A stretch of 64,000 nt of DNA from Humibacter sp. RRB41 (GTDB taxonomy: Bacteria; Actinomycetota; Actinomycetes; Actinomycetales; Microbacteriaceae): the NCBI RefSeq assembly GCF_022761015.1, contig NZ_JAKWJQ010000004.1, positions 186,001-250,000 of the forward strand. The letters are read 5' to 3'. The notes under the pieces are model-generated. The model did no database searches. It was not told the origin of the DNA and was given only the letters and a program-made list of their open reading frames with translations. Positions 1 to 64,000 of this stretch are shown here, piece by piece. Every line of letters begins with the position of its first letter. Position 1 is the stretch's first letter. The translations under genes were made by a program, and so were the position numbers.

Positions 1-129
1 CTCCTCGCGTCGCAGCCCTGGTGCGCGCCTGCGGGCACCCTGCGGCAGCCCGACGTCGGCCGGCTTCAGCTCGGCGCGACGGCGACGCAAGAACTCGGCG
101 AGGGCGGCGGCATCCATGTCTTCCATCAT
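1..129 (-). CDS. XRE-family (MmyB-like) transcriptional regulator, N-terminal part, cut by left edge
   Basis: Reading leftward from 129, 43 codons stay open to the window edge. The visible residues include FLRRRRAELKPADVGLP and end in RRRAPGLRREE. This is the characteristic start of MmyB-like helix-turn-helix regulators (LxxFLRxRRxxLxPxDVGLPxGxRRRTPGLRREEV). Met codons at 129, 126 and 117 are all possible starts. The gene diverges from the SDR oxidoreductase at 219, and this family commonly regulates an adjacent divergent oxidoreductase. The ligand-binding C-terminal domain lies outside the window. Confidence 0.8.
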   Translation of the reverse strand, partial: MMEDMDAAALAEFLRRRRAELKPADVGLPQGARRRAPGLRREE

Positions 130-218
130 CGCTGCCCGGCCTCACAGCAACCAGGGATCGCGGATCCCCCGATGAGTGCTCTCTGCCACGCTCGCCGTCG
201 GGCGACGACGCTGAAAAC

Positions 219-998
219 ATGCAGATCACCGGAAACACCATCTTCATCCCCGGCGCCACCAGCGGTATCGGCCTGGCACTGGCGCTCGCCCTCGAGGAGA
301 AAGGCAACACCGTCGTCATCGGCGGGCGCCGAACCGAGCTGCTTGCGAGCATCCGCTCCGAGCACCCTGGCATCGACACCGTCGGGATCGATACCACGGA
401 TGCCGCGAGCATCGACACTGCGGCAGCCCACGTTCTCGCCACCCACCCCGACCTCAACGTGCTGATCGCGATGGCCGGCATCATGCGCGCCGAGGACTGG
501 CACACGCCTACTGGATTCCTTGCCAGCGCTGAGGCGATAGTCACGACCAACCTGCTCGGGCCCATCCGCCTCATCGGCGCGTTCGTCGAACACCTGCAGA
601 CCCGGCCGGATGCCACGATCATGACGGTCTCGTCCGGACTCGCCTTCATCCCGCTGACGGTCACGCCGAGCTACAACGCCACGAAGGCCGCCATCCATAT
701 GCTCAGCGAGTCGCTGCGCCTGCAACTGGCAGACACAACGGTGCGCGTCACCGAACTGGTTCCGCCTGCGGTGCGCACCGAGCTGATGCCCGGCCAGCAC
801 GAGAGCGAATTCGCGATGCCGCTGGACGACTTCGTCGCCGAGGTCGTGCAGTTGATCGAGACCCAGCCGGATGCCCGCGAGCTGCTGGTGCAGAACGTCA
901 AGTTCCTGCGCCACGGCGAGGCCCGCGGCGACTACGACCAGGTGGTTGCGACGCTCAACCGGCTCGATCCGCACGGTGACGCCGAGCAGGTAGCCTGA
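219..998 (+). CDS. SDR family oxidoreductase (DltE-like)
   Basis: The protein has 259 residues and a classical short-chain dehydrogenase fold. The NAD(P) glycine motif GATSGIG lies at residues 12-18 and MAGIM stands in for the NNAG strand near 85. The catalytic Ser is in TVSSG (about 138) and the catalytic pair is YNATK (Tyr152, Lys156). The reading frame stays open upstream to position 21, but that part would overlap the divergent regulator and has no SDR similarity, so the ATG at 219 is preferred. The family includes the cytosolic DltE-type oxidoreductases; the substrate is unknown. Regulation by the divergent MmyB-like protein is inferred from position. Confidence 0.88.
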   Translation: MQITGNTIFIPGATSGIGLALALALEEKGNTVVIGGRRTELLASIRSEHPGIDTVGIDTTDAASIDTAAAHVLATHPDLNVLIAMAGIMRAEDWHTPTGFLASAEAIVTTNLLGPIRLIGAFVEHLQTRPDATIMTVSSGLAFIPLTVTPSYNATKAAIHMLSESLRLQLADTTVRVTELVPPAVRTELMPGQHESEFAMPLDDFVAEVVQLIETQPDARELLVQNVKFLRHGEARGDYDQVVATLNRLDPHGDAEQVA

Positions 999-1018
999 TC
1001 CGTCGCCGCACCGCGCCC

Positions 1019-1864
1019 TCAGGCGGGCTCGGCGAAGTAGCGGTAAGCGGCGACCGGTGCGAACCCGAGCCGGTCGTAGAGTCTGCGCGCGGCGGCGTTC
1101 GAGGCCAGCACCTGCAACCACAGCCCTGTGACGCCGCGCTCGGCAGCGGCACGCGCAAGGGCGTCGATGACGGCGAGGGCGTGTCCGTTCCTGCGGGCAT
1201 CCGGTCGGGTGGCGAGGGCGAACAGGCCTCCCCACGGAACGCCTCGCTGCTCGACGAGAGCCAGCCTGCCGACGGATGCCGCACCCTCCTCGTCGCGAAC
1301 CGTCGCGTAAAGAGCCGGGCCGCCGGTGAGGATGCCGCGGGCGACGCCGCGCTGCGCAGCGCCGCCGCGCCCGTCCACCGACCACCACACGTCGAGCCAC
1401 TCGTCGTCGAGCGTGTCCGTGACGACTACGCGGCCGCCGGCGGATGCGCGCGAGCCCAGAGCCCGCACGAGGGTCGCGAGGTCCACGGCGAGCACGAGCG
1501 TCTCGTTGCGCGGTGTGTATCCGCGGGCCACGAGCGCCTCGCCGAGCACAACATCGTCGTCGGACAGTTGGAACAGCGGCGGCAGGCTCTGCGCGCGGTA
1601 GAGCCTCTCGGCAGCGTCGATCGCTGCTTCGACATCGTCCACGCGGCCGGCCGGGTACACGGAGTTGGCGCGCTGCGTCACGCCGCTCGCGAACCGGGCG
1701 ACCCAGCTCGCGGCATCCGTGCGACGGGCACTCGTGCCACCGACATCGGTGCCATCGAAATCTGTGCCATCGACATCCGTGCGCTCGATCGAGGGCCAGC
1801 CGGCGTCGGCGAGGGCTGCGAAGTCCGTGTCGGCCGGCCACGGCAGGGCGGTGGGAACGGGCAT
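1019..1864 (-). CDS. GNAT family N-acetyltransferase
   Basis: The protein has 281 residues. The C-terminal 90 or so form a GNAT domain: a strand ending LFALATRPDARRNGHA gives the acetyl-CoA pyrophosphate-binding motif A, and NAAARRLYDRLGF is the usual motif B near the end. The N-terminal half is a degenerate GNAT-like region with no clear motif. Residues 29-43 are a small DGT(D) repeat (see 1736-1780). On the minus strand TAGCGT lies 6 bases before the ATG, so the mRNA is probably leaderless. It converges with the SDR gene. The acceptor substrate cannot be deduced. Confidence 0.85.
   Translation of the reverse strand: MPVPTALPWPADTDFAALADAGWPSIERTDVDGTDFDGTDVGGTSARRTDAASWVARFASGVTQRANSVYPAGRVDDVEAAIDAAERLYRAQSLPPLFQLSDDDVVLGEALVARGYTPRNETLVLAVDLATLVRALGSRASAGGRVVVTDTLDDEWLDVWWSVDGRGGAAQRGVARGILTGGPALYATVRDEEGAASVGRLALVEQRGVPWGGLFALATRPDARRNGHALAVIDALARAAAERGVTGLWLQVLASNAAARRLYDRLGFAPVAAYRYFAEPA
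1736..1780 (-). repeat. Three tandem 15-bp degenerate units inside the GNAT gene
   Basis: On the plus strand the units read gccaccgacatcggt, gccatcgaaatctgt and gccatcgacatccgt. They encode TD(V/F)(D/G)G three times in the acetyltransferase N-terminal region. The period is a multiple of three, so copy-number change keeps the frame. Confidence 0.8.
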
Positions 1865-2013
1865 CCACCAACGCTAACCGACCGTCGCGTGCCCTTGTCA
1901 ACTGCCGGCGGACCGTGCAAAGGTGGTCACGGTCGCCACCCCCTAACAGGGGTCGGAAACCATGGGGGCGGCCGTTCCCCACGGCCTGTTGGGGCTGAAC
2001 ACCGAGGAGCGGC

Positions 2014-3102
2014 ATGTCTGAGGGCTACATCGTGGGATCCGGGCTGAATGGAACCGGCCGCTACCCGCGCTCCCTGACGCGGAAGGCGACAGGGGACAGC
2101 CGTGCATGGGGCTGGGGACTCTGGCTTCTGTTCGGCATCGCGTGCGGCGGCATCGGCCTGTTGCCGTGGCTCCTGACGGGCATGTCGCTTTCGGTGAAGA
2201 ACGTCTGGGTGCAGGATGCCGGCGCATCGGAGGTATCGCCGGTGCTTCTTCCCCTCAGCCAGACCGCAGCCGTACGGTCCGTGGCGCTCATCGTCGTCGG
2301 GTCCGCGGCCGCTGGCATCCTGGCCCGTGCCCTGCACCGGCACTGGTCTGCAGGTGGATTCTGGGCTCTCGTCGGCGCCGTCGTGCTGGTGCAGCTCGGC
2401 GCGGCGGCGCAGTCCGTCGTCCTCGTGGTTCCGCAACTCGGCGACGGGACGGCATCCGTCGCATACCTCGCCGTCACGATCCTTGTGGTGCTGCTGGCGG
2501 TACTCGCGGGCGTTGCCGTGCTCACGTTGATCGCTCGCGCTCCTCGCGCAGGAGCCCTTCTCGGCATCGCGCTCGTCGCGTCTCCGTTCGCGCTGTGGAT
2601 CGCGCGATTCACCTCGCTCTACGTGCCGGGGGACCTTGACCCGATCGTGACCGAGGCGCTGCTGTGGGTGCCGGCTGCCGTCGTCGGCGTGGCCATCGTG
2701 TGGTGTGGAGTGAACACCTTCGGTCGGGTTCTGGCGGCGATCGTCGCCCTCGCGCTCCTGTGGGTCGGGTCGCCGCTCACGACAGCCCTGGGCGGGGCGT
2801 TGGGCTCCCGGATGCTGGTCAGCTCGTTCGCGGGCACGGTCCAGCACCTCGTCGACGTGATCCGCTCGGCTCTGTTCGAGGTGCACCCCGCTCTGCTTCC
2901 CCTCGGTGTCGCGATCGTGATCGCCATCGTCGGCTCAGTGCTGCGTGCGCTCATCGGCAGGGCACGGCGAGCACGCCGCGCGTCGTACGACGACTCCGAA
3001 CAGTACGACGTGGACGGGGACGGCACGGACCAGTACGACACGGCAGTGCTCTACGGCAACGCATCCTCGTTCGATGCACCGACGCAGCAGCTCGGTGTGT
3101 GA
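2014..3102 (+). CDS. Polytopic membrane protein of unknown function
   Basis: The protein has 362 residues and about eight hydrophobic segments, the first at roughly 33-58 and others spread to about 310. Arg-rich loops (GRARRARRAS) precede a soluble, Tyr/Asp-rich C-terminal tail containing DDSEQYDVDGDGTDQYDTA. GAGGAG lies 5 bases before the ATG. It is transcribed away from the GNAT gene and ends before the DAHP-synthase leader. No family is recognised. The acidic tail could be a cytoplasmic interaction surface, which is inference only. Confidence 0.75.
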   Translation: MSEGYIVGSGLNGTGRYPRSLTRKATGDSRAWGWGLWLLFGIACGGIGLLPWLLTGMSLSVKNVWVQDAGASEVSPVLLPLSQTAAVRSVALIVVGSAAAGILARALHRHWSAGGFWALVGAVVLVQLGAAAQSVVLVVPQLGDGTASVAYLAVTILVVLLAVLAGVAVLTLIARAPRAGALLGIALVASPFALWIARFTSLYVPGDLDPIVTEALLWVPAAVVGVAIVWCGVNTFGRVLAAIVALALLWVGSPLTTALGGALGSRMLVSSFAGTVQHLVDVIRSALFEVHPALLPLGVAIVIAIVGSVLRALIGRARRARRASYDDSEQYDVDGDGTDQYDTAVLYGNASSFDAPTQQLGV

Positions 3103-3137
3103 ACGGCTTCGCTCGCGGTCGCTGTCTGTTGGACCCT

Positions 3138-3167
3138 TTGGCGACGCTGCGCACAAGGTGCTAGCCT
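3138..3167 (+). promoter_or_regulatory. Promoter of the DAHP synthase leader transcript
   Basis: A TTGGCG box (3138-3143) and a TAGCCT box (3162-3167) are separated by 18 bp. The -10 box ends 7 bases before the leader-peptide ATG at 3175, so transcription would begin at or next to that ATG, giving a leaderless leader peptide. Predicted from sequence only. Confidence 0.55.
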
Positions 3168-3174
3168 CACCCGC

Positions 3175-3240
3175 ATGACAAACCGCTGGTATGCGTATTT
3201 CGCGTTGGCTCTGGAGGAGCCGACGGTCACGAAGCGCTGA
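3175..3240 (+). CDS. Aromatic-residue leader peptide upstream of DAHP synthase
   Basis: This 21-codon ORF contains the run RWYAYFA: one Trp, two Tyr and one Phe within five codons. It ends TVTKR-stop. It lies directly ahead of a DAHP synthase gene and inside an attenuator-like structure. The right half of the peptide codons (3205-3216) forms one arm of a perfect hairpin. Leader peptides of this kind sense charged aromatic tRNAs; comparable leaders have been reported ahead of DAHP synthase genes in corynebacteria. The coding call rests on composition and position, not on homology. Confidence 0.75.
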   Translation: MTNRWYAYFALALEEPTVTKR

Positions 3241-3262
3241 CCAGCACCTTCTCCAGAGCCAA
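3205..3262 (+). promoter_or_regulatory. Attenuator hairpin pairing leader codons with downstream RNA
   Basis: TTGGCTCTGGAG (3205-3216, within the leader ORF) is the exact reverse complement of CTCCAGAGCCAA (3251-3262). This 12-bp helix starts four bases after the Phe codon, so a ribosome stalled on the Trp/Tyr/Phe codons (3187-3201) would cover its 5' arm. The alternative antiterminator pairing partner was not identified by eye. Confidence 0.7.
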
Positions 3263-3264
3263 CG

Positions 3265-3292
3265 GGCAGGATCATCACGATCCTGCCTTTCG
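3265..3292 (+). terminator. Attenuator terminator hairpin before DAHP synthase
   Basis: GGCAGGATC (3265-3273) pairs perfectly with GATCCTGCC (3279-3287) around a 5-base loop, and TTTCGCC follows. It sits 2 bases after the leader hairpin and 80 bases before the DAHP synthase start. The U tract is short, which is common in high-GC organisms. Confidence 0.65.
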
Positions 3293-3370
3293 CCTTTAAC
3301 CGGCGGCTGGCACTGGGCACACAGGCGCTGAGCCTCTCGCCGGGAGACACGAACCCCACGAGAGGACACC

Positions 3371-4489
3371 ATGAACACCACGGCCAACACCAGGGTGACG
3401 GCGATCGAAGCGCTGCCGACGCCTGCGCACGTGAGAGCCGAGGCGCCGCTCGGCGCTGACGCCGCGGCGCTCGTCGAACGCAGCCGCCACGAGATCGAGG
3501 CCGTACTGCGCGGGGATGACCCGCGACTTCTCGTCGTCGTCGGTCCCTGCTCGGTACACGATCCGGATGCCGCACTCGACTACGCCCGCCGACTCGCCAC
3601 GCTCGCGCACGAGCACCGCGACGACCTGCTGATCGTGATGCGCGTGTACTTCGAGAAGCCGCGCTCCACGGGCGGCTGGAAGGGGCTCATCAACGACCCG
3701 CACCTCGACGGCACCCACCGCGTCACCGACGGCCTGCGCATGGCGCGCAGGCTGCTGATCGACATCCTCGACCTCGGCCTGCCCGTCGGTTGCGAGTTCC
3801 TCGAGCCGACCAGCCCGCAGTACATCGCGGATGCCGTCAGCTGGGGCGCGATCGGCGCCCGCACCACCGAGAGCCAGATCCACCGCCAGCTGGCCAGCGG
3901 GCTCTCGATGCCGATCGGCTTCAAGAACGCCACCGACGGCGACGTTCAGGTAGCCGTCGACGGCTGCACTGTCGCCGGGCAGAGGCACGTGTTCTTCGGC
4001 GTGACCGACGACGGCAAAGCCGCACTCGTGTCAACGAGCGGCAACGACGCGGCACACATCATCCTTCGTGGCGGGAGGAGCGCCCCGAACTACGACTCGG
4101 CGAGCGTGGCGGATGCCGCGGGCCTGCTCGCGCGCGCCGGACTCACCCCTCGCGTGGTCGTCGACGCGAGCCACGGCAACAGCGGCAAGAGCCACGTACG
4201 TCAGGCATCCGTGTTGCGCGAGCTCTCCGAGCAGGTGCGCGCGGGTGAGCCGATCGCCGGAGTGATGGCGGAGAGCTTCCTCGTGCCAGGCAACCAGTCG
4301 CTCACGGAGGCCGGACGCGACGCACTCGTCTACGGGCAGAGCATCACGGATGCCTGCATCGGCTGGGACGACACGGCGACCGTGCTGCGCGACCTCGCCG
4401 CAGCCGCGAATGCTCGCGCCGGCTCCCGCGTCCCTGCACCCCGGCTGCGCCAGGTCGGCACTCGTGCGCCGGACAAGGTTGCGCAATAG
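3371..4489 (+). CDS. 3-deoxy-7-phosphoheptulonate (DAHP) synthase, class I AroF/AroG/AroH type
   Basis: This enzyme condenses phosphoenolpyruvate with erythrose 4-phosphate, the first step of the shikimate pathway. The protein has 372 residues, about the usual class I length. It carries LVVVGPCSVHDP, RVYFEKPRSTGGWKGLINDP, GARTTESQ and VVVDASHGNSGKS, which include the PEP-binding and metal-binding residues. The 35-40 residue N-terminal extension is typical of feedback-sensitive forms. Expression is probably controlled by the leader peptide and terminator upstream. Which isozyme letter applies cannot be told from sequence. It is a single-gene unit. Confidence 0.95.
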   Translation: MNTTANTRVTAIEALPTPAHVRAEAPLGADAAALVERSRHEIEAVLRGDDPRLLVVVGPCSVHDPDAALDYARRLATLAHEHRDDLLIVMRVYFEKPRSTGGWKGLINDPHLDGTHRVTDGLRMARRLLIDILDLGLPVGCEFLEPTSPQYIADAVSWGAIGARTTESQIHRQLASGLSMPIGFKNATDGDVQVAVDGCTVAGQRHVFFGVTDDGKAALVSTSGNDAAHIILRGGRSAPNYDSASVADAAGLLARAGLTPRVVVDASHGNSGKSHVRQASVLRELSEQVRAGEPIAGVMAESFLVPGNQSLTEAGRDALVYGQSITDACIGWDDTATVLRDLAAAANARAGSRVPAPRLRQVGTRAPDKVAQ

Positions 4490-4544
4490 TGCCGCCGCGG
4501 CGCGATCAGCGGCAGGCAGCCGCAGCTGGTCGCGCCCCGCCGGC

Positions 4545-5282
4545 TCAAATGGACAGTGACCGCGGCGGTTCCGGGTACCCGCGAACCTCGTGGTGCAGCC
4601 GCTCCATGGTCGCGTCGAGGTGGGCGGCCGTCTCGGCGGCCTCGGTCAGCCCTTCGATGAGGTGCTTCGGAACCTGCCGGTCGTACTTGTAATACGTCTT
4701 GTGCTCGAGGCTCGCCCAGAAGTCCATGGCGATGGTGCGGAACTGCACTTCGACCCGCACCTGCTGCGGCCCGCTCGAAAGGAAGACGGGTACCTCGAGA
4801 ATGACGTGCAGGCTGCGATATCCGTTGGGCTTCGGGTGCGCGATGTAGTCCTTCACTTCGAGCACCGTGATGTCGTCCTGCGAGGTGAGCATCTCGAAGA
4901 TGCGGTACACATCGCTGACGAAGCTGCAGATCACCCGAACGCCTGCGATGTCGGAGAGTCCGTCTTTGATGGCGTCGAGGTCGAGCGGGATGCCCTTCCT
5001 CGCCGCCTTCTCGAGCACGCCGTCGAGCGGCTTGACGCGGCACGCGATGTTCTCGATCGGGTTGTATCCGGCGGTGAAGTTGAATTCCTCGCGCAGGATC
5101 GTCAGCTTCGTCTCGACCTCGGAGACCCCGAACTTGTATCGCATCAGGAATCGGTTGATCTGATCCCGTAGCGCTGTCAGTTCTGCCACCGTGTTGCTGT
5201 CCGCGTGGTCGAGCAGTTCGACGGCACGGTCGCTCAGCAGGGGAGTGCCGGGTCTGGTCGGAAGCGGGTCGTCTTCACTCAC
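4545..5282 (-). CDS. Small alarmone synthetase (RelQ/YjbM-like GTP pyrophosphokinase family)
   Basis: The protein has 245 residues and contains only the RelA/SpoT synthetase domain, with no HD hydrolase and no TGS or ACT domain. Diagnostic segments are KLTILREEF, DIAGVRVIC, HPKPNGYRSLHVI and EVQFRTIAMDFWASLEHK, including the conserved substrate-binding His and Glu. Members transfer pyrophosphate from ATP to GTP or GDP to make (p)ppGpp. The start is the GTG at 5282, with an AAGG just upstream. It is separated from the MarR gene by 78 bp on the same strand. Confidence 0.93.
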   Translation of the reverse strand: MSEDDPLPTRPGTPLLSDRAVELLDHADSNTVAELTALRDQINRFLMRYKFGVSEVETKLTILREEFNFTAGYNPIENIACRVKPLDGVLEKAARKGIPLDLDAIKDGLSDIAGVRVICSFVSDVYRIFEMLTSQDDITVLEVKDYIAHPKPNGYRSLHVILEVPVFLSSGPQQVRVEVQFRTIAMDFWASLEHKTYYKYDRQVPKHLIEGLTEAAETAAHLDATMERLHHEVRGYPEPPRSLSI

Positions 5283-5360
5283 CCTTCGAAGCTATCGGCC
5301 GTGTCTTGGCAAACGGTGTGCACGATTGAGGGCTCTCTGGTGTCTGGCGCGCAGGACAAC

Positions 5361-5855
5361 TCAGTCGAAGTCAAGGCTGAGCTTGCGCAGGAGCCCGGCG
5401 AGTCTCGTCTGATCCCCGGGCGCCAGTGTTCGCAGCAACTCCGCCTCGGCGTCGACGAGGCGGGTGATCGCGGCATCCACCCTCGTCAATCCCTGGGAGG
5501 TCATGCGCACCAGGATGCCGCGCCCGTCGTTCGGGTCGGTCTGCCGCTCGACGAGGCCGCGCTCGACGAGCCGATCGATGCGGTTGGTCATCGTGCCGCT
5601 GGAGACCAGGGTCTGCGTGAGCAGAGCTTTGGGACTGAGTCGATACGGCGTGCCGGCCCTGCGCAGTGCCGAGAGCACGTCGAACTCCCACGATTGCAGC
5701 TCGGAGCGGCCGAACGCGCCCCGACGGGCGCGGTCGAGGTGCCGGGAGAGCCTGTCGACCCGCGACAGCACCTGCAGCGGATCGAAGTCCAGGTCGGGTC
5801 GCTCGCGCACCCACGCGTCGACGATCCTGTCGACTTCGTCAGCGTGCTCGGCCAT
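5361..5855 (-). CDS. MarR family transcriptional regulator
   Basis: The protein has 164 residues with a winged helix-turn-helix core: SPKALLTQTLVSSGTMTNRIDRLVERGLVER is the recognition region and DPNDGRGILVRMT is the wing. The frame is open further upstream, but that part is Arg-rich and unlike the family. The ATG at 5855 is preferred because GATAAT lies exactly 6 bases upstream (5862-5867), implying a leaderless mRNA. It diverges from the DUF1801 gene at 5997. The ligand and regulon are unknown. Confidence 0.88.
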   Translation of the reverse strand: MAEHADEVDRIVDAWVRERPDLDFDPLQVLSRVDRLSRHLDRARRGAFGRSELQSWEFDVLSALRRAGTPYRLSPKALLTQTLVSSGTMTNRIDRLVERGLVERQTDPNDGRGILVRMTSQGLTRVDAAITRLVDAEAELLRTLAPGDQTRLAGLLRKLSLDFD

Positions 5856-5996
5856 CCCCCCATTATCCGTTGGCGCGGGTCTGGGCGGCACAGGTGCCGT
5901 GCGACACCGCCGCCGGATCGCGCAGTTTCGGAGAAGTCGCCGGCGACGGTAGCTGCCTAGCATGAGGAAATCCCATTACAGACAGGAGCTGAGACC

Positions 5997-6449
5997 ATGG
6001 CCGAGACGAAGAAGACCTCGACGAAACCGCAGTTCTCGACCGAGGAACGTGCGGCGATGAGGGAGTACACAGATGAGCTGAAGCGCACCGCCAAGCGTGG
6101 TGGCAAGACGACCAGGGAGGACGGCGAGCGCGACCTGTTGGAGAAGGTCGCCGGGATGCCGGAACCGGATCGCTCGATGGCTCAGCGGGTTCACGAGATC
6201 ATCAGCCAGGCGGCGCCCGAGCTCGTCCCGAAGACCTGGTACGGCATGCCGGCGTATGCGATCGGGAAAGATACCATCTGCTTCTTCCAACCGGCGGGCA
6301 AATTCAAGGCGCGGTATTCGACGCTCGGCTTCAACGACAAGGCGAAGCTCGACGACGGGGAGCTCTGGCCGACCTCGTTCGCCGTCACGGAGTTGACACC
6401 GGAGGTCGAGAAGCGCATCGCTGAACTGGTGCGGCGCGCCGTCGATTGA
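5997..6449 (+). CDS. DUF1801 domain protein (YdhG/iron-chaperone-like fold)
   Basis: The protein has 150 residues. An N-terminal Lys/Arg-rich stretch (KRTAKRGGKTTREDGERD) is followed by the DUF1801 core from about residue 60: RVHEIISQAAPELVPKTWYGMPAYA, then CFFQPAGKFKARYSTLGF. AGGAG is placed well before the ATG. DUF1801 includes YdhG/YdeI-like proteins linked to metal handling and antimicrobial-peptide resistance, but the biochemical role here is unknown. Its neighbour MarR is divergent and may regulate it. Confidence 0.8.
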   Translation: MAETKKTSTKPQFSTEERAAMREYTDELKRTAKRGGKTTREDGERDLLEKVAGMPEPDRSMAQRVHEIISQAAPELVPKTWYGMPAYAIGKDTICFFQPAGKFKARYSTLGFNDKAKLDDGELWPTSFAVTELTPEVEKRIAELVRRAVD

Positions 6450-6511
6450 CGTGGCGGGCGGTGCCGGAATGCGCGGGCATCCGCTGCTCTCTGGCAGACT
6501 GGAGGGCGCGA

Positions 6512-6583
6512 TCCGCCGTAGTGTAATGGCAGCACGACAGCCTTTGGAGCTGTTAAGTCCAGGTTCGAGTCCTGGCGGCGGAG
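6512..6583 (+). tRNA. tRNA-Gln (anticodon TTG)
   Basis: This is a 72-nt cloverleaf. The acceptor arms TCCGCCG (6512-6518) and CGGCGGA (6576-6582) pair, with discriminator G6583. The anticodon stem is ACAGC/GCTGT with loop CTTTGGA, placing TTG at 6544-6546. The T arm contains GGTTCGAGTCC. CCA is not encoded. It lies just before glmU, a frequent placement in actinobacteria. Confidence 0.95.
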
Positions 6584-6637
6584 CTTTCGTGGGTCGCATC
6601 GGTCGGCGGATCGGGCTCGGTCGGGAATACTGTTACG

Positions 6638-8101
6638 GTGACCGATCCGAACCTCGCCATCATCGTGCTCGCCGCCGGCCAGGGCACCCGCATGAAGTCG
6701 TCGACCCCCAAGCTGTTGCACGAGCTGGCGGGTGCGCCGATCGTCAGCCATGTGCTCGCGACGGCCGAGGCGCTCGATCCGTCCGTCGTGCTCGCCGTGG
6801 TGCGGCACGAACGCGATCGTGTCAGCGACGTGATCACCGCCGCGGTTCCGCACGCCGTGATCATCGACCAGGATCACGTTCCCGGCACGGGCAGAGCGGT
6901 GGAGCAGGCGATCCACGATCTGCCGGACGGCTTCACCGGCGAGGTGCTCGTGCTCAACGGCGACGTTCCGTTGCTGGATGCCGACACCCTGCGCGACCTC
7001 GTCGAGCGCCACCGCAGCAGCGGAGCGGCGGCCACCGTGCTGAGCAGCGTCGTGCAGGATGCTTCCGGTTACGGCCGCATCGTGCGCGTCTCCGACGGCG
7101 CGTTCGACCGCATCGTCGAGCACAACGACGCGACGGCCGCGGAGCTCGCCATCGACGAGATCAACGCGGGCATCTACGTCTTCGGCGTCGGCGCGCTGCG
7201 CGACCAGTTGGCGAACCTCAGCACCGACAACGCGCAGGGCGAGAAGTACCTCACCGACGTGATCGAGCTCCTGCGTCGCGCGGGCAGCGACGTGAGCGCC
7301 GTGCCGGTCACCGACTCGTGGAAGGCCGAGGGCATCAACGATCGCGCCCAGCTCAGTGAGGCGGCCGCGAGGCTCAATGCGCTCATCGTCCGCGGCTGGC
7401 AGCTGAACGGCGTCACGGTGCAAGACCCAGCCACCACGTGGATCGACCTCACCGTCACGCTGCAGAACGACGTGACGATTCTGCCTGGCACGCAGCTCAA
7501 GGGCGCGACGACCGTGGCGAGGGATGCCGTGGTCGGCCCCGACACCACCCTCGTCGACTGCGAGGTCGGCGAAGGTGCGACCGTGAAGCGCACGGACGCG
7601 ACGCTCGCGGTGATCGGTGCTCGGGCATCCGTCGGACCGTTCTCGTATCTGCGGCCAGGGGCGGTTCTCGACGAGAACGGCAAGATCGGCACGTTCGTCG
7701 AGGTGAAGAACTCGCACATCGGCGCCGGCAGCAAGGTGCCACACCTCAGCTACATCGGCGACACGACGATCGGCCGTCGTGTCAACCTCGGCGCCGGAGC
7801 GATCACGGCGAACTACGACGACCTCGCCAAGCACCGCACCGAAATCGGCGACGAGGTGCACACGGGCTCGCACAACGTCTTCGTTGCGCCCGTTAGGATC
7901 GGAGACGGCGCGAAAACCGGAGCCGGAGCCGTCGTCCGCAAGGATGTCCCCGCCGGCGCCCTGGCACTCAGCGTCGCCCCTCAGCGCAACATCGAGGGAT
8001 GGGTCGAGAAGAACCGACCGGGGACGGGGGCGGCGGGTGTCGCTGCTCAGGCCCGGTCCGCACAGAAAGCGGACGATGGGACGCAAGGACAAGACGGTTG
8101 A
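6638..8101 (+). CDS. glmU: Bifunctional GlmU (glucosamine-1-P acetyltransferase / GlcNAc-1-P uridyltransferase)
   Basis: GlmU makes UDP-N-acetylglucosamine for peptidoglycan in the cytoplasm. The protein has 487 residues. The N-terminal nucleotidyltransferase motif is LAAGQGTRMKSSTPKLLHEL (residues 11-30), and the C-terminal half is a left-handed beta-helix of hexapeptide repeats, with the catalytic-loop segment SYIGDTTIGRRVNLGAGAITANYD. The GTG start at 6638 has AATACT 6 bases upstream. The acidic and Ala-rich C-terminal tail overlaps the prs start by 26 nt, so the two genes are co-transcribed. Confidence 0.97.
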   Translation: MTDPNLAIIVLAAGQGTRMKSSTPKLLHELAGAPIVSHVLATAEALDPSVVLAVVRHERDRVSDVITAAVPHAVIIDQDHVPGTGRAVEQAIHDLPDGFTGEVLVLNGDVPLLDADTLRDLVERHRSSGAAATVLSSVVQDASGYGRIVRVSDGAFDRIVEHNDATAAELAIDEINAGIYVFGVGALRDQLANLSTDNAQGEKYLTDVIELLRRAGSDVSAVPVTDSWKAEGINDRAQLSEAAARLNALIVRGWQLNGVTVQDPATTWIDLTVTLQNDVTILPGTQLKGATTVARDAVVGPDTTLVDCEVGEGATVKRTDATLAVIGARASVGPFSYLRPGAVLDENGKIGTFVEVKNSHIGAGSKVPHLSYIGDTTIGRRVNLGAGAITANYDDLAKHRTEIGDEVHTGSHNVFVAPVRIGDGAKTGAGAVVRKDVPAGALALSVAPQRNIEGWVEKNRPGTGAAGVAAQARSAQKADDGTQGQDG

Positions 8102-9110
8102 TCTCGACCGGGAACGCGGAATAGCTCCAGGCATCGTCGCCAAGACGAAGAAGCGGTTGGTCGTCGCCTCCGGCAGGTCGCACATGGCACTGGCCATCGA
8201 GGTGGCCAGTTCGCTCGGGACCGAGCTCGTGCCGACCGAGTACCGCACGTTCGCATCGGGTGAGATCCTCACCAGGTTCGAGGTGTCGATCCGTGGGTGC
8301 GATGTCTTCCTCATCCAGTCGTTCGGCCCGCCGGTCAACGAGTGGCTCATGGAACTGCTCATCATGCTGGATGCCGCCAAGCGTGCGTCCGCGAAGCGGA
8401 TCACCGTTGTCGCTCCCTATTACCCGTACTCCAGGCAGGACAAGAAGGGTCGCGGCCGCGAACCGATCAGCGCGCGGCTCGTGTCCGATCTGCTCAAGAC
8501 CGCCGGTGCCGACCGCGTCATGACGCTCGACCTGCACGCTGCGCAGATCCAGGGGTTCTTCGACGGCCCCGTCGACCACCTCTTCGCGAAGCCGGTTCTG
8601 CTCGAGTACTTCAAGCAGACCCTTTCGCCCGAGGACCGCGAGAATCTCACCGTCGTGTCGCCGGACACCGGCCGCGTGCGCGTCGCCGACCAGTGGTCGG
8701 ACAGCCTCGGCGCGCCGCTCGCGATCATCCACAAGCGCCGCGACCCGAACGTGGCCAACAAGGTCACTGTGAACGAGATCGTCGGCCGCGTGCGTGGCAG
8801 GGTGTGCCTCCTCGTCGACGACATGATCGACACCGGCGGCACCATCGTGAAGGCTGCAGAGGCGCTGAAGGAGAATGGCGCGGAGCGCGTCATCGTCGCA
8901 GCGACCCACGCGGTCTTCAGCGATCCGGCGACGTCGCGGCTTCAGGACGACTCGATCGACGAGGTCGTCGTCACCGACACGATTCCGGTCCCGGCGGAGA
9001 AGCGCTTCCCGGGTCTCACCGTGCTGCCGATCGCTCCGCTGCTGGCGCGCGCGATCCACGAGGTCTTCGAGGACGGATCGGTCACGTCGATGTTCGACGG
9101 CGCCGCGTAG
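8076..9110 (+). CDS. prs: Ribose-phosphate pyrophosphokinase (PRPP synthetase)
   Basis: This enzyme makes PRPP from ribose 5-phosphate and ATP for nucleotide, His and Trp synthesis. The protein has 344 residues. Motifs are YPYSRQDKKGRGREPIS (ATP flexible loop), DLHAAQIQGFF and the PRPP-binding loop LLVDDMIDTGGT. The open frame extends far upstream inside glmU, but homology begins near TKKRLVVASGRSH, so the ATG at 8076 is chosen. That start gives a slightly long N-terminus and a 26-nt overlap with glmU. The adjacency glmU-prs is widely conserved. Confidence 0.96.
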   Translation: MGRKDKTVDLDRERGIAPGIVAKTKKRLVVASGRSHMALAIEVASSLGTELVPTEYRTFASGEILTRFEVSIRGCDVFLIQSFGPPVNEWLMELLIMLDAAKRASAKRITVVAPYYPYSRQDKKGRGREPISARLVSDLLKTAGADRVMTLDLHAAQIQGFFDGPVDHLFAKPVLLEYFKQTLSPEDRENLTVVSPDTGRVRVADQWSDSLGAPLAIIHKRRDPNVANKVTVNEIVGRVRGRVCLLVDDMIDTGGTIVKAAEALKENGAERVIVAATHAVFSDPATSRLQDDSIDEVVVTDTIPVPAEKRFPGLTVLPIAPLLARAIHEVFEDGSVTSMFDGAA

Positions 9111-9157
9111 CGGAGACGGGCGTCTCGTCGTTCTCGAGCGTTCAGGCCCGAGCCGCG

Positions 9158-9496
9158 CTACCGGTCGATCAGCACCGAGGCGATTCCCACGCCGCAGGCG
9201 ACAAGCGTCGACAGAGCCAGCAGTCCGAGCGGGACGGCCGGCGCGGCCAGCGGCACGCTGTCGTGATGCCTGCCACTCCCCGCGAGCGCCCGGCCGCGCA
9301 GGTTGCCGTAGACGACGAATGCGGATGCCACGAGCAGCAGCAGCACGCCCGTCACCGTGAGCGGCACGGCGCCGGTGACCCAGCCGTTGCGCAACGCCAG
9401 CAGGCCGTTCACCGCCAGCGCCAGGCACGTCCGCGACCAGGACAGCGCCGTGCGCTCGCCTTGCAGACCGGGATCGCGCGAGGACGACTCGCTCAT
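9158..9496 (-). CDS. DUF202 family membrane protein (second of pair)
   Basis: The protein has 112 residues. It begins with the DUF202 signature GLQGERTALSWSRTCLAL and has three predicted membrane helices (about 25-40, 48-68 and 88-108). Its ATG overlaps the stop of the upstream DUF202 gene (ATGA, 9493-9496), so the pair is translationally coupled. The frame is open further upstream, but that part is an out-of-frame shadow of the neighbour. DUF202 (YidH/YidG) proteins are small inner-membrane proteins of unknown function. Confidence 0.85.
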   Translation of the reverse strand: MSESSSRDPGLQGERTALSWSRTCLALAVNGLLALRNGWVTGAVPLTVTGVLLLLVASAFVVYGNLRGRALAGSGRHHDSVPLAAPAVPLGLLALSTLVACGVGIASVLIDR

Positions 9497-9852
9497 CGCC
9501 CGTAGATCGCGATCAGAACGGTGAGCACCGCTGCGACCGCGAGCACGACGGCCGCGATGAGGGGGACCGCCACCGTGAGCGGCAGCCGTCGCCGCTCGCG
9601 CATCGCGATCTCGTTCGCCCGCCAGCGCACGTAGGCGACCACCGCGAGCACGGCCGACAGCGCTCCGAGCACGACGGCGAGCACCACGGTGACCCAATGC
9701 GGGCCGATCTTCGTCGAGAACTCCTCCAGCAGCACGGCACCCGCGAGGATGGCGAGCGCCGTCCGGATCCACGCCAGAAACGTGCGCTCGTTCGCCAGCG
9801 AGAACCGGTAGTCGGGGTCTTCGCCGCTTTCACGCCACTTCGGTTCACGCAT
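9493..9852 (-). CDS. YidH/DUF202 family membrane protein (first of pair)
   Basis: The protein has 119 residues. The N-terminal signature YRFSLANERTFLAWIRTALAI is the YidH hallmark. Three hydrophobic helices follow (about 33-50, 57-75 and 95-115). TAGCCT (plus-strand aggcta, 9859-9864) lies 6 bases before the ATG, suggesting a leaderless two-gene mRNA. Paired DUF202 genes of different length usually act together, probably as a heteromeric membrane complex; that is inference. It converges with prs. Confidence 0.9.
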   Translation of the reverse strand: MREPKWRESGEDPDYRFSLANERTFLAWIRTALAILAGAVLLEEFSTKIGPHWVTVVLAVVLGALSAVLAVVAYVRWRANEIAMRERRRLPLTVAVPLIAAVVLAVAAVLTVLIAIYGR

Positions 9853-9882
9853 GCGTCAAGGCTAGGGCGTGTTGCCGCCCCG

Positions 9883-9918
9883 CTGGTCGAGGCACACCTC
9901 CCCCGGCTACTCGACCGG
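9883..9918. repeat. Degenerate CTGGTCGAG...CTCGACC palindromic element
   Basis: CTGGTCGAG (9883-9891) faces CTCGACCGG (9910-9918) with one G-T wobble, in the gap between the DUF202 pair and the gnd 3' end. It is a weaker copy of the hairpin at 18263-18305. It could act as the gnd terminator. Confidence 0.6.
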
Positions 9919-9929
9919 TGACGGCACGC

Positions 9930-11384
9930 CTAGTGGCCGGACCCCGCGGTCTCGATCTCCGATCGGTCGCCCGACCACAGCGTGTGGAAGACGCCGTCCT
10001 TGTCGACCCGCTTGTAGGTGTGGGCGCCGAAGAAGTCACGCTGACCCTGCACCAGGGCGGCCGGCAGGCGATCGGCGCGCAGGCCGTCGTAATAGGCCAG
10101 GCTCGAGCTGAACGCGGGGGAGGGGATGCCGCCCTGTGCTGCGGCCACCACCACGCGACGCCACGCCTCCTGCGTGCGAGCGAGCGCCTCGCGGAAGTAT
10201 GGCGCGGTCAGCAGCGCGACCAGGCCGGCATCCTCGGCGTACGCCTCGGTGATGCGGTTGAGGAACTGCGCGCGGATGATGCAACCACCGCGCCAGATCG
10301 CAGCGATGTCGCCCTTCTTGATGTCCCAGCCGTACTGCTCGGCACCCGCGACGATCTCGTCGAAGCCTTGCGAATACGCCACGATCTTCGACGCATACAG
10401 GGCCTGACGCACGTCCTCGACGAAGGCATCCGGGTCGGCGACCGTCCACGACTCCGACGGACCCGGCAGGTCGGATGCCGCCGCGCGCTGAGCAGGCTTG
10501 CTCGACAGCGACCTGGCGAACACGGCCTCGGCGATGCCGGAGACCGGGATGCCCAGGTCGAGCGCCGTCTGAACGGTCCAGGCACCGGTGCCCTTCGCTC
10601 CCGCCTGATCGAGGATCACGTCGACGAGCGGTTTGCCCGTTTCGGCATCCGTCTGGCGGAGCACCTCGGCGGTGATCTCGATCAGGTAGCTCTCGAGCTC
10701 GCTCTTGTTCCACTCGGCGAAGATGTCCGCGATCTCGGCCGGGCTCTTGCCGGTGCCGCGGCGGATCAGGTCGTAGGCCTCGGCGATCAGCTGCATGTCG
10801 GCGTATTCGATACCGTTGTGCACCATCTTCACGAAGTGGCCTGCGCCGTCGTGACCCACGTGCGTCACGCACGGCTCGCCCTCGGCGATGGCCGCGATCG
10901 AACGCAGGATCGGACCGAGCGTCACCCACGACTCGTCCGACCCGCCCGGCATGATCGAGGGGCCGTTCAGCGCGCCCTCCTCGCCGCCGGAGATGCCCGC
11001 GCCGACGAAGTTGATGCCGGTCTCGCGTACTGCCTTCTCGCGACGGATCGTGTCGGTGAACAGGGCGTTGCCGCCGTCGACGATGATGTCGCCGGGCTCG
11101 AACACCTTCGTGAGCTCGTCGATCACGGCATCCGTGCCACGACCGGCCTGCACCATGATGATCGCGGTGCGCGGCTTCGACAGGGTCGACGCGAACTCCT
11201 CGTACGTGGACGCCGCCAGGAACTCCGCCTCGGGGTGCTCGTCGAGCAGGGTCTGCGTCTTGTCGTAGTGACGGTTGAAGATCGCCACCGAGTTGCCCTC
11301 GCGGCTGGCGAGGTTGCGGGCCAGATTCGACCCCATCACCGCCAGTCCGACAACACCGATGTTCGCTTCTGCTTCGTTGGACAT
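9930..11384 (-). CDS. gnd: 6-phosphogluconate dehydrogenase (decarboxylating)
   Basis: This enzyme oxidises 6-phosphogluconate to ribulose 5-phosphate and CO2 in the pentose phosphate pathway. The protein has 484 residues, the usual length of the long form. It carries GVVGLAVMGSNLARN (dinucleotide site), GGEEGALNGPSIMPGG and HFVKMVHNGIEYADMQLI (catalytic Lys and substrate-binding residues). AAGGAGT lies 5 bases before the ATG. A beta-hydroxyacid dehydrogenase lies 54 bp upstream on the same strand and gntK is divergent beyond that, so the three form a gluconate-metabolism group. Confidence 0.96.
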   Translation of the reverse strand: MSNEAEANIGVVGLAVMGSNLARNLASREGNSVAIFNRHYDKTQTLLDEHPEAEFLAASTYEEFASTLSKPRTAIIMVQAGRGTDAVIDELTKVFEPGDIIVDGGNALFTDTIRREKAVRETGINFVGAGISGGEEGALNGPSIMPGGSDESWVTLGPILRSIAAIAEGEPCVTHVGHDGAGHFVKMVHNGIEYADMQLIAEAYDLIRRGTGKSPAEIADIFAEWNKSELESYLIEITAEVLRQTDAETGKPLVDVILDQAGAKGTGAWTVQTALDLGIPVSGIAEAVFARSLSSKPAQRAAASDLPGPSESWTVADPDAFVEDVRQALYASKIVAYSQGFDEIVAGAEQYGWDIKKGDIAAIWRGGCIIRAQFLNRITEAYAEDAGLVALLTAPYFREALARTQEAWRRVVVAAAQGGIPSPAFSSSLAYYDGLRADRLPAALVQGQRDFFGAHTYKRVDKDGVFHTLWSGDRSEIETAGSGH

Positions 11385-11438
11385 GGGACTCCTTCACGGG
11401 GTCTGTTCTGGTTTGCGTTGGGTCTGTTGCCGCCCTGG

Positions 11439-12356
11439 TCAAGAGCGCGAGAGTGAGGAGAGGTACTCCTGAACGACGCTCATGTCGTTCTCGCCGTATC
11501 CGGCGTTCACCAGCGCTTCGAACACCTGGCTCAGCACGGTGAGCTGGGGCGTAGCGGTGTTCGTCGCATCCGCTTCGTCGCGGGCGAACCCGAGGTCTTT
11601 CACCATGAAGGCGGCGGGCCCCGAGACGCTGTAATCCTTCTCGATGAGCCGCTGTTTTCGGCTTTCGAGCAGACGACTACCAGCGTAGCCGCCAGCGAAC
11701 ATCTCCAGCAGCGCGGCGACGTCGAGCCCGCTTCGCTCCGCGAGCACTGTCGCTTCACTCAGCGCGACGATCGTCGCAGCGACGACCATCTGGTTGCACG
11801 CCTTGGCGACCTCGCCCGATCCGATCGGTCCGAGCAGCGCGGGACGGCCCAGCACTTCGAGCACCGGGCGCACGCGTTCGAAGTCGCTGGATGCCCCGCC
11901 GACCATGATCGAGAGAGTCGCCGCCTCCGCGCCGTCCGTGCCACCGCTGACGGGTGCGTCGAGCGTGTGCAGAAGGCCACCGGTGGTGGCGTCGAGTCTC
12001 GATGCGAGGCCGCGGACTTCATCGGGCGACGACGTGGAGACGATCACCAAAGTAGCCTCGCGTCGGATGCCGGCGAGCATGCCGTCCTCCCCGCCGAGGA
12101 GCGGCTCCAGCTGCTGCAGATCGGGCAGCACGGAGAGGACGACGTCGCTGCGCTCGGCGAGCCCGCGTGGACTCGCCGCGACGCGCGCACCCGCGCCTTC
12201 GACACCGGCCAGCCGCTCACGGTCGCGCCCGTACACGAAGACGTTGCCGACGGCATCCGCTTGCAGCAGGTTCATCGTCATCGGTCTGCCCATGTTGCCC
12301 ACTCCGAAGACACCGACTGACGGGCGTGCGGCACGAGGCGACGACTGGCTCGACAT
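11439..12356 (-). CDS. NAD(P)-dependent oxidoreductase, 3-hydroxyisobutyrate dehydrogenase family
   Basis: The protein has 305 residues. The Rossmann motif GVFGVGNMGRPM lies at residues 14-25, DAPVSGGTDGAEA is the family substrate-binding signature, and GEVAKACNQMVV holds the catalytic Lys. The long helical C-terminal domain is present. The start is the ATG at 12356; an upstream extension in frame would overlap gntK. Family members act on 3-hydroxyisobutyrate, tartronate semialdehyde or other beta-hydroxyacids. Position next to gnd and gntK suggests a sugar-acid substrate. Confidence 0.88.
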   Translation of the reverse strand: MSSQSSPRAARPSVGVFGVGNMGRPMTMNLLQADAVGNVFVYGRDRERLAGVEGAGARVAASPRGLAERSDVVLSVLPDLQQLEPLLGGEDGMLAGIRREATLVIVSTSSPDEVRGLASRLDATTGGLLHTLDAPVSGGTDGAEAATLSIMVGGASSDFERVRPVLEVLGRPALLGPIGSGEVAKACNQMVVAATIVALSEATVLAERSGLDVAALLEMFAGGYAGSRLLESRKQRLIEKDYSVSGPAAFMVKDLGFARDEADATNTATPQLTVLSQVFEALVNAGYGENDMSVVQEYLSSLSRS

Positions 12357-12403
12357 GCGCACAAGTATCTCGCGGAGGATGTCTCGGGACAGAATGGTGA
12401 ACC

Positions 12404-12913
12404 ATGACCGTCGTTCCTCCCGCCCAACTGCCGCCCATCGTGCTGATGGGAGTGAGCGGCGCCGGCAAATCCGTGGTGGGCAACGCCCTCGCCGATGCAT
12501 CCGGCCGCGTCTTCATCGATGGGGACGACCTGCATCCCGCGGCCAACAAGGAGAAGATGCGCGCCGGCGTCCCGTTGACGGATGCCGACAGGGCGCCCTG
12601 GCTGCGCATCATCGGCGAGCGACTGGCCGTCGGCGACGGGGTGATCGTGGCGTGCAGCGCACTCAAGCGGCGTTATCGGGATCTGCTGCGCGAGTACGCA
12701 CCCGGCACGTACTTCGCGCACCTCGATCCGAGTCGCGAGGTGCTTCGGGCGCGGCTCGCGGCGCGTGTGCACGAGTACATGCCGGCCGGGCTGCTGGACT
12801 CGCAACTCGGCTCACTCGAGCCGCTGCAGCCCGACGAGTTCGGCGCGGTGTTCCGTGTCGACGAAACGGTGGATGCGACGGTCGCAGACATCCGCGCAGC
12901 CCTCGCCGACTAG
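12404..12913 (+). CDS. gntK: Gluconokinase
   Basis: GntK phosphorylates gluconate to 6-phosphogluconate, the substrate of the nearby gnd product. The protein has 169 residues with the P-loop MGVSGAGKSVVG (about residues 15-26), the substrate motif DGDDLHPAANKEKM, and ALKRRYRDLLR in the lid. It is a compact shikimate-kinase-like fold of normal length. It diverges from the oxidoreductase with only 47 bp between the starts, so both promoters share a narrow region. No gluconate permease is visible nearby. Confidence 0.94.
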   Translation: MTVVPPAQLPPIVLMGVSGAGKSVVGNALADASGRVFIDGDDLHPAANKEKMRAGVPLTDADRAPWLRIIGERLAVGDGVIVACSALKRRYRDLLREYAPGTYFAHLDPSREVLRARLAARVHEYMPAGLLDSQLGSLEPLQPDEFGAVFRVDETVDATVADIRAALAD

Positions 12914-12935
12914 TCTCCCCCACCCACCCCCCGCC

Positions 12936-12995
12936 TTCCGGTCGCGAAATCTGTTGCCTCGGCGACGAAAAAGACAACAGATTTCGCGACCGGAA
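12936..12995. repeat. Perfect 21-bp inverted repeat between gntK and rlmN
   Basis: Positions 12936-12956 are the exact reverse complement of 12975-12995, with an 18-base loop. The core of the left arm is GGTCGCGAAATCTGTTG. It can serve as the gntK terminator. It is longer than a normal terminator stem, and a related half occurs at 21106-21122, which suggests a dispersed repeat family. Confidence 0.85.
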
Positions 12996-13052
12996 CGAAG
13001 GGGAGGGGAGGGGCCCATCAGTCGTTCAGCGTGCGGCTGAGAGAATGGGTCG

Positions 13053-14252
13053 GTGACTGACACGACGATCCCCTCCGGCTCCCGCCCGCAGGTGCGCCCC
13101 GCGGCCGAGGGCTGGACCCAACAGACGACGGCAGAGGGCCGGCCTGTTCTGCAGTTCGCGTCGCCTCGTCGCAAGCAGCCGGAGACCCACCTCGCCGACC
13201 TGACGCCCGCCGAACGCAAGGCGAAGGTCGAAGAGCTCGGCCTGCCGGGCTTCCGCGCCAACCAGCTGTCGACCCACTACTTCACGCACTACACGACGGA
13301 TGCCTCGGCCATGACGGACCTTCCGGCCGACGGCCGCGAAGAGCTCGTCTCCGCCCTGCTCCCGAACCTCCTCACCGAGGTGCGGCGCCTGCGAACCGAC
13401 GACGGCAAGACGATCAAGTTCCTCTGGAAGCTGTTCGACGGAGCCCTCGTCGAGTCGGTCCTGATGCGCTATCCGGGCCGCATCACGCTCTGCATCTCGT
13501 CGCAGGCAGGCTGCGGCATGAACTGCCCGTTCTGTGCGACGGGACAGGCGGGACTGACCCGCAACCTGTCATCCGCAGAGATCGTCGACCAGATCGTCGC
13601 GGCCAACAAGGCGATCGCCGACGGCGAGCTCGGCCACCGGCCGTCCGGTACGGCAGAGCGCGTGCACAACATCGTGTTCATGGGCATGGGCGAGCCCCTG
13701 GCCAACTACAACCGGTTGATGAAGGCGGTGCGCATCATGGTGGCGCCGCAGCCCGACGGCCTCGGCATGTCGGCACGCGGCATCACGGTGTCGTCGGTCG
13801 GGCTGGTGCCTGCCATCCGCAAGCTCGCCGACGAAGACATCCCGCTCACGTTCGCACTCTCGCTTCACGCGCCAGACGACGGGCTGCGTGACGAGCTCAT
13901 CCCGGTGAACTCCCGCTGGAAGGTGGACGAGGCGCTGGATGCCGCCCGCTACTACTTCGAGAAGACCGGCCGCCGCGTCTCCATCGAGTACGCACTGATC
14001 AAGGACATGAACGACCACGGTTGGCGTGCCGACCTGCTCGCTCAGAAGCTCAACGAGCGCGGTCACGGGTGGGTGCATGTCAACCCGATTCCGCTCAATC
14101 CGACGCCCGGATCCATCTGGACCGCGAGCGAGAAGGATGTCACGGCCGAGTTCGTGCATCGCATCGAGCAGGCGGGTATCCCGACCACGCTGCGCGACAC
14201 TCGCGGCAAGGAGATCGACGGCGCCTGCGGCCAGCTCGCCGCCGCGGAGTAA
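13053..14252 (+). CDS. rlmN: 23S rRNA (adenine(2503)-C2)-methyltransferase RlmN (also tRNA A37)
   Basis: This radical-SAM enzyme methylates C2 of A2503 in 23S rRNA and A37 of some tRNAs. The protein has 399 residues. The [4Fe-4S] cluster motif CGMNCPFC gives Cys154, Cys158 and Cys161; the SAM/GGE-like region is [16 protein letters not shown]; the methyl-carrying catalytic Cys is in DGACGQL near residue 392. Its N-terminus is longer than in E. coli, as in other actinobacteria. The GTG start at 13053 has GAGAAT 6 bases upstream, so it is probably leaderless. Confidence 0.96.
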
Positions 14253-14317
14253 CCGGTAGCATCCCGTAGCGGAACGCCCGCGCGCAGCCAACCCGTCCAC
14301 TGCCAAGGAGGACCCCC

Positions 14318-15715
14318 ATGCCCCACTTCGATCTCGTCGTCCTCGGTGCCGGCCCCGGCGGTTACGTCGCCGCCGTGCGTGCGGCACAGCTCGGTCTGCA
14401 GGTCGCCGTCGTCGAGCAGCAGTACTGGGGCGGTGTGTGCCTCAATATCGGCTGCGTGCCGGCCAAGACGCTGATCCGCAACGCCGAGGTGCTCAGCCTC
14501 GTCACGCGCGAGGGGGCGCAGTTCGGTATTTCGGGTGACATCCACGCCGACTACGGCGTCGGCTGGGACCGCAGCCGGCAGGTCGCGGATGCCCGTGCCA
14601 AGGGCGTGCACTACCTCATGCGCAAGAACAAGATCACCGAGTTCGACGGCCACGGGTTCTTCACCGGCCCGAAGTCGATGGACGTGGCGCTCGCCGCGAG
14701 CGGCACGGAGCAGCTCACGTTCGACAATGCGATCATCGCGACCGGCTCGACCGTTCGACTGCTGCCGGGTGTGGAGCTCAGCGACAACGTGGTGACCTAC
14801 AAGGAGCTCATCCTCGACCGCGAACTGCCGAAGTCGATGGTCATCGTCGGCGCAGGAGCGATCGGCCTCGAGTTCGCCTACGTGCTGGCGAACTACGGCG
14901 TGCAGGTCAGCGTGATCGAGTTCCTCGATCGTGCGCTGCCGAACGAAGACGTGGATGTCTCCAAAGAGATCACGAAGCATTTCAAGGCTCTCGGCGTGCC
15001 GATCCTGACCTCCACGAAGGTCGAGACCGTGGTTGACGACGGCAGTCAGGTCACCGTCACCTACACGGGCACGGACGGCGCGCAGGACAGCGTCGTGGCA
15101 GACAAGGCGCTGATCTCGGTCGGGTTCGCGGCGAACGTCACGGGATACGGCCTGGAGAACACCGGCGTCGAGCTCACCGAGCGCGGTGCGATCGCGATCG
15201 ACGACTTCATGCACACGAACATCGACGGCATCTACGCGATCGGCGACGTGACGGCAAAGCTTCAGCTCGCCCACGTGGCGGAGGCGCAGGGCATCGTCGC
15301 AGCAGAGACGATCGGCGGAGCAGAGACCATGGCGCTCGGCGACTACCGCATGATGCCGCGCGCCACCTACATGCAGCCGCAGGTCGCCAGTTTCGGCCTC
15401 ACGGAGCAGCAGGCGCGCGACGCCGGCTACGACGTGGAGGTGTCGACCTTCCCGATGCTGGCGAACGCCAAGGCGCACGCCCTCGGGGATGCCCGTGGCT
15501 TCGTCAAGCTCGTCGCCGACGCGACGCACCACGAGCTGCTCGGCGGCCACATGGTGGGCCTCGACGTGTCGGAGCTGCTGCCAGAGCTCACGCTGGCTCA
15601 GAAGTGGGATCTCGGCGCTCTCGAGCTCGCTCGCAACGTGCATCCGCACCCGAGCCTGTCCGAGTCGATGCAGGATGCCTTCCACGGCCTCACCGGCCAC
15701 ATGATCAACCTGTAG
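14318..15715 (+). CDS. lpdA: Dihydrolipoyl dehydrogenase (E3)
   Basis: E3 reoxidises dihydrolipoamide in the pyruvate, 2-oxoglutarate and related dehydrogenase complexes, passing electrons to NAD. The protein has 465 residues. The FAD-binding motif is VVLGAGPGGYVAAV, the redox disulfide is CLNIGC (Cys41/Cys46), the NAD motif is IVGAGAIGLEFA, and HPHPSLSE near the C-terminus holds the catalytic His-Glu pair. AAGGAGG lies 6 bases before the ATG. It stands alone without E1 or E2 genes. Confidence 0.95.
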   Translation: MPHFDLVVLGAGPGGYVAAVRAAQLGLQVAVVEQQYWGGVCLNIGCVPAKTLIRNAEVLSLVTREGAQFGISGDIHADYGVGWDRSRQVADARAKGVHYLMRKNKITEFDGHGFFTGPKSMDVALAASGTEQLTFDNAIIATGSTVRLLPGVELSDNVVTYKELILDRELPKSMVIVGAGAIGLEFAYVLANYGVQVSVIEFLDRALPNEDVDVSKEITKHFKALGVPILTSTKVETVVDDGSQVTVTYTGTDGAQDSVVADKALISVGFAANVTGYGLENTGVELTERGAIAIDDFMHTNIDGIYAIGDVTAKLQLAHVAEAQGIVAAETIGGAETMALGDYRMMPRATYMQPQVASFGLTEQQARDAGYDVEVSTFPMLANAKAHALGDARGFVKLVADATHHELLGGHMVGLDVSELLPELTLAQKWDLGALELARNVHPHPSLSESMQDAFHGLTGHMINL

Positions 15716-15746
15716 ACCACCCCTCGCTACTCGACCGGCGAAGGTC

Positions 15747-17153
15747 TCACAGTCGGAAGGTGCCGACCGGGATATCCTTCACCAGTCGTCGTGCGACGCC
15801 CAGGGCGTCGTCCTCGCTGAGCTGGTGGGTGACGACGAGGGATGCCAGGTAGCCGGCATCCACTCGCCGCGACATGTCGTGCCTGGCCGGGATCGAGCAG
15901 TAGGCGCGGGTGTCGTCGATGAACCCGCTCGTCTTCGTGAAGCCGACGGAGTCGGTCACCGCCGAACGGTACCGCGCGATTCCGGCGGGGGAGTCGAGGT
16001 ACCACCAGGGCGCTCCCGCGTACACGCTCGGGTAGAACCCTGCGAGCGGCGCGATCTCGCGGGAGAACAGCGTCTCGTCCACCGTGAACAGCACCAGGCG
16101 GAAGGTGGAGTTCACTCCGAAGTCGCGCAGGATCGGCGTGAGCGGCACGGTGTACCCGCCCACCGCCGGCAGGTCGTGACCGGTATCCGGCCCGAACGCC
16201 TCGAACGTCGGCTTGTGGTGGTTGCGGATGACCCCGGCGTGCAGCTGCATCACGAGGCCGTCGTCTGCACTCATCTCCGCCAGGCGATAGAGCATGTTGC
16301 GCCGATAGGCATCCGCCTCGCCCTGCGTGATCGGCCCCAGCAAGGCCTCGCGGTGGATGCGCTCGGCGACGGCAGCCTCCAGCGGCTCACTTCCCGCGTC
16401 GATCACGCCGGTGTCGGTGGCGGTTCCACCCGCGGCTTTGAAGTACGCGCGACGTGAGCGCAGGGCGTCGAGCAGCCCCGCGTAACTACCGGTGTCGATG
16501 TTCGACGCCTGTGAGAGCGCGTCGAGCTTTGCCCGCCAGGTCGACTCGAGCGGATGCATGTACCTGTCGGCGCGGAACGTGGGAACGACGCGGCCGGTGA
16601 AGGTCGGATCGTCGCGCAGCGCGAGATGAGCCGAAAGGTCGTCCGCCGGATCATCCGTTGTGGCGAGCACCGAGATACGGAACCGGTCGAAGAGGGCGCG
16701 GGGCCGGAACTCCGGCCTCCCGAGCGCCTCGAGCAGCTGGTCGTAGAGGGCGTCGGCGGTCTGCTGCGACGGGGCATCCGTGAGCCCGAAGACCTCGGAG
16801 AACTCGCTCTCGAACCAGTAGCGCACCGGTGTGCCGAGAAAGACGTCCCAGTGTGCGCAGAGCCGTCGCCAGATCTCCCGGCCTGATGCCTGTCCGGCTG
16901 CCGGTCCGAGTCCCAGTTCGCCGAGCGGAACCCCGACGGCGTGCAGCAACCGTGTCACGTAGTGATCAGGCGTGATGAGCAGCGATGCCGGGTTGCCGAA
17001 CGGGTCGTCGTCCAGAAGCATCCGGGCGTCGACATGGCCGTGCGGCGAGTAGATCGGAGAATCCGCGACCTCACCATAGAGGCGACGCGCGACGTCGCGG
17101 GTGGCTGGGTCGGCCGGCAGCAGGCGATCGGCGTGCGGGGTCAAGGCGGTCAT
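15747..17153 (-). CDS. uxaC: Glucuronate isomerase
   Basis: UxaC interconverts D-glucuronate and D-fructuronate (and galacturonate/tagaturonate), the entry step of hexuronate catabolism. The protein has 468 residues, typical length. Characteristic segments are YSPHGHVDARMLLDDDPF near residue 35 (metal-binding His), DNP-less variants of the central barrel, and LQLHAGVIRNHHKP around 295. GAGGAG lies 4 bases before the ATG. It follows a LacI-family regulator by 6 bp, so they form one operon behind the operator at 18233-18258. Confidence 0.95.
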   Translation of the reverse strand: MTALTPHADRLLPADPATRDVARRLYGEVADSPIYSPHGHVDARMLLDDDPFGNPASLLITPDHYVTRLLHAVGVPLGELGLGPAAGQASGREIWRRLCAHWDVFLGTPVRYWFESEFSEVFGLTDAPSQQTADALYDQLLEALGRPEFRPRALFDRFRISVLATTDDPADDLSAHLALRDDPTFTGRVVPTFRADRYMHPLESTWRAKLDALSQASNIDTGSYAGLLDALRSRRAYFKAAGGTATDTGVIDAGSEPLEAAVAERIHREALLGPITQGEADAYRRNMLYRLAEMSADDGLVMQLHAGVIRNHHKPTFEAFGPDTGHDLPAVGGYTVPLTPILRDFGVNSTFRLVLFTVDETLFSREIAPLAGFYPSVYAGAPWWYLDSPAGIARYRSAVTDSVGFTKTSGFIDDTRAYCSIPARHDMSRRVDAGYLASLVVTHQLSEDDALGVARRLVKDIPVGTFRL

Positions 17154-17159
17154 GGCTCC

Positions 17160-18203
17160 TCAAATCTCTTTCTCGGCGGCTGGGCCCGTGGAGGATCGAA
17201 CGGTCAGGTACGTCGGCAGCACGGATGCCTGCCGCTGGCCGGGAGCGGAGCCCCCGTCGAGTTGCGCGACCAGCATGGTCACCGCAAGCCGTCCCGCCTG
17301 CTCGACGGGAGCGGTGAGCGTGGTCAGCGGCGGGTTGCAGAAGTCGGCGCCGAAGATGTCGTCGCATCCCACGATGCTGAGCTGCTCGGGCACGCGCACG
17401 CCCCGGGCGGCGAGGTGCTGGAGCATGCCGATGGCGAGCAGGTCGTTGAAGGCGATGGCCGCCGTCGCCCCGGTGTTGAGCACGGCGTCGGCCGCCGCTG
17501 CGCCGGCGTGCAGACGCGGGGAGAACGGTCCGAGCCGGTGCATGGTCGCGCCGCGGGCCGAAGCAGCCTTCACGAGTGCGCGCCAGCGGCTCTCGTTCGA
17601 CCAGGATGTCGCCGGTCCCGAGACGTAGGCGATGTCGCGGTGCCCGAGCGAGACGAGGTGTTCGAGGGCCTGCACGACCCCGCTCGGGGTGTCGATGAAC
17701 ACGCTCGGTACGCCGCGAGTCTGCCGATTCACCGCCACCAGCGGCAGCTCGTCAGCAAGCTTCGCCAGGGCGCGGTCACTGAGGCGGGACGCCGCGAGGA
17801 TCACCCCGTCGAACGACGAGCGCAACCGATGCAGCAGGTCGTCCTCGTTCTGGTCCGACTCCTCGGTGTCGATGAGCAGCTGCGAATATCCGGATGCTTT
17901 CAACTGCCGCTGCGTGCCCCTGATGATCCCGAAGTAGAACGGGTTCGTCACGTCGGAGACGAGTACCGCGATGGCGCCCACTTTTCCGGATGTCAGCGCC
18001 CGAGCTTGCCAGTTCGGCGAGTACCCGAGCTCGGCGGCGACCTTCTCGATGCGCCCTCGCGTCACGGCATTGACGCGTCCAGGATTGGAGAGAGCCCGCG
18101 ATGCGGTCGAGATGGCGACGCCGGCGCGCTCGGCGACATTCGCCAGCGTCGGAGCCCGCTGTGGCTTCTCGCTCTGCTGCGCGACCTCACTCCGCGACCC
18201 CAT
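17160..18203 (-). CDS. LacI family transcriptional regulator of the hexuronate genes
   Basis: The protein has 347 residues. The N-terminal LacI helix-turn-helix is TLANVAERAGVAISTASRALSNPGRV, with the hinge helix near 55-65. The periplasmic-binding-like core runs to the C-terminus. The ATG at 18203 fits the family start better than an upstream TTG/ATG extension. It lies 6 bp ahead of uxaC and behind a TGGCAAACGTTTGCCA palindrome. The same palindrome precedes the sugar-acid operon at 21266, so this protein probably represses both and itself. The inducer is likely a hexuronate or derived aldonate (inference). Confidence 0.93.
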   Translation of the reverse strand: MGSRSEVAQQSEKPQRAPTLANVAERAGVAISTASRALSNPGRVNAVTRGRIEKVAAELGYSPNWQARALTSGKVGAIAVLVSDVTNPFYFGIIRGTQRQLKASGYSQLLIDTEESDQNEDDLLHRLRSSFDGVILAASRLSDRALAKLADELPLVAVNRQTRGVPSVFIDTPSGVVQALEHLVSLGHRDIAYVSGPATSWSNESRWRALVKAASARGATMHRLGPFSPRLHAGAAAADAVLNTGATAAIAFNDLLAIGMLQHLAARGVRVPEQLSIVGCDDIFGADFCNPPLTTLTAPVEQAGRLAVTMLVAQLDGGSAPGQRQASVLPTYLTVRSSTGPAAEKEI

Positions 18204-18232
18204 GGCCACAGCAAACCACAGACATCCTGTTC

Positions 18233-18258
18233 GGCAAACAGATGGCAAACGTTTGCCA
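18233..18258. promoter_or_regulatory. LacI-type operator of the lacI-uxaC operon
   Basis: TGGCAAACGTTTGCCA (18243-18258) is a perfect 16-bp palindrome with the central CG typical of LacI-family operators. An additional direct half-site GGCAAAC (18233-18239) lies 11 bp to its left. The same arrangement recurs at 21210-21233. Confidence 0.85.
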
Positions 18259-18262
18259 CTCT

Positions 18263-18305
18263 GCTGGTCGAGTAGCGAGCCCTACGGGCGCGCTACTCGA
18301 CCAGC
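18263..18305. repeat. CTGGTCGAGTAGCG palindromic hairpin element
   Basis: GCTGGTCGAGTAGCG (18263-18277) pairs perfectly with CGCTACTCGACCAGC (18291-18305). Inside, GCCC-TAC-GGGC forms an apical stem. The right arm encodes the last codons of the TetR gene (PLVE-stop). It is one of several related copies in the window and could terminate the TetR transcript. Confidence 0.85.
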
Positions 18306-18925
18306 GGGGGAGCAGAGGGGAGCGGCCCCGTCGCCGCTTCCACGACCGCGAGCACGCTGCGCTCGAGGAAGGCGAGGAGCTCGGCGGCATCGGCATCGCC
18401 TTCCGGACCGGCGACCAGATCGCCGTCGACGAGCGCTTGCTCGGCGAACGCGACCCAGGCGCGTAGCGCGACCCTGAGCATCCGCGACGACGGCACGCCC
18501 AGCTCATCGAACGCGGCGATCACGCGCTCCGTCTGAATCTGCTCGGCCTCCTCGACCACTGCACGCACCTCGCGATCGCCGCTCGCGACGCCCTGCACGA
18601 GCGAGACGAACGTGCTGCGGTGCTCGCGCACGAAGTCGACGATCTTCGCCAACGTGGTGTGCAGGCGCTCCAGTGGCGGAAGGTCCAGTTGCGGCTCCGT
18701 CGCGTTCAACATGCCGTCGCGCGCGGCCCGCACCACTTCGCGGTGGAAGCCCTGCTTCGAATCGAAGTAATAGAAGAGCAGCCCGCGCGAGACTCCGGCT
18801 TGCGCTGAAAGGTCTTCAACGTTGAGTGCGTCGAGCGGTCGGTCGGCCAGCGCGGCGACCCCGAGCGCCACCAGCTGAGCGCGTCGATCCTCCGGCGACA
18901 TGCGGATGCGGCGGTCGGCAGGCAT
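18293..18925 (-). CDS. TetR family transcriptional regulator
   Basis: The protein has 210 residues. The N-terminal HTH includes LNVEDLSAQAGVSRGLLFYYFDSKQGFHREVV (about 35-66), a strong TetR signature. The C-terminal ligand domain is helical and undistinguished. Its stop codon lies inside the palindromic repeat 18263-18305. It is divergent from the DUF6230/DUF6114 genes, with an inverted CTGAC repeat in between. TetR regulators accompany DUF6230-DUF6114 pairs elsewhere in actinobacteria, which supports local control. Confidence 0.92.
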   Translation of the reverse strand: MPADRRIRMSPEDRRAQLVALGVAALADRPLDALNVEDLSAQAGVSRGLLFYYFDSKQGFHREVVRAARDGMLNATEPQLDLPPLERLHTTLAKIVDFVREHRSTFVSLVQGVASGDREVRAVVEEAEQIQTERVIAAFDELGVPSSRMLRVALRAWVAFAEQALVDGDLVAGPEGDADAAELLAFLERSVLAVVEAATGPLPSAPPLVE

Positions 18926-19064
18926 GACGCAGAGCCTATGGCACGGTGGTCGGCGTGTTCGACGAACGCGTCGGCACGCATCCGCACGCCGACAATTGCG
19001 ACTACCCCAAACCGGGGGACTGTGGCAAGGTATTGGCGGATGCTACTGACTCATGGTAAATACG

Positions 19065-19084
19065 TACTGACGCTCAGTCAGTAA
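19065..19084. promoter_or_regulatory. Probable TetR operator upstream of the DUF6230 gene
   Basis: TACTGACGCTCAGTCAGTAA contains facing TACTGA and TCAGTA arms, the pattern typical of TetR operators. A further TACTGAC lies at 19044-19050. It sits in the 253-bp gap between the divergent TetR and DUF6230 genes. Confidence 0.6.
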
Positions 19085-19131
19085 CGCAGGCGACACCCTT
19101 CCCGATGAGTGTCTTCAGCACGGGTCCCGCG

Positions 19132-19169
19132 CACCGTGTCTTCAGATCAACACCGTGTCTTCAGATCAA
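19132..19169 (+). repeat. Tandem 19-bp duplication in the DUF6230 leader
   Basis: CACCGTGTCTTCAGATCAA occurs twice back to back (19132-19150 and 19151-19169). The second copy runs directly into the AAGGAGG ribosome binding site. A partial third match, GTGTCTTCAGCAC, lies near 19110. Confidence 0.9.
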
Positions 19170-19178
19170 GGAGGATCT

Positions 19179-19772
19179 ATGAAGTTCCGTTCCCTCACGA
19201 CCAAACGGGCCGGGCGCGTCGCACTCGCCGCTGTTCCCGTCGGCATCGCGGCAAGCCTTCTGATGGGCGGCGTCGCCAATGGCGCCGTTCCGGTGTCGTT
19301 CGCGGTCTCCGGCAGCACGTTCCAGGTCGGGGCATCCGAACTCGACGGCACCGGATTCTCGCAGTACGCGGGGGTCGCACAGGAGAAGGGCGGTGCTCAG
19401 CACCCGGTCTCCATCGCGAACATCGGCAGCGCCGACCTGCACAATCTGTGCCAGTCCGTGGTCAGTGACACCCCGCTCGGCAAGATCGGGTTGCTCATCA
19501 CAGCCGGCGCAGGCAAGAAGCCTGCGACGGCCACCGATCTGCAGATCAGCATGACCGACCTCAAGGGCGACGCGACGTTCAACAACATCCGCATCGGCGT
19601 CGACGCCTCGACCGTGAACACGAAGGCCAAGGGAAGCGTCGGCGACTTCGCACAGGATGCCGACTCCGTCGTGATCAAGAAGCTGCAGCAGACCGCGTGG
19701 AGCACGCAGGCATCCGTCTTCACCTTGAACGGACTGCACCTGCAGATCACCGACGGCACGACCTGCTTCTAG
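19179..19772 (+). CDS. DUF6230 family secreted protein
   Basis: The protein has 197 residues. A signal-peptide-like N-terminus (basic MKFRSLTTKRAGR, hydrophobic core to about 35, cleavage near NGA-VP) is followed by a beta-rich domain with two conserved-looking Cys (in HNLCQSV and at the C-terminal TCF). DUF6230 proteins are exported actinobacterial proteins of unknown function, typically paired with DUF6114 membrane proteins as here. A strong AAGGAGG precedes the ATG at 19179, which is preferred over an upstream in-frame ATG. The downstream DUF6114 gene is 40 bp away. Confidence 0.85.
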   Translation: MKFRSLTTKRAGRVALAAVPVGIAASLLMGGVANGAVPVSFAVSGSTFQVGASELDGTGFSQYAGVAQEKGGAQHPVSIANIGSADLHNLCQSVVSDTPLGKIGLLITAGAGKKPATATDLQISMTDLKGDATFNNIRIGVDASTVNTKAKGSVGDFAQDADSVVIKKLQQTAWSTQASVFTLNGLHLQITDGTTCF

Positions 19773-19812
19773 TCAGCACCCGCAGGTCGGTCGAAGGAGG
19801 TCGGAGAAGAGT

Positions 19813-21063
19813 ATGGAATTCGTGAAGCGCGGCTGGCGCGCGTTCGTCGCCTGGTATCGCCGCAGGCCGTTCATCGGTGGAGTGCTCACCGCGCTCGGCG
19901 GCATCGAGATGTTCTTCTCCGGCCAACTCGACATCGGCCACCTCCACGTGCAGGTCGGGATCGAGGGCTTCCAGGCCACCGTCATCCCGATCGTGCTCGT
20001 GGTGCTCGGCGTCCTGGCGATGCTCATGCCGCAGCACCGCATCTTCTACGGTGTGATCGCGCTCGTCGTCGCCGTCTATTCGCTGATCGGCGTGAACCTC
20101 GGCGGCTTCTTCATCGGCATGATCCTCGCCAGCGTCGGCGGCGTGATGATCGTGTCGTGGGCGCCGCGAAAGCCGGCAGCGGATGACGCAGAGCCCGACG
20201 GGCAGGCACCTCACGTCGCCGGCGTGGTCGGCATCGACCGCGCGGACGACGAGCATGCGAACGGCGATGCCTCCGGGGACGAGCAGGCGGATGTCCGCGC
20301 GTCGTCCGAGCAGGGCGCATCTCGGGGACGTACCCGTCGTCCCGCCGGTCGACGCAGGGCCGCCGGCGGTGCCCTCGCTGTTGCGCTGACGATCGCGACG
20401 GCCACCGGCATGGTCGCGCTGCAGCCTCAGCGCGCATCCGCCGCCGACCCCACCGGTGTGTGCATTCTCGGCTTCATCGGCGACTGCTCGACGCCGACGC
20501 CCACACCGACGTCGTCGGGTGGATCGAGCTCCGCTCCCTCGAGCTCACCATCGTCCTCCGACCCTGCGACCGCTCCCGGCACGGGTACAAGCACGGGCAC
20601 GACCCAGCCGTCGACTCCCACAGGCCCTGCGCTGGTCGCACCGGCAGACGGCTCACCGGTCTTCACCGGCAAGCCTGCGCTGCTGCAGGGATCGTCGCTC
20701 TCGTTCTCCGGCCTGCGCTACCTCGGGCTCACCACCGTGCATCTGTCGGACGGCAGTACGGCGACGGTGCTCAAACTCTCGATGGACAGCGTCACGATCC
20801 CCGGATTCCGCCTCGACACCCGCGATGCCCAAGGCTCCGGCGTCGACACGGTCGCGACTCAGATGGCGTTCAGCGGCGGTGTCGACACCTACCTGGCCTC
20901 GCTGAAGGGTGTGCTCGCGAACGGGTCGTCGGTGACCTACGACATCAAGCATCCGCCGTCGACCGATGGGTCGATGCCGGTCGTGCGCATCCTCTCTCTC
21001 GAGGTGTTCGGCATCACCGGCGGAAGCTCGGCGCTCACCGGATTCCACGAGATCATCAGCTGA
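19813..21063 (+). CDS. DUF6114 membrane protein fused to a secreted Ser/Pro/Thr-linked beta domain
   Basis: The protein has 416 residues. Residues 1-120 are the DUF6114 domain: RPFIGGVLTALGGIEMFFSGQ and further hydrophobic segments, about four helices. Then come a charged linker (120-175), a fifth hydrophobic segment ALAVALTIATATGMVAL, a Pro/Thr/Ser-rich low-complexity linker (about 220-270), and a C-terminal domain that resembles the DUF6230 partner in style (SLSFSGLRYLGLTTVHL, DTVATQMAFSGGVDTY). Most DUF6114 proteins are shorter, so the tail looks like a fusion. The C-terminal part is probably outside the membrane. Confidence 0.8.
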   Translation: MEFVKRGWRAFVAWYRRRPFIGGVLTALGGIEMFFSGQLDIGHLHVQVGIEGFQATVIPIVLVVLGVLAMLMPQHRIFYGVIALVVAVYSLIGVNLGGFFIGMILASVGGVMIVSWAPRKPAADDAEPDGQAPHVAGVVGIDRADDEHANGDASGDEQADVRASSEQGASRGRTRRPAGRRRAAGGALAVALTIATATGMVALQPQRASAADPTGVCILGFIGDCSTPTPTPTSSGGSSSAPSSSPSSSDPATAPGTGTSTGTTQPSTPTGPALVAPADGSPVFTGKPALLQGSSLSFSGLRYLGLTTVHLSDGSTATVLKLSMDSVTIPGFRLDTRDAQGSGVDTVATQMAFSGGVDTYLASLKGVLANGSSVTYDIKHPPSTDGSMPVVRILSLEVFGITGGSSALTGFHEIIS

Positions 21064-21105
21064 CCTCTCCCAAGGTCGCCCCTCGCACACGCCGCCTCCT
21101 GCTCT

Positions 21106-21122
21106 GGTCGCGAAAACTGTTG
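21106..21122. repeat. Half copy of the GGTCGCGAAAxCTGTTG repeat
   Basis: GGTCGCGAAAACTGTTG differs by one base from the left-arm core of the inverted repeat at 12936-12995. Here the opposite arm is degenerate (GCGACC near 21151). The position after the DUF6114 stop again suggests a terminator-associated repeat. Confidence 0.55.
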
Positions 21123-21209
21123 GATCGGGCGCGTCGAGAGCCCACTTCGTGCGACCCGAACGAAAAGGCGGGTCACCGGTGACGGAAGCACGCCGGACGG
21201 CTGCCGCTT

Positions 21210-21258
21210 GGCAAAGAATGGCAAACGTTTGCAGTCGACTCCTGGCGCTGCCTAGGGT
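21210..21258 (+). promoter_or_regulatory. Promoter with overlapping LacI-type operator, sugar-acid operon
   Basis: GCAAACGTTTGC (21221-21232) is a perfect palindrome matching the lacI-uxaC operator, with an extra half-site GGCAAAG at 21210-21216. A -35 box TTGCAG (21229-21234) overlaps the palindrome. An 18-bp spacer leads to TAGGGT (21253-21258), 7 bases before the ATG at 21266. Binding of the LacI protein here would block RNA polymerase. Confidence 0.82.
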
Positions 21259-21265
21259 CGAACCC

Positions 21266-22123
21266 ATGAGCTCCGACCCGGCCGCTGACGGCCTCACGTG
21301 GCAACTTTCCGGATTCGGCGACGAGATCGACGACGACCCTCGCGTTCAGCTGGCGGTCCTCGAAGCGCTGGGCGCCCGCAACATCGAGGTGCGCAGCGCC
21401 TGGGGTGTGAACATCGTCGAGCTCGACGATGAGCGTCTGGGCGAGCTGAAGGCTCTCGTCGACGCAGCGGGCTTCGGCGTCTCCGCCATCGCCTCGCCGA
21501 TCGGCAAGGTGGATGTCTCCCTTCCGATCGAGCACGAGGTGGAACGACTGCGCAGGGTGATCATCGCGGCACACGCCCTCGATTCGCGCTATGTGCGCAT
21601 CTTCTCCTTCTATCGGGGTGAAGGCATCCCCGCCGAGGCGGTGCGTGACGACGTTCTGGTGCGCATGCGCGCCCTTGCAGACCTCGCAGAGCACGAAGAC
21701 GTCGTGCTGCTTCACGAGAACGAGAAGGAGATCTACGGCGACGTGCCGGAGCGCGTGCTCGACGTCGTCGAGTCCGTGGGCTCCGACGCACTGCGCCTCG
21801 CCTGGGACAACGCCAACTTCGTGCAGGTGGGCGTTCGCCCCTTCACGGATGCCTGGCCCCTGCTGCACGAGCACGTCGAGTACTTGCAGGTGAAGGACGC
21901 GCTCGCCGCCGACGGCACCGTCGTGCCGGCCGGCGAGGGCGACGGTCAGCTCCTCGACACGGTCACTGCGCTGCGGGATACCGGCTACCGCGGCTTCGCC
22001 TCCCTCGAGCCGCACCTCGCCGCCGGGTTCTCGCTCGGCGGCTTCTCCGGACCTCGCGCGTTCGGAACGGCGGGCCGGGCCTTCGCCCGCCTTCTCGACA
22101 CGATCGGAGTCACCTCAGCATGA
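21266..22123 (+). CDS. Sugar phosphate isomerase/epimerase (TIM-barrel, xylose-isomerase-like)
   Basis: The protein has 285 residues in the AP-endonuclease-2/xylose-isomerase-like barrel family. Metal-binding segments are visible as VVLLHENEKEIYGD (Glu), RLAWDNANFVQVG (Asp) and EYLQVKDALAADG (Lys-Asp), with a final FASLEPHL (Glu). The ATG at 21266 is fixed by the promoter 7 bases upstream; the longer frame extends into the previous gene. It is the first gene of a four-gene operon and its stop overlaps the next start. The substrate is probably a hexuronate-derived keto sugar, not proven. Confidence 0.87.
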   Translation: MSSDPAADGLTWQLSGFGDEIDDDPRVQLAVLEALGARNIEVRSAWGVNIVELDDERLGELKALVDAAGFGVSAIASPIGKVDVSLPIEHEVERLRRVIIAAHALDSRYVRIFSFYRGEGIPAEAVRDDVLVRMRALADLAEHEDVVLLHENEKEIYGDVPERVLDVVESVGSDALRLAWDNANFVQVGVRPFTDAWPLLHEHVEYLQVKDALAADGTVVPAGEGDGQLLDTVTALRDTGYRGFASLEPHLAAGFSLGGFSGPRAFGTAGRAFARLLDTIGVTSA

Positions 22124-23316
22124 ACAGCGCCCCCAGCGCATCCACCACTGCCGGGAGCGGCGCAGCTCACCTCACCGCGGCCATCGTCGGCTGTGGCGTG
22201 ATCGCCGACAACCACGTGATCGCGCTCGCCGCCCAGGGCGACGTCGACGTCGTCGCCCTGATCGACCCCGTCGCTCCGGCTGCAGAACGCGTCGCAGCGC
22301 TCGTCGAAAGTACGGGCATGGCACGGCCTGCCCTGTTCGCCGATCTCGGGGACGCGCTGGCCGAGCATCCGGTCGACCTCGTCGTGATCTGCACGCCGAG
22401 CGGCTTGCACGTCGGCCTTGCGGAGACCGCGCTGAACGCCGGCTGCAACGTGGTGATCGAGAAGCCGCTCGACGTCTCCGTCGGCAGGGCGCGCCGCATC
22501 CTCGAACTCGCGGATGCCGCGGCGCAGCGCGGCCTCGTGACCTCCGTGATCAGCCAGCATCGGTTCGACCCGGCGTCCGCCGTCGTCGCGGGTGCTGCGC
22601 ACTCCGGCGAGTTCGGCGTCGTGACGAGCGCAGTGGCATCCGTGCCCTGGTGGCGCACCCAGGAGTACTACGACTCGGGTCAGTGGCGTGGCACCTGGGA
22701 GCTCGACGGCGGCGGCGCCGTGATGAACCAGGGCGTGCACACCGTCGACCTGCTGGTGTGGTTCCTCGGGCATCCGGTCGCCGTCTTCGCCCACACCGCG
22801 CGGCTCGCCCACGAGCGCATCGTCGTCGAAGACACGGCTGTGGCGACCGTACGGTTCACGAGCGGCGCGCTCGGCGTACTGCACGCAACGACCGCCGGAT
22901 TCCCCGGCCTCTCGGTGCGTGTGCAGGTGCACGGCTCACGTGGTTCAGGCGTGATCGAGAACGACCAGCTCGCGTTCTTCGCCTCCGGAGGCGTCGCCGC
23001 GTCCGGAGCGAACGTCGATCCCACCAGGTCGGCGACCGAGAACCGTGCCGCGGAACTGGTGGACCCGTCCGAGCTCTTCGGCGCTGCCAGAGGCGCCGAC
23101 GCGTTCGTGATCGGCCATCGGCGGCAATACGACGACATCGTCGGCGCTATCCGGGAACATCGTGCCCCTGGCGTCACCGTCGCGGATGCTCTGCTGTCGC
23201 TCGCCGTCGTGCGCGCCGTGTATCTCTCCGCGACGCTCGGTCGCGAGGTGCTCATCGATGACGTGTTGGCCGGCGAGTACGACGACCAGACCGTGCGCAC
23301 CGAGATCACCGGCTAG
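22120..23316 (+). CDS. Gfo/Idh/MocA family oxidoreductase
   Basis: The protein has 398 residues. The Rossmann motif AAIVGCGVIADNHV lies near residue 25, and the family catalytic signature VIEKPLDVSVGRA (EKP) is near 120. The C-terminal half is the usual open beta-sheet substrate domain, with GGAVMNQGVHTVDLLVWFLG typical of sugar-acid members. ATGA overlap couples it to the isomerase. It probably oxidises or reduces a sugar or inositol-like polyol in the hexuronate pathway; the exact substrate is unknown. Confidence 0.92.
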   Translation: MNSAPSASTTAGSGAAHLTAAIVGCGVIADNHVIALAAQGDVDVVALIDPVAPAAERVAALVESTGMARPALFADLGDALAEHPVDLVVICTPSGLHVGLAETALNAGCNVVIEKPLDVSVGRARRILELADAAAQRGLVTSVISQHRFDPASAVVAGAAHSGEFGVVTSAVASVPWWRTQEYYDSGQWRGTWELDGGGAVMNQGVHTVDLLVWFLGHPVAVFAHTARLAHERIVVEDTAVATVRFTSGALGVLHATTAGFPGLSVRVQVHGSRGSGVIENDQLAFFASGGVAASGANVDPTRSATENRAAELVDPSELFGAARGADAFVIGHRRQYDDIVGAIREHRAPGVTVADALLSLAVVRAVYLSATLGREVLIDDVLAGEYDDQTVRTEITG

Positions 23317-23370
23317 CACGTCTCATGGAGTATCTTGCCCACGTGCATTCCCTCCACCGGAAGGCGTTGG

Positions 23371-24570
23371 ATGCCGTCGATCGCTGACGCGCGCACCTCG
23401 CGCGAGCCCGTGCGCATCGCGCACCTCGGGCTCGGCAACTTCCATCGCGCGCACCAGGCCTGGTACACGCAACGTGCCAACGCGCTCGACGCGGCGCACG
23501 GCTGGGGGATCGCCGCATTCACCGGTCGCTCCGCCCGTGCAGCAGACGTGCTCGCCGCACAGGATTGCGTCTACACCCTGATCACGCGCTCGGCCGAGGG
23601 CGATTCGGCCGAGGCTGTCCAGTCGATCGTTCAGGCGCACGACGGATCCGGGGACAGATGGGAGCACACGCTCGCAGACCCTGCGGTCGCGGTGCTCACA
23701 GTGACGGTGACCGAGCGGGGGTACGAACCGGAGGCGGCGCACGGGGCGACCTCGGGCGAGAGTGCGGGGGCGCGGATCGCGCGCGGGCTTGCGGCGCGGG
23801 CGCGGGCATCCGCCGGGCCGATTGCGCTGGTCAGCTGCGACAACCTGAACGGGAACGGCGAGGTGCTGCGCCGCGCTGTGCTGCCTGAGGCGGACGACGA
23901 CCTCGCGGGATGGATCGAATCGAACGCGTCATTCGTGTCGACCATGGTCGACCGCATCACGCCCGCGACGACGGATGCCGACAGGGCGACAGCTCACGAG
24001 CTGACCGGCTACGACGACGCGGCACCCGTGGTCACCGAGCCGTTCAGCGAGTGGGTGATCAGCGGGCGCTTTCCGGCCGGGCGGCCGGCGTGGGACGCCG
24101 TCGGCGTACGCTTCGTCGACGACATCGAGCCGTACGAGCGTCGCAAGCTCTGGTTGCTCAATGCCGGCCACACGCTGCTCGCCGCGGTGGGGCTTCCGCA
24201 GGGGCACGAGACCGTCGACCAGGCCTTCGCTGACCCGCAGTGCCGTGCACTGCTCGAACAGCAGTGGGCGGAGGCCCGCGAGCTGCTGCCGTTCGACGCC
24301 GAGACGACGGATGCCTTCTTGTCCGCCCTGCGCGCTCGCTTCGCCAACCCGCGCATCGCCCACCGGCTCGCTCAGATCGACGACGGAAGCCTGCAGAAGC
24401 TCCGCCAGCGGCAGGCCGAGATCATCGCGGAGCGCATGGATGCCGGCGACGAGCCCGGTCTGGCATCCCTCGCCGCGATCGAGGCGTGGGGCTCCTCACG
24501 CGGATTCGACCTGCCAGAGGCGCTGGATGCATTGAAGCCAGGACTCGCGCGGCGCGTCTACGAACACTGA
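23371..24570 (+). CDS. Mannitol dehydrogenase family protein, probably fructuronate reductase (UxuB-like)
   Basis: The protein has 399 residues, somewhat shorter than many UxuB or mannitol dehydrogenases. The N-terminal dinucleotide motif is [32 protein letters not shown] is the domain signature, and [17 protein letters not shown] holds the catalytic Lys/His region. The ATG at 23371 follows GGAAGG and is preferred over the TTG at 23335. Between UxaC and mannonate dehydratase functions, reduction of fructuronate to mannonate is the missing step, which supports the UxuB assignment. Confidence 0.88.
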
Positions 24571-24640
24571 ACGTCTCCGCCCGCACGGGCGGTCACCCTA
24601 TCCCCACTTACCGAACCCCTCTTTTGATGAAGGAGAGACC

Positions 24641-25891
24641 ATGCTGATCACGTCCGCCGAGGTGCTCGTCTCGAGCCCAGGGCGCAACTTCGTCACGTTG
24701 CGCATCACGACCGACGACGGGTTCACGGGACTCGGCGACGCCACGCTGAACGGCCGAGAGCTCGCGGTCGCCGCCTACCTGTCGGAGCACGTGGTCCCAC
24801 TGCTGATCGGTCGCGACGCGAGCCGTATCGAAGACGCCTGGCAGTACCTCTACCGCGGGGCGTACTGGCGACGCGGACCCGTCACGATGGCCGCGATCGC
24901 CGCCGTCGACACGGCGCTCTGGGACATCAAGGCGAAGGCAGCGGGCATGCCCCTCTACCAGCTGCTCGGCGGGCGGTCGCGCGATGGCCTGCTGGTCTAC
25001 GGGCACGCGTCCGGTGTCGATCTGCCCGAACTGTTCGACTCGATCCGCGAGCACCTCGACGAGGGTTACCGCGCCATCCGCATCCAGACCGGCATCCCCG
25101 GGTTGCCCTCGGTGTACGGCGTCGCGCACTCGAGCAACGCCACAGCCGGCACGGACGCCGGGTCCGACGCGCGCTACGACTACGAGCCCGCCCGCCGCAG
25201 CGCACTGCCCGTCGAGGAGACGTGGGACACGCGTGCGTATCTGCGTCACACCCCGACAGTGTTCGAGGCGGTGCGGAACGAGTTCGGCCCCGAACTGCCG
25301 CTTCTGCACGATGCGCACCACAGGCTCACGCCGATCCAGGCGGCGAAGCTCGGCAAGTCGCTCGAACCGTACGACCTGTTCTGGCTCGAGGACGTCACGC
25401 CGGCCGAAAATCCGACAGTACTGCGCAGGGTGCGAGAGCACACCACGACTCCGCTCGCGATCGGCGAGGTCTTCAACACCATCTGGGACTACCGCGAGCT
25501 CTTCGAGGAGCAACTCATCGACTACGTGCGCAGCCCTGTCACGCACGCGGGCGGCATCACGGGACTGCGGCGCATCTTCGACTTCGCAGCCGTCTACCAG
25601 ATCAAGTCCGGTGCCCATGGACCGACGGATGTCTCGCCCGTCGGTCTCGCAGCGGCCATCCACCTCGGACTCGCGATTCCGAACTTCGGCATCCAGGAGT
25701 ACATGCAGCACGCGCCGATCACACACGAGGTGTTCCGCACGACGTACTCGTTCGAAAACGGCATGCTGAACCCCTCGGATGCTCCCGGCCTCGGCGTCGA
25801 CTACGACGACGAGGTCGCGGCGGCGCACCCGTACGCTGCCGCCTACCTCCCGGTGAACCGCCTGCTCGACGGGTCGATGCACGACTGGTGA
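24641..25891 (+). CDS. manD: D-mannonate dehydratase (enolase superfamily, ManD/RspA)
   Basis: The protein has 416 residues in the mandelate-racemase/enolase superfamily. It converts D-mannonate to 2-keto-3-deoxygluconate. ManD features are visible: [22 protein letters not shown] at the start, [25 protein letters not shown], the metal ligands in [23 protein letters not shown] and [12 protein letters not shown], and the catalytic His region [18 protein letters not shown] precedes the ATG. It is the last gene of the LacI-controlled operon and is followed by a strong terminator. Some RspA-type members have low activity, so function is likely rather than certain. Confidence 0.92.
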
Positions 25892-26231
25892 GGCGCCCCG
25901 CGCCGCACTGGGCCGTCCCGCCCTCGGGGGGATACAGGCACGGTCGCGCTCTCATCACGTGAACAGGCAGGACCTGCCTGTTCTCGTGTGATCTGCCTGC
26001 ACCGCTGACGGTGCGCCGTCGACACGGCGAATGCGGATGACGGTGCTGGTAGGCTGGTAAACCGAACTTCGGCGAGGGATGCGCAGGGCCGCTTGGAGCG
26101 TGCGCTGCGAGCATCCGTGATCGACGCGGTGGACCAGGCTCACGTCTGTCCTCACGCTGACATGCAGCACGAGTTGACAACGAATCCCAATACGACGTGG
26201 GCCACGCCCACCGAAAGCGAGACACATCACC
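25892..26231 (+). other. 340-bp intergenic region between manD and rplY
   Basis: It holds the operon terminator at 25956-25988 and then about 240 bp of rplY upstream region. A possible -10 (TAGGCT, 26051-26056) would give an untranslated leader of roughly 170 nt. I see no ORF with coding character and no recognisable riboswitch. Confidence 0.5.
25956..25988 (+). terminator. Terminator of the sugar-acid operon
   Basis: GAACAGGCAG (25961-25970) pairs perfectly with CTGCCTGTTC (25974-25983). CACG/CGTG extends the stem beyond one mismatch (25956-25959 with 25985-25988). It lies 65 bases after manD. Confidence 0.85.
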
Positions 26232-26858
26232 ATGGCTGACGACAGCAACAAAGTGGTCGCGGAGGCACGCGACCAGTTCGGCAAGGGCGCTGCCCGCAAG
26301 ATCCGCGCCGCGGGCAAGATTCCGGCCGTTCTCTACGGCCACGGCACCGACCCGCAGCACCTCACGCTGCCCGCGCATCAGCTCGGCCTGATCCTGCGCA
26401 AGGCGAACGCGGTGCTCGACCTCGACATCGCCGGCTCCTCCCAGCTCGCCCTGGTCAAGGACGTGCAGAAGGACCCGGTCCGCCAGATCATCGAGCACAT
26501 CGACCTCATCATCGTTCGTCGTGGCGAGAAGGTTCAGGTCGAGGTTCCCGTGCACATCGAGGGCGAGTCGTTCTCCGGCACCATCGTGGTGCAGGACCTC
26601 TCGACGATCCACATCGAGGCCGAGGCGACCCACATCCCGGAGCGCCTCGTCGTGAACGTCGACGGCCTCGAGGAGGGTGCGCACATCACGGCGGGCGACG
26701 TCACGCTGCCGAGCGGCGCATCGCTGCTCAGCGACGCGGACGCTCTCGTCGTCGCGATCACGGTGCCCTCTGCGCCGGCCGCCGAGGAGACCGAGGAAGC
26801 GGAAGAGGCCGCAGAGGCCGAGGTCGCAGCCGACGCCGCAGCCGAGTCCGCCGAATAG
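26232..26858 (+). CDS. rplY: 50S ribosomal protein L25/general stress protein Ctc (bL25)
   Basis: bL25 binds 5S rRNA. The protein has 208 residues, the long CTC form. The N-terminal 5S-binding domain (RDQFGKGAARKIRAAGKIPAVLYG, to about 95) is followed by the beta-rich TL5/CTC C-terminal domain (VQVEVPVHIEGES) and an acidic Ala/Glu tail. The ATG at 26232 directly follows a purine-rich stretch. Next to pth with a 21-bp gap, as in most actinobacteria, so the two are co-transcribed. Confidence 0.95.
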   Translation: MADDSNKVVAEARDQFGKGAARKIRAAGKIPAVLYGHGTDPQHLTLPAHQLGLILRKANAVLDLDIAGSSQLALVKDVQKDPVRQIIEHIDLIIVRRGEKVQVEVPVHIEGESFSGTIVVQDLSTIHIEAEATHIPERLVVNVDGLEEGAHITAGDVTLPSGASLLSDADALVVAITVPSAPAAEETEEAEEAAEAEVAADAAAESAE

Positions 26859-26879
26859 TCGAGCGGGTAAGGCGCGCGC

Positions 26880-27467
26880 ATGGCGGAACAGCCTTGGCTC
26901 ATCGTCGGCCTCGGCAACCCCGGCACGCAGTACGCGCGCACCCGTCACAACATCGGACAGATGGTCGTCGACGAGCTCGCGTCGCGGGCATCCGCCACCT
27001 TCAAGACGCACAAGACGAACGCGAGGGTCGCCGAGGGACGTATCGTCCCCGGCGGCCCTCGCCTCGTCCTCGCCAAGCCGAACACGTACATGAACGTGTC
27101 GGGCGGGCCCGTCGCCCAGCTCGTGCGGTTCTATTCGGTCGAGCCGTCGCGGCTGATCGTGGTGCACGATGAGCTGGACATTCCGTTCGACACCATCAAG
27201 CTCAAATCCGGTGGCGGCCACGGCGGCCACAACGGGGTGCGCGACATCGCCAGCGCGATCGGCACTCCGGACTTCATCAGGGTGCGCGTCGGCGTCGGCC
27301 GTCCACCCGGCCGAACGGATGCCGCCGACCACGTGCTCAGCCCGTTCAACGCCGCGGAGCGCGAGCTGCTGCCGAACCTCGTCTCAGACGGGGCGGATGC
27401 CGTCGAGCTGGTCACGACGCAAGGTCTCGTCGCCGCGCAGCTGCGGTACCACAGCCCGAGCGTCTGA
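26880..27467 (+). CDS. pth: Peptidyl-tRNA hydrolase
   Basis: Pth recycles peptidyl-tRNA released by stalled ribosomes. The protein has 195 residues. The catalytic region LIVGLGNPGTQYARTRHNIGQMVVD includes the conserved Asn and His. KPNTYMNVSGGPV, VVHDELDIPFDTIKLKSGGGHGGHNGVRDI and FIRVRVGVGRPPGR follow the family exactly. Length is normal. It is the last backbone gene before the CHAT/subtilisin locus; in related genomes mfd usually follows closely. Confidence 0.96.
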   Translation: MAEQPWLIVGLGNPGTQYARTRHNIGQMVVDELASRASATFKTHKTNARVAEGRIVPGGPRLVLAKPNTYMNVSGGPVAQLVRFYSVEPSRLIVVHDELDIPFDTIKLKSGGGHGGHNGVRDIASAIGTPDFIRVRVGVGRPPGRTDAADHVLSPFNAAERELLPNLVSDGADAVELVTTQGLVAAQLRYHSPSV

Positions 27468-27502
27468 CCGGTCTGCTCTTCGAGCGACGCCTGGCAGCCG
27501 CT

Positions 27503-27682
27503 TCAGACCGTGGCTCGGCGGGCTGGCCTGAACCACCGCACGTGCCTCGACCGTGCGGATGCCTGGGGTTTCGACCCGGACGGAACCGAGGCCGCGGGAT
27601 AGATGCGCCCGTCGGGCGCCACGATCAACTCCGGCAACCCGCCGGGGACCTCGTTCGGCAGCGGAGGATGCTGACCGGTCAT
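27503..27682 (-). CDS. Possible small protein upstream of the CHAT locus (59 aa)
   Basis: An ATG at 27682 opens 59 codons ending at TGA 27503-27505. The N-terminal half (HPPLPNEVPGGLPELIVAPDGR) is Pro-rich and protein-like, and the C-terminal half is basic. It reads away from the 37-residue peptide gene. There is no Shine-Dalgarno sequence and no known family, so it may be chance in GC-rich DNA. The rest of the 325-bp gap after pth holds the palindrome at 27736 and a mini-ORF. Confidence 0.35.
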   Translation of the reverse strand: MTGQHPPLPNEVPGGLPELIVAPDGRIYPAASVPSGSKPQASARSRHVRWFRPARRATV

Positions 27683-27735
27683 CGTCGGGTTTTCTGATCA
27701 CGGCTCATGTTTATGAGGAGTTCGGAATTCCCGTC

Positions 27736-27751
27736 CTGATACACGTATCAG
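27736..27751. promoter_or_regulatory. Palindrome upstream of the peptide/sigma/protease operon
   Basis: CTGATAC and GTATCAG face each other across AC, giving a 7-bp inverted repeat immediately before the AAGGAGG site. It is a candidate operator or the upstream part of the operon promoter. No regulator is identified for it. Confidence 0.5.
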
Positions 27752-27763
27752 AAGGAGGTCCGC

Positions 27764-27796
27764 GTGCTCCTTATTCGTGGGAAGGACACACCATGA
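27764..27796 (+). CDS. Possible 10-codon leader mini-ORF coupled to the peptide gene
   Basis: GTG at 27764 follows AAGGAGG (27752-27758) at good spacing. It reads MLLIRGKDTP and stops at TGA 27794-27796, which overlaps the next ATG (27793). The strong ribosome binding site belongs to this mini-ORF rather than to the 37-residue peptide. It may serve to deliver ribosomes by coupling. Coding status is uncertain. Confidence 0.4.
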   Translation: MLLIRGKDTP

Positions 27797-27906
27797 CAGA
27801 CACCGAGCGCGCGGACGCGTCGATCGACGAGGACGTGCGAGCGAGCATCCTCGCCCGCATCATTCTCGAAGAGACGCAACCCATCACTATCATTCAGCCG
27901 GCGTGA
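27793..27906 (+). CDS. 37-residue peptide heading the sigma/subtilisin/CHAT locus
   Basis: The peptide is acidic at its N-terminus (DTERADASIDEDVRAS), then amphipathic (ILARIILEE), and ends TQPITIIQPA. GGAAGGA precedes the ATG. Its stop overlaps the GTG of the sigma factor gene (GTGA), so translation is coupled. No family is recognised. Small size, first position in the operon and proximity to two proteases suggest a substrate, signal or inhibitor peptide; this is inference. Confidence 0.6.
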   Translation: MTDTERADASIDEDVRASILARIILEETQPITIIQPA

Positions 27907-28538
27907 CCGTCTTGCAGCAGCTCAGCCCACGGGCCACAGTGGTGTCTATGGGGGCTGGTGAGTCCGCGGAGGCATCCGTTCGTCCGGCGTACGCCGTGGC
28001 AGCGGATGCCTTCCGTTCCTGGTTGGACGGTGACCGCGACGCGATGACGACGCTCGTGCACGCCATGAACCCGATTCTCTGGCACGTGGTGCGCGCCTAC
28101 CGCATCGACGAGACGACGGCGAAAGACGTCCTACAGGAGACCTGGGTGCGCTTCGTTCACGGTTACGCGGCGATCGATGACCCGACAGCGGTCGCCGCGT
28201 GGCTGACCGTGACCGCGCGCAGAGAGGCGTGGCGCACGGTCAAACGGTCGGATCGCGTGTCGCCTTCCGACCTCGACACCCTGGAACCCCGCCTCGGTGC
28301 CAGCCCGTCAGCCGAAGACGCTGCCGTCACAGCGATTTCGAGCGCCGAGTTGTGGCGTAGCGTTCTCACCCTCCCCGAACGCTGTCAACGACTGCTGCGC
28401 ATCATCGCCTTCGATGACAAGCCCGACTATCGCCGCATCGCCGAAGAGACCGGCATGCGCATCGGCAGCATCGGCCCGACCCGATCCCGCTGCCTCGACC
28501 GACTCCGTGCCGCCCTCACTGCAGGAGAGACCCGATGA
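27903..28538 (+). CDS. Sigma-70 family RNA polymerase sigma factor (ECF-like)
   Basis: The protein has 211 residues from the GTG at 27903, or 196 from the ATG at 27948; neither has a clear Shine-Dalgarno. Sigma region 2 is ETTAKDVLQETWVRFVHGYAAI with the -10 recognition helix AVAAWLTVTARREAWR. Sigma region 4 is LPERCQRLLRIIAFDDKPDYRRIAEETG followed by the -35 helix SIGPTRSRCLDRLR. Only two sigma domains are present, as in ECF factors. Its stop overlaps the next start (ATGA). It probably drives this locus, itself inferred from its position. Confidence 0.9.
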   Translation: MTVLQQLSPRATVVSMGAGESAEASVRPAYAVAADAFRSWLDGDRDAMTTLVHAMNPILWHVVRAYRIDETTAKDVLQETWVRFVHGYAAIDDPTAVAAWLTVTARREAWRTVKRSDRVSPSDLDTLEPRLGASPSAEDAAVTAISSAELWRSVLTLPERCQRLLRIIAFDDKPDYRRIAEETGMRIGSIGPTRSRCLDRLRAALTAGETR

Positions 28539-28993
28539 ACTCCGTGAACCTCGATGACCGCCACGTGTTGACCGCCTTGCGGCAGATGTGGGAGCGACGC
28601 GATCCAGCTCCGGCCGACCTCGATGCGCTTGCACTCGAAGCGGCCGAGCGCGCCGCGCTCGATGACGAGCTCATCGTGCTCGAGCTGCTCTCCGAGACGC
28701 TCGAGTTCGAGAACGTGCGAGGTGGGGAGCGCACCCTGCGCTTCGTGTCGCACGGCTACGAGGTGCTGCTGCGCATCGTGCGGGAGCCGGACGGCTTCCG
28801 CGTCGACGGTTGGAGCACGCCGGCGACCTCGGGCGTCGCACGTATCGACGTCGACGGACGCGAACGCACCACGGCAGCGGATGACGTCGGCCGGTTCGCC
28901 TTCACCGGTGTCGGCCCCGGACGTGCCACGGTCTCGCTGGCCGTGGCATCCGATTCGGCGCCGGTCTGGGCGACCTCGTCGTTCGCGCTCTGA
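28535..28993 (+). CDS. Small protein with carboxypeptidase-regulatory-like domain, in sigma factor operon
   Basis: The protein has 152 residues. The N-terminal 55 or so are acidic and helical (ALEAAERAALDDELIVLELL). The rest is beta-rich, ending in SGVARIDVDGRERTTAADDVGRFAFTGV, reminiscent of carboxypeptidase regulatory-like (transthyretin-type) domains. There is no signal peptide or membrane segment. ATGA overlap couples it to the sigma gene, the usual place for an anti-sigma factor, but it lacks a zinc-binding anti-sigma motif. A regulator of the sigma factor or an adaptor for the proteases is possible. Confidence 0.7.
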   Translation: MNSVNLDDRHVLTALRQMWERRDPAPADLDALALEAAERAALDDELIVLELLSETLEFENVRGGERTLRFVSHGYEVLLRIVREPDGFRVDGWSTPATSGVARIDVDGRERTTAADDVGRFAFTGVGPGRATVSLAVASDSAPVWATSSFAL

Positions 28994-29075
28994 TCTTCAC
29001 TGCTCTTCAACAGCTGTACCCGCACGGCCGCCGTACCCGAAAACCGGCTGCCGCGTCAGATCGAGAGGATCCACC

Positions 29076-30743
29076 ATGACCGAGAACTCGCACGCACGGC
29101 CGGTTCGCCATGTGCGGCATTGGAAACCGCAGACGCCACCCGCCGAGGCGAGCACGCTGACCGCGGAGACGGCCAAGGCGATTCCGGTGCCGGGTGTCGT
29201 CGCGCATCCGACCGTGTACGCGCCGGATCAGCTCCTCGTCTCGACGCTCGGTGACGTGGACGGAACGCTGGATCTGCTGTCGCAGGCGGCTGCGACATTC
29301 GGGTGGGAGGTGCCGCGAGACGATGTGGTCTCGGTCGCCCATCTCGACGAGGACGACGATGCCCGCTCGCGACGGGTGAAGACCCACTCCTGGGCGACCG
29401 GACCTCTCGGTGCGAAGCGTGTCGCCATCGTTCCCGGTGCGAGCAGCACGCAGGCGCCGAACGCGTGGCTCGTGCTTCAGAAGGCACGGATGCTCGCGCC
29501 CGGCAACGCGCTGCCTGGCGTCGGGCTGAACCACGTGCTGACGGTGGGGACGCCGTACGGTCGTACGAACCCGTTCGAGAGCGCAGATCCCTACGGTCGC
29601 ACGAACCCGTACGGAAGGACCAACCCGTACGGCCGCACCAATCCGTACGGCCGCACGAATCCGGCGACGGGCGACTACGGCGCCGTGGACGGCTATGCCT
29701 TGCCTGGCACGGGCGGATTGCAGCCCATCGCGGTGACTCTTCCCGCACCGGCCCGAACCGTGAGGGATTCGCGGAGCGTTGTCGGCGTGCTTGATAGTGG
29801 ATGCGGCCGCCATCCGTGGTTCGACGGACGCGATGGCGACAGCGTCGTGGAACGCAACGTCGGGGTGAGGTTGACCGATGGAACCATCAGGCCGATCGGG
29901 TACACGGATGCGAAACATGACAGTGAGGTGCATGGCGACGTCACAGGCCCGCTGGATGGCGCGCTCGACCCGGTCGCAGGACATGGAACCTTCATCTCCG
30001 GACTGGTTCACCAAGCGAGTCCAGATTCGAATATCATCGCCTGGCGCATCGTCGAGCCAGACGGGACCGTCGGGGAGGACGAACTGCTCGATGCATTGTC
30101 CGGCGTGGCAAAACTCGTGACCGACGATGCGGAGGGCAAGGGGGGCAAGCGGCTCGATGTGCTCGTGCTCTCCCTTGGCTATTACCACGAGACTCCGGAA
30201 GACGGTCTCTACGACATCACGTTGTACCAGCTGCTGTCTGCCATCGGGCACACAGGCACGGTCATCGTCTGCTCTGCGGGCAACGACGCAACGGATCGGC
30301 CGCAGTTTCCGGCCGCCTTGTGGGATTGGTCGGGTTCAGACGGACAGACCATCGTCCACCCGGCAGCCGAGTCGACGCCCATCATCTCCGTTGGCGCGCT
30401 CAACCCCAATGGCAGCATCGCACTCTTCAGCAACGACGGACCCTGGGTGCGTACGTGGGCGCCAGGGGCCGCCGTCGTCAGCACGATGCCGCCGCTCAAC
30501 GGCGGGTACAACGCGGCGGGCTCGCGTCGATTCGAGGGATCGCTCAGATCGTCCATAGACCCTGACGACTTCCGCGGCGGATTCGCGGTGTGGAGTGGCA
30601 CGTCATTTTCTGCCCCTGTCGTGGCAGGACGCATGGCAGCGGCGTTGGACGAACTCGGCGACGCGAACACGCCGGCGGAACGACGGGCAAGGGCCGCACA
30701 GGCCGTCGATCGAGTGCTCGCCGACGTGCCGACTCGTCACTAA
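29076..30743 (+). CDS. Intracellular S8 (subtilisin-like) serine peptidase with PYGRTN repeats
   Basis: The protein has 555 residues. The catalytic triad is visible: Asp240 in VVGVLDSGCG, His303 in AGHGTFISGL, Ser510 in WSGTSFSAPVVAG, with the oxyanion Asn403 in SAGND. Residues 1-230 form an N-terminal region without a secretory signal, including an I9-like or novel propeptide part and five PYGRTN units (160-196). No transmembrane segment is present, so it probably acts in the cytoplasm. GAGAGGA precedes the ATG. It lies between the sigma operon and the CHAT gene. Cleavage of the peptide or of the CHAT protein is inference. Confidence 0.9.
   Translation: MTENSHARPVRHVRHWKPQTPPAEASTLTAETAKAIPVPGVVAHPTVYAPDQLLVSTLGDVDGTLDLLSQAAATFGWEVPRDDVVSVAHLDEDDDARSRRVKTHSWATGPLGAKRVAIVPGASSTQAPNAWLVLQKARMLAPGNALPGVGLNHVLTVGTPYGRTNPFESADPYGRTNPYGRTNPYGRTNPYGRTNPATGDYGAVDGYALPGTGGLQPIAVTLPAPARTVRDSRSVVGVLDSGCGRHPWFDGRDGDSVVERNVGVRLTDGTIRPIGYTDAKHDSEVHGDVTGPLDGALDPVAGHGTFISGLVHQASPDSNIIAWRIVEPDGTVGEDELLDALSGVAKLVTDDAEGKGGKRLDVLVLSLGYYHETPEDGLYDITLYQLLSAIGHTGTVIVCSAGNDATDRPQFPAALWDWSGSDGQTIVHPAAESTPIISVGALNPNGSIALFSNDGPWVRTWAPGAAVVSTMPPLNGGYNAAGSRRFEGSLRSSIDPDDFRGGFAVWSGTSFSAPVVAGRMAAALDELGDANTPAERRARAAQAVDRVLADVPTRH
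29553..29663 (+). repeat. PYGRTN-encoding 18-bp repeats in the subtilisin gene
   Basis: Five units encode PYGRTN. The first is separated from the rest by PFESAD, and the last four are contiguous 18-bp repeats ending at NP. Synonymous differences among units (cgtacg, cgcacg, aggacc, cgcacc) show that the amino-acid sequence rather than the DNA has been maintained. Confidence 0.9.
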
Positions 30744-30796
30744 GTGATACCTCGGCTCGTAGCGCGGCCGATCCTGGGGCACGTCATAATCTAAGG

Positions 30797-33271
30797 ATGC
30801 TCAGCGCGCTCGAGTTGTACGACCGAGGGGTCGTGCTCTCCAACGCGGGAAAGCACGCGGCGGCGAAGCGAATCCTCAACGAAGCAGCGGAGCGCACGAC
30901 TGAGGTGAACCTGCGTGCGCGCATCCTCGGCACCTTGGCATGGGTCCTTCTCGATCTGGGAGCCATCGATGAGGCGGACCGGCTGTGTCGTGAAGCGCTT
31001 GGCATTCGAGGTCTGCGTGAGGACACTCGCGCCGTTCTGTGGGGCCAGCACGGAGTGGTCGCAATGGGGCGAGGCGACCTGAATGAAGCCCTACGTTTGC
31101 TGACCCAAGCGTCGAAACGACTGGACGATCCCGTCTTGGCAGGGACCGTTGCCATGAATCGCGGCAACACGCTACTCGAGCTCGGACGATCCGATGAGGC
31201 GCTCACCGATTTCGGCGATGCGGCTCGTCTGCTGCATTCGGCAGGCCTGCGTGACGACGCGGCGAAAGCCACGCATAACCAGGGGTATGCGGCGTTGCTC
31301 TCCGGTGATCTGGTCTCCGCACTGCGGTACATGGACGCAGCGCGGTCGCGGGCGGCGGCTGCATCGCCGGTGGACGCTGCGATCGGCGACGTCGACCGCG
31401 CGGAGGCGTTGTTCGCTGCTGGGATGCCGTTCGAGGCCTCCGCTGCGCTTGCCGCTGCTGCAGCGGTTTACCGCGCTCGACGACTTCGGCTCCGCCAGGC
31501 CGATGCGGTTTGGCGGCGAGCTCGTTCGATGCTGTACTTCGACCCGGTCGCTGCCGCGAAACTCGCACGGTCTGCCGGTCGGCTCTACGAATCGCACGGA
31601 AACGAGGTGGGCGCCCTGCGGGCGCTGGCCGTCGCACTTCGCGCTGATGTCGCGGCCGGCGGCCATTCGCAGCGTCTTCTTGAAGACCTCGAGAGCGTGA
31701 CTGCTCAGCTGACACGGCATCGCCTGAGGGAGGATGCCGGCGACCTGCGGCTCGTCGCTCAGCGGGTGCGAGTGCGGCGGGGTGGGGAGTCTGCAGCGCG
31801 TGAGGCGCTTCGAGGCATCCGTGTCTCATCCGACGCTCCCATCGCGCGACGAGTCATGTCTCGCGAAGTGCGCGCAGAGGCCGCCTCGGTGCTCGGCGAT
31901 GACCGCCGGGTGGTTCGGGAGGCGGCCCGCGGCCTGGAGGAACTCGCGCAATGGCAGGCGGTCTTCCGCTCGGTGGACCTGCAAACAAGTACGGCCATGC
32001 ACGGCCAGGCACTGACGAAGGTGGGCATCGCCGCCGCGTTCAGGTCACGTGACGTCCGGAACATGTTCGAGTGGTCAGAACGAGCCCGCAGCGTCGCGAG
32101 CCATTCGGTGGTGCCCCGGCCACCGTCAGACCCGAGAACGGCTGCCGATCTGGCCGAACTGCGTGGGCTGCGGCTCTCCGGCACGTTCGGAACGAGCGAG
32201 CAGCGACGTGAGGCCGAACTGCGCGAACGCATCCGCAGCCGCCAGTGGGCGACGACGGGTGAGGGCGTGGTGGCGCAGTTCGCCTCGATGGACGAGGTGC
32301 AGTCATCCCTCGGCGATCGCACGGTGCTGCTCGCGTATCTCTGGTCAGGCCAGCGCCTTGTCGCGCTCGTCTTGGAGCAGGATGCCTCTCGCACCGTTGA
32401 GTTGCGCCCGGATCAGTTCGGCACGGCGGAGCGCGCCGCACTCTTCGCCGACCTCGATGTGCACGCGGCGCGGATCGATGGTGCGCTGGGGGAGGCCGTC
32501 GCCAGGTCGGTGTCGAACCGACTGTCTGCGCTCGACGAGCTGCTCATCGCTCCGGCGATGTCAGCGTCCGAACGTCTGCGGGACGGCGGCACCCGGGTCG
32601 TCGTGGTCGCCCCCGGGATTCTGGCGGGCGTGCCGTGGTCGATGCTCGACGGGGTGGCCGGACGACCGCTGACCGTGCCCCTTTCCGCCACCAGGTGGCT
32701 CGCCGAGCGGGGGGCGCACGACGAGGCCCGATCGCATGGGCCGGCGGGATTCGTGGCGGGGCCGCGTGTTCCCCGCGCCGACGAGGAGGTGGCTCGGGCG
32801 GCATCCGTGTGGACGGGTGCCACGGTGCTGCGAGGTGAAGCGGCAACGACGGGTGCGGCATCCGAGCTGGCGGCGGCCGTCGAGGTCTTCCACGTGACCG
32901 GGCACGGCAGGCACGCCGCCGACAACCCGCACTTCTCCGGTATCGAGCTGGCGGATGGCCCGTGGTTCGGCTACGACATCGAGCGGATCGAACGGATGCC
33001 GTCGACCGCCATCATCTCCGCGTGCGAGCTGGGCAGGTCATCCATCGGCTGGGGGCACGAGGCCCTCGGCATGGCGCGAACGTGGCTGCACGCCGGAGCA
33101 CGCAGCGTGATCGCCTCGCCGGTCAGCGTGAACGACGACGACGCGTGCGAAGTGCTGAGCGCCATGCACGCGAGGCTCGCGACCGGGACTGCCCCTGCAG
33201 TGGCGCTCGCCGAAGCGACGAGCGCCACCGGCATCACAGCGCCGTTCCTGAGCTACGGCGCAGGCTGGTAG
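30797..33271 (+). CDS. TPR-CHAT protein (caspase-like protease)
   Basis: The protein has 824 residues. Residues 1 to about 420 are helical TPR-like repeats (for example AMNRGNTLLELGRSDEALTDFGDA). The CHAT domain occupies roughly 520-824, with the caspase-type dyad visible as His703 in FHVTGHGRHAADN and Cys743 in IISACELGRSS. There is no signal peptide or membrane helix. CHAT proteins are caspase-related peptidases used in bacterial conflict and death systems. CATAAT (30785-30790) lies 6 bases before the ATG, so this gene may have its own leaderless promoter. The subtilisin gene ends 53 bp upstream. Confidence 0.92.
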   Translation: MLSALELYDRGVVLSNAGKHAAAKRILNEAAERTTEVNLRARILGTLAWVLLDLGAIDEADRLCREALGIRGLREDTRAVLWGQHGVVAMGRGDLNEALRLLTQASKRLDDPVLAGTVAMNRGNTLLELGRSDEALTDFGDAARLLHSAGLRDDAAKATHNQGYAALLSGDLVSALRYMDAARSRAAAASPVDAAIGDVDRAEALFAAGMPFEASAALAAAAAVYRARRLRLRQADAVWRRARSMLYFDPVAAAKLARSAGRLYESHGNEVGALRALAVALRADVAAGGHSQRLLEDLESVTAQLTRHRLREDAGDLRLVAQRVRVRRGGESAAREALRGIRVSSDAPIARRVMSREVRAEAASVLGDDRRVVREAARGLEELAQWQAVFRSVDLQTSTAMHGQALTKVGIAAAFRSRDVRNMFEWSERARSVASHSVVPRPPSDPRTAADLAELRGLRLSGTFGTSEQRREAELRERIRSRQWATTGEGVVAQFASMDEVQSSLGDRTVLLAYLWSGQRLVALVLEQDASRTVELRPDQFGTAERAALFADLDVHAARIDGALGEAVARSVSNRLSALDELLIAPAMSASERLRDGGTRVVVVAPGILAGVPWSMLDGVAGRPLTVPLSATRWLAERGAHDEARSHGPAGFVAGPRVPRADEEVARAASVWTGATVLRGEAATTGAASELAAAVEVFHVTGHGRHAADNPHFSGIELADGPWFGYDIERIERMPSTAIISACELGRSSIGWGHEALGMARTWLHAGARSVIASPVSVNDDDACEVLSAMHARLATGTAPAVALAEATSATGITAPFLSYGAGW

Positions 33272-33391
33272 CACCCGCGCTGCCGTCGGAGCGATGCACC
33301 TGAACGCCATGCGGCATCCTCACGGCCTGCTCCCGGGCAGCCCCACGCAGGCGCGAAGTATTCGTATATCGACGGCCCGTATTCTGCAGAC

Positions 33392-34102
33392 ATGGAGTTG
33401 TTCACGCGCGAGTGGGGCACGGGCGACCGGGTCGCGGTTCTCGTGCATGGTCTGTTCTCCAGCTCGCGCAGTTGGCGATCCCTCGGCCCAGCGCTGGCCG
33501 ACCGCGGGTACCGTGTGGTCGCGGTCGACCTCCCCGGTCACGGTCGCAGCCCGCGTGCCAGGTCGTACAGCCTCGAACAGATCGTGCGGAGCATCGCGGG
33601 AGCCGTGCCTCGTCGTCCGGAACTGGCGATCGGCCATTCGCTCGGCGGCATCGCCCTCTCGCGTCTCGTCGATCTGATGCTGCCGCGGCGTGCGGTCTAC
33701 ATCGATCCTGCCTTTCTCGGCACGCGCCTTCCCTGGTGGCAACGGCTCGGTGCGCCGTTGCTGTTCCGCAGCCTGCTGAGCAGAAAGCCGGCGGCGATCG
33801 CGGCAAGCAACCCGCGATGGAACGACGCCGATGTGGCCATCGAGGCCGGCGACTACGCGGCCTTCGACCGTCGCTTCCTCAGCCGTTTCGGCGACGGCAA
33901 GAGCATGCCGCTGTCGCCGCCCGAGCGCATGGCCGTGCCGTCGCTGCTCATGCTGGCCGACAAGTCCCGGCTGGTCAGCCCGGTCGTCGCTGAGCGGATG
34001 CGCGCCCTCGGCTTCGAGGTGCGCGTCGTGCCCGGCGCCGGCCACATGGTGCATCGCGACGACTTCGACGGCTTCGTGACGGGGCTCTCCGGCTGGGTGT
34101 GA
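33392..34102 (+). CDS. Alpha/beta hydrolase
   Basis: The protein has 236 residues with an alpha/beta-hydrolase fold: VLVHGLFSSSRSW supplies the oxyanion region, LAIGHSLGGIALS the nucleophile Ser (about 78), and VVPGAGHMVHRDDF the catalytic His near the C-terminus. TATTCT ends 6 bases before the ATG, consistent with a leaderless mRNA. The substrate is unknown. It follows the CHAT gene by 120 bp on the same strand, but its own promoter makes membership of that system doubtful. Confidence 0.9.
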   Translation: MELFTREWGTGDRVAVLVHGLFSSSRSWRSLGPALADRGYRVVAVDLPGHGRSPRARSYSLEQIVRSIAGAVPRRPELAIGHSLGGIALSRLVDLMLPRRAVYIDPAFLGTRLPWWQRLGAPLLFRSLLSRKPAAIAASNPRWNDADVAIEAGDYAAFDRRFLSRFGDGKSMPLSPPERMAVPSLLMLADKSRLVSPVVAERMRALGFEVRVVPGAGHMVHRDDFDGFVTGLSGWV

Positions 34103-34130
34103 GCCGAGTGAACGAGCAGCCGACGTCGAT

Positions 34131-34168
34131 CGCGCTGCCCAGGGTCTGACGCGCTGCCCAGGGTCTGA
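34131..34168 (+). repeat. Tandem 19-bp duplication
   Basis: CGCGCTGCCCAGGGTCTGA occurs twice without a gap (34131-34149, 34150-34168) between the hydrolase and the small membrane protein. A recent replication-slippage duplication is likely. Confidence 0.9.
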
Positions 34169-34269
34169 TCAGGGCTTTCGCCTAGATTCGTCGTGGTTCG
34201 ACCGCCAGGTCGCTCCCCGGACGAGAAGCGCCGTACCCGGATCCGACGACGACGCTGCCGGAGGGCAAC

Positions 34270-34527
34270 GTGGACATCGTCATTCAAATAGCGGGCTCGC
34301 TTCTCGTGCTGGCCGGTTTCGCACTGGCGCAGTGGGGCATCCTCGATCCGAAGTCGAGCTGGTACTTGACGCTCAACGTGATCGGGTCGGGCATCCTCGC
34401 CGTCGATGCTGTCGTCGAAGCACAGTGGGGGTTCCTGTTGCTCGAGGGAGTCTGGGCGATCGTCTCGCTCGTGAGCCTGATCGGCGTGCTGCGGACGAGG
34501 CGCACGAGGCGGGACGCGTCGGCGTAA
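34270..34527 (+). CDS. Small membrane protein (CBU_0592-like)
   Basis: The protein has 85 residues and three hydrophobic segments (about 3-22, 33-50 and 53-73), ending in a basic tail RTRRTRRDASA. The pattern, with LNVIGSGILAVDAV in the middle, resembles the CBU_0592 family of small membrane proteins of unknown function. GAGGG lies before the GTG start. It converges with the next gene with 4 bp between stops. Confidence 0.72.
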   Translation: MDIVIQIAGSLLVLAGFALAQWGILDPKSSWYLTLNVIGSGILAVDAVVEAQWGFLLLEGVWAIVSLVSLIGVLRTRRTRRDASA

Positions 34528-34531
34528 GGCC

Positions 34532-34792
34532 TCAGCGGCCGTGCGCAGCCAGGATCTGGTCGAGGTCGATGTGCCCGATCAGCTGCTTCCAATCGAGGCC
34601 GCGCGCGACATCCTCGACGCTCTTCTCGGCGAACACCTTGCCGTTGCGCTCGACGACGACACCCTCGGGGATGATCGCGTTGAGCTCGGCCAGCACGGCG
34701 TCGTTCACGGCCTCGGTGTCGAAGTCGGCGCCGTAACGCGCGTAGACGTCAGCGGGAACGGTGTAGTCGATGGTCGTGATCTCGGTCGCCAT
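34532..34792 (-). CDS. Hypothetical protein, 86 residues
   Basis: The protein is soluble and acidic. It begins MATEITTIDYTVPADVYARY and contains GVVVERNGKVFAEKSVEDVA. No family is recognised. Codon usage is typical of the neighbours and the frame is supported by G/C bias at third positions. It lies downstream of the YceI gene on the same strand, separated by a hairpin (34836-34879), so it is probably transcribed separately. Confidence 0.65.
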   Translation of the reverse strand: MATEITTIDYTVPADVYARYGADFDTEAVNDAVLAELNAIIPEGVVVERNGKVFAEKSVEDVARGLDWKQLIGHIDLDQILAAHGR

Positions 34793-34835
34793 GTGCCGAG
34801 CCTAATCATCACGACCCGCGAGCCACCACAATGTG

Positions 34836-34879
34836 GCCGAGCCACCGTCGAATTCGCGTGAACACGAGGGTGGCTCGGC
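34836..34879. terminator. Hairpin between YceI and the 86-residue gene
   Basis: GCCGAGCCACC (34836-34846) pairs exactly with GGTGGCTCGGC (34869-34879) across a 22-base loop. There is no U tract. The location just after the yceI-like stop (minus strand) suits a terminator. Confidence 0.6.
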
Positions 34880-34904
34880 AAGAAGGTGCTGGTTGGGCAG
34901 GAAC

Positions 34905-35477
34905 TCAGGCGTCGGCCTGCAGGGCCGCCTGCAGCTCCAGCGTGATGGTCACGGTGTCGCCGAGCAGCACGCCGCCGGTCTCGAGCGCCGCGTTGTAGCT
35001 GAGGCCGAAGTCGTCGCGGTTGATGACGGTCTTGGCGCTCGCGCCGGCCTTGTAGTTGCCGTAAGGGTCGCCGCCGAAGCCGCCGAAGTCGAACTCGAAC
35101 GTGACCGGCTTGGTGACGCCCTTGATGGTGAGGTCGCCGTCGATCAGGAACTCGCCCTTCTCGACGCGAGCGCCGGTCGAGACGAAGTCGATGGTCGGGT
35201 AGGTCTCCGCCTCGAAGAAGTCGCCGGTGCGCAGGTGGCCGTCGCGGTTCGGCTCGCCGGTGCTCACGGATGCCACGTCGGCGGTTGCCGTGACGCTTGC
35301 CTCGAGCGGGTTGGCGGGCGTCACGAACGTCGCGTCGAACTTCTCGAACTTGCCCTTGACCTTGCTGATCATCAGGTGACGGATCGTGAAGCCGACCTCG
35401 CTGTGAACGGGGTCGATGATCCAGGTGCCCTCGCGGTAGCCCGGGATCTCGAGAGTGGTCGTTGTCGTGTCGGTCAT
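34905..35477 (-). CDS. YceI family protein
   Basis: The protein has 190 residues forming a lipocalin-like beta barrel. Family segments are GTWIIDPVHSEVGFTIRHLMISKVKGKF, the central FDATF and AETYPTIDF strands, and LTIKGVTKPVTFEFDFGG. YceI barrels bind isoprenoid or amphiphilic ligands. No signal peptide is present, unlike E. coli YceI, so this one is cytoplasmic, as is common in actinobacteria. The ATG at 35477 follows GAGGAG and is better placed than one 12 bases upstream. Confidence 0.93.
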   Translation of the reverse strand: MTDTTTTTLEIPGYREGTWIIDPVHSEVGFTIRHLMISKVKGKFEKFDATFVTPANPLEASVTATADVASVSTGEPNRDGHLRTGDFFEAETYPTIDFVSTGARVEKGEFLIDGDLTIKGVTKPVTFEFDFGGFGGDPYGNYKAGASAKTVINRDDFGLSYNAALETGGVLLGDTVTITLELQAALQADA

Positions 35478-35645
35478 GGTGCTCCTCATTGACGTGGAGA
35501 AAGGGAAAAGAGTGCGGATGCCCCGCGGTACGTGTATGCAAACGTATCGGCCCGGCGACTATTCCCGAGGTCGCGAATGAATCGAACATCGGAAGCGCCG
35601 CCGAGCCGTGCGCGGAGCCCCGATCTTGGGACTCCGCGCATCGCG

Positions 35646-37343
35646 TCACTCGTTCGAGGGAACGAGCCGCCTTTCGTGGTCGTCGCCGGAATCGTGCCCC
35701 GGCTCATCGCCATCGCCTGCGCTCGCTGCGGCGCCCGCCGCGGCGAGCCGCTCGAGCTCGAGGGCCAAAGCATCGGATCCGTCGATCTCGAGCGACTCCG
35801 GAAGGACATCGCGCTCGATGGTCGTCGCCAGCGGCTTCTCCTTGATGAAGCAGAGCAGGACAGCCGCCACGATCATCAGCGGCAGCATGTACAGGAACAC
35901 CGGAGTGAGGGCGTCGTTGTACGCGCCCACGATGATGTCGCGGATGGCCGACGGCAGTTGCTTCACGGCCTCTGGTGTCAGCGAGTTGGTGTCGGCGCCC
36001 GCGGTGGTCGCGCCGGCGGGCATCCGCTGCGCGAGCAGATCGGTGAGTCGCGCCACGAACAGGCTGCCGACGATGGCGGTGCCGATGGAGGCGCCGACCT
36101 GGCGGAAGTAGTTGTTCGACGCCGTCGCAGTGCCGACCTCCTTCACGGAGAACGAGTTCTGCACGATGAGCACGAGGATCTGCATCGAAGCGCCCAGCCC
36201 GACGCCCATGACGGCGAGGAACGTGCACAGCAGCCAGATCGGCATGGTCGGTGTCATGGTGGACAGCAACAGGAGCGCAACGGCGACGATCGCCGTGCCG
36301 GCGATCGGCAGCCACTTGTAGCGGCCGGTCTTGCTGACGAGCTGACCGGTGACGATCGAGACGACCAGCAGGGCTGCCATCATCGGGATCATGAGCAGGC
36401 CGGCCTGCGTCGCGTCGACGCCGGTCACCATCTGCAGATAGGTCGGAAGGTAGGCGATCGCACCGAACATGGCGACGCCGATGAACAAACCGGCGATGGT
36501 GGTCAGCGTGAAGTTGCGGTCCTTGAACAGCTTCAGCGGCATGACCGGCTCAACGGCCCTGCGCTCGACGAACACGAACGCCACGGCCGCGGCGATCGCT
36601 CCGGCGATCAGGGCCAGGATGACCGGAGAGTCCCAGTCGTAGGTGTTGCCGCCCCACGTGGTGATCAGCACCACGAAGGTGGTGGCGGCGGCGAGCAGTC
36701 CCATGCCTGCCACGTCGAGGCGCGGACGGCCTGCGGTGTTCTTCGGCAGGTGCAGGAAGAACATCGCGGAGGCGATGGCCAGGATGCCCAGGGGAATGTT
36801 CATCCACAGGCCCCAGCGCCAGCCGATCACGTCCGTGAACCAGCCGCCGAGCAGGGGTCCGGCGACGGACGACAGCGCGAAGACCCCGCCCATGATGCCC
36901 ATGTAGCGTCCGCGCTCGCGGGCGGGCACGACATCGGCGATGATCGCCTGCGACAGGATCATCAGGCCGCCACCGCCGAGTCCCTGCACCGCACGGCCGA
37001 TGATCAGCCAGGTCATGTCGTCCGCGAATCCGCCGACGATCGATCCGAGAATGAAGATCGAGATTGCTGCGATGAACAGCCCCTTGCGGCCGATCAGGTC
37101 GCCGAGCTTGCCGTACACCGGCAGCATGATCGTCGAGGCGAGAATGTAGGCGGTCGTCACCCACAACATCTGATCGACGCCGTGCAATTCCCCGACGATG
37201 GTCGGCAGGGCGGTGGAGAAGATCGTCTGGTCGAGCGATGCGAGCAGCATCGTCACCATCAGTCCGGCGAAGACGAGCAGAATGCTGCGCTTCGACCCAG
37301 ACGCGGAGACGCGGGAGCGCGTCGCCGAAATCGTGTCAGTCAT
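35646..37343 (-). CDS. DHA2 family MFS multidrug efflux transporter
   Basis: The protein has 565 residues with 14 predicted membrane helices, an EmrB/QacA-type drug:H+ antiporter. Conserved features are LDQTIFSTALPTIVGEL in helix 1, GKLGDLIGRKGLF (motif A) and GRAVQGLGGGGLM (motif C-like region). The C-terminal 60 residues are hydrophilic and acidic. It follows a TetR gene by 84 bp on the same strand, so it is very likely the regulated pump. Drug specificity cannot be deduced. Confidence 0.94.
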   Translation of the reverse strand: MTDTISATRSRVSASGSKRSILLVFAGLMVTMLLASLDQTIFSTALPTIVGELHGVDQMLWVTTAYILASTIMLPVYGKLGDLIGRKGLFIAAISIFILGSIVGGFADDMTWLIIGRAVQGLGGGGLMILSQAIIADVVPARERGRYMGIMGGVFALSSVAGPLLGGWFTDVIGWRWGLWMNIPLGILAIASAMFFLHLPKNTAGRPRLDVAGMGLLAAATTFVVLITTWGGNTYDWDSPVILALIAGAIAAAVAFVFVERRAVEPVMPLKLFKDRNFTLTTIAGLFIGVAMFGAIAYLPTYLQMVTGVDATQAGLLMIPMMAALLVVSIVTGQLVSKTGRYKWLPIAGTAIVAVALLLLSTMTPTMPIWLLCTFLAVMGVGLGASMQILVLIVQNSFSVKEVGTATASNNYFRQVGASIGTAIVGSLFVARLTDLLAQRMPAGATTAGADTNSLTPEAVKQLPSAIRDIIVGAYNDALTPVFLYMLPLMIVAAVLLCFIKEKPLATTIERDVLPESLEIDGSDALALELERLAAAGAAASAGDGDEPGHDSGDDHERRLVPSNE

Positions 37344-37427
37344 GTCGTGAATGTCTTTTCTTTGTCAGTGGTTCTGGTCGTTGGAGGGTCGGTGCGCGGC
37401 GTGATCGTCGCGAATCGTCTGCGGAGG

Positions 37428-38105
37428 TCAACTCGTCGTGACGCGGTTGACGAGATCGATCGCGCGGTCGAGCGTCTCGCGTCGTATCCGCTCCGTCTTG
37501 CTGTCGAATGCGCGGCGGAACACGAAACGCATCGCGCCGATCGCGAGCGAGACGGCCATGCGCGCCTCGTCGTCGAGGTCCTTCTCGTCGCCCTGCCGAT
37601 GTTGAGCCGCGAACCGTTCTCGGATGAGGGCGACATGGGATTCCTCGACGGAGTTCATCGTCGACACGAGGGCCTTCGCGAACTCGGGGGAGCGCTTCGC
37701 CAGCTTCTGACGCATGGCGAACAGGTCGGCATCGTGTTCGTGATCGACGATCGTCCTGGAGATGACCGCCATCAGGTCCCCGAGCAACGGGCCGGGGCTC
37801 TCAACGAACTCCCGGGCATCGGTGTCCGTGATCTGCGCAGGACCGCGGCCGAGGAAGACGCCGTCCTTGCTGCCGAAATAGTTGAAGAACGTGCGCTGCG
37901 AGATGTCGGCGGCTTCGCAGATCGCATCGACTGTCGCGTGTTCGTAGCCGCGCTCGAGTGCGATGGTGAATGCGGCGTGCTCGACCGCGAGCTTCGCCTG
38001 TGCGATCTTGCGTGCACGCAGCCCGCCGCTCGCCGCGTCGTCGCCCTCCTGCGCCGAGAGAGTCGGCGCGCCGGACGTCGGGGCGGTCGTTCGGAACTCG
38101 GTCAT
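37428..38105 (-). CDS. TetR family regulator of the adjacent efflux pump
   Basis: The protein has 225 residues. The HTH is ATVDAICEAADISQRTFFNYFGSKDGVF (about 60-87). The ATG at 38105 has AAGGAG 8 bases upstream; a much longer frame continues into mfd antisense and is rejected. The promoter region carries inverted TGCAGGT repeats around a TATAAT box, which suits autorepression. Together with the downstream pump it forms a regulator-pump operon divergent from mfd. Confidence 0.93.
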   Translation of the reverse strand: MTEFRTTAPTSGAPTLSAQEGDDAASGGLRARKIAQAKLAVEHAAFTIALERGYEHATVDAICEAADISQRTFFNYFGSKDGVFLGRGPAQITDTDAREFVESPGPLLGDLMAVISRTIVDHEHDADLFAMRQKLAKRSPEFAKALVSTMNSVEESHVALIRERFAAQHRQGDEKDLDDEARMAVSLAIGAMRFVFRRAFDSKTERIRRETLDRAIDLVNRVTTS

Positions 38106-38120
38106 GTCGGACTCCTTTGG

Positions 38121-38167
38121 TGCAGGTACTGCAAAATTATAGCAACTGCAAGATTGCAGAACCTGCA
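38121..38167. promoter_or_regulatory. Inverted-repeat operator and -10 box of the TetR-pump operon
   Basis: TGCAGGTACTGCAA (38121-38134) and TTGCAGAACCTGCA (38154-38167) are inverted copies with one mismatch. Each is itself nearly palindromic, and another CTGCA lies between them. The minus-strand -10 TATAAT (38136-38141) is enclosed. Binding would also lie close to the mfd promoter. Confidence 0.75.
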
Positions 38168-38204
38168 AGTATTCCGAGAGGGCCAGGTCCGTACACTTGG
38201 TCCA

Positions 38205-41200
38205 GTGATCCTCGAGGGCTTGACCGAGGCGCTTTCGCGCGCCCAGACATTTGCCGATGCCCTGACCTCTGCGAATCGCGACGCGGACTTCTCGGTGACC
38301 ACCGGCCTCCGTGTCCCGCTCGCAGCGGGGCTGCTCGGCAGGCGCGCAGCAGACAAGCAGGTGCTGCTCATCGTCACCGCGACGGGACGTGAGTCGGAAG
38401 CCTTGCGATCCGCGCTCGGTTCGGTGGCTCCGCGCGCCGAAGTCGTGGAGTTCCCCGCGTGGGAGACGCTGCCGCACGAACGGCTGAGCCCAGGACCGGA
38501 GATCGTGGGCAAACGACTCGCCGCTCTGCGCCGATTGGGCACGTGGAAGCCGGATGCCGGGCATCCGCTGATCGTCGTGGCCTCCGTGCGCGCCGCCCTG
38601 CAGCCGATCGCCGCGGGCCTGGATCGGCTGGAGCCGATCGTGCTCGAACAGGGCAGTCGAGGCAACGATCTGACCTCCATCGCGTCGCGGCTGGTCGCAC
38701 TTGCGTATTCGCGCGTCGACATGGTGACCAGGCGGGGCGAGTTCGCGGTGCGCGGCGGCATCCTCGACGTGTTCGCGCCGACCGCCGACCATCCTGTGCG
38801 CGTGGACTTCTTCGGCGACGAGGTGGAGCAGATCCGAGCGTTCTCGGTCGCCGATCAGCGCTCGTTGCCGCACGAGGCGCCGCTTGTCGAGCTCTCCCCG
38901 GCGCGCGAGCTCTTGCTCACGGACGCCGTCAGGCAGCGTGCCGCCGAGATGGCGCACGAGTTCCCTGGCCTGGAACAACTGCTGACGAAGGTGGCGGAGG
39001 GCATCCCGGTCGAGGGCATGGAGTCGCTCGCCCCTGCGCTGGTCGACAAGCTGGTGCCGCTCACCGACTACCTGCCAGACGGTGCAGCTGTCGCCGTGAT
39101 GTCGCCGGAACGTGTCGCCGCCCGAGCGCTGAGCCTCTCGGAGACCAACCGCGAGTTCCTCGAGGCGGCCTGGAGCGCGGCCACCGTCGGCGCCGCCGCC
39201 CCGATCGACCTCGCCTCGGGAGACTTCATCTCGCTGCGTCAGCTGCGCGACGCAGCACAGCTCAGCAGGCCGGGAGGGAAGCTCCCCGAGCACCCGTGGT
39301 GGACGTTCTCGAGCTTCGACTCGGGCGGCGCCGAGCTACTTGTGCCGATCGCCGAGCAGTCCGTCGAGGACCTTGCGGAGTCGGCCGGCGACTACGTACG
39401 CGTCGCGGCGGATGCCGTCCCGAGCTTCGCCGGCAACGTCGACGGAGCGATCGGGCACGTGGCGCAGCGTCTTTCCGACGGGTGGCGGGTCGCCATCGTC
39501 GCGGCCGGCCACGGACTCGTGGAGCGAGCCGTCGACGTGCTTTCCGAGCGCGGCGTGGCGGCCAGGCAGGTCGAGGACTACCCGGCGGATGCCGAGGCCG
39601 GCGTCGCGTACGTACTGCCGGCATCCGTGGAGCAGGGCTTCGAGCTGCCAGAGGCGAAGCTCGCGGTGATCGGCGAGACCGAGTTCTACGGGCGCACCGT
39701 CGGTTACGACTCGCGGCAGGTGAAGAAGCTCGGCGTGCGCCGCAAGAACGTGGTCGACCCGCTGCAGCTCAAGCCGGGCGACTTCGTCGTGCACGAGACG
39801 CACGGCATCGGCAAGTTCGTCGAGCTGGTGCAGCGGGAGGTCACGCGCGGAACGGGCTCGGCGCGTGGCCGCAACGCTGTGACGTCGAAGCGCGAGTATC
39901 TCGTGCTGGAGTACGCGCCGTCGAAGCGCGGATATCCTGGCGACAAGCTCTACGTGCCGACCGATCAGCTCGACCTGCTCAGCCGCTACGTCGGCGGCGA
40001 AGCGCCTCAGCTGTCGAAGATGGGCGGCAGCGACTGGTCGCAGGCGAAGGGACGTGCTCGCAAGGCGGTGCGCGACATCGCGGTCGAGCTGGTCAAGCTG
40101 TATTCGGCGCGCATGGCCTCGAAGGGGCACGCCTTCGGGCCCGACACCCCGTGGCAGCACGAACTCGAAGAGGCGTTCCCGTTCGTGGAGACGCCCGACC
40201 AGGTGCAGACCATCGATGAGGTCAAGGCCGACATGGAACGACCGATCCCGATGGACCGGCTCATCTCGGGCGATGTCGGCTTCGGCAAGACCGAGATCGC
40301 GGTGCGCGCCGCGTTCAAGGCCGTGCAAGACGGCAAGCAGGTGCTCATGCTCGTGCCGACCACACTGCTCGTGCGACAGCACTTCGAGACCTTCCAGGAG
40401 CGCTTCGCCGGCTTCCCTGTGCATCTGCGTCAGCTCAGCAGGTTCCAGACCGACCGCGAGGCGAAGGAGGTTCTCGACGGACTCGCCGACGGCACCGTCG
40501 ACGTCGTGATCGGTACCCACCGGCTGCTGTCGAAGAACGTCTCCATCAAGAACCTGGGCCTCGTCGTCATCGACGAGGAGCAGCGTTTCGGCGTCGAGCA
40601 CAAGGATGCCCTCAAGCGGCTGAAGACGAACGTCGACGTGCTCGCGATGAGCGCGACGCCCATCCCGCGCACTCTCGAGATGGCGGTCACGGGCATCCGC
40701 GAGATGTCGACCTTGGCGACGCCGCCGGAGGACAGGCATCCGATCCTCACCTTCGTCGGGCCGTATTCGGAGAAGCAGGTGGCTGCTGCCATCCGTCGCG
40801 AGCTGCTGCGCGAGGGCCAGGTGTTCTTCGTGCACAACCGGGTGTCGAGCATCCAGCGCGTGGCATCGCAGCTTGCGGAGCTCGTGCCTGAGGCGCGCAT
40901 CGCGGTCGCACACGGCCAGCTGAACGAGCACGCGCTGGAGCAGATCGTGGTGGACTTCTGGGAGCGCAGGTTCGACGTGCTCGTCTCCACGACCATCATC
41001 GAGACCGGTCTCGACATCGCGAACTCGAACACGATCATCATCGACCGAGCCGATAAGTACGGGCTGTCGCAACTGCACCAGCTACGCGGTCGCGTCGGCC
41101 GTGGTCGTGAGCGTGCCTACGCGTATTTCCTCTGGGATCCCGACAAGCCGCTCTCCGAGACCGCTCACGACAGGCTCTCCACGATCGCCGCCAACAACGA

Positions 41201-41867
41201 GCTCGGCAGCGGAATGCAGGTAGCGCTGAAGGACCTCGAGATCCGCGGTGCGGGCAACCTGCTCGGAGGCGAGCAGTCCGGGCACATCGCGGGAGTCGGT
41301 TTCGACCTCTACCTGCGGATGATCGGCGAGGCCGTGAACACGTTCCGCGGCGAGGTCGCCGAGGGGCAGACGGAGCTGCGACTGGAGCTCCCGGTCGATG
41401 CGCACATCCCCGAGGAGTACGTGGACTCCGAGCGATTGAGGCTGGAGGCTTACCAGAAGCTGTCGGCGGCATCCGCACCGAATGCGAAGCCCGAGTCGAT
41501 CGATCTCGTGCTCGAGGAACTCACCGATCGTTACGGTGAACCACCGGAAGCCGTCACGAACCTCATCGCGGTCTCCCGGCTGCGCAGGCGCGCCCAGCAG
41601 GCCGGGCTCTCGGATGTCGTCGCGATGGGTTCGAACCTGCGCATCGCGCCGGTCGACCTGCCCGATTCGCTCCAAGTGCGGCTGCAACGCATGTATCCGA
41701 AGTCGCGGCTCGTCACCGCTCAGAAGGTGGCGCTCGTGCCGTTGCCGGTCATCGATGGCGAGTCGCTTCAGGATGCCGAGCTGATCGCGTGGGTGCGCAC
41801 CCTGCTCGACGCGATCTTCCCGCTGCCCGAACCCGCGGCGGAGACGGCCGCCCCGCTGGTCGAGTGA
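38205..41867 (+). CDS. mfd: Transcription-repair coupling factor
   Basis: Mfd removes RNA polymerase stalled at DNA lesions and recruits UvrA. The protein has 1220 residues. An N-terminal UvrB-like module (WETLPHERLSP, RGGILDVF) is followed by the RNA-polymerase-interacting CarD-like domain (KPGDFVVHETHGIGKFV) and the helicase core: Walker A variant GDVGFGKTE, DEEQRFGVEHK, SATPIPRT, HQLRGRVGRG. A TRCF C-terminal domain ends the protein. The GTG at 38205 lies 7 bases after TACACT. Although the frame is open 2.6 kb further upstream, that part is antisense to the pump and regulator genes. Confidence 0.97.
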   Translation: MILEGLTEALSRAQTFADALTSANRDADFSVTTGLRVPLAAGLLGRRAADKQVLLIVTATGRESEALRSALGSVAPRAEVVEFPAWETLPHERLSPGPEIVGKRLAALRRLGTWKPDAGHPLIVVASVRAALQPIAAGLDRLEPIVLEQGSRGNDLTSIASRLVALAYSRVDMVTRRGEFAVRGGILDVFAPTADHPVRVDFFGDEVEQIRAFSVADQRSLPHEAPLVELSPARELLLTDAVRQRAAEMAHEFPGLEQLLTKVAEGIPVEGMESLAPALVDKLVPLTDYLPDGAAVAVMSPERVAARALSLSETNREFLEAAWSAATVGAAAPIDLASGDFISLRQLRDAAQLSRPGGKLPEHPWWTFSSFDSGGAELLVPIAEQSVEDLAESAGDYVRVAADAVPSFAGNVDGAIGHVAQRLSDGWRVAIVAAGHGLVERAVDVLSERGVAARQVEDYPADAEAGVAYVLPASVEQGFELPEAKLAVIGETEFYGRTVGYDSRQVKKLGVRRKNVVDPLQLKPGDFVVHETHGIGKFVELVQREVTRGTGSARGRNAVTSKREYLVLEYAPSKRGYPGDKLYVPTDQLDLLSRYVGGEAPQLSKMGGSDWSQAKGRARKAVRDIAVELVKLYSARMASKGHAFGPDTPWQHELEEAFPFVETPDQVQTIDEVKADMERPIPMDRLISGDVGFGKTEIAVRAAFKAVQDGKQVLMLVPTTLLVRQHFETFQERFAGFPVHLRQLSRFQTDREAKEVLDGLADGTVDVVIGTHRLLSKNVSIKNLGLVVIDEEQRFGVEHKDALKRLKTNVDVLAMSATPIPRTLEMAVTGIREMSTLATPPEDRHPILTFVGPYSEKQVAAAIRRELLREGQVFFVHNRVSSIQRVASQLAELVPEARIAVAHGQLNEHALEQIVVDFWERRFDVLVSTTIIETGLDIANSNTIIIDRADKYGLSQLHQLRGRVGRGRERAYAYFLWDPDKPLSETAHDRLSTIAANNELGSGMQVALKDLEIRGAGNLLGGEQSGHIAGVGFDLYLRMIGEAVNTFRGEVAEGQTELRLELPVDAHIPEEYVDSERLRLEAYQKLSAASAPNAKPESIDLVLEELTDRYGEPPEAVTNLIAVSRLRRRAQQAGLSDVVAMGSNLRIAPVDLPDSLQVRLQRMYPKSRLVTAQKVALVPLPVIDGESLQDAELIAWVRTLLDAIFPLPEPAAETAAPLVE

Positions 41868-41898
41868 CGCACTCGCCGGTCGAGTGTCGCACTCGGCC
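41858..41898. repeat. Two tandem copies of a GGTCGAGTG-CGCACTCG hairpin unit at the mfd 3' end
   Basis: GGTCGAGTGACGCACTCGCC (41858-41877) is followed by a near-identical copy (41878-41898). Each contains a CGAGTG/CACTCG hairpin. The first supplies the mfd stop codon (PLVE-stop), the same C-terminal residues as the TetR gene at 18293. It is related to the CTGGTCGAG repeats and is a likely mfd terminator. Confidence 0.8.
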
Positions 41899-41912
41899 AC
41901 TAGCGTGAACCC

Positions 41913-42707
41913 ATGGATGACGAAGCCTTCATCGCATACGTCGCCGACGGTCTGGGATCACTGCCGGGTGTGAAGGCTGTGACGCTCGGCGGTTCGCGGG
42001 CCGAGGGTACCAACCGGCCGGACAGCGATTGGGACTTCTCGCTCTACTATCGCGGCCGGTTCGATCCGCAGTCCCTGCGCGACCTCGGCTGGCCGGGAAC
42101 TGTCGGCGAGCTCGGGAGTTGGAGCTCCGCGTCCGACACAGTGTTCAACGGTGGAGCGTGGCTGGACATCGACGGTCGCGCCAGTGACGTGCATTACCGT
42201 GACCTGAATGTCGTCGATCGGGTGATCGCCGAAGCGCAGGACGGGCGATTCCAGACGGAGCCGTTGTGGTTCCATCTCGCCGGTCTTCCGTCCTACCTTG
42301 CGATGGCGGAACTCGCCGCGAAGCGAGTACTCGTGGGCGAGCTTCCGGATGTGACCTATCCGATCGCGCTGCGGGAGCACGCTCCCGACCTGTGGTGGGA
42401 GCAGGCTGCGGCGGAGTTGGACTATGCGCAGAAGTATCACGCGGCTGCCGGCCGTTTGACGCAGTGCGTCGGGCTGCTCGCCAGGGCTGCGACGTGCACG
42501 GCGCACGCCGTCCTTGCCGCAAGGGGAGTCTGGATAACGAACGAGAAGCAGCTGTTCGTGCGCGCGGACCTCGGCGAGGTCGACAGGATTCTCGCGACCG
42601 CCACGCCGGAGCCCGCCGTGCTGGTCGACGTCGTCGGCCGGGTGCGTGCCTTGTGCGTGGAGGCGTTGCGGGTGGCCCGGGCCGAGACGTCGCAGAATTC
42701 GGGGTAG
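41913..42707 (+). CDS. Nucleotidyltransferase-fold (pol-beta-like) protein
   Basis: The protein has 264 residues. The N-terminal motif VTLGGSRAEGTNRPDSDWDF (Gly26-Gly27-Ser28 and metal ligands Asp39/Asp41) is the pol-beta/MNT nucleotidyltransferase signature, followed by a helical C-terminal part (about 140-264). TAGCGT ends 6 bases before the ATG (leaderless). Such stand-alone proteins may modify small molecules or RNA, and some are MNT antitoxins; no HEPN partner is adjacent here. The function is unassigned. Confidence 0.82.
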   Translation: MDDEAFIAYVADGLGSLPGVKAVTLGGSRAEGTNRPDSDWDFSLYYRGRFDPQSLRDLGWPGTVGELGSWSSASDTVFNGGAWLDIDGRASDVHYRDLNVVDRVIAEAQDGRFQTEPLWFHLAGLPSYLAMAELAAKRVLVGELPDVTYPIALREHAPDLWWEQAAAELDYAQKYHAAAGRLTQCVGLLARAATCTAHAVLAARGVWITNEKQLFVRADLGEVDRILATATPEPAVLVDVVGRVRALCVEALRVARAETSQNSG

Positions 42708-42841
42708 TCCTTCCGTCCGGTGCGGCTGCCTTATCTGATGCGCTGCCGAATCTGATGCGGCTGTCCCGTCTGGTGCAAGGAACCGCCGCTCGCGATGTCG
42801 ACTGTACTGTTCTCTTCCTCCATAGTGCAGAAGTTTCGGAC

Positions 42842-42850
42842 TTATCCACA
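42842..42850 (+). promoter_or_regulatory. DnaA-box-like TTATCCACA upstream of the HNH gene
   Basis: TTATCCACA is a perfect match to the DnaA box consensus, 64 bases before the HNH gene start, in an AT-richer stretch than the surroundings. It is a single site, so it is not an origin. Confidence 0.6.
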
Positions 42851-42913
42851 GAAATGTGCTCTGACCTGGGCTTTGTTGTCTGGAATGTCGGTGGTGTGGT
42901 GTTGGCTTGAGGC

Positions 42914-44332
42914 ATGGAGGAGATCACGGCACAGTTGGCGACGGCCACCGTTGCCGCGCGTGCTGCGGTGGCGGTCGGGCAGGTTCCGACGCTGTCGGAT
43001 GGTGATCTGATGTCGGCGATGAGCGCAGTCGAGATCTTGGGTCGCACGGTCGATGCGTTGCGTGTTGCGGTCGCCGTCGAGGTGCAGGAGCGGTCCCGTC
43101 CCACGTTGGGCTCTGACCGGTTGTCGGCCCGTCAGGGGTGCCGCGCCGGCATCGAGTTGATCGCGCGGGTGACGCAGGTCAGCGAGGCGACCGCGAACCG
43201 TCGCTGCCGGGTGGGTGCAGGCATCCGTGCCCGTGACACGCTCACCGGGGAGGTGTTGCCTGCGGCGTTCCCGAAGGTGGCGGAAGCGATGGATGCCGGT
43301 GAGCTCGGCGTCGATTCCGCGTCGGCGATCATCACTGCGTTGAGTGCCGTGGCGAGCCGTGCTGAGCCGGAAATGCTGGCCGAAGCCGAGCACGCCCTGG
43401 TCGGGTGCGCCCTCGGGGTCGAGGTCTCCAGCGGGGAGCCGATCACGCCGTTCACCGCGGATCAGACTCGCATTCAAGCGATCCAGTGGCAGGTCGCCCT
43501 CGACCCGGATGGTGTCAAGGTCTGCGAAGAGCAGGCGACGCTGGGGCGCGGGATGGTGAAGCTCGGTACCCGCGGCGGTCTGACTCGGTACCGGTTGGAT
43601 GCGCTGCCGGAACTCGAGGGGAAGCTGGAGAGGATCTTCGCTTCGTGCCTGTCACCGAAAACCGCCGGCCGCTTCCTGACCGTTGAGGACGAAGCCGAAG
43701 CCCTCGTGGGTGGTGATACCCGCACTCCGGCGCAGCAACGTCACGACATCGTCGCCGCCATGCTGGACGCGGCAGCTCGTAGCGGTGAACTGCCCACGAT
43801 CGGTGGCGCTTCACCCACCGTGCTGATCAGCGTCGCGGCCGAGGAGTTGGAAGCAGGCACCGGTGCCGGGTGGATCGACGGGGTTCAGAACCCGGTCTCG
43901 ATCGACACCGTGAAACGGTTCATCTGCACCGGCGGCATCCAGAAGGTCCTCTTCGACTGCAACGGCAAGATCATCGCGTTGAGTTCCCCCGACCGCATCT
44001 TCACCCCACAACAACGACGTGCGATCACCGTCCGGGACGGCGGATGCGTGATCCCCGGCTGCCAGATCCCCGCCGGCTGGTGCGAAATCCACCACGTCAT
44101 CGAACACTCCAGAAGCGGACCAACCCACACCGACAACGGCGTCCTCCTGTGCTGGTTCCACCACCACACCATCGACACCAGCGGCTGGCAGGTCCACATG
44201 GTCGACGGTGTTCCCTACATACGACCACCCCGCTGGATCGACCCCGACCGACAATGGCGACGCGCCAGCACTCCACACACCCTCACACACACCCGACCAC
44301 CGCGACCAGACCGAATGCCCAGCCGAACGTGA
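42914..44332 (+). CDS. HNH endonuclease, DUF222/13E12 repeat family
   Basis: The protein has 472 residues. Residues 1 to about 300 form the DUF222 domain (ALRVAVAVEVQERSRPTLGSD, CRVGAGIRARDTLTG). The C-terminal HNH domain is visible as CVIPGCQIPAGWCEIHHVIEHSRSG and LLCWFHHHTID: Cys pairs bind zinc and the His-His pair is catalytic. 13E12 proteins are multicopy in many actinobacteria and behave like mobile or selfish elements; no splicing signals or transposon ends are visible. The 3' end has a different base composition (CAC/ACC-rich), consistent with transfer. Confidence 0.93.
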   Translation: MEEITAQLATATVAARAAVAVGQVPTLSDGDLMSAMSAVEILGRTVDALRVAVAVEVQERSRPTLGSDRLSARQGCRAGIELIARVTQVSEATANRRCRVGAGIRARDTLTGEVLPAAFPKVAEAMDAGELGVDSASAIITALSAVASRAEPEMLAEAEHALVGCALGVEVSSGEPITPFTADQTRIQAIQWQVALDPDGVKVCEEQATLGRGMVKLGTRGGLTRYRLDALPELEGKLERIFASCLSPKTAGRFLTVEDEAEALVGGDTRTPAQQRHDIVAAMLDAAARSGELPTIGGASPTVLISVAAEELEAGTGAGWIDGVQNPVSIDTVKRFICTGGIQKVLFDCNGKIIALSSPDRIFTPQQRRAITVRDGGCVIPGCQIPAGWCEIHHVIEHSRSGPTHTDNGVLLCWFHHHTIDTSGWQVHMVDGVPYIRPPRWIDPDRQWRRASTPHTLTHTRPPRPDRMPSRT

Positions 44333-44606
44333 CACCGATCACCCCGCGCGCTCTCCGACCGAGCGGTGAACTTTCTGAACGACCTCTGATCTTGGTGACA
44401 AGCGAGCCTCCGCTTACCGATATCTGGGGACGATCGGCCTCGACTGGCAAGGTGAGCGTCGATCTGAGCCCGCCCAGGGCATCCGCGGTCGTAGCGGAGA
44501 TGTCCGTCCATCCCGCCGTGCCACGGTGGATTGTCTGGACGATGGCGCGGCTGAACGACGACGACGCTGACGCAATGGACGCGGGCTCTCTCGCTACCGT
44601 GGAGTC

Positions 44607-46496
44607 GTGACCTTCGCTCCCGCCCCCGCCTTCACCACCCGTCCGACAATCCGCGGCACGTTCGGCGTCGCTGCCTCCACGCACTGGCTCGCGAGTGCCG
44701 CGGCGCAGTCCGTTCTTGAGCGCGGCGGCAATGCGTTCGACGCAGCGGTCGCTGCGGGTTTCGTGCTGCACATCGTCGAGCCGCACCTGAACGGTCCCGG
44801 CGGCGACCTCACGGGGTTGTTCCGCACCACAGACGGCGAGCTGCGCGTGCTGATGGGACAGGGTCCCGCGCCGGCGGGCGCGACGCTCGAGCACTACCGC
44901 GATGTCGAGGGGCTTGCGGATGTGCCGGGTGCGGGCGCGCTCGCCGCCGCGGTTCCAGGGTCGGTCGACGCGTGGTTCCGGCTGCTCGCCGAGCACGGAA
45001 CGTGGGAGCTGGGGGACGTGCTGGAGTACGCGCTCGGATACGCCGAGCACGGGCATCCTGTGCACCAGGCCGTCGTGGTCACGCTCGAGCGCATCCGTGA
45101 GCATTTCCTGGAGCACTGGCCGACCTCCGCCGCCCTGTGGCTGGATGCCGACGGCAACGTCCCGCGGCCCGGCGACCTGATCGTCAACCCGGCGTACGCG
45201 TCGGTGCTGAAGCGACTCGTCGCGGCGGGCGAGGGTCGGAGCACACGCGAGGAGCGCATCGAGGCAGCCAGGCGCGAGTGGAAGACCGGCTTCGTCGCGC
45301 AGTCGATCGACGCGTTCGTGCGCACGCCGCACCGGCACAGCGACGGATGCGACCACGCCGGCGTGCTGCGGGCATCCGACCTCGCGGCCTTCGACGCGTG
45401 CACCGAGGATGCCGTCACCTACGACTTCCACGGATTCACCGTCGCCAAGACCGGCCCGTGGGGCCAGGGGCCGGTGCTGCTGCAGATGCTCGCCATCCTC
45501 GACGCCTACGGTCGCCGGCACGGACTTGCCGACCAGCACCTCGACCCGTCGACCGCGTTCGGCATCCACGTGATCGCCGAAGCCGAGAAGCTCGCGCTCG
45601 CGGACCGGGATGCCTGGTACGCCGACCCGACATTCGCGGACGTGCCGCTGGCGACGCTGCTCTCGTCCGAATACGCAGCAGAGCGGGCAGCGTTGATCGG
45701 TGAGACCGCCAGCGCAGAGCTGCGTCCAGGGTCGCCGGACGGTCGCGCGCCCTACCTTCCCGCGGTGGGCGTCGGCGCCGCGAAGGACGGCCTCGCCGAC
45801 ACGGACGACCCCGACGGCGACGAGGTGGCGGATGCCGCGACCTTGCCCGCCGGCATCGGCGAGCCGACCGTCGACCGCAACGGCCAGACCCGCGGCGACA
45901 CCTGCCACCTCGACGTTGCGGACCGGTGGGGGAACGTGGTGACGGTGACGCCGTCCGGCGGATGGCTGCAGTCGTCCCCGACCGTGCCGGAGCTCGGGTT
46001 CTGCCTCGGCACGAGGCTGCAGATGGCCTGGCTCGACGAGGCGTCTCCCTCGGTGCTGCGGCCGGGTGCGCGCCCGCGCACGACGCTGTCCGCGACGCTC
46101 GTGACGGCATCCGATGGCGATCGCGTGATGTCGCTCGGCACGCCGGGCGGTGACCAGCAGGACCAGTGGCAGCTGCCGGCCCTGCTACGGATGCTCGTGG
46201 GCGGCTGGGACCCGCAGGCCGCGATCGACGCGCCGACGTTCCACACCACCAGCCACGTCTCGAGCTTCTGGCCACGCGTCTGGGAACCCGCTGGGCTGGT
46301 CGTGGAGGATCGCGTCGGCGACGACGTGATCGCGGAACTGGAGCGCCGAGGACACCGCGTCATGGTCTCTGGACCGTGGACGCTGGGTCGCCTCAGCGGA
46401 GTCGGCATCGAGCTCGTGCAGGGGAGTGGTGCACCGCGGCTCCTGTGGTCAGCGGCCAACCCACGCGGCGTGCAGGGATACGCGACTGGGCGATGA
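44607..46496 (+). CDS. Gamma-glutamyltransferase family protein
   Basis: The protein has 629 residues in the Ntn-hydrolase gamma-glutamyltransferase/YwrD family. The N-terminal ERGGNAFDAAVAAGFVLHIVEPHLNGPGG block matches the family, and the autocatalytic Thr432 lies in RGDTCHLDVADRWGN; SLGTPGGDQQ is another family marker. No signal peptide is present, so it is cytoplasmic like YwrD-type members. An acidic stretch before Thr432 (DTDDPDGDEVADA) is an insertion. TACCGT ends 6 bases before the GTG start. The substrate may be a gamma-glutamyl or other amide compound. Confidence 0.92.
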   Translation: MTFAPAPAFTTRPTIRGTFGVAASTHWLASAAAQSVLERGGNAFDAAVAAGFVLHIVEPHLNGPGGDLTGLFRTTDGELRVLMGQGPAPAGATLEHYRDVEGLADVPGAGALAAAVPGSVDAWFRLLAEHGTWELGDVLEYALGYAEHGHPVHQAVVVTLERIREHFLEHWPTSAALWLDADGNVPRPGDLIVNPAYASVLKRLVAAGEGRSTREERIEAARREWKTGFVAQSIDAFVRTPHRHSDGCDHAGVLRASDLAAFDACTEDAVTYDFHGFTVAKTGPWGQGPVLLQMLAILDAYGRRHGLADQHLDPSTAFGIHVIAEAEKLALADRDAWYADPTFADVPLATLLSSEYAAERAALIGETASAELRPGSPDGRAPYLPAVGVGAAKDGLADTDDPDGDEVADAATLPAGIGEPTVDRNGQTRGDTCHLDVADRWGNVVTVTPSGGWLQSSPTVPELGFCLGTRLQMAWLDEASPSVLRPGARPRTTLSATLVTASDGDRVMSLGTPGGDQQDQWQLPALLRMLVGGWDPQAAIDAPTFHTTSHVSSFWPRVWEPAGLVVEDRVGDDVIAELERRGHRVMVSGPWTLGRLSGVGIELVQGSGAPRLLWSAANPRGVQGYATGR

Positions 46497-46545
46497 GCGT
46501 CTGGGGCGCGGTGACTCGGCCGAGCGGTTCGCTAGGCTCACGCGA

Positions 46546-47487
46546 GTGACCCGACTCATCCTGGATTGCGACACAGGCACCGACGACGCCATCGCGATGA
46601 TCGCGGCGGTCGGGCATCCGCAGCTCGAGCTCGTCGCGGTCACCACCGTGAACGGCAACGTCTCGCTCGAGCACACCACCGACAACTCGCTGCGCGTGCT
46701 CGACCTGCTGGGAGCATCCGTGCCGGTGTACCCGGGTGCAGACCGGCCGTTCGTGCGCGACGACATGCCTATTCCGCGCGACGTGCTCAACGCCGACAAC
46801 CCGGAATTCCAAGTGGCGAGCCTGCCGTTCCCCGAGCCCGTTTCAGTGCCGGCCATCGGGAGCGCGATCGAATTCCTCATCGAGACCTACCTCGCAGCAG
46901 ATGCGGACGACATCGTTCTCGTCGCGACCGGACCGCTCACCAACATCGCTGCAGCCCTTGCCGTGGAGCCGCGCCTCGCATCGCGCATTCCACGGCTCGT
47001 GGTGATGGGCGGCTCGGTCATTGGCGGCAATGTGACAGCGTCGGCCGAGTTCAACTTCTGGGTCGACGCCGATGCCGCGCAGGCCGTGCTGGCTGCCGGC
47101 ATCCGCGACGTCATGATCGTGCCGCTCGACGCGACGCACTCCGTGCCGCTCACCAGAGCCGATTGCGCCGCGCTCGCCGCGCTCGGCACCACGGCAGGTC
47201 GAGCCATCAGCGACCTCGTGCTGCACCGCATCGAGACCGACGGCGAGGCGGCTGACGACGGCGCGCCCGTGCACGATCCGCTCTGCGTAGCCGCCCTGGT
47301 CGATCCGGGGGTGCTCACGCGAGTTGTGAACAGGCCGGCCACAGTCGAGGCTGCCGGCGAGTTGACGGTGGGGGAGTTGGTCGTCGACATGCGTCCGTGG
47401 ACGGCGGAATCGCCCACCACACACATCGCACTCGCGGCCGATCACGATCGATTCGTGACATTCCTGCTCGACGCCGTTCGAAGCTGA
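46546..47487 (+). CDS. Nucleoside hydrolase (inosine-uridine-preferring type)
   Basis: The protein has 313 residues. The calcium-binding motif LILDCDTGTDDAIAM (Asp7, Asp9, Asp13, Asp14) is diagnostic. VVMGGSVIGGNVTASAEFNFWVDADAA and the C-terminal HDPLCVAALVDP (catalytic/ligand His-Asp) complete the active site. It releases the base from ribonucleosides for salvage. The GTG at 46546 with TAGGCT 7 bases upstream is preferred over a longer frame overlapping the previous gene. It follows the gamma-glutamyltransferase by 49 bp. Confidence 0.94.
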   Translation: MTRLILDCDTGTDDAIAMIAAVGHPQLELVAVTTVNGNVSLEHTTDNSLRVLDLLGASVPVYPGADRPFVRDDMPIPRDVLNADNPEFQVASLPFPEPVSVPAIGSAIEFLIETYLAADADDIVLVATGPLTNIAAALAVEPRLASRIPRLVVMGGSVIGGNVTASAEFNFWVDADAAQAVLAAGIRDVMIVPLDATHSVPLTRADCAALAALGTTAGRAISDLVLHRIETDGEAADDGAPVHDPLCVAALVDPGVLTRVVNRPATVEAAGELTVGELVVDMRPWTAESPTTHIALAADHDRFVTFLLDAVRS

Positions 47488-47545
47488 CGGCGCATCGCAT
47501 GGTCGGTGGCCGGCGCACGTGCGGCACCCCCGGTAGCGTCGAGGC

Positions 47546-48526
47546 ATGGCAGAAATCGATCACCGCGCTCCCGAATACCGCGTCCTCGGACCCTCCGGCC
47601 TCGTCGTCTCGACGGTAGGCCTGGGCTGCAACAACTTCGGTCGCGCTGGCACGCGCACGGAGTCGCAGGAGGGCACGACAGCAGTGGTCGATGCCGCCGT
47701 CGACGCCGGCATCACCTTCTTTGACACGGCGGATGTCTACGGCAGAGAGCGTGGGCTCAGCGAGACCCTGATGGGCGTTGCACTGCGTGGCAAGCGCGAG
47801 CGCGTCGTTCTCGCCACCAAGTTCGGCGGGGACATGCAGGGTTCGAACGGCCCCGACTGGGGTGCTCGCGGCTCGCGGCGCTACGTGCGGCTCGCGGTGG
47901 AGGCATCCCTGCGTCGTCTGCAGACCGACTGGATCGACCTGTACCAGCTGCACGTGCCCGACCCGCTGACGCCCATCGAGGAGACCCTCGACGTGCTCGA
48001 CGACCTGATCACCGAGGGCAAGGTGCGCTACATCGGCCACTCGAACCTCGCGGGATGGCAGATCGCCGACGCCGAGTACACCGCGGTGCTGGGCGGGCAT
48101 CCGAAGTTCATCTCGGCCCAGAACCGGTACAACCTGGTCAGCCGCGAGGCGGAAGACGAGGTGCTGCCTGCCGTCGATGCCTACGGACTCGGTTTCCTGC
48201 CCTTCTTCCCGCTCAACAACGGCCTCTTCACCGGAAACTTCACGCGCGACGGCGGCCCTGAGGGCAGCCGCATCCTGCGCGAGCGGCGCAATGTTCTCGA
48301 CGACGCCCCGTGGGAGGCGATGGATGCCTACCAGCGCTTCTGCGACGACCGCGGCATCTCGATGCTCGAGGCCACGTTCGGCTGGCTGCTCGCCCAGCCG
48401 AATCTGACGAGCGTCATCGCCGGTGCCACGAAGCCGGAGCAGGTTGCGGCGAACGCGGCGGCGGGCTCGGCGTGGCATCCGTCGGCCGAGGATGTCGCCG
48501 CGATCTCGGAGCTCTTCCCCGCCTGA
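47546..48526 (+). CDS. Aldo/keto reductase
   Basis: The protein has 326 residues with an (alpha/beta)8 barrel. The AKR catalytic residues are in FFDTADVYGRERGLSETLMG (Asp and Tyr), VVLATKFGG (Lys) and DLYQLHVPDP (His). It is a YajO/PhcS-like member acting with NADPH on carbonyls. TAGCGT ends 6 bases before the ATG. No partner genes suggest a particular substrate. Confidence 0.93.
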   Translation: MAEIDHRAPEYRVLGPSGLVVSTVGLGCNNFGRAGTRTESQEGTTAVVDAAVDAGITFFDTADVYGRERGLSETLMGVALRGKRERVVLATKFGGDMQGSNGPDWGARGSRRYVRLAVEASLRRLQTDWIDLYQLHVPDPLTPIEETLDVLDDLITEGKVRYIGHSNLAGWQIADAEYTAVLGGHPKFISAQNRYNLVSREAEDEVLPAVDAYGLGFLPFFPLNNGLFTGNFTRDGGPEGSRILRERRNVLDDAPWEAMDAYQRFCDDRGISMLEATFGWLLAQPNLTSVIAGATKPEQVAANAAAGSAWHPSAEDVAAISELFPA

Positions 48527-48582
48527 CATCGGCTGCACGACGCCGCGACCAGACGGCGCTCGGTGTCGTTTCTGTATTATCT

Positions 48583-48610
48583 GTGCTACTAGTTATGGTA
48601 CAAGTAGTAC
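48583..48610. promoter_or_regulatory. YtrA/GntR-type operator
   Basis: GTGCTACT (48583-48590) faces AGTAGTAC (48603-48610) with one mismatch and a 12-base spacer. It is followed at once by AGGAGG and the GntR start. TATTAT (48575-48580) is a likely -10 box, so binding here would block the operon's own promoter. Confidence 0.7.
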
Positions 48611-48622
48611 AGGAGGTGCCGC

Positions 48623-49048
48623 ATGCAGATCGCCATCGATCCCGTTTCGAACGTGCCGCTGTACCAGCAGCTGAGGGACCGGGTCGTCGAGGGGATCGCC
48701 TCGGGCGAGCTCTCGGCTGGCGAGCCGCTCGCACCGGTGCGACAGCTTGCCGCGCAGTTCGGCATCAACCCGGCAACCGTGGCAAAGGGGTACGACCTCC
48801 TGCGCGCGGAGGGCCTGCTGCTCACGCACCGCACGGCCGGGTCCGTCGTTGCCCGTGACCCCCGGAACGCCCCGTGGCACGCGGACGCTGAGGCCGACTG
48901 GTCGGCGCGCTTGCGAACACTGCTCGCCGAGGCCGTGGCACAGGGCATGCCCGATGACGGCATTCTTCAGCACGCTCGCAGCGCGCTGCAGACGTTCAGC
49001 GCAGCGCGGCCGACGAGCGACTCCACGACGAAGGAGGATTCCCGATGA
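48623..49048 (+). CDS. GntR family regulator, YtrA-like
   Basis: The protein has 141 residues. The winged HTH is PLYQQLRDRVVEGIASGELSAGEPLAPVRQLAAQFGINPATV. Only a short helical C-terminal dimerisation tail follows, which is the YtrA subclass. AGGAGG is ideally placed. ATGA overlap couples it to the DUF1648 gene. YtrA regulators usually autoregulate and control adjacent membrane-protein or ABC genes, as here. Confidence 0.93.
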   Translation: MQIAIDPVSNVPLYQQLRDRVVEGIASGELSAGEPLAPVRQLAAQFGINPATVAKGYDLLRAEGLLLTHRTAGSVVARDPRNAPWHADAEADWSARLRTLLAEAVAQGMPDDGILQHARSALQTFSAARPTSDSTTKEDSR

Positions 49049-50187
49049 CCGTGTTCGCCTTCGGTTTCGTCATCGTGATCACCGCGTTCGTCGCCGCGAT
49101 GTTCCTCGTGATGCCCGCCATGGTGCGACGCACGCTCCCGCTCGGCGTCAGCGTGCCGCAGAGCCACGTGAATGATCCCGTCGTGCGATCGTCCATCCGC
49201 AGGTATCGCTCGGGGATCGTCGCCGCGTGGGTGGTCAGCGTTCTCGTCTCTGCGCTGGCCTCGCCTGTTTCTTCGCAGCTCGTGCTCGCCGTCATGCCGT
49301 TGCTGTTCATCGCGTTGAGCGGTGTCGTCTACGTGGTGACACGGCGCAGCATCACGGCCGCCAAGCGCGAGGGCGCGTGGTACGAGGGGGCGACCACGAG
49401 GCTGGTCGCGGATGCTTCGCCGCGCCGCGTCGGACATCCGTCGGTCGCGTGGCTGGTCGCCTCGGTGCTCGTGGTGTGGGTGACCATCGCGATCGGAGTC
49501 GCCGTCTACCCGTCGCTGCCCGCTGTCATCCCGATCCACTGGGGTGGGGCCGGGCAGGTCAACGGCACGGCACCGAAATCGGTGTGGTCGGTATTCGGAG
49601 TCCCGCTCATCACGCTCGGCGTCATCGCGCTCTTCTACGGGATGTCGTGGCTGACACTGGTGACTCCACCGCGCTCTGTCGCCTCGGACACCCCGGAGCA
49701 GGCGGCTCGCCGCGCGGGGGCTCAGCGACACCTCGCCTCGGCCGGACTGGGCATCATGTCGCTCGTGCTCTCGATCGGGCTCGGGCTCACGACGATCGCC
49801 GGCTGGCTGGCGCCCGATTCCGACGCCGTGATGACCGCCGCGCTTCTCACGACGCTGGTGCTCGTTGTCGCCGCGGTGGCCGTCATCCTCGTGCGTTATT
49901 ACCGGTCGATGTCGGCTTCCAGGGCGGCTGCGACGCAGACGGCATCCCGGTCAGTGCAAGGCGGACTCGAACGTGAACGGCCGGACGCCCCGGATGACGA
50001 CCGCTACTGGAAGTTCGGCGCGGTGTACATCAACCGAGACGATCCGGCGACGTTCGTGCCCAAACGATTCGGTGTGGGCTGGACGGTCAACCTCGGCAGC
50101 CCGGGCGGCATCGTCTTCGCCGTGGTGATCGTGCTGATCATCCTCGGTGCCCTCGTCACCGTCGTCGTCGTTCCGGGGCTGCGATGA
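49045..50187 (+). CDS. DUF1648 and DUF5808 domain membrane protein
   Basis: The protein has 380 residues. About eight membrane helices are visible. The DUF1648 segment YPSLPAVIPIHWGGAGQVNGTAPKSV lies near 155-180, and the C-terminal DUF5808 segment DRYWKFGAVYINRDDPATFVPKRFGVGWTVN is followed by a last helix. These proteins often sit behind YtrA regulators and relate to the SdpI immunity-protein family, so a role in envelope stress or immunity is plausible. It overlaps both neighbouring genes by 4 bp. Confidence 0.88.
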   Translation: MTVFAFGFVIVITAFVAAMFLVMPAMVRRTLPLGVSVPQSHVNDPVVRSSIRRYRSGIVAAWVVSVLVSALASPVSSQLVLAVMPLLFIALSGVVYVVTRRSITAAKREGAWYEGATTRLVADASPRRVGHPSVAWLVASVLVVWVTIAIGVAVYPSLPAVIPIHWGGAGQVNGTAPKSVWSVFGVPLITLGVIALFYGMSWLTLVTPPRSVASDTPEQAARRAGAQRHLASAGLGIMSLVLSIGLGLTTIAGWLAPDSDAVMTAALLTTLVLVVAAVAVILVRYYRSMSASRAAATQTASRSVQGGLERERPDAPDDDRYWKFGAVYINRDDPATFVPKRFGVGWTVNLGSPGGIVFAVVIVLIILGALVTVVVVPGLR

Positions 50188-51221
50188 GCGCCGGCGAAGG
50201 GGCGGAGACGACCCCGCCCCAGACTGCCGCGCCAGAGCCGACCGCGCCCGCGCCGAACCACCCGTTCCCGACGAAGGTCCCGTGGATCTCCGTCGCCGCG
50301 TTCATCGTCATCGCCTACGGGCTCGCCTGGCTCGTCGCGCTACCGCTGTGGCTGAGTGGCGAAGGGCTTTCCACGCCGGGTGCGATCTTCCTCATCGTGC
50401 TCATGATGTACACGCCGGGTGCTGCAGCCCTGATCGTGGCGTTCTCCGTGCAACGCCCGCGACCGCGCCCGCTGCCGGAGTATCTGGGACTCTGGCCGCT
50501 GCGACCGGCGAAACGCGTGATCTGGCTGACGACCGCCGGTCTGCTCGGAAGCATCCTGCTCATCGTCGTCAGTGTGTTCGTGAGCGCCGCATTCGGCCTC
50601 GTGTCGCTCGACCTCGTGCACTTCTCCGGATTCGAGCAGACGCTGAACGCGGCGGCCGGCGGTGTGATCATCCCGATTCCGGTCGGCCTCCTGGTCGTCA
50701 TCCAGCTCGTGTCACTGCCGTTCGCTTCGCTCTTCAACGCCTTCGCCACCATCGGCGAAGAGCTCGGTTGGCGTGGATGGCTGCTGCCCAGCCTTCGCCC
50801 GCTCGGCACCTGGCCCGCGCTCATCATCACCGGCATCGTGTGGGGTCTGTGGCACGCGCCGATCATCCTTCTCGGCTACGACTTCGACCAGCCGAATGCC
50901 TTCGGGGTGGTGATGATGGTCGGCGGATGCCTGTTCCTCGGCATTCTGATCGGCTGGTTGCGCCTGCGCTCCGGCTCGATCTGGCCGAGCGTCTTCGCGC
51001 ACGCCGGCTTCAACGGTGCAGCGGGTTTCCTAGGCCTGGTGATCGCGGCGGGCGCCAAACCCGATCCGGTGATCGTCGGCGCCCTCGGCCTCGTACCGTG
51101 GCTCGTGATGGCGGTGATCATCGCGGTGCTGGCGGTGACGGGACAGTTCAGCAAGCAGCCGCGGTTGCTCAGGCGTTCGCGTACGGATGCATCCGCCGGT
51201 ACCGCCGCGCGAGCACGGTGA
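50184..51221 (+). CDS. CPBP family intramembrane glutamic metalloprotease (Abi-like)
   Basis: The protein has 345 residues and about eight membrane helices. The catalytic CPBP motifs are EELGWRGWLLPSL (EExxxR-like) and GIVWGLWHAPIILLGYDF (FxxxH-type), with FAHAGFNGAAGF as the third motif. Members process prenylated proteins or act in bacteriocin immunity. Third gene of the GntR operon. Its last 53 bp overlap the convergent nhaA gene on the other strand. Confidence 0.9.
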   Translation: MSAGEGAETTPPQTAAPEPTAPAPNHPFPTKVPWISVAAFIVIAYGLAWLVALPLWLSGEGLSTPGAIFLIVLMMYTPGAAALIVAFSVQRPRPRPLPEYLGLWPLRPAKRVIWLTTAGLLGSILLIVVSVFVSAAFGLVSLDLVHFSGFEQTLNAAAGGVIIPIPVGLLVVIQLVSLPFASLFNAFATIGEELGWRGWLLPSLRPLGTWPALIITGIVWGLWHAPIILLGYDFDQPNAFGVVMMVGGCLFLGILIGWLRLRSGSIWPSVFAHAGFNGAAGFLGLVIAAGAKPDPVIVGALGLVPWLVMAVIIAVLAVTGQFSKQPRLLRRSRTDASAGTAARAR

Positions 51222-52326
51222 CCGCGATGCCGCCCGCGACGATCGCGACGGACGAGCCCAGCAGTACAGCGAGAGTGCCCTCGTTGCGCACCTCGGCGTT
51301 GCTCTCGAAGGCGAGCTCGTTCATCAGCAGTGACACGGTGAATCCGATCCCGCCCAGCGCAGCGACCACGAGAAAGCTGCCGAGCTGAGCCTTGGGGCGC
51401 GACTTCTTCGGGCCGACTTTCGTGCCGAGCCAGCCGCCGAACGTGATACCGATGAATTTTCCGACGGGGAGCGCCACGAGGATGCCCCAGAACGCCGGCG
51501 ACAGAGCTCCGAGTCCCACGGACGGAATAGCGACGAGCGCTGCCGAGAACGCGAACAACGGCAGTATCAACCCGTTCGACCACGGCTCGAGTGCGTGCGT
51601 CACCCGGCGAGCCGGGGCACGTGACATCACGAGGCCGAGCGCAACGCCGGCGATTGTGGCGTGCACGCCGGAGTCGTGCACGAGTGCCCAGGTCAGAACG
51701 GCCAACAGCACCATGAGCACGCCGATCGGTGCCCGCATCCTGCCGTGCAGCAGCCTGCTCAGGAGCCCGAAAAGGGCGACGGTGACGACGGCGAGCGCGA
51801 GGTCGACGAGATTCGGATCGGTGGTGAAGAAGACGGCGATGATGATGATCGCCACGAGGTCGTCGAGCACCGCGAGGGCGAGGAGGAACACGCGCAGGCG
51901 GTTCGGCAATCCGCGTCCGAAGATGGCGAGAACGCCGAGCGCGAAGGCGATGTCCGTCGCGGTGGGCACCGGCCATCCGTCGGCGAATCCGGTCCCTGCC
52001 GTGAAGGCGAGGTAGACCAAGGCGGGCACGATCACACCGAACACCGCTGCGATCGCCGGATGCAGAGCCTTGCTCACCGAGTCGAGCTCGCCGACCGTCA
52101 GCTCGTGTCGTAGTTCGACCGCCACGATGAAGAAGAAGATCGCGAGCAGACCGTCGCTGATCCATCCGCCGATCGGCAGATCGAGGTGCAGCGCTGCTGG
52201 ACCGACGTGGGTCTCCTTCAGGCCGAGCAGCGCCGGTCCTACAGGGGTGTTCGCCAGAACAAGACCGAGCACGGCGGCACCCAGCAGGATGCCGGCAGCG
52301 GCCCGCTCCGATCGGATCAGACTCAC
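51169..52326 (-). CDS. nhaA: Na+/H+ antiporter NhaA
   Basis: NhaA exports Na+ in exchange for protons, important at high pH or salt. The protein has 385 residues with 12 predicted helices. Signature segments include GLLAIFFFIVAVELRHELTVGEL, the assembly VPTATDIAFALGVLAIFG, and ALAVLDDLVAIIIIAVF with the paired Asp residues that carry ions. The 3' end overlaps the CPBP gene on the opposite strand by 53 bp. No NhaR-like regulator is adjacent. Confidence 0.95.
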   Translation of the reverse strand: MSLIRSERAAAGILLGAAVLGLVLANTPVGPALLGLKETHVGPAALHLDLPIGGWISDGLLAIFFFIVAVELRHELTVGELDSVSKALHPAIAAVFGVIVPALVYLAFTAGTGFADGWPVPTATDIAFALGVLAIFGRGLPNRLRVFLLALAVLDDLVAIIIIAVFFTTDPNLVDLALAVVTVALFGLLSRLLHGRMRAPIGVLMVLLAVLTWALVHDSGVHATIAGVALGLVMSRAPARRVTHALEPWSNGLILPLFAFSAALVAIPSVGLGALSPAFWGILVALPVGKFIGITFGGWLGTKVGPKKSRPKAQLGSFLVVAALGGIGFTVSLLMNELAFESNAEVRNEGTLAVLLGSSVAIVAGGIAVTVLARRYRRMHPYANA

Positions 52327-52333
52327 GGGGGCC

Positions 52334-52699
52334 TCAGCCCGCCGTCGGACCGACGATGCACATCACGTGCCCATCCGGGTCGTGAAGCACGGCCTGGCGT
52401 TCGCCCCACGGCTCGTCGCCCGGCCCGCGCACGGTCGTGCACCCTGCTACGGCAGCCTTCGCCGCGGCTTCGTCGACATCGTCGACGCCGAATGACGCGG
52501 AGACGCCGAATGACGCGGAGACGCCGAACTCGCCGGGGGTCGGCGGTCGCCGGTGCAGCATCACCTCGACGCCGCTCGCGTCGAGGCGTGCAACCTCGTC
52601 GTTCGACCATGTCACGGGAAGCCCCAGCGCATCGGAGTACACCGCCAGCGAACGCTCGAGGTCCGATACCGACACGATGATCCGTCGCACGCTGGTCAC
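52334..52699 (-). CDS. VOC family protein (glyoxalase/bleomycin resistance-like)
   Basis: The protein has 121 residues, one VOC domain of two beta-alpha-beta-beta-beta modules. RRIIVSVSDLERSLAVYSDALGL at the start and PWGERQAVLHDPDGHVMCIVG at the end are typical. Residues 58-72 carry a duplicated FGVSAS unit produced by 18-bp repeats. The GTG start at 52699 has TAGGGT 6 bases upstream on the minus strand. It is 7 bp from nhaA on the same strand, so they may be co-transcribed. Confidence 0.88.
   Translation of the reverse strand: MTSVRRIIVSVSDLERSLAVYSDALGLPVTWSNDEVARLDASGVEVMLHRRPPTPGEFGVSASFGVSASFGVDDVDEAAAKAAVAGCTTVRGPGDEPWGERQAVLHDPDGHVMCIVGPTAG
52484..52528 (-). repeat. Two and a half tandem 18-bp units within the VOC gene
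   Basis: gacgccgaatgacgcgga occurs at 52484-52501 and 52502-52519 and is followed by a half unit. The two full copies are identical, so the duplication is recent. It inserts FGVSAS in frame into a surface loop. Confidence 0.9.
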
Positions 52700-52781
52700 G
52701 GTCCCACCCTATGGCGCTGCCGTGACACGATGAACGGGACAGGACGAGCGAACGCGACAAGGGCAGACGTGGGGAGTGGCG

Positions 52782-53507
52782 ATGACCGACCCGGACCCGA
52801 CCGCTGATCCGACTACTGATCCGACCGCGGATGCGATCGCCGCGCCGCCGGTCGCGTCAGGGCCGTCGCGACTCGACGCCTTCGCCGATGCGATGGCATC
52901 CGTGCTCGAGAAGTGCGTCTGGTCGCAGACCATGACGCACGAGACGCTGGTGCCCTACCTCATCGAGGAGACGTACGAGCTCGTCGACGCCATCGAGGCC
53001 GGAACGACCGACGAGATCATCGAGGAATTGGGCGACGTGCTCTGGCAGGTCGCCTTCCACTCCGAGATCGCATCGCGCACGGCGGGGGAGCGGTTCGACA
53101 TCGAGGATGTCGCAGAGCGCGTCACGGCGAAGATGGTGCGCAGGCATCCGCACGTCTTCGGCGACGAGGTGGCCGAAACCCCTGAGGACGTGCTGCGGCT
53201 GTGGACCGCCGCGAAAGCCGCCGAGAAGACGCAGCGTCGCAGCGTGCTCGACGGCATACCGCAGGGGATGCCGGCTCTCGCACTCGCCGACAAGGTGATC
53301 GGTCGTGCCGCCCGTGTCGGCATCGACGTCGAAACGACGGATGCCGTCACCTTCGCCGACGAGTCCGAGCTCGGCGCGAGGCTCCTCGCCATCGTGGCCG
53401 CCGCGCGCGCCAGCGACATCGATGCCGAACGCTCACTTCGACTGGCGGTGCGCACACTTCAAGCCGAGATCCGAGAGGTCGAAGGCAGCGCGACGACTGC
53501 TCACTGA
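52782..53507 (+). CDS. mazG: MazG family nucleoside triphosphate pyrophosphohydrolase
   Basis: MazG hydrolyses NTPs/dNTPs to monophosphates, limiting damaged or excess nucleotides and affecting ppGpp-linked stress. The protein has 241 residues. The metal-binding helices are visible as YLIEETYELVDAIEAG and IIEELGDVLWQVAFH, followed by KMVRRHPHVFGDEVAETPED and a partly reduced second domain. The N-terminus is a low-complexity DP/TADPTTDP stretch. GGGGAG lies 5 bases before the ATG at 52782, preferred over the GTG at 52776. Confidence 0.94.
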   Translation: MTDPDPTADPTTDPTADAIAAPPVASGPSRLDAFADAMASVLEKCVWSQTMTHETLVPYLIEETYELVDAIEAGTTDEIIEELGDVLWQVAFHSEIASRTAGERFDIEDVAERVTAKMVRRHPHVFGDEVAETPEDVLRLWTAAKAAEKTQRRSVLDGIPQGMPALALADKVIGRAARVGIDVETTDAVTFADESELGARLLAIVAAARASDIDAERSLRLAVRTLQAEIREVEGSATTAH

Positions 53508-53514
53508 CCGCGCG

Positions 53515-54993
53515 TCACTGGGCAGCGACGGCTCCCGTCGACGTCGCCACGGGTGCCATCTGCTGCGCACGTCTGGCCGGCATCAGCAGCACAGCGACCA
53601 GCAACACGACCGCGACCACCGCGATCGCGAGGAACACCAGGTGTGTCGCGACCGCCAGCTGGGGCCCGTGCGGAGCCCCGTCGGCCCCGATCGTCGCGTT
53701 CGCATTGATGATCGCGCCGAACACGGCGACGCCGACAGCCGATCCGATCGAACGGGCGAACATGTTGGTGCCCGTCACGAGCCCGCGCTCTTGCCAGTCG
53801 ACCGAGCTCTGGGCGGCGATCAGGGTCGGCACGGCCGTCAGGCCCATGCCTGCGCCGATCACGAAGCAGAACACGGCCACCAGCCAGATGGTGGTATGCG
53901 CCTCGAGGGTGAGCATCAGCAGAGTGCCGATGACGACGATCGACGATCCGATCACCGCCGTCCAGCGAAAGCCGATGCGCAGGTAGAACCGGCCGGCGAT
54001 CGATGCCGTCAGCGGCCATCCCACGGTCAGGGCGGCCACCGCGAAACCGGCGATCAGCGCACTCATGCCGAGCACGTCCTGCGCGTAGATCGGAACGTAG
54101 GTCGTCAGACCGAGCACGATCGCGCCGATGATCAGCGATGCGATCGTGGATGCCCAGATGACGCGGCGTTTCAGCACCCCCAGCGGAATGATCGGATGCT
54201 GCGCCTTGCGTTCCACGAACACGAACGCGACGAGAGCCGCGGCACCCACCGCGAAGATCACGATCGACGCAGCGGAGTTCCACGCCCATGCCGTACCGCC
54301 CTCGAGCAGCCCCAGAATCACGAGGGCCGTGCCGACGGTCAGCAGCGCGGCGCCTGCATAGTCGATACGTGGCCTGGTGCGCTCGCCGTGCCGCTTCTCG
54401 GTGAACTTGCGCCAGAGCATCCATGCGGCGATGAGCGACAGCGGGATGTTGATGAAGAAGATCCAGCGCCAGCTCACGTATTCGCTGAACAAGCCGCCCA
54501 GCGTCGGACCGACGACGGCCGAGATCCCCCACACGCTGGCGAGGTAGCCCTGCGTCTTCGCACGTTCCTTCAGCGTGTAGATGTCGCTCGCGATGGTCAT
54601 GCTCATCGGCAGAACGGCGCCGGCACCGAGACCCTGCACGACACGGGATGCGATGAGCACCGGCATCGACCACGCGAACCCGCACAGGATCGACCCGAGA
54701 AGGAAGAGCCCGATGCCGATCAGCATCAGGCGCTTGCGGCCGAAGAAGTCGGCGAGGCGTCCGTAGATCGGAACGGAGACCGCCTGCGCGAGCACGTAGA
54801 TCGAGAAAAGCCAGGGGATCTGGGCGAAGTGCCCGAGATCCCGCGCGATCGATGTGGATGCCGTCGCGATGATCGTGGAGTCGAGTGCGACGAGAGCAGT
54901 CGCGAGCATGAGAGAAAGCAGAATCGGCCCGCGCTCGGAGCGCAGGCCGACGCTGCGGCGGGTCACAGTCGAATTCGCCGAGTTGTCAGACAT
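53515..54993 (-). CDS. DHA2 family MFS transporter
   Basis: The protein has 492 residues and about 14 helices. Motifs are ALVALDSTIIATASTSIARDLG in helix 1, GRLADFFGRKRLM (motif A) and SRVVQGLGAGAVLPM. It is distinct from the pump at 35646 and has no adjacent TetR gene. The ATG at 54993 fits the family start; upstream in-frame residues overlap the hisS promoter. Its stop lies 7 bp from the mazG stop, so the two genes converge tightly. Substrates unknown. Confidence 0.93.
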   Translation of the reverse strand: MSDNSANSTVTRRSVGLRSERGPILLSLMLATALVALDSTIIATASTSIARDLGHFAQIPWLFSIYVLAQAVSVPIYGRLADFFGRKRLMLIGIGLFLLGSILCGFAWSMPVLIASRVVQGLGAGAVLPMSMTIASDIYTLKERAKTQGYLASVWGISAVVGPTLGGLFSEYVSWRWIFFINIPLSLIAAWMLWRKFTEKRHGERTRPRIDYAGAALLTVGTALVILGLLEGGTAWAWNSAASIVIFAVGAAALVAFVFVERKAQHPIIPLGVLKRRVIWASTIASLIIGAIVLGLTTYVPIYAQDVLGMSALIAGFAVAALTVGWPLTASIAGRFYLRIGFRWTAVIGSSIVVIGTLLMLTLEAHTTIWLVAVFCFVIGAGMGLTAVPTLIAAQSSVDWQERGLVTGTNMFARSIGSAVGVAVFGAIINANATIGADGAPHGPQLAVATHLVFLAIAVVAVVLLVAVLLMPARRAQQMAPVATSTGAVAAQ

Positions 54994-55048
54994 CGCTATC
55001 TGCAATCCGGATGCCGCCTCCGCTATTCCCACTGAAAGAATGGATGCC

Positions 55049-56335
55049 ATGGCACAACCCGTGAACCCGCCCCGTGGCATGCGCGACTTCCTCCCAGCCG
55101 ACAAGGCGCGCCGCGAGCACGCGCTCGGCGTCATCCGCGACAGCTACCGGGCACAGGGCTTCGACGAGATCGAGACGCCCGTGATGGAGGATTCCTCGCG
55201 CCTGCACTCGGGACTCGGCGGCGACAACGAGAAGCTCGCGTTCGGCATCCTGCGCAGGGGTCTGAGCCCTGAGACGGTCGCGGAATACGCTGCTGTCGGC
55301 GATCTCGAGTCGCTCACCGACCTCGGGCTGCGGTTCGACCTGACGGTACCGCTCGCGCGGTTCTACGCCAGTCACCGGGCGGCTCTGTCGAGCGTGTTCA
55401 AGTCCATCCAGATCGCCCCGGTCTGGCGCGCGGAACGCCCTCAGAAGGGCCGGTACCGGCAGTTCGTGCAATGCGACATCGACATCATCGGGGATGCCGG
55501 TACCGTCGCCGAGATCGAGCTCATCGCTGCCACGATCGCGACGCTCGAGGCGCTGGGTCTGAACGGTTGCACGATCCGCATCAATCACAGAGCGATCCTG
55601 CGCGGGTTGATCGGCTCATGGGGCGTCGCCGAGTCGAACTACGAGCGCGCCATGATCACGATCGACAAGGAGGACAAGGTCGGCGTCGAGGGTGTCGTCG
55701 CGGAGCTCGTCGATCTCGGTCTCATCGACGAGTCGACTGCTGCGATCGCCGCTGAGAACCTGTCGGGACTGCCCGACGACGGCTGGGGCCTTCTCGACGA
55801 CGAGAACGGCACCGCGCTTCCGTGGCTCGACGCGGATGCCTACCGCGAGCTGCACGCCATCCGCGACGCCGTGGCCGCGATCACCCCGGCAGCTCCTCTC
55901 GTGTTCTCGCACAATCTGGTGCGCGGCATGGGCTACTACACGGGCGCGATCTTCGAGATCCAGCACCCGAAATTCGGCTATTCGCTCGGCGGTGGCGGAC
56001 GCTACGACGGCATGATCGGCCGATTCCTCGGCACCGACGTTCCCGCCGTCGGCTTCTCGCTCGGCTTCGAACGCATCGTCGACCTGGTCGACATTCCCGA
56101 GCGGACCGACGCCGACTCCGTGGTGCTGGTGTACGACCGCGACGTCGAGGCGACCACGCTGTTCCGTCTCAAGCGGGACCTGGTGTCCAGCGGTGCCAGG
56201 GTGCGCATCGAGAAACGCGTGAAGAACCTGAAGCCACTGCTGGAACGGCTGACGGATGCCGGCTACACCCGGTTCGCCGCCGTGACCCCCCAGGTGCACG
56301 AAGTCGCCGACCTTCAGTACCGCCCGCTCGGCTGA
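55049..56335 (+). CDS. hisS: Histidyl-tRNA synthetase
   Basis: HisS charges tRNA-His. The protein has 428 residues, a class II synthetase: motif 1 region near RREHALGVIRDSYRAQGFDEIETPVME, motif 2 APVWRAERPQKGRYRQFVQCDIDIIG, the histidine-binding HisA loop LVRGMGYYTGAIFEIQ, and motif 3 GGGGRYDGMIGRFLG...GFSLGFERI. The ATG at 55049 is chosen; another ATG 9 bases upstream is possible. The anticodon-binding C-terminal domain is present. The start is divergent from the MFS gene, with 55 bp between. Confidence 0.96.
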   Translation: MAQPVNPPRGMRDFLPADKARREHALGVIRDSYRAQGFDEIETPVMEDSSRLHSGLGGDNEKLAFGILRRGLSPETVAEYAAVGDLESLTDLGLRFDLTVPLARFYASHRAALSSVFKSIQIAPVWRAERPQKGRYRQFVQCDIDIIGDAGTVAEIELIAATIATLEALGLNGCTIRINHRAILRGLIGSWGVAESNYERAMITIDKEDKVGVEGVVAELVDLGLIDESTAAIAAENLSGLPDDGWGLLDDENGTALPWLDADAYRELHAIRDAVAAITPAAPLVFSHNLVRGMGYYTGAIFEIQHPKFGYSLGGGGRYDGMIGRFLGTDVPAVGFSLGFERIVDLVDIPERTDADSVVLVYDRDVEATTLFRLKRDLVSSGARVRIEKRVKNLKPLLERLTDAGYTRFAAVTPQVHEVADLQYRPLG

Positions 56336-56346
56336 GCTGTCTCGCG

Positions 56347-57324
56347 CTACCGCACCCCCTCCGCGCGCAGCGCCCGCAGCGTCGCGTCCACCCGTGCGAA
56401 CACGTCTTCGTCGACGGTGACGCCGCCGTAGCGCAGCGCGAGCACGGCGGCGCCGGCTGTTCCGTCGGCGACGGAGCGCACGTCGGTGACGCCCGGAACT
56501 CCTTCGCTGTCGAGTCCGAGCGCGCTGAGAACGCCGCCTCCGCACACGACGGGACCGTGAACATCCGCGGACGCCACTGCGCCCAGCGTCGTCTTCAGCG
56601 CGGAGCGGGCATCCAGCGTGATCGACCGCGCAACGACGTCATCGCCGACCGCGAAGACGAGCGGCGCGAACGTCGCCAGCTCGATCGGGCGCAACGAGTA
56701 CACCGCATCGAGCAGCTGACGCAGCGACTCCGGACGCCCGTCCTCGGTGATCTCGGCTTCCGAGGCGATGCCGAGCGTGCCGAGAAGCAGCGGAGTGAGT
56801 GCCGTGTGCTGCCCGCGGGCGTCGAGCTCGGCCGCTACGGCCCGCACCACCCTCCGGCCGAGCCAGAAGCCGGAACCGGCGTCGCCGAGCAGCCATCCGA
56901 GGCCATCGGATGCGACCTCCAGACGCCCGTCGTGCACGCGGATCGCTGCGGCACCGGTCCCCGCAACGATCGCGTAGCCGTCGGGCTCCCAGGCGCCGGA
57001 GCAGAACGTTGCGAGCAGGTCCGACTCGAGTTCGACGGGTCCCTCGACACCGACTCGGATGAGCGCAGACGTGATCCACTCGGTCGAGACGTACGTGCGG
57101 GACCCGGCCATCGCGAGCACCGCTGCATCGATGCCCTGGTGCGTTCCTGCGCGGTCGAGTGCGGCCGACACGGCGGTCACGACTTCACGCGAGGCATGTT
57201 CCGTGCCTGATGAGATGGGATTTCCCGCCCCACCGACTCCAAATCCGAGGCATTCGCCTTCGCGGGTGAGCACGACGGCGCGCGTCGAAGTTCCGCCGGC
57301 GTCGACGGCGAGCAGATTTCCCAT
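56347..57324 (-). CDS. BadF/BcrA-type ATPase, probable N-acetylglucosamine kinase
   Basis: The protein has 325 residues of the ASKHA fold. The phosphate-1 motif is LAVDAGGTSTRAVVLT at the N-terminus, the adenosine/phosphate-2 region is YAIVAGTGAAAIRV, and SDGLGWLLGDAGSGFWLGRRVVRA is typical of GlcNAc kinases. It is divergent from the RpiR operon carrying an NgcEFG-like transporter, which suggests the substrate is imported GlcNAc. It converges with hisS. Substrate assignment is inference from context. Confidence 0.85.
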   Translation of the reverse strand: MGNLLAVDAGGTSTRAVVLTREGECLGFGVGGAGNPISSGTEHASREVVTAVSAALDRAGTHQGIDAAVLAMAGSRTYVSTEWITSALIRVGVEGPVELESDLLATFCSGAWEPDGYAIVAGTGAAAIRVHDGRLEVASDGLGWLLGDAGSGFWLGRRVVRAVAAELDARGQHTALTPLLLGTLGIASEAEITEDGRPESLRQLLDAVYSLRPIELATFAPLVFAVGDDVVARSITLDARSALKTTLGAVASADVHGPVVCGGGVLSALGLDSEGVPGVTDVRSVADGTAGAAVLALRYGGVTVDEDVFARVDATLRALRAEGVR

Positions 57325-57347
57325 AGATCACTTTTCTGTTTCAGGAC

Positions 57348-57377
57348 TTGAATTCCGGCTCGTACAGTCCTGATAAT
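57348..57377 (+). promoter_or_regulatory. Promoter of the RpiR-ABC operon
   Basis: TTGAAT (57348-57353) and GATAAT (57372-57377) are separated by 18 bp in the 94-bp region between the divergent kinase and RpiR genes. No clear palindrome was seen, so the RpiR operator is not located. Confidence 0.5.
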
Positions 57378-57418
57378 ACTTTTCAACCATCCCCCACTGA
57401 AGTGAGACGGATTTTCAC

Positions 57419-58399
57419 GTGAACGTTGCGTCAGACCTGGCCAGCGCGTCGAACGACCCGGCGCAGGCTCCTGCCGCTGTCAACGGCCCGGGGGTTGGTA
57501 TGCGCATCCAGTCTCGACTTCCGCAGATGTCGCAGGCAATGGCCAAAATCGCCGCGGTCCTGCTCGACTCGCCGGATGCCCCGCTCCGGCTCTCGATCAC
57601 CGAGCTCGCCGAATCCGCCGGCACCTCGCCCGCGACGGTCACCCGTTTCTGCCGCACGATCGGCTTCTCCGGCTACGTGCCGCTGCGCGTCGCCGTCGCG
57701 TCGGATGTCGGCCGCGAGCGAGCGCGCGAGACCTGGAGCGAAGACATCGGCCGTGCATTCGGTCCGGACGATTCGCCCACCGAGGTGATGAGCACGCTCC
57801 TGGCTGCGCACACTCGATCGCTGCACGAGACGGCCGACCTGGTCGACCTGGCCAGGCTCGAGCGCATCGCCGCGCGCGTCGCCACCAGCGAGCACGTCGA
57901 CCTGTACGGCATCGGCGGCAGCGCGACGATGGCGGAGGAGATGCAGTCGCGGCTCTATCGCATCGGCATCAACTCGCACTACTGGCCAGAGGTGCACACC
58001 GGGTTGACCAGTGCCGCGTTACAGGACGAGCACTGCGTCGCGATCGGAATCTCGAACACGGGCCGCACAGAAGAGACCATCCAGATGCTCGAGTGCGCCA
58101 GGTCGACCGGCGCACTCACGGTGGCCGTCACGAACTCGCCGGATTCGCCCTTGGCTCGCATCGCCGACGAGCACATCGTCACCCTGGCGCTCGAGCAGTT
58201 CCTCCAGCCGGACGACCTCTCGGCCAAACACTCGCAGCTCTTCGTGCTCGACCTGCTCTACCTGCTGGTCGCCCAGAAGAACTTCGGCCGCACGACCACC
58301 ACGCTCGCGGCATCCGCTCTCGCGGTCGCCCCGCACCGCAGATCGGCGAGGCCGCGACGTGCGCATGACCCCATCCAGCACCACAAGGAGAATGCATGA
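57419..58399 (+). CDS. RpiR family (HTH-SIS) transcriptional regulator
   Basis: The protein has 326 residues. The N-terminal RpiR helix-turn-helix includes LRLSITELAESAGTSPATVTRFCRTIGFSGY (about 57-87). The C-terminal SIS domain (residues 140-290) has YGIGGSATMAEEMQSRLYRIG and AIGISNTGRTEETI, which binds sugar phosphates. A GTG start is used. ATGA overlap couples it to the SIS protein gene. It probably controls the amino-sugar genes in response to a phosphorylated intermediate. Confidence 0.93.
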   Translation: MNVASDLASASNDPAQAPAAVNGPGVGMRIQSRLPQMSQAMAKIAAVLLDSPDAPLRLSITELAESAGTSPATVTRFCRTIGFSGYVPLRVAVASDVGRERARETWSEDIGRAFGPDDSPTEVMSTLLAAHTRSLHETADLVDLARLERIAARVATSEHVDLYGIGGSATMAEEMQSRLYRIGINSHYWPEVHTGLTSAALQDEHCVAIGISNTGRTEETIQMLECARSTGALTVAVTNSPDSPLARIADEHIVTLALEQFLQPDDLSAKHSQLFVLDLLYLLVAQKNFGRTTTTLAASALAVAPHRRSARPRRAHDPIQHHKENA

Positions 58400-59151
58400 C
58401 TCGCCTCTATGACGACTTCCTCACCGAAGCCACCACCCGGCTGAATGCACTAGCGGCCGAGGCGGATGCCGGTGCGCTCGATCCCGCGATCGACCTCCTC
58501 GTCGACGCGATCGCCGCAGGTGGTGTCTTGCAGGCGTTCGGAACCGGGCACTCCGAGGCGTTCGCCATGGAGATCGCAGGCCGCGCCGGCGGGCTCATCC
58601 CGACGAACAGGATCGCGCTCCGAGACGTGGTGCTGCACGGCGACCGCGGGGTCGACATCCTCGGCGGGAGCGCACTCGAGCGCGACCCGGCCGTTGTCGA
58701 CGAGCTGTTCGAGCTCTCTCCGGTCGGCGCGGCCGATGTGTTCCTCATCGCGTCGAATTCTGGCGTGAACGGCTCCATCGTCGGCATGGCGTTGAAGGCG
58801 AAGGAGACGGGGCACAAGGTCATCGCCGTCACGAGCATCCAGCACACCGATGCGGTCGAGCCGAAGCATCCCAGCGGGCTGAAGCTGCGCGACATCGCCG
58901 ACATCGTCATCGACAACAAGGCTCCGTATGGTGACGCGACCCTCGATCTGGGCGACGGACTGCGCGTGGGCGCCATCTCGTCGATCACAGCGGCATTCAT
59001 CGCGCAACTGCTCACGATCGCCGTGTCGGAGCGTATCGCCGCATCGGGCACGACGCCCCCCGTCTACATCTCCGCCAACATCCCCGGCGGCGATGAACAC
59101 AACAAAGCCCTTGAAGACCTGTACAAAGACCGCATCAGCCGCACCGCTTGA
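58396..59151 (+). CDS. SIS domain protein, UPF0309 family (NagS-like)
   Basis: The protein has 251 residues. The SIS sugar-phosphate site is visible in LQAFGTGHSEAFAMEIAGRAGGL and FLIASNSGVNGSIVGMALKAKE. It belongs to the UPF0309 group. A Streptomyces coelicolor member (SCO4393, NagS) has been reported to dehydrate GlcNAc 6-phosphate, so a similar reaction is a reasonable proposal here. Overlap with the RpiR gene and the following transporter genes place it in one operon. Confidence 0.87.
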   Translation: MTRLYDDFLTEATTRLNALAAEADAGALDPAIDLLVDAIAAGGVLQAFGTGHSEAFAMEIAGRAGGLIPTNRIALRDVVLHGDRGVDILGGSALERDPAVVDELFELSPVGAADVFLIASNSGVNGSIVGMALKAKETGHKVIAVTSIQHTDAVEPKHPSGLKLRDIADIVIDNKAPYGDATLDLGDGLRVGAISSITAAFIAQLLTIAVSERIAASGTTPPVYISANIPGGDEHNKALEDLYKDRISRTA

Positions 59152-59219
59152 CGGCGCGCCGGGCGATCATCCGAGAAGCACCACCCAACACCACGAGAAA
59201 AACGAAAGGCAGCATTCGA

Positions 59220-60599
59220 ATGAGCACAGAGAGTAGAGGACTCGATCGGCGCAACTTCTTGCGCGGCGCGTTCGCAGCGGCGGTCGCCATTCCGATCACC
59301 GTTTCGCTCGCGTCCTGCTCCAGCGGCAGCGGCGGCGGAACCAGCGGAGGCGGCACCAAATCGGCGACGAACCCGTTCGGCATCAAGGAGAGCTCCAGCA
59401 TCGAGGCCGTGATCTTCAACGGCGGCTACGGCTACGACTACGTGACGTTCGCGGCGAAGATCGTCGACAAGAAGTGGAAGACCACGTCGAAGGTCACTCC
59501 GCAGACGAACATCGCGCAGTCCCTTCAGCCGCGATTCGTCGGCGGCAACCCGCCGGACCTCATCGACAACTCGGGTGCGAACCAGATCGGCTTCAACACG
59601 ATCCTGAAGAGCCTCGAGACCCTCGATGACGTGTTCGAGGCGAACAACTACGAAGGCAAGAAGATCGCCGACACGCTCTACCCGGGCGTGAAGACTCCAG
59701 GCACCTTCGACAAGAAGTTCGTCGCGATGAACTACGTCATGACGGTGTACGCGATCTGGTACTCGGCGACCCTCTTCGACGAGAACGGCTGGAAGCCGCC
59801 GAAGACCTGGGACGAGGCGCTCGAACTGGGTGCCAAGGCCAAGGCCAAGGGCAAGTACCTGTTCGTCTGGGGCAAGGAAGCCGCAACGTACTACCTCACG
59901 ATGGCGCTCGACTCGGCCATCAAGGAGGGCGGCCTCGACGTCATGAACGCGGTCAACAACCTCGAGAAGAACGCCTGGTCGCAGAAGCCGATCCAGGATG
60001 TCTTCGGCAAGCTTGAGCAGATCGTCAAGAACGGCTACTTCATTCCGGGTGGCGCGGGAACCCAGTTCACCGCCGCCCAGGCGAAGTGGAGCAACGACCA
60101 GCAGGCGCTGCTGTACCCGTCGGGCGGTTGGATCGAGAACGAGATGAAGAAGGCGACGGCCGCCAACTTCAAGATGACCGGTTCGCCCGAGCCGACGGTG
60201 ACCGACAGCCCCGCGTTGCCGTTCGAGGCGTTGCGAGCAGCGGCCGGCGAGCCGTACATCGTGCCGTCGCAGGGCAAGAATGTGGCCGGTGGCAAGGAGA
60301 TCATGCGGGCCATGCTCTCCAAGGATGCCGCCACGAACTTCTCGAAGGAGAAGCTCGCGCCGACGATCGTCAAGGGTCTCGTGCCCGCCGACGGGTTCGG
60401 ATCGACGGCTCTTGTCTCTCAGACGAAGATGCTCGATGCCGCAGGCACCAACATCTTCGACTGGGAGTTCGCGAGCCTGTACGGCCTCAACACCGACCAG
60501 CTCGTGATCTGGAACTCGTTCCTCTCCGGGCAGGCAACGGCCGCACAGCTGACCACCCAGATGCAGGCGATCTCCGACAAGGCCGCGGCATCGAAGTGA
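59220..60599 (+). CDS. Carbohydrate ABC transporter substrate-binding lipoprotein (NgcE-like)
   Basis: The protein has 459 residues. The N-terminus combines a twin-arginine-type RRNFLRGAF motif with a lipobox LASC (Cys at about 38), so it is exported folded and lipid-anchored. The mature start NPFGIKESSSIEAVIFNGGYGYDY resembles N-acetylglucosamine/chitobiose-binding NgcE proteins. The ATG at 59220 is preferred over an upstream ATG. Its stop overlaps the permease GTG. In context with a kinase and SIS protein the ligand is probably GlcNAc. Confidence 0.9.
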   Translation: MSTESRGLDRRNFLRGAFAAAVAIPITVSLASCSSGSGGGTSGGGTKSATNPFGIKESSSIEAVIFNGGYGYDYVTFAAKIVDKKWKTTSKVTPQTNIAQSLQPRFVGGNPPDLIDNSGANQIGFNTILKSLETLDDVFEANNYEGKKIADTLYPGVKTPGTFDKKFVAMNYVMTVYAIWYSATLFDENGWKPPKTWDEALELGAKAKAKGKYLFVWGKEAATYYLTMALDSAIKEGGLDVMNAVNNLEKNAWSQKPIQDVFGKLEQIVKNGYFIPGGAGTQFTAAQAKWSNDQQALLYPSGGWIENEMKKATAANFKMTGSPEPTVTDSPALPFEALRAAAGEPYIVPSQGKNVAGGKEIMRAMLSKDAATNFSKEKLAPTIVKGLVPADGFGSTALVSQTKMLDAAGTNIFDWEFASLYGLNTDQLVIWNSFLSGQATAAQLTTQMQAISDKAAASK

Positions 60600-61597
60600 C
60601 CCAGGCAACCAGCACCACGGCGCCGGGAGGGCGGGTTTCCCCGCCTTCCCGGCGTCGCCGCGTCAAGAAGCTGACGTTCGATCGCGTCAGCTTCATGGCG
60701 GTGTTCTTGATTCTTCCGCTGGCGATCTTCCTGATCTTCGTGATCTGGCCGTTCGTACAGGCGTTGTACTACTCGCTGACGGATTGGGGCGGGTTCTCGC
60801 CCACGATGAATTTCATCGGCTTCACGAATTTCGTGAACCTCTTCCAAGACTCGACGTTCATGCAGGCCGTGTTCAACTGCATCCTCTTGGGCATCATCGT
60901 GCCGTTGGTGACGATCGTGGTCGCACTGATCATCTCGAGCGTCGTGACCGTGGCGGGTCCGAGCAAGGGGCAGATCCGCGGCGTCAAAGGCTCCGGGTTC
61001 TACCGCACCGTCTCGTTCTTCCCCTACTGCATCCCGGCCATCGTGGTCGGTCTGATCTGGGCAGAGGTCTACGATCCCAGCGCCGGTCTGCTGAACGGGT
61101 TTTTGACCGCGATCGGATTGCATCAGTTCACGAACTTCGCCTGGTTGGGCGAGGTGGCAACGGCCATGCCGGCGTCGATGTTCGTCATCATCTGGGGCTT
61201 CATCGGCTTCTACACGGTGCTGTTCGTGGCGGCGATCAAGAGTATCCCGGCCGAGACCTACGAAGCGGCACGGCTGGATGGTGCTGGACGCTTCCGCACA
61301 GCTGTGTCGATCACGATCCCCTCGATTCGCGACAACATCCAGACGGCATACATCTATCTCGGCATCGCGGCACTGGATTCGTTCGTGTACATGTCGGCGC
61401 TGTTCCCGAACGCGGGCGGCCCGGCGAATACGACACTGGTCATCAGCCAGGATCTGTTCAACACGGCGTTCCGTAAGGGACAGTTCGGGTACGCGACGGC
61501 AATGGGCGTCGTGCTCGCCGCGATCACGCTGATCTTCGCCGGGATCGTGTTCGGAGTGAACAGGTTGAGCAAGGGTCGAGAGGAGGGCCGGTCATGA
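60596..61597 (+). CDS. Sugar ABC transporter permease (NgcF/MalF type)
   Basis: The protein has 333 residues and six to seven helices. The EAA loop, contact site for the ATPase, is IPAETYEAARLDGAGRFRTAVSITIPSI. It begins with GTG overlapping the SBP stop (GTGA), which gives a hydrophilic 30-residue N-terminus. First of two permeases, with ATGA overlap to the second. No ATPase gene is in the cluster, as usual for actinobacterial importers served by a shared MsiK-like ATPase. Confidence 0.94.
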   Translation: MTQATSTTAPGGRVSPPSRRRRVKKLTFDRVSFMAVFLILPLAIFLIFVIWPFVQALYYSLTDWGGFSPTMNFIGFTNFVNLFQDSTFMQAVFNCILLGIIVPLVTIVVALIISSVVTVAGPSKGQIRGVKGSGFYRTVSFFPYCIPAIVVGLIWAEVYDPSAGLLNGFLTAIGLHQFTNFAWLGEVATAMPASMFVIIWGFIGFYTVLFVAAIKSIPAETYEAARLDGAGRFRTAVSITIPSIRDNIQTAYIYLGIAALDSFVYMSALFPNAGGPANTTLVISQDLFNTAFRKGQFGYATAMGVVLAAITLIFAGIVFGVNRLSKGREEGRS

Positions 61598-62496
61598 CCG
61601 CGACGGTCGAAACAGCGAAGGCCGGCACGCGCAGGGTCAAGCTCGGCGGCAACAAGCAGAAGCTCACCGGTGGCGACATCGCCGCCGGTACCACGTCGCA
61701 CGTCCTGCTGATCGCGTGGTCGTTGATCGTGGCGATCCCGTTGTTGTGGGTGTTCCTGTCGTCGTTCAAGACGACGAAGGAGATCCTGGATTCCCCCTTC
61801 GGCCTGCCGAAGAAGCTGGACTTCTCCAACTACGTGAACGCCTGGAACGGGTCGGGCATCGGCTCGTACTTCGTCAACACGTTGATCGTGGTCGGCTGCG
61901 CGCTGGTGATCGTGATGATCCTCGGCGCGATGTGCGCGTACGTGCTCGCCCGCTTCAAGTTCTTCGGGGCGCGAGCGATCTACTGGCTGATGCTGGCCGG
62001 ATTGACGTTCCCGCCGTTCTTGGCGATCGTGCCGTTGTTCAAGATCCTGCAGGGCATCGGACTGCTGAACACTTTGCCGGGGCTGATCCTCACGTACGTC
62101 GCGTTCGCGCTGCCGTTCACCGTGTTCTTCCTGTACTCCTTCTTTCAGGGGTTGCCGGATGAGATCTACGAGGCAGCGCAGGTCGACGGCGCGAGCGAAT
62201 GGCGCACCTTCTTCCAGGTGATGCTTCCGATGGCGACTCCCGGCATGGCCGCGGTTGCGATCTTCAACTTCCTCGGCTTGTGGAACCAGTTCCTCCTGCC
62301 GGTGGCGTTGAACTCGAACCAGTCCAACTATGTGCTCACTCAGGGCATGGCGCAGTTCGCCTCTCAGGCGGGCTACTCGGTCGACTTCGGCGCGCTCTAC
62401 GCCGCCGTGGTCATCACCGTCATCCCCGTGCTGATCGTCTACGTGTTCTTCCAGCGTCAGCTCCAGGGTTCGGTGAGTCAGGGAACCAACAAGTAA
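61594..62496 (+). CDS. Sugar ABC transporter permease (NgcG/MalG type)
   Basis: The protein has 300 residues and six helices. The EAA loop is LPDEIYEAAQVDGASEWRTFFQVMLPMATPG, immediately followed by the expected helix. The N-terminal 40 residues are hydrophilic and basic. Overlap with the upstream permease indicates coupled translation and a 1:1 heterodimer. The operon ends here with a strong terminator. Confidence 0.94.
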   Translation: MTATVETAKAGTRRVKLGGNKQKLTGGDIAAGTTSHVLLIAWSLIVAIPLLWVFLSSFKTTKEILDSPFGLPKKLDFSNYVNAWNGSGIGSYFVNTLIVVGCALVIVMILGAMCAYVLARFKFFGARAIYWLMLAGLTFPPFLAIVPLFKILQGIGLLNTLPGLILTYVAFALPFTVFFLYSFFQGLPDEIYEAAQVDGASEWRTFFQVMLPMATPGMAAVAIFNFLGLWNQFLLPVALNSNQSNYVLTQGMAQFASQAGYSVDFGALYAAVVITVIPVLIVYVFFQRQLQGSVSQGTNK

Positions 62497-62514
62497 GGCG
62501 CATCGACGGTGCGG

Positions 62515-62546
62515 AAAGGGCGGTCGCCTCGGGGCGATCGCCCTTT
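62515..62546 (+). terminator. Terminator after the ABC transporter operon
   Basis: AAAGGGCGGTCGCC (62515-62528) pairs with GGCGATCGCCCTTT (62533-62546) over a TCGG tetraloop with one G-T wobble. It lies 18 bases after the last permease gene and 100 bases before eno. Confidence 0.88.
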
Positions 62547-62622
62547 CGGTGCGCGGCTAGACTGAGCGCGCGGACCTCGGGTCCGCATTCCCAGGTCGGC
62601 GGTGCTGCCGGCCACGCCCTGA

Positions 62623-63927
<1,305 letters not shown>

Positions 63928-63938
63928 TTCGGTCGCGT

Positions 63939-63978
63939 CGGGGCGGTCGTGCGAGAAGCTTGAGCAATGGCCGCCCCG
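63939..63978 (+). terminator. Possible hairpin after eno
   Basis: CGGGGCGGTC (63939-63948) pairs with GGCCGCCCCG (63969-63978) with one wobble, over a 20-base loop. It overlaps the start of the edge ORF, so it is either a weak terminator or a structure affecting that start. Confidence 0.4.
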
Positions 63979-64000
63979 AACCGCCGCGTGTCTGCGAAAT
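63967..64000 (+). CDS. Possible 5' end of an ftsB/divIC-like gene, cut by right edge
   Basis: An ATG at 63967 opens eleven codons (MAAPNRRVSAK) to the edge. In actinobacteria eno is usually followed by a septum-formation initiator (FtsB/DivIC) gene with a basic Ala/Pro/Arg-rich N-terminus, which this resembles. There is only a weak GAGAAG upstream, and too little sequence is present to be sure. Confidence 0.4.
   Translation, partial: MAAPNRRVSAK

Follow-up and report, generated by a model that had tools for sequence, protein, structure and literature searches.

In CASP, the system of type III-E CRISPR also known as Craspase (Csx29, Csx30 and CASP-sigma), the TPR-CHAT protease Csx29 cuts Csx30 and thereby controls an ECF sigma factor, according to the sections available from PMC10028731. 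In the RRNPPA family (Rap-Phr, AimR-AimP), TPR receptors read pheromones of 5 to 10 residues, sometimes repeated in the precursor, and each receptor is specific for its own peptide, as described in the available part of PMC11343458. ECF sigma genes with TPR and peptidase genes as neighbors have further been reported in the vicinity of TRADD-N/EACC2 proteins (extracts of PMC8195603), while the extracts of PMC8103513 and PMC13118837 add nothing on CHAT.

We analyzed a stretch of 64,000 nucleotides from the genome of Humibacter sp. RRB41 (the window) and found a locus that resembles several of these systems. As in CASP, a TPR-CHAT gene stands by an ECF sigma gene and a possible sigma inhibitor, and the putative sigma motifs lie within the locus itself (for CASP, sections of PMC10028731); unlike CASP, the locus encodes an S8 zymogen that carries a hexapeptide array, and the Humibacter sp. 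RRB41 genome gives 0 matches to the RAMP model (PF03787) expected for Cas7-11 (gRAMP), with which the control responds in 4/14 cases. The likeness to RRNPPA consists in a short, repeated peptide and a TPR domain that may be specific for it (for RRNPPA, sections of PMC11343458), whereas here the repeats are part of a protease with no evident signal peptide, the CHAT protease itself carries the TPR, and a pairing of TPR and peptide is suggested by co-variation. In the TRADD-N/EACC2 loci, too, ECF sigma genes occur with TPR and peptidase genes (extracts of PMC8195603), but no such adaptor domain is among the Pfam hits here, and Pfam may have no models for them. The locus thus does not belong to CASP, is not evidently a member of RRNPPA, and may work like both. 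No description of this gene composition was found in open PMC papers; an ECF group with such a context may be in print. We give a probability of roughly 0.4 to the reading that the locus forms a self-regulating switch of two proteases, in which the CHAT TPR would read the array in the S8 protease, the beta-domain protein would be an anti-sigma factor and the sigma factor would use a promoter-like motif of the locus.

All five genes of the preliminary description were found again in the sequence, at the places and with the GTGA and ATGA overlaps that it gave. Peptide, sigma and beta genes are linked by 4-nt overlaps on the forward strand: the gene for a 37-residue peptide (27793-27906) overlaps an ECF-type sigma gene (27903-28538) by GTGA, and this overlaps the gene for a small beta-domain protein (28535-28993) by ATGA. 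They are followed on the same strand by the gene for an S8 (subtilisin-type) protease with a prodomain (29076-30743) and by the TPR-CHAT gene (30797-33271). The upstream neighbor is what we take to be a peptidyl-tRNA hydrolase-like gene and the downstream one an alpha/beta hydrolase gene. The sigma factor belongs to the ECF class, with the sigma70-ECF model matched over regions 2 to 4 (TIGR02937, residues 47-205, 56.8 bits against a cut-off of 42.9; Sigma70_r2, 35.9 against 24). The S8 protein matches Peptidase_S8 with 75 bits (curated cut-off 21.8), and the last protein matches CHAT with 71.7 bits (cut-off 24) and four TPR models above their cut-offs; with its TPRs, CHAT domain and catalytic His and Cys, it is of the TPR-CHAT class. 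The highest 19-residue Kyte–Doolittle mean across the five proteins was 1.53 in a crude scan run with no signal-peptide predictor, and the same crude scan gave no hydrophobic N-terminal stretch in S8; the preliminary description had seen neither signal peptide nor membrane segment in the two proteases. While the genes and active sites of that description stood, it had overlooked a hexapeptide array within the S8 gene (29553-29663) and a pair of promoter-like motifs (about 27714-27772), and its peptide turned out to be lineage-specific. Elsewhere in the window, a Guanidine-III riboswitch was found at 34194-34258 on the forward strand (43.8 bits; gathering score, 36).

The conservation of the operon was studied with an alignment of seven S8 proteins as the query, which matched 59/396 genomes of the order. 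With this query only, we fetched the best 80 of 561 loci, mainly from Microbacterium and Nocardioides and also from Cellulomonas, Flexivirga and others, so that the remaining genes of the operon provide an independent test of co-occurrence. In 76/80 loci (best 80 of 561), sigma, beta, S8 and CHAT genes stood in that order on one strand, and the check for chance co-occurrence did not refute the preliminary description: the co-occurrence is not due to chance. The exceptions among these best 80 of 561 were one locus starting at a contig end (L120), one without sigma and beta (L090) and two without sigma (L138 and L144); in the latter three, the promoter-like motif stood directly before the remaining part of the operon. 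A CHAT query matched 18/99 related genomes, including that of Humibacter sp. RRB41, and among 20 stretches around its matches, six contained all four proteins (L026, L027, L028, L031, L032 and L042), although their gene order varied; sigma, beta and CHAT were also found together in other stretches of this set. A plasmid search with an E limit of 1e-30 gave a single match among 72,556 records, in which 59% of the query aligned at 33% identity. One locus carries tandem S8 genes in one operon (L079:5223-6878 and 6836-8524), both of which contain an array (PFGKTN in one and PFTRTN in the other).

The catalytic residues, too, are kept, and the check for their loss did not refute the preliminary description. 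The S8 active site, described as intact, has D240, H303, N403 and S510, presumably including the catalytic residues, invariant in 45 aligned sequences. The CHAT His and Cys, likewise described as intact, are present in 74/82 rows, the other 8 comprising 7 truncated where the fetched stretch ends and 1 with a split frame. The latter gene (L112:8601-11113) lies in two reading frames, by frameshift or sequencing error.

The beta-domain protein is coupled to the sigma factor by gene position. With start codons chosen by script, beta start and sigma stop shared a 4-nt overlap in 48/76 loci and lay within 17 nt of each other in 74/76 (both among the best 80 of 561). Its sequence matches CarboxypepD_reg only below the threshold (18.7 against 32.3), and its model (mean pLDDT 85.8, pTM 0.60) consists of two helices and a beta sandwich. 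Searched against the PDB as a possible Csx30-type sigma inhibitor, the protein gave no significant structural match, Foldseek finding none at E<=0.001; the best VIA-align Z score, 9.3 to CrdA, concerns the sandwich only and is just above the range called common. From the position of the gene and the analogy with CASP, the beta protein is a candidate anti-sigma factor.

The operon is headed by a promoter-like motif, first spotted by eye in translated upstream sequence and then read in the DNA. In the window it reads CGTATCAG-N15-CTCCTT (27744-27772, forward strand; GTATCA at 27745) and precedes the peptide, sigma, beta, S8 and CHAT genes. A pattern of GTATCA-N16/17-CTC was found before the sigma gene in 69/76 loci and was absent in 7/76, and a second copy stood within 1000 nt after CHAT in 58/72 loci with enough sequence and was absent in 14/72 (all among the best 80 of 561). 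The background rate elsewhere in the 80 loci (best 80 of 561), 0.011 per 330 nt, is an overestimate because second copies were counted in. Across the Humibacter sp. RRB41 genome, the loose motif gave 15 matches against 8 for a backward control, and the strict form TGTATCAG-N15/16-CTCCT gave 11 matches in 10 related whole genomes against 1 control match. As 8 of these 11, placed by coordinates, were at the operon, the regulon looks local, and we infer that the motif is used by the sigma factor of the same locus. Two genomes with S8 (G328 and G383) had zero strict matches. In another genome (G156), strict matches were found off the S8-bearing contig at C39:29426-29460 and C129:598-625, one of them an overlapping palindromic pair. 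A gene for a Tle1-like phospholipase (PF09994, 206.8 bits) lies elsewhere in the Humibacter sp. RRB41 genome (L157:1552-2763; contig C1 near 530384), 51 nt behind a weaker motif match, and is a putative regulon member.

What stands behind the second motif copy differs between lineages. In the window, the two copies are back to back, one leading into the operon and the other, TGTATCAGG...CTCCTC (27714-27743, reverse strand), into a divergent ORF of 59 aa (27503-27682, reverse strand); a locus from another genome of the same genus (L026) is arranged alike, and its ORF shows 50% identity over 56 aa. The 59-aa ORF gave no PHROG or Pfam match. Several Nocardioides loci have a protein of about 100 aa behind the second motif (e.g., L085:11171-11470), for which Pfam gave no match. 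A chagasin-like reading of this protein found no Pfam support. In Microbacterium-type loci, the second motif is followed by conserved sequence with no evident shared reading frame, and an alignment of 15 sequences after CHAT produced a branched consensus structure with 31 pairs, 8 of which show changes in both partners. Since the folding of single sequences was mixed (six sequences, z from +0.21 to -6.03), the element stays a candidate structured RNA only; no Rfam match was found at the gathering threshold in the six sources searched. G-rich loops were seen in the candidate RNA at L111:11254-11404 and its equivalents just after CHAT in Microbacterium-type loci, and at L113:11890-12030.

The preliminary description regarded the 37-residue peptide or the sigma partner as a possible substrate of a proteolytic cascade. 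The peptide gene does follow the promoter-like motif and overlap the sigma start, and the C-terminus of the product, TQPIT[IV]I, is conserved in the sister genome (L026), which has the only recognizable relative. A DNA motif for this C-terminus matched 14/299 genomes of the family, where the control gave 4 matches, but in 12 of these 14 the translation was that of another protein. The peptide was thus found in 2/299 genomes and neither by motif in the other 297 nor in the other loci examined. We therefore reject it as a core part of the system, and a role as substrate or switch appears highly improbable. Of the earlier proposal, the two proteases under a dedicated sigma factor fit the operon found in 76/80 loci (best 80 of 561), the retained catalytic residues and the mainly local motif; the peptide as a general component or substrate does not. 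A proteolytic switch has become more plausible, and its key appears to lie in the hexapeptide array and the CHAT TPR rather than in the peptide.

The S8 protein is a subtilase with a prodomain by structural alignment of its model, which aligns over its whole length, as prodomain and catalytic domain, with PCSK9, pro-Tk-subtilisin and unprocessed pro-subtilisin E (Z 21.4-22.5), beginning at residue 44-50. The prodomain covers about residues 44-157 (29205-29546); unlike those zymogens, the protein has a variable hexapeptide array at the junction, and its prodomain has no Pfam I9 match by sequence. The array falls within residues 160-220, where the model has low confidence, and in the window consists of five copies of PYGRTN, one of them apart from the others. 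The unit varies from lineage to lineage, other loci having units such as PFTRTN, PYGKTN, PLHDSN, PHNRPN, PFDVSH and PWEVPH, giving the consensus P-[FYHL]-x-x-[TGSP]-[NH], and all 80 loci (best 80 of 561) carry an array by a permissive score. We counted 47 unit strings in 85 arrays; among 42 distinct hexamers written with P first (one of them, PNPFHT, probably wrongly rotated), position 2 was F, Y, H or L in 38, position 5 T, G, S or P in 41 and position 6 N or H in 36. Two of the loci found with the CHAT query (L028 and L032) are without an array and a third (L027) has an irregular one, and all three still have CHAT. A hexapeptide motif common to target proteins was also considered and rejected, as PYGRTN occurs 5 times in the genome, always within S8. 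Comparison with known defense systems gave weak subtilase and IetS matches only, and membership in the IetAS anti-phage system (IetS/IteS) was rejected, S8 scoring 10.1 bits with the NCBIfam model against a cut-off of 900 and giving weak partial PADLOC matches (best E 4e-7). A phage family search gave a generic protease match for S8.

The units within an array are mostly uniform in protein and not in DNA. The counted units showed no amino-acid difference in 79/85 arrays, which were detected by such identity; because of this the pN is biased low, and we relied on the synonymous measure instead. Synonymous difference among units averaged 0.53, where random synonymous codons drawn from that gene would give 0.61, with 60/85 arrays above 70% of the expectation and 3 below 30%. 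Such near-saturated synonymous difference together with identical protein indicates that most arrays are old copies held identical in protein, and some, e.g., L148 and L151, show a recent duplication of a two-unit block. This pattern bears on a CRISPR-free logic like that of CASP, in which CHAT would cut the beta protein and free the sigma factor, S8 would be a regulated effector and the array would serve as a spacer or hinge. The coupling of sigma and beta in 74/76 loci (best 80 of 561) and the CASP precedent (sections of PMC10028731) agree with it, but a spacer need not keep its copies identical in protein while the codons drift to near saturation, nor need it track the CHAT TPR as described below, and we consider this alternative improbable.

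To relate the array unit to the rest of the operon, we used 67/82 loci with a P-anchored six-residue unit and complete genes, less L082, L089, L106 and L151, leaving 63. A profile of the N-terminal part of CHAT matches TPR proteins over residues 3-185. Over all pairs of the 63 loci, unit distance tracked CHAT residues 1-100 and 101-200 beyond sigma, beta and the S8 catalytic domain (partial r 0.386 and 0.301); the values were 0.212 for CHAT 201-300, 0.255 for 701-824, negative for 401-700 and 0.285 for beta. To limit shared ancestry, we then compared 31 pairs with nonoverlapping tree paths, of which 12 shared their unit and 19 differed in it, and obtained nominal P values of 0.001 for CHAT 1-100, <0.0005 for 101-200, 0.003 for the S8 catalytic domain and 0.087 for the prodomain, the others being above 0.15. 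When divergence was controlled and labels were shuffled within strata, the effects for CHAT 1-100 and 101-200 were 0.218 and 0.193 (nominal P = 0.0002 each) and those for the halves of the S8 catalytic domain 0.105 and 0.117 (nominal P = 0.0005 and 0.0012). Smaller effects were seen for CHAT 201-300 (0.059, nominal P = 0.029), 301-400 (0.078, P = 0.008) and 501-600 (0.051, P = 0.02) and for sigma (0.048, P = 0.012), and none for CHAT 601-821. The extra change with the unit is largest at about CHAT residues 1-160, inside the TPR part, and the co-varying residues 1-200 correspond to 30797-31396 in the window. All 12 same-unit pairs are non-Nocardioides, so that clade and label are mixed.

The co-variation has a partial explanation in the way the units appear to change. 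Between L113 and L122, synonymous change rises from 0.20 in sigma and 0.27 in beta to 0.66-0.76 throughout S8 and into the first eighth of CHAT; it is 0.55 in the second eighth and 0.28-0.46 thereafter. A similar jump is seen between L096 and L146, while between L085 and L092 the block begins after the prodomain and ends at about mid-CHAT; L100/L103 and L088/L093 show weaker blocks, and L095/L132 is ambiguous. The four same-unit pairs with unsaturated flanks gave no comparable block. A change of unit thus often goes along with the replacement of one DNA stretch that contains the array, the S8 catalytic domain and the CHAT TPR between conserved ends, and as S8 and the start of CHAT are then replaced as one block, linkage explains part of the co-variation. 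The array could then concern S8 alone, as a tandem self-inhibitory or self-cleavage segment fitted to its own active site, the TPR changing by hitch-hiking because recombination replaces the beginning of the CHAT gene along with S8. The place of the array at the junction of prodomain and enzyme, the change of the S8 catalytic domain with the unit and the extension of the synonymous blocks from S8 into CHAT in several pairs all speak for this. Yet the prodomain, which adjoins the array, changes less with the unit (0.064, nominal P = 0.20) than the TPR, which argues for function besides linkage, and once Nocardioides-type loci are removed (leaving 22 pairs, of which 10 differ in unit), only CHAT 1-200 of the five regions remains significant (0.094, nominal P = 0.012). 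We regard an array concerning S8 alone as somewhat unlikely.

In the two-protease switch that we prefer, the sigma factor would use the promoter-like motif at the head of the operon and the beta protein would hold it as an anti-sigma factor. The CHAT TPR would bind the hexapeptide on the S8 zymogen, such that the proteases pair only if the code matches. A trigger would let one protease process the other, most likely by CHAT cutting at or near the array and freeing S8, and one protease would remove the anti-sigma factor and thereby raise production of the system. Precedents are CASP, which combines TPR-CHAT with an anti-sigma and an ECF sigma factor (PMC10028731), and RRNPPA, where TPR receptors go with short peptides that can be repeated (PMC11343458), as far as the available sections of these papers go. 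The array may further be part of a peptide recognition code, a pro-signal in the subtilisin zymogen read by the TPR of the caspase-like CHAT, with array, S8 and TPR swapped jointly as a specificity cassette flanked by conserved ends, in the manner of self/non-self or pheromone systems; we find this rather unlikely on the sequences at hand. Released hexapeptides might even act on neighboring cells after lysis.

The comparisons suggest a lock-and-key switch between two proteases, so far undescribed, and the candidate RNA behind CHAT offers a second lead. If true, the proposed switch would extend the TPR-CHAT and sigma logic of type III-E CRISPR to a CRISPR-free system and would provide a testable case of a peptide and its reader changing together without loss of function. 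If the TPR reads the array, common Actinobacteria would possess a protease-to-protease switch whose specificity is legible in six residues.
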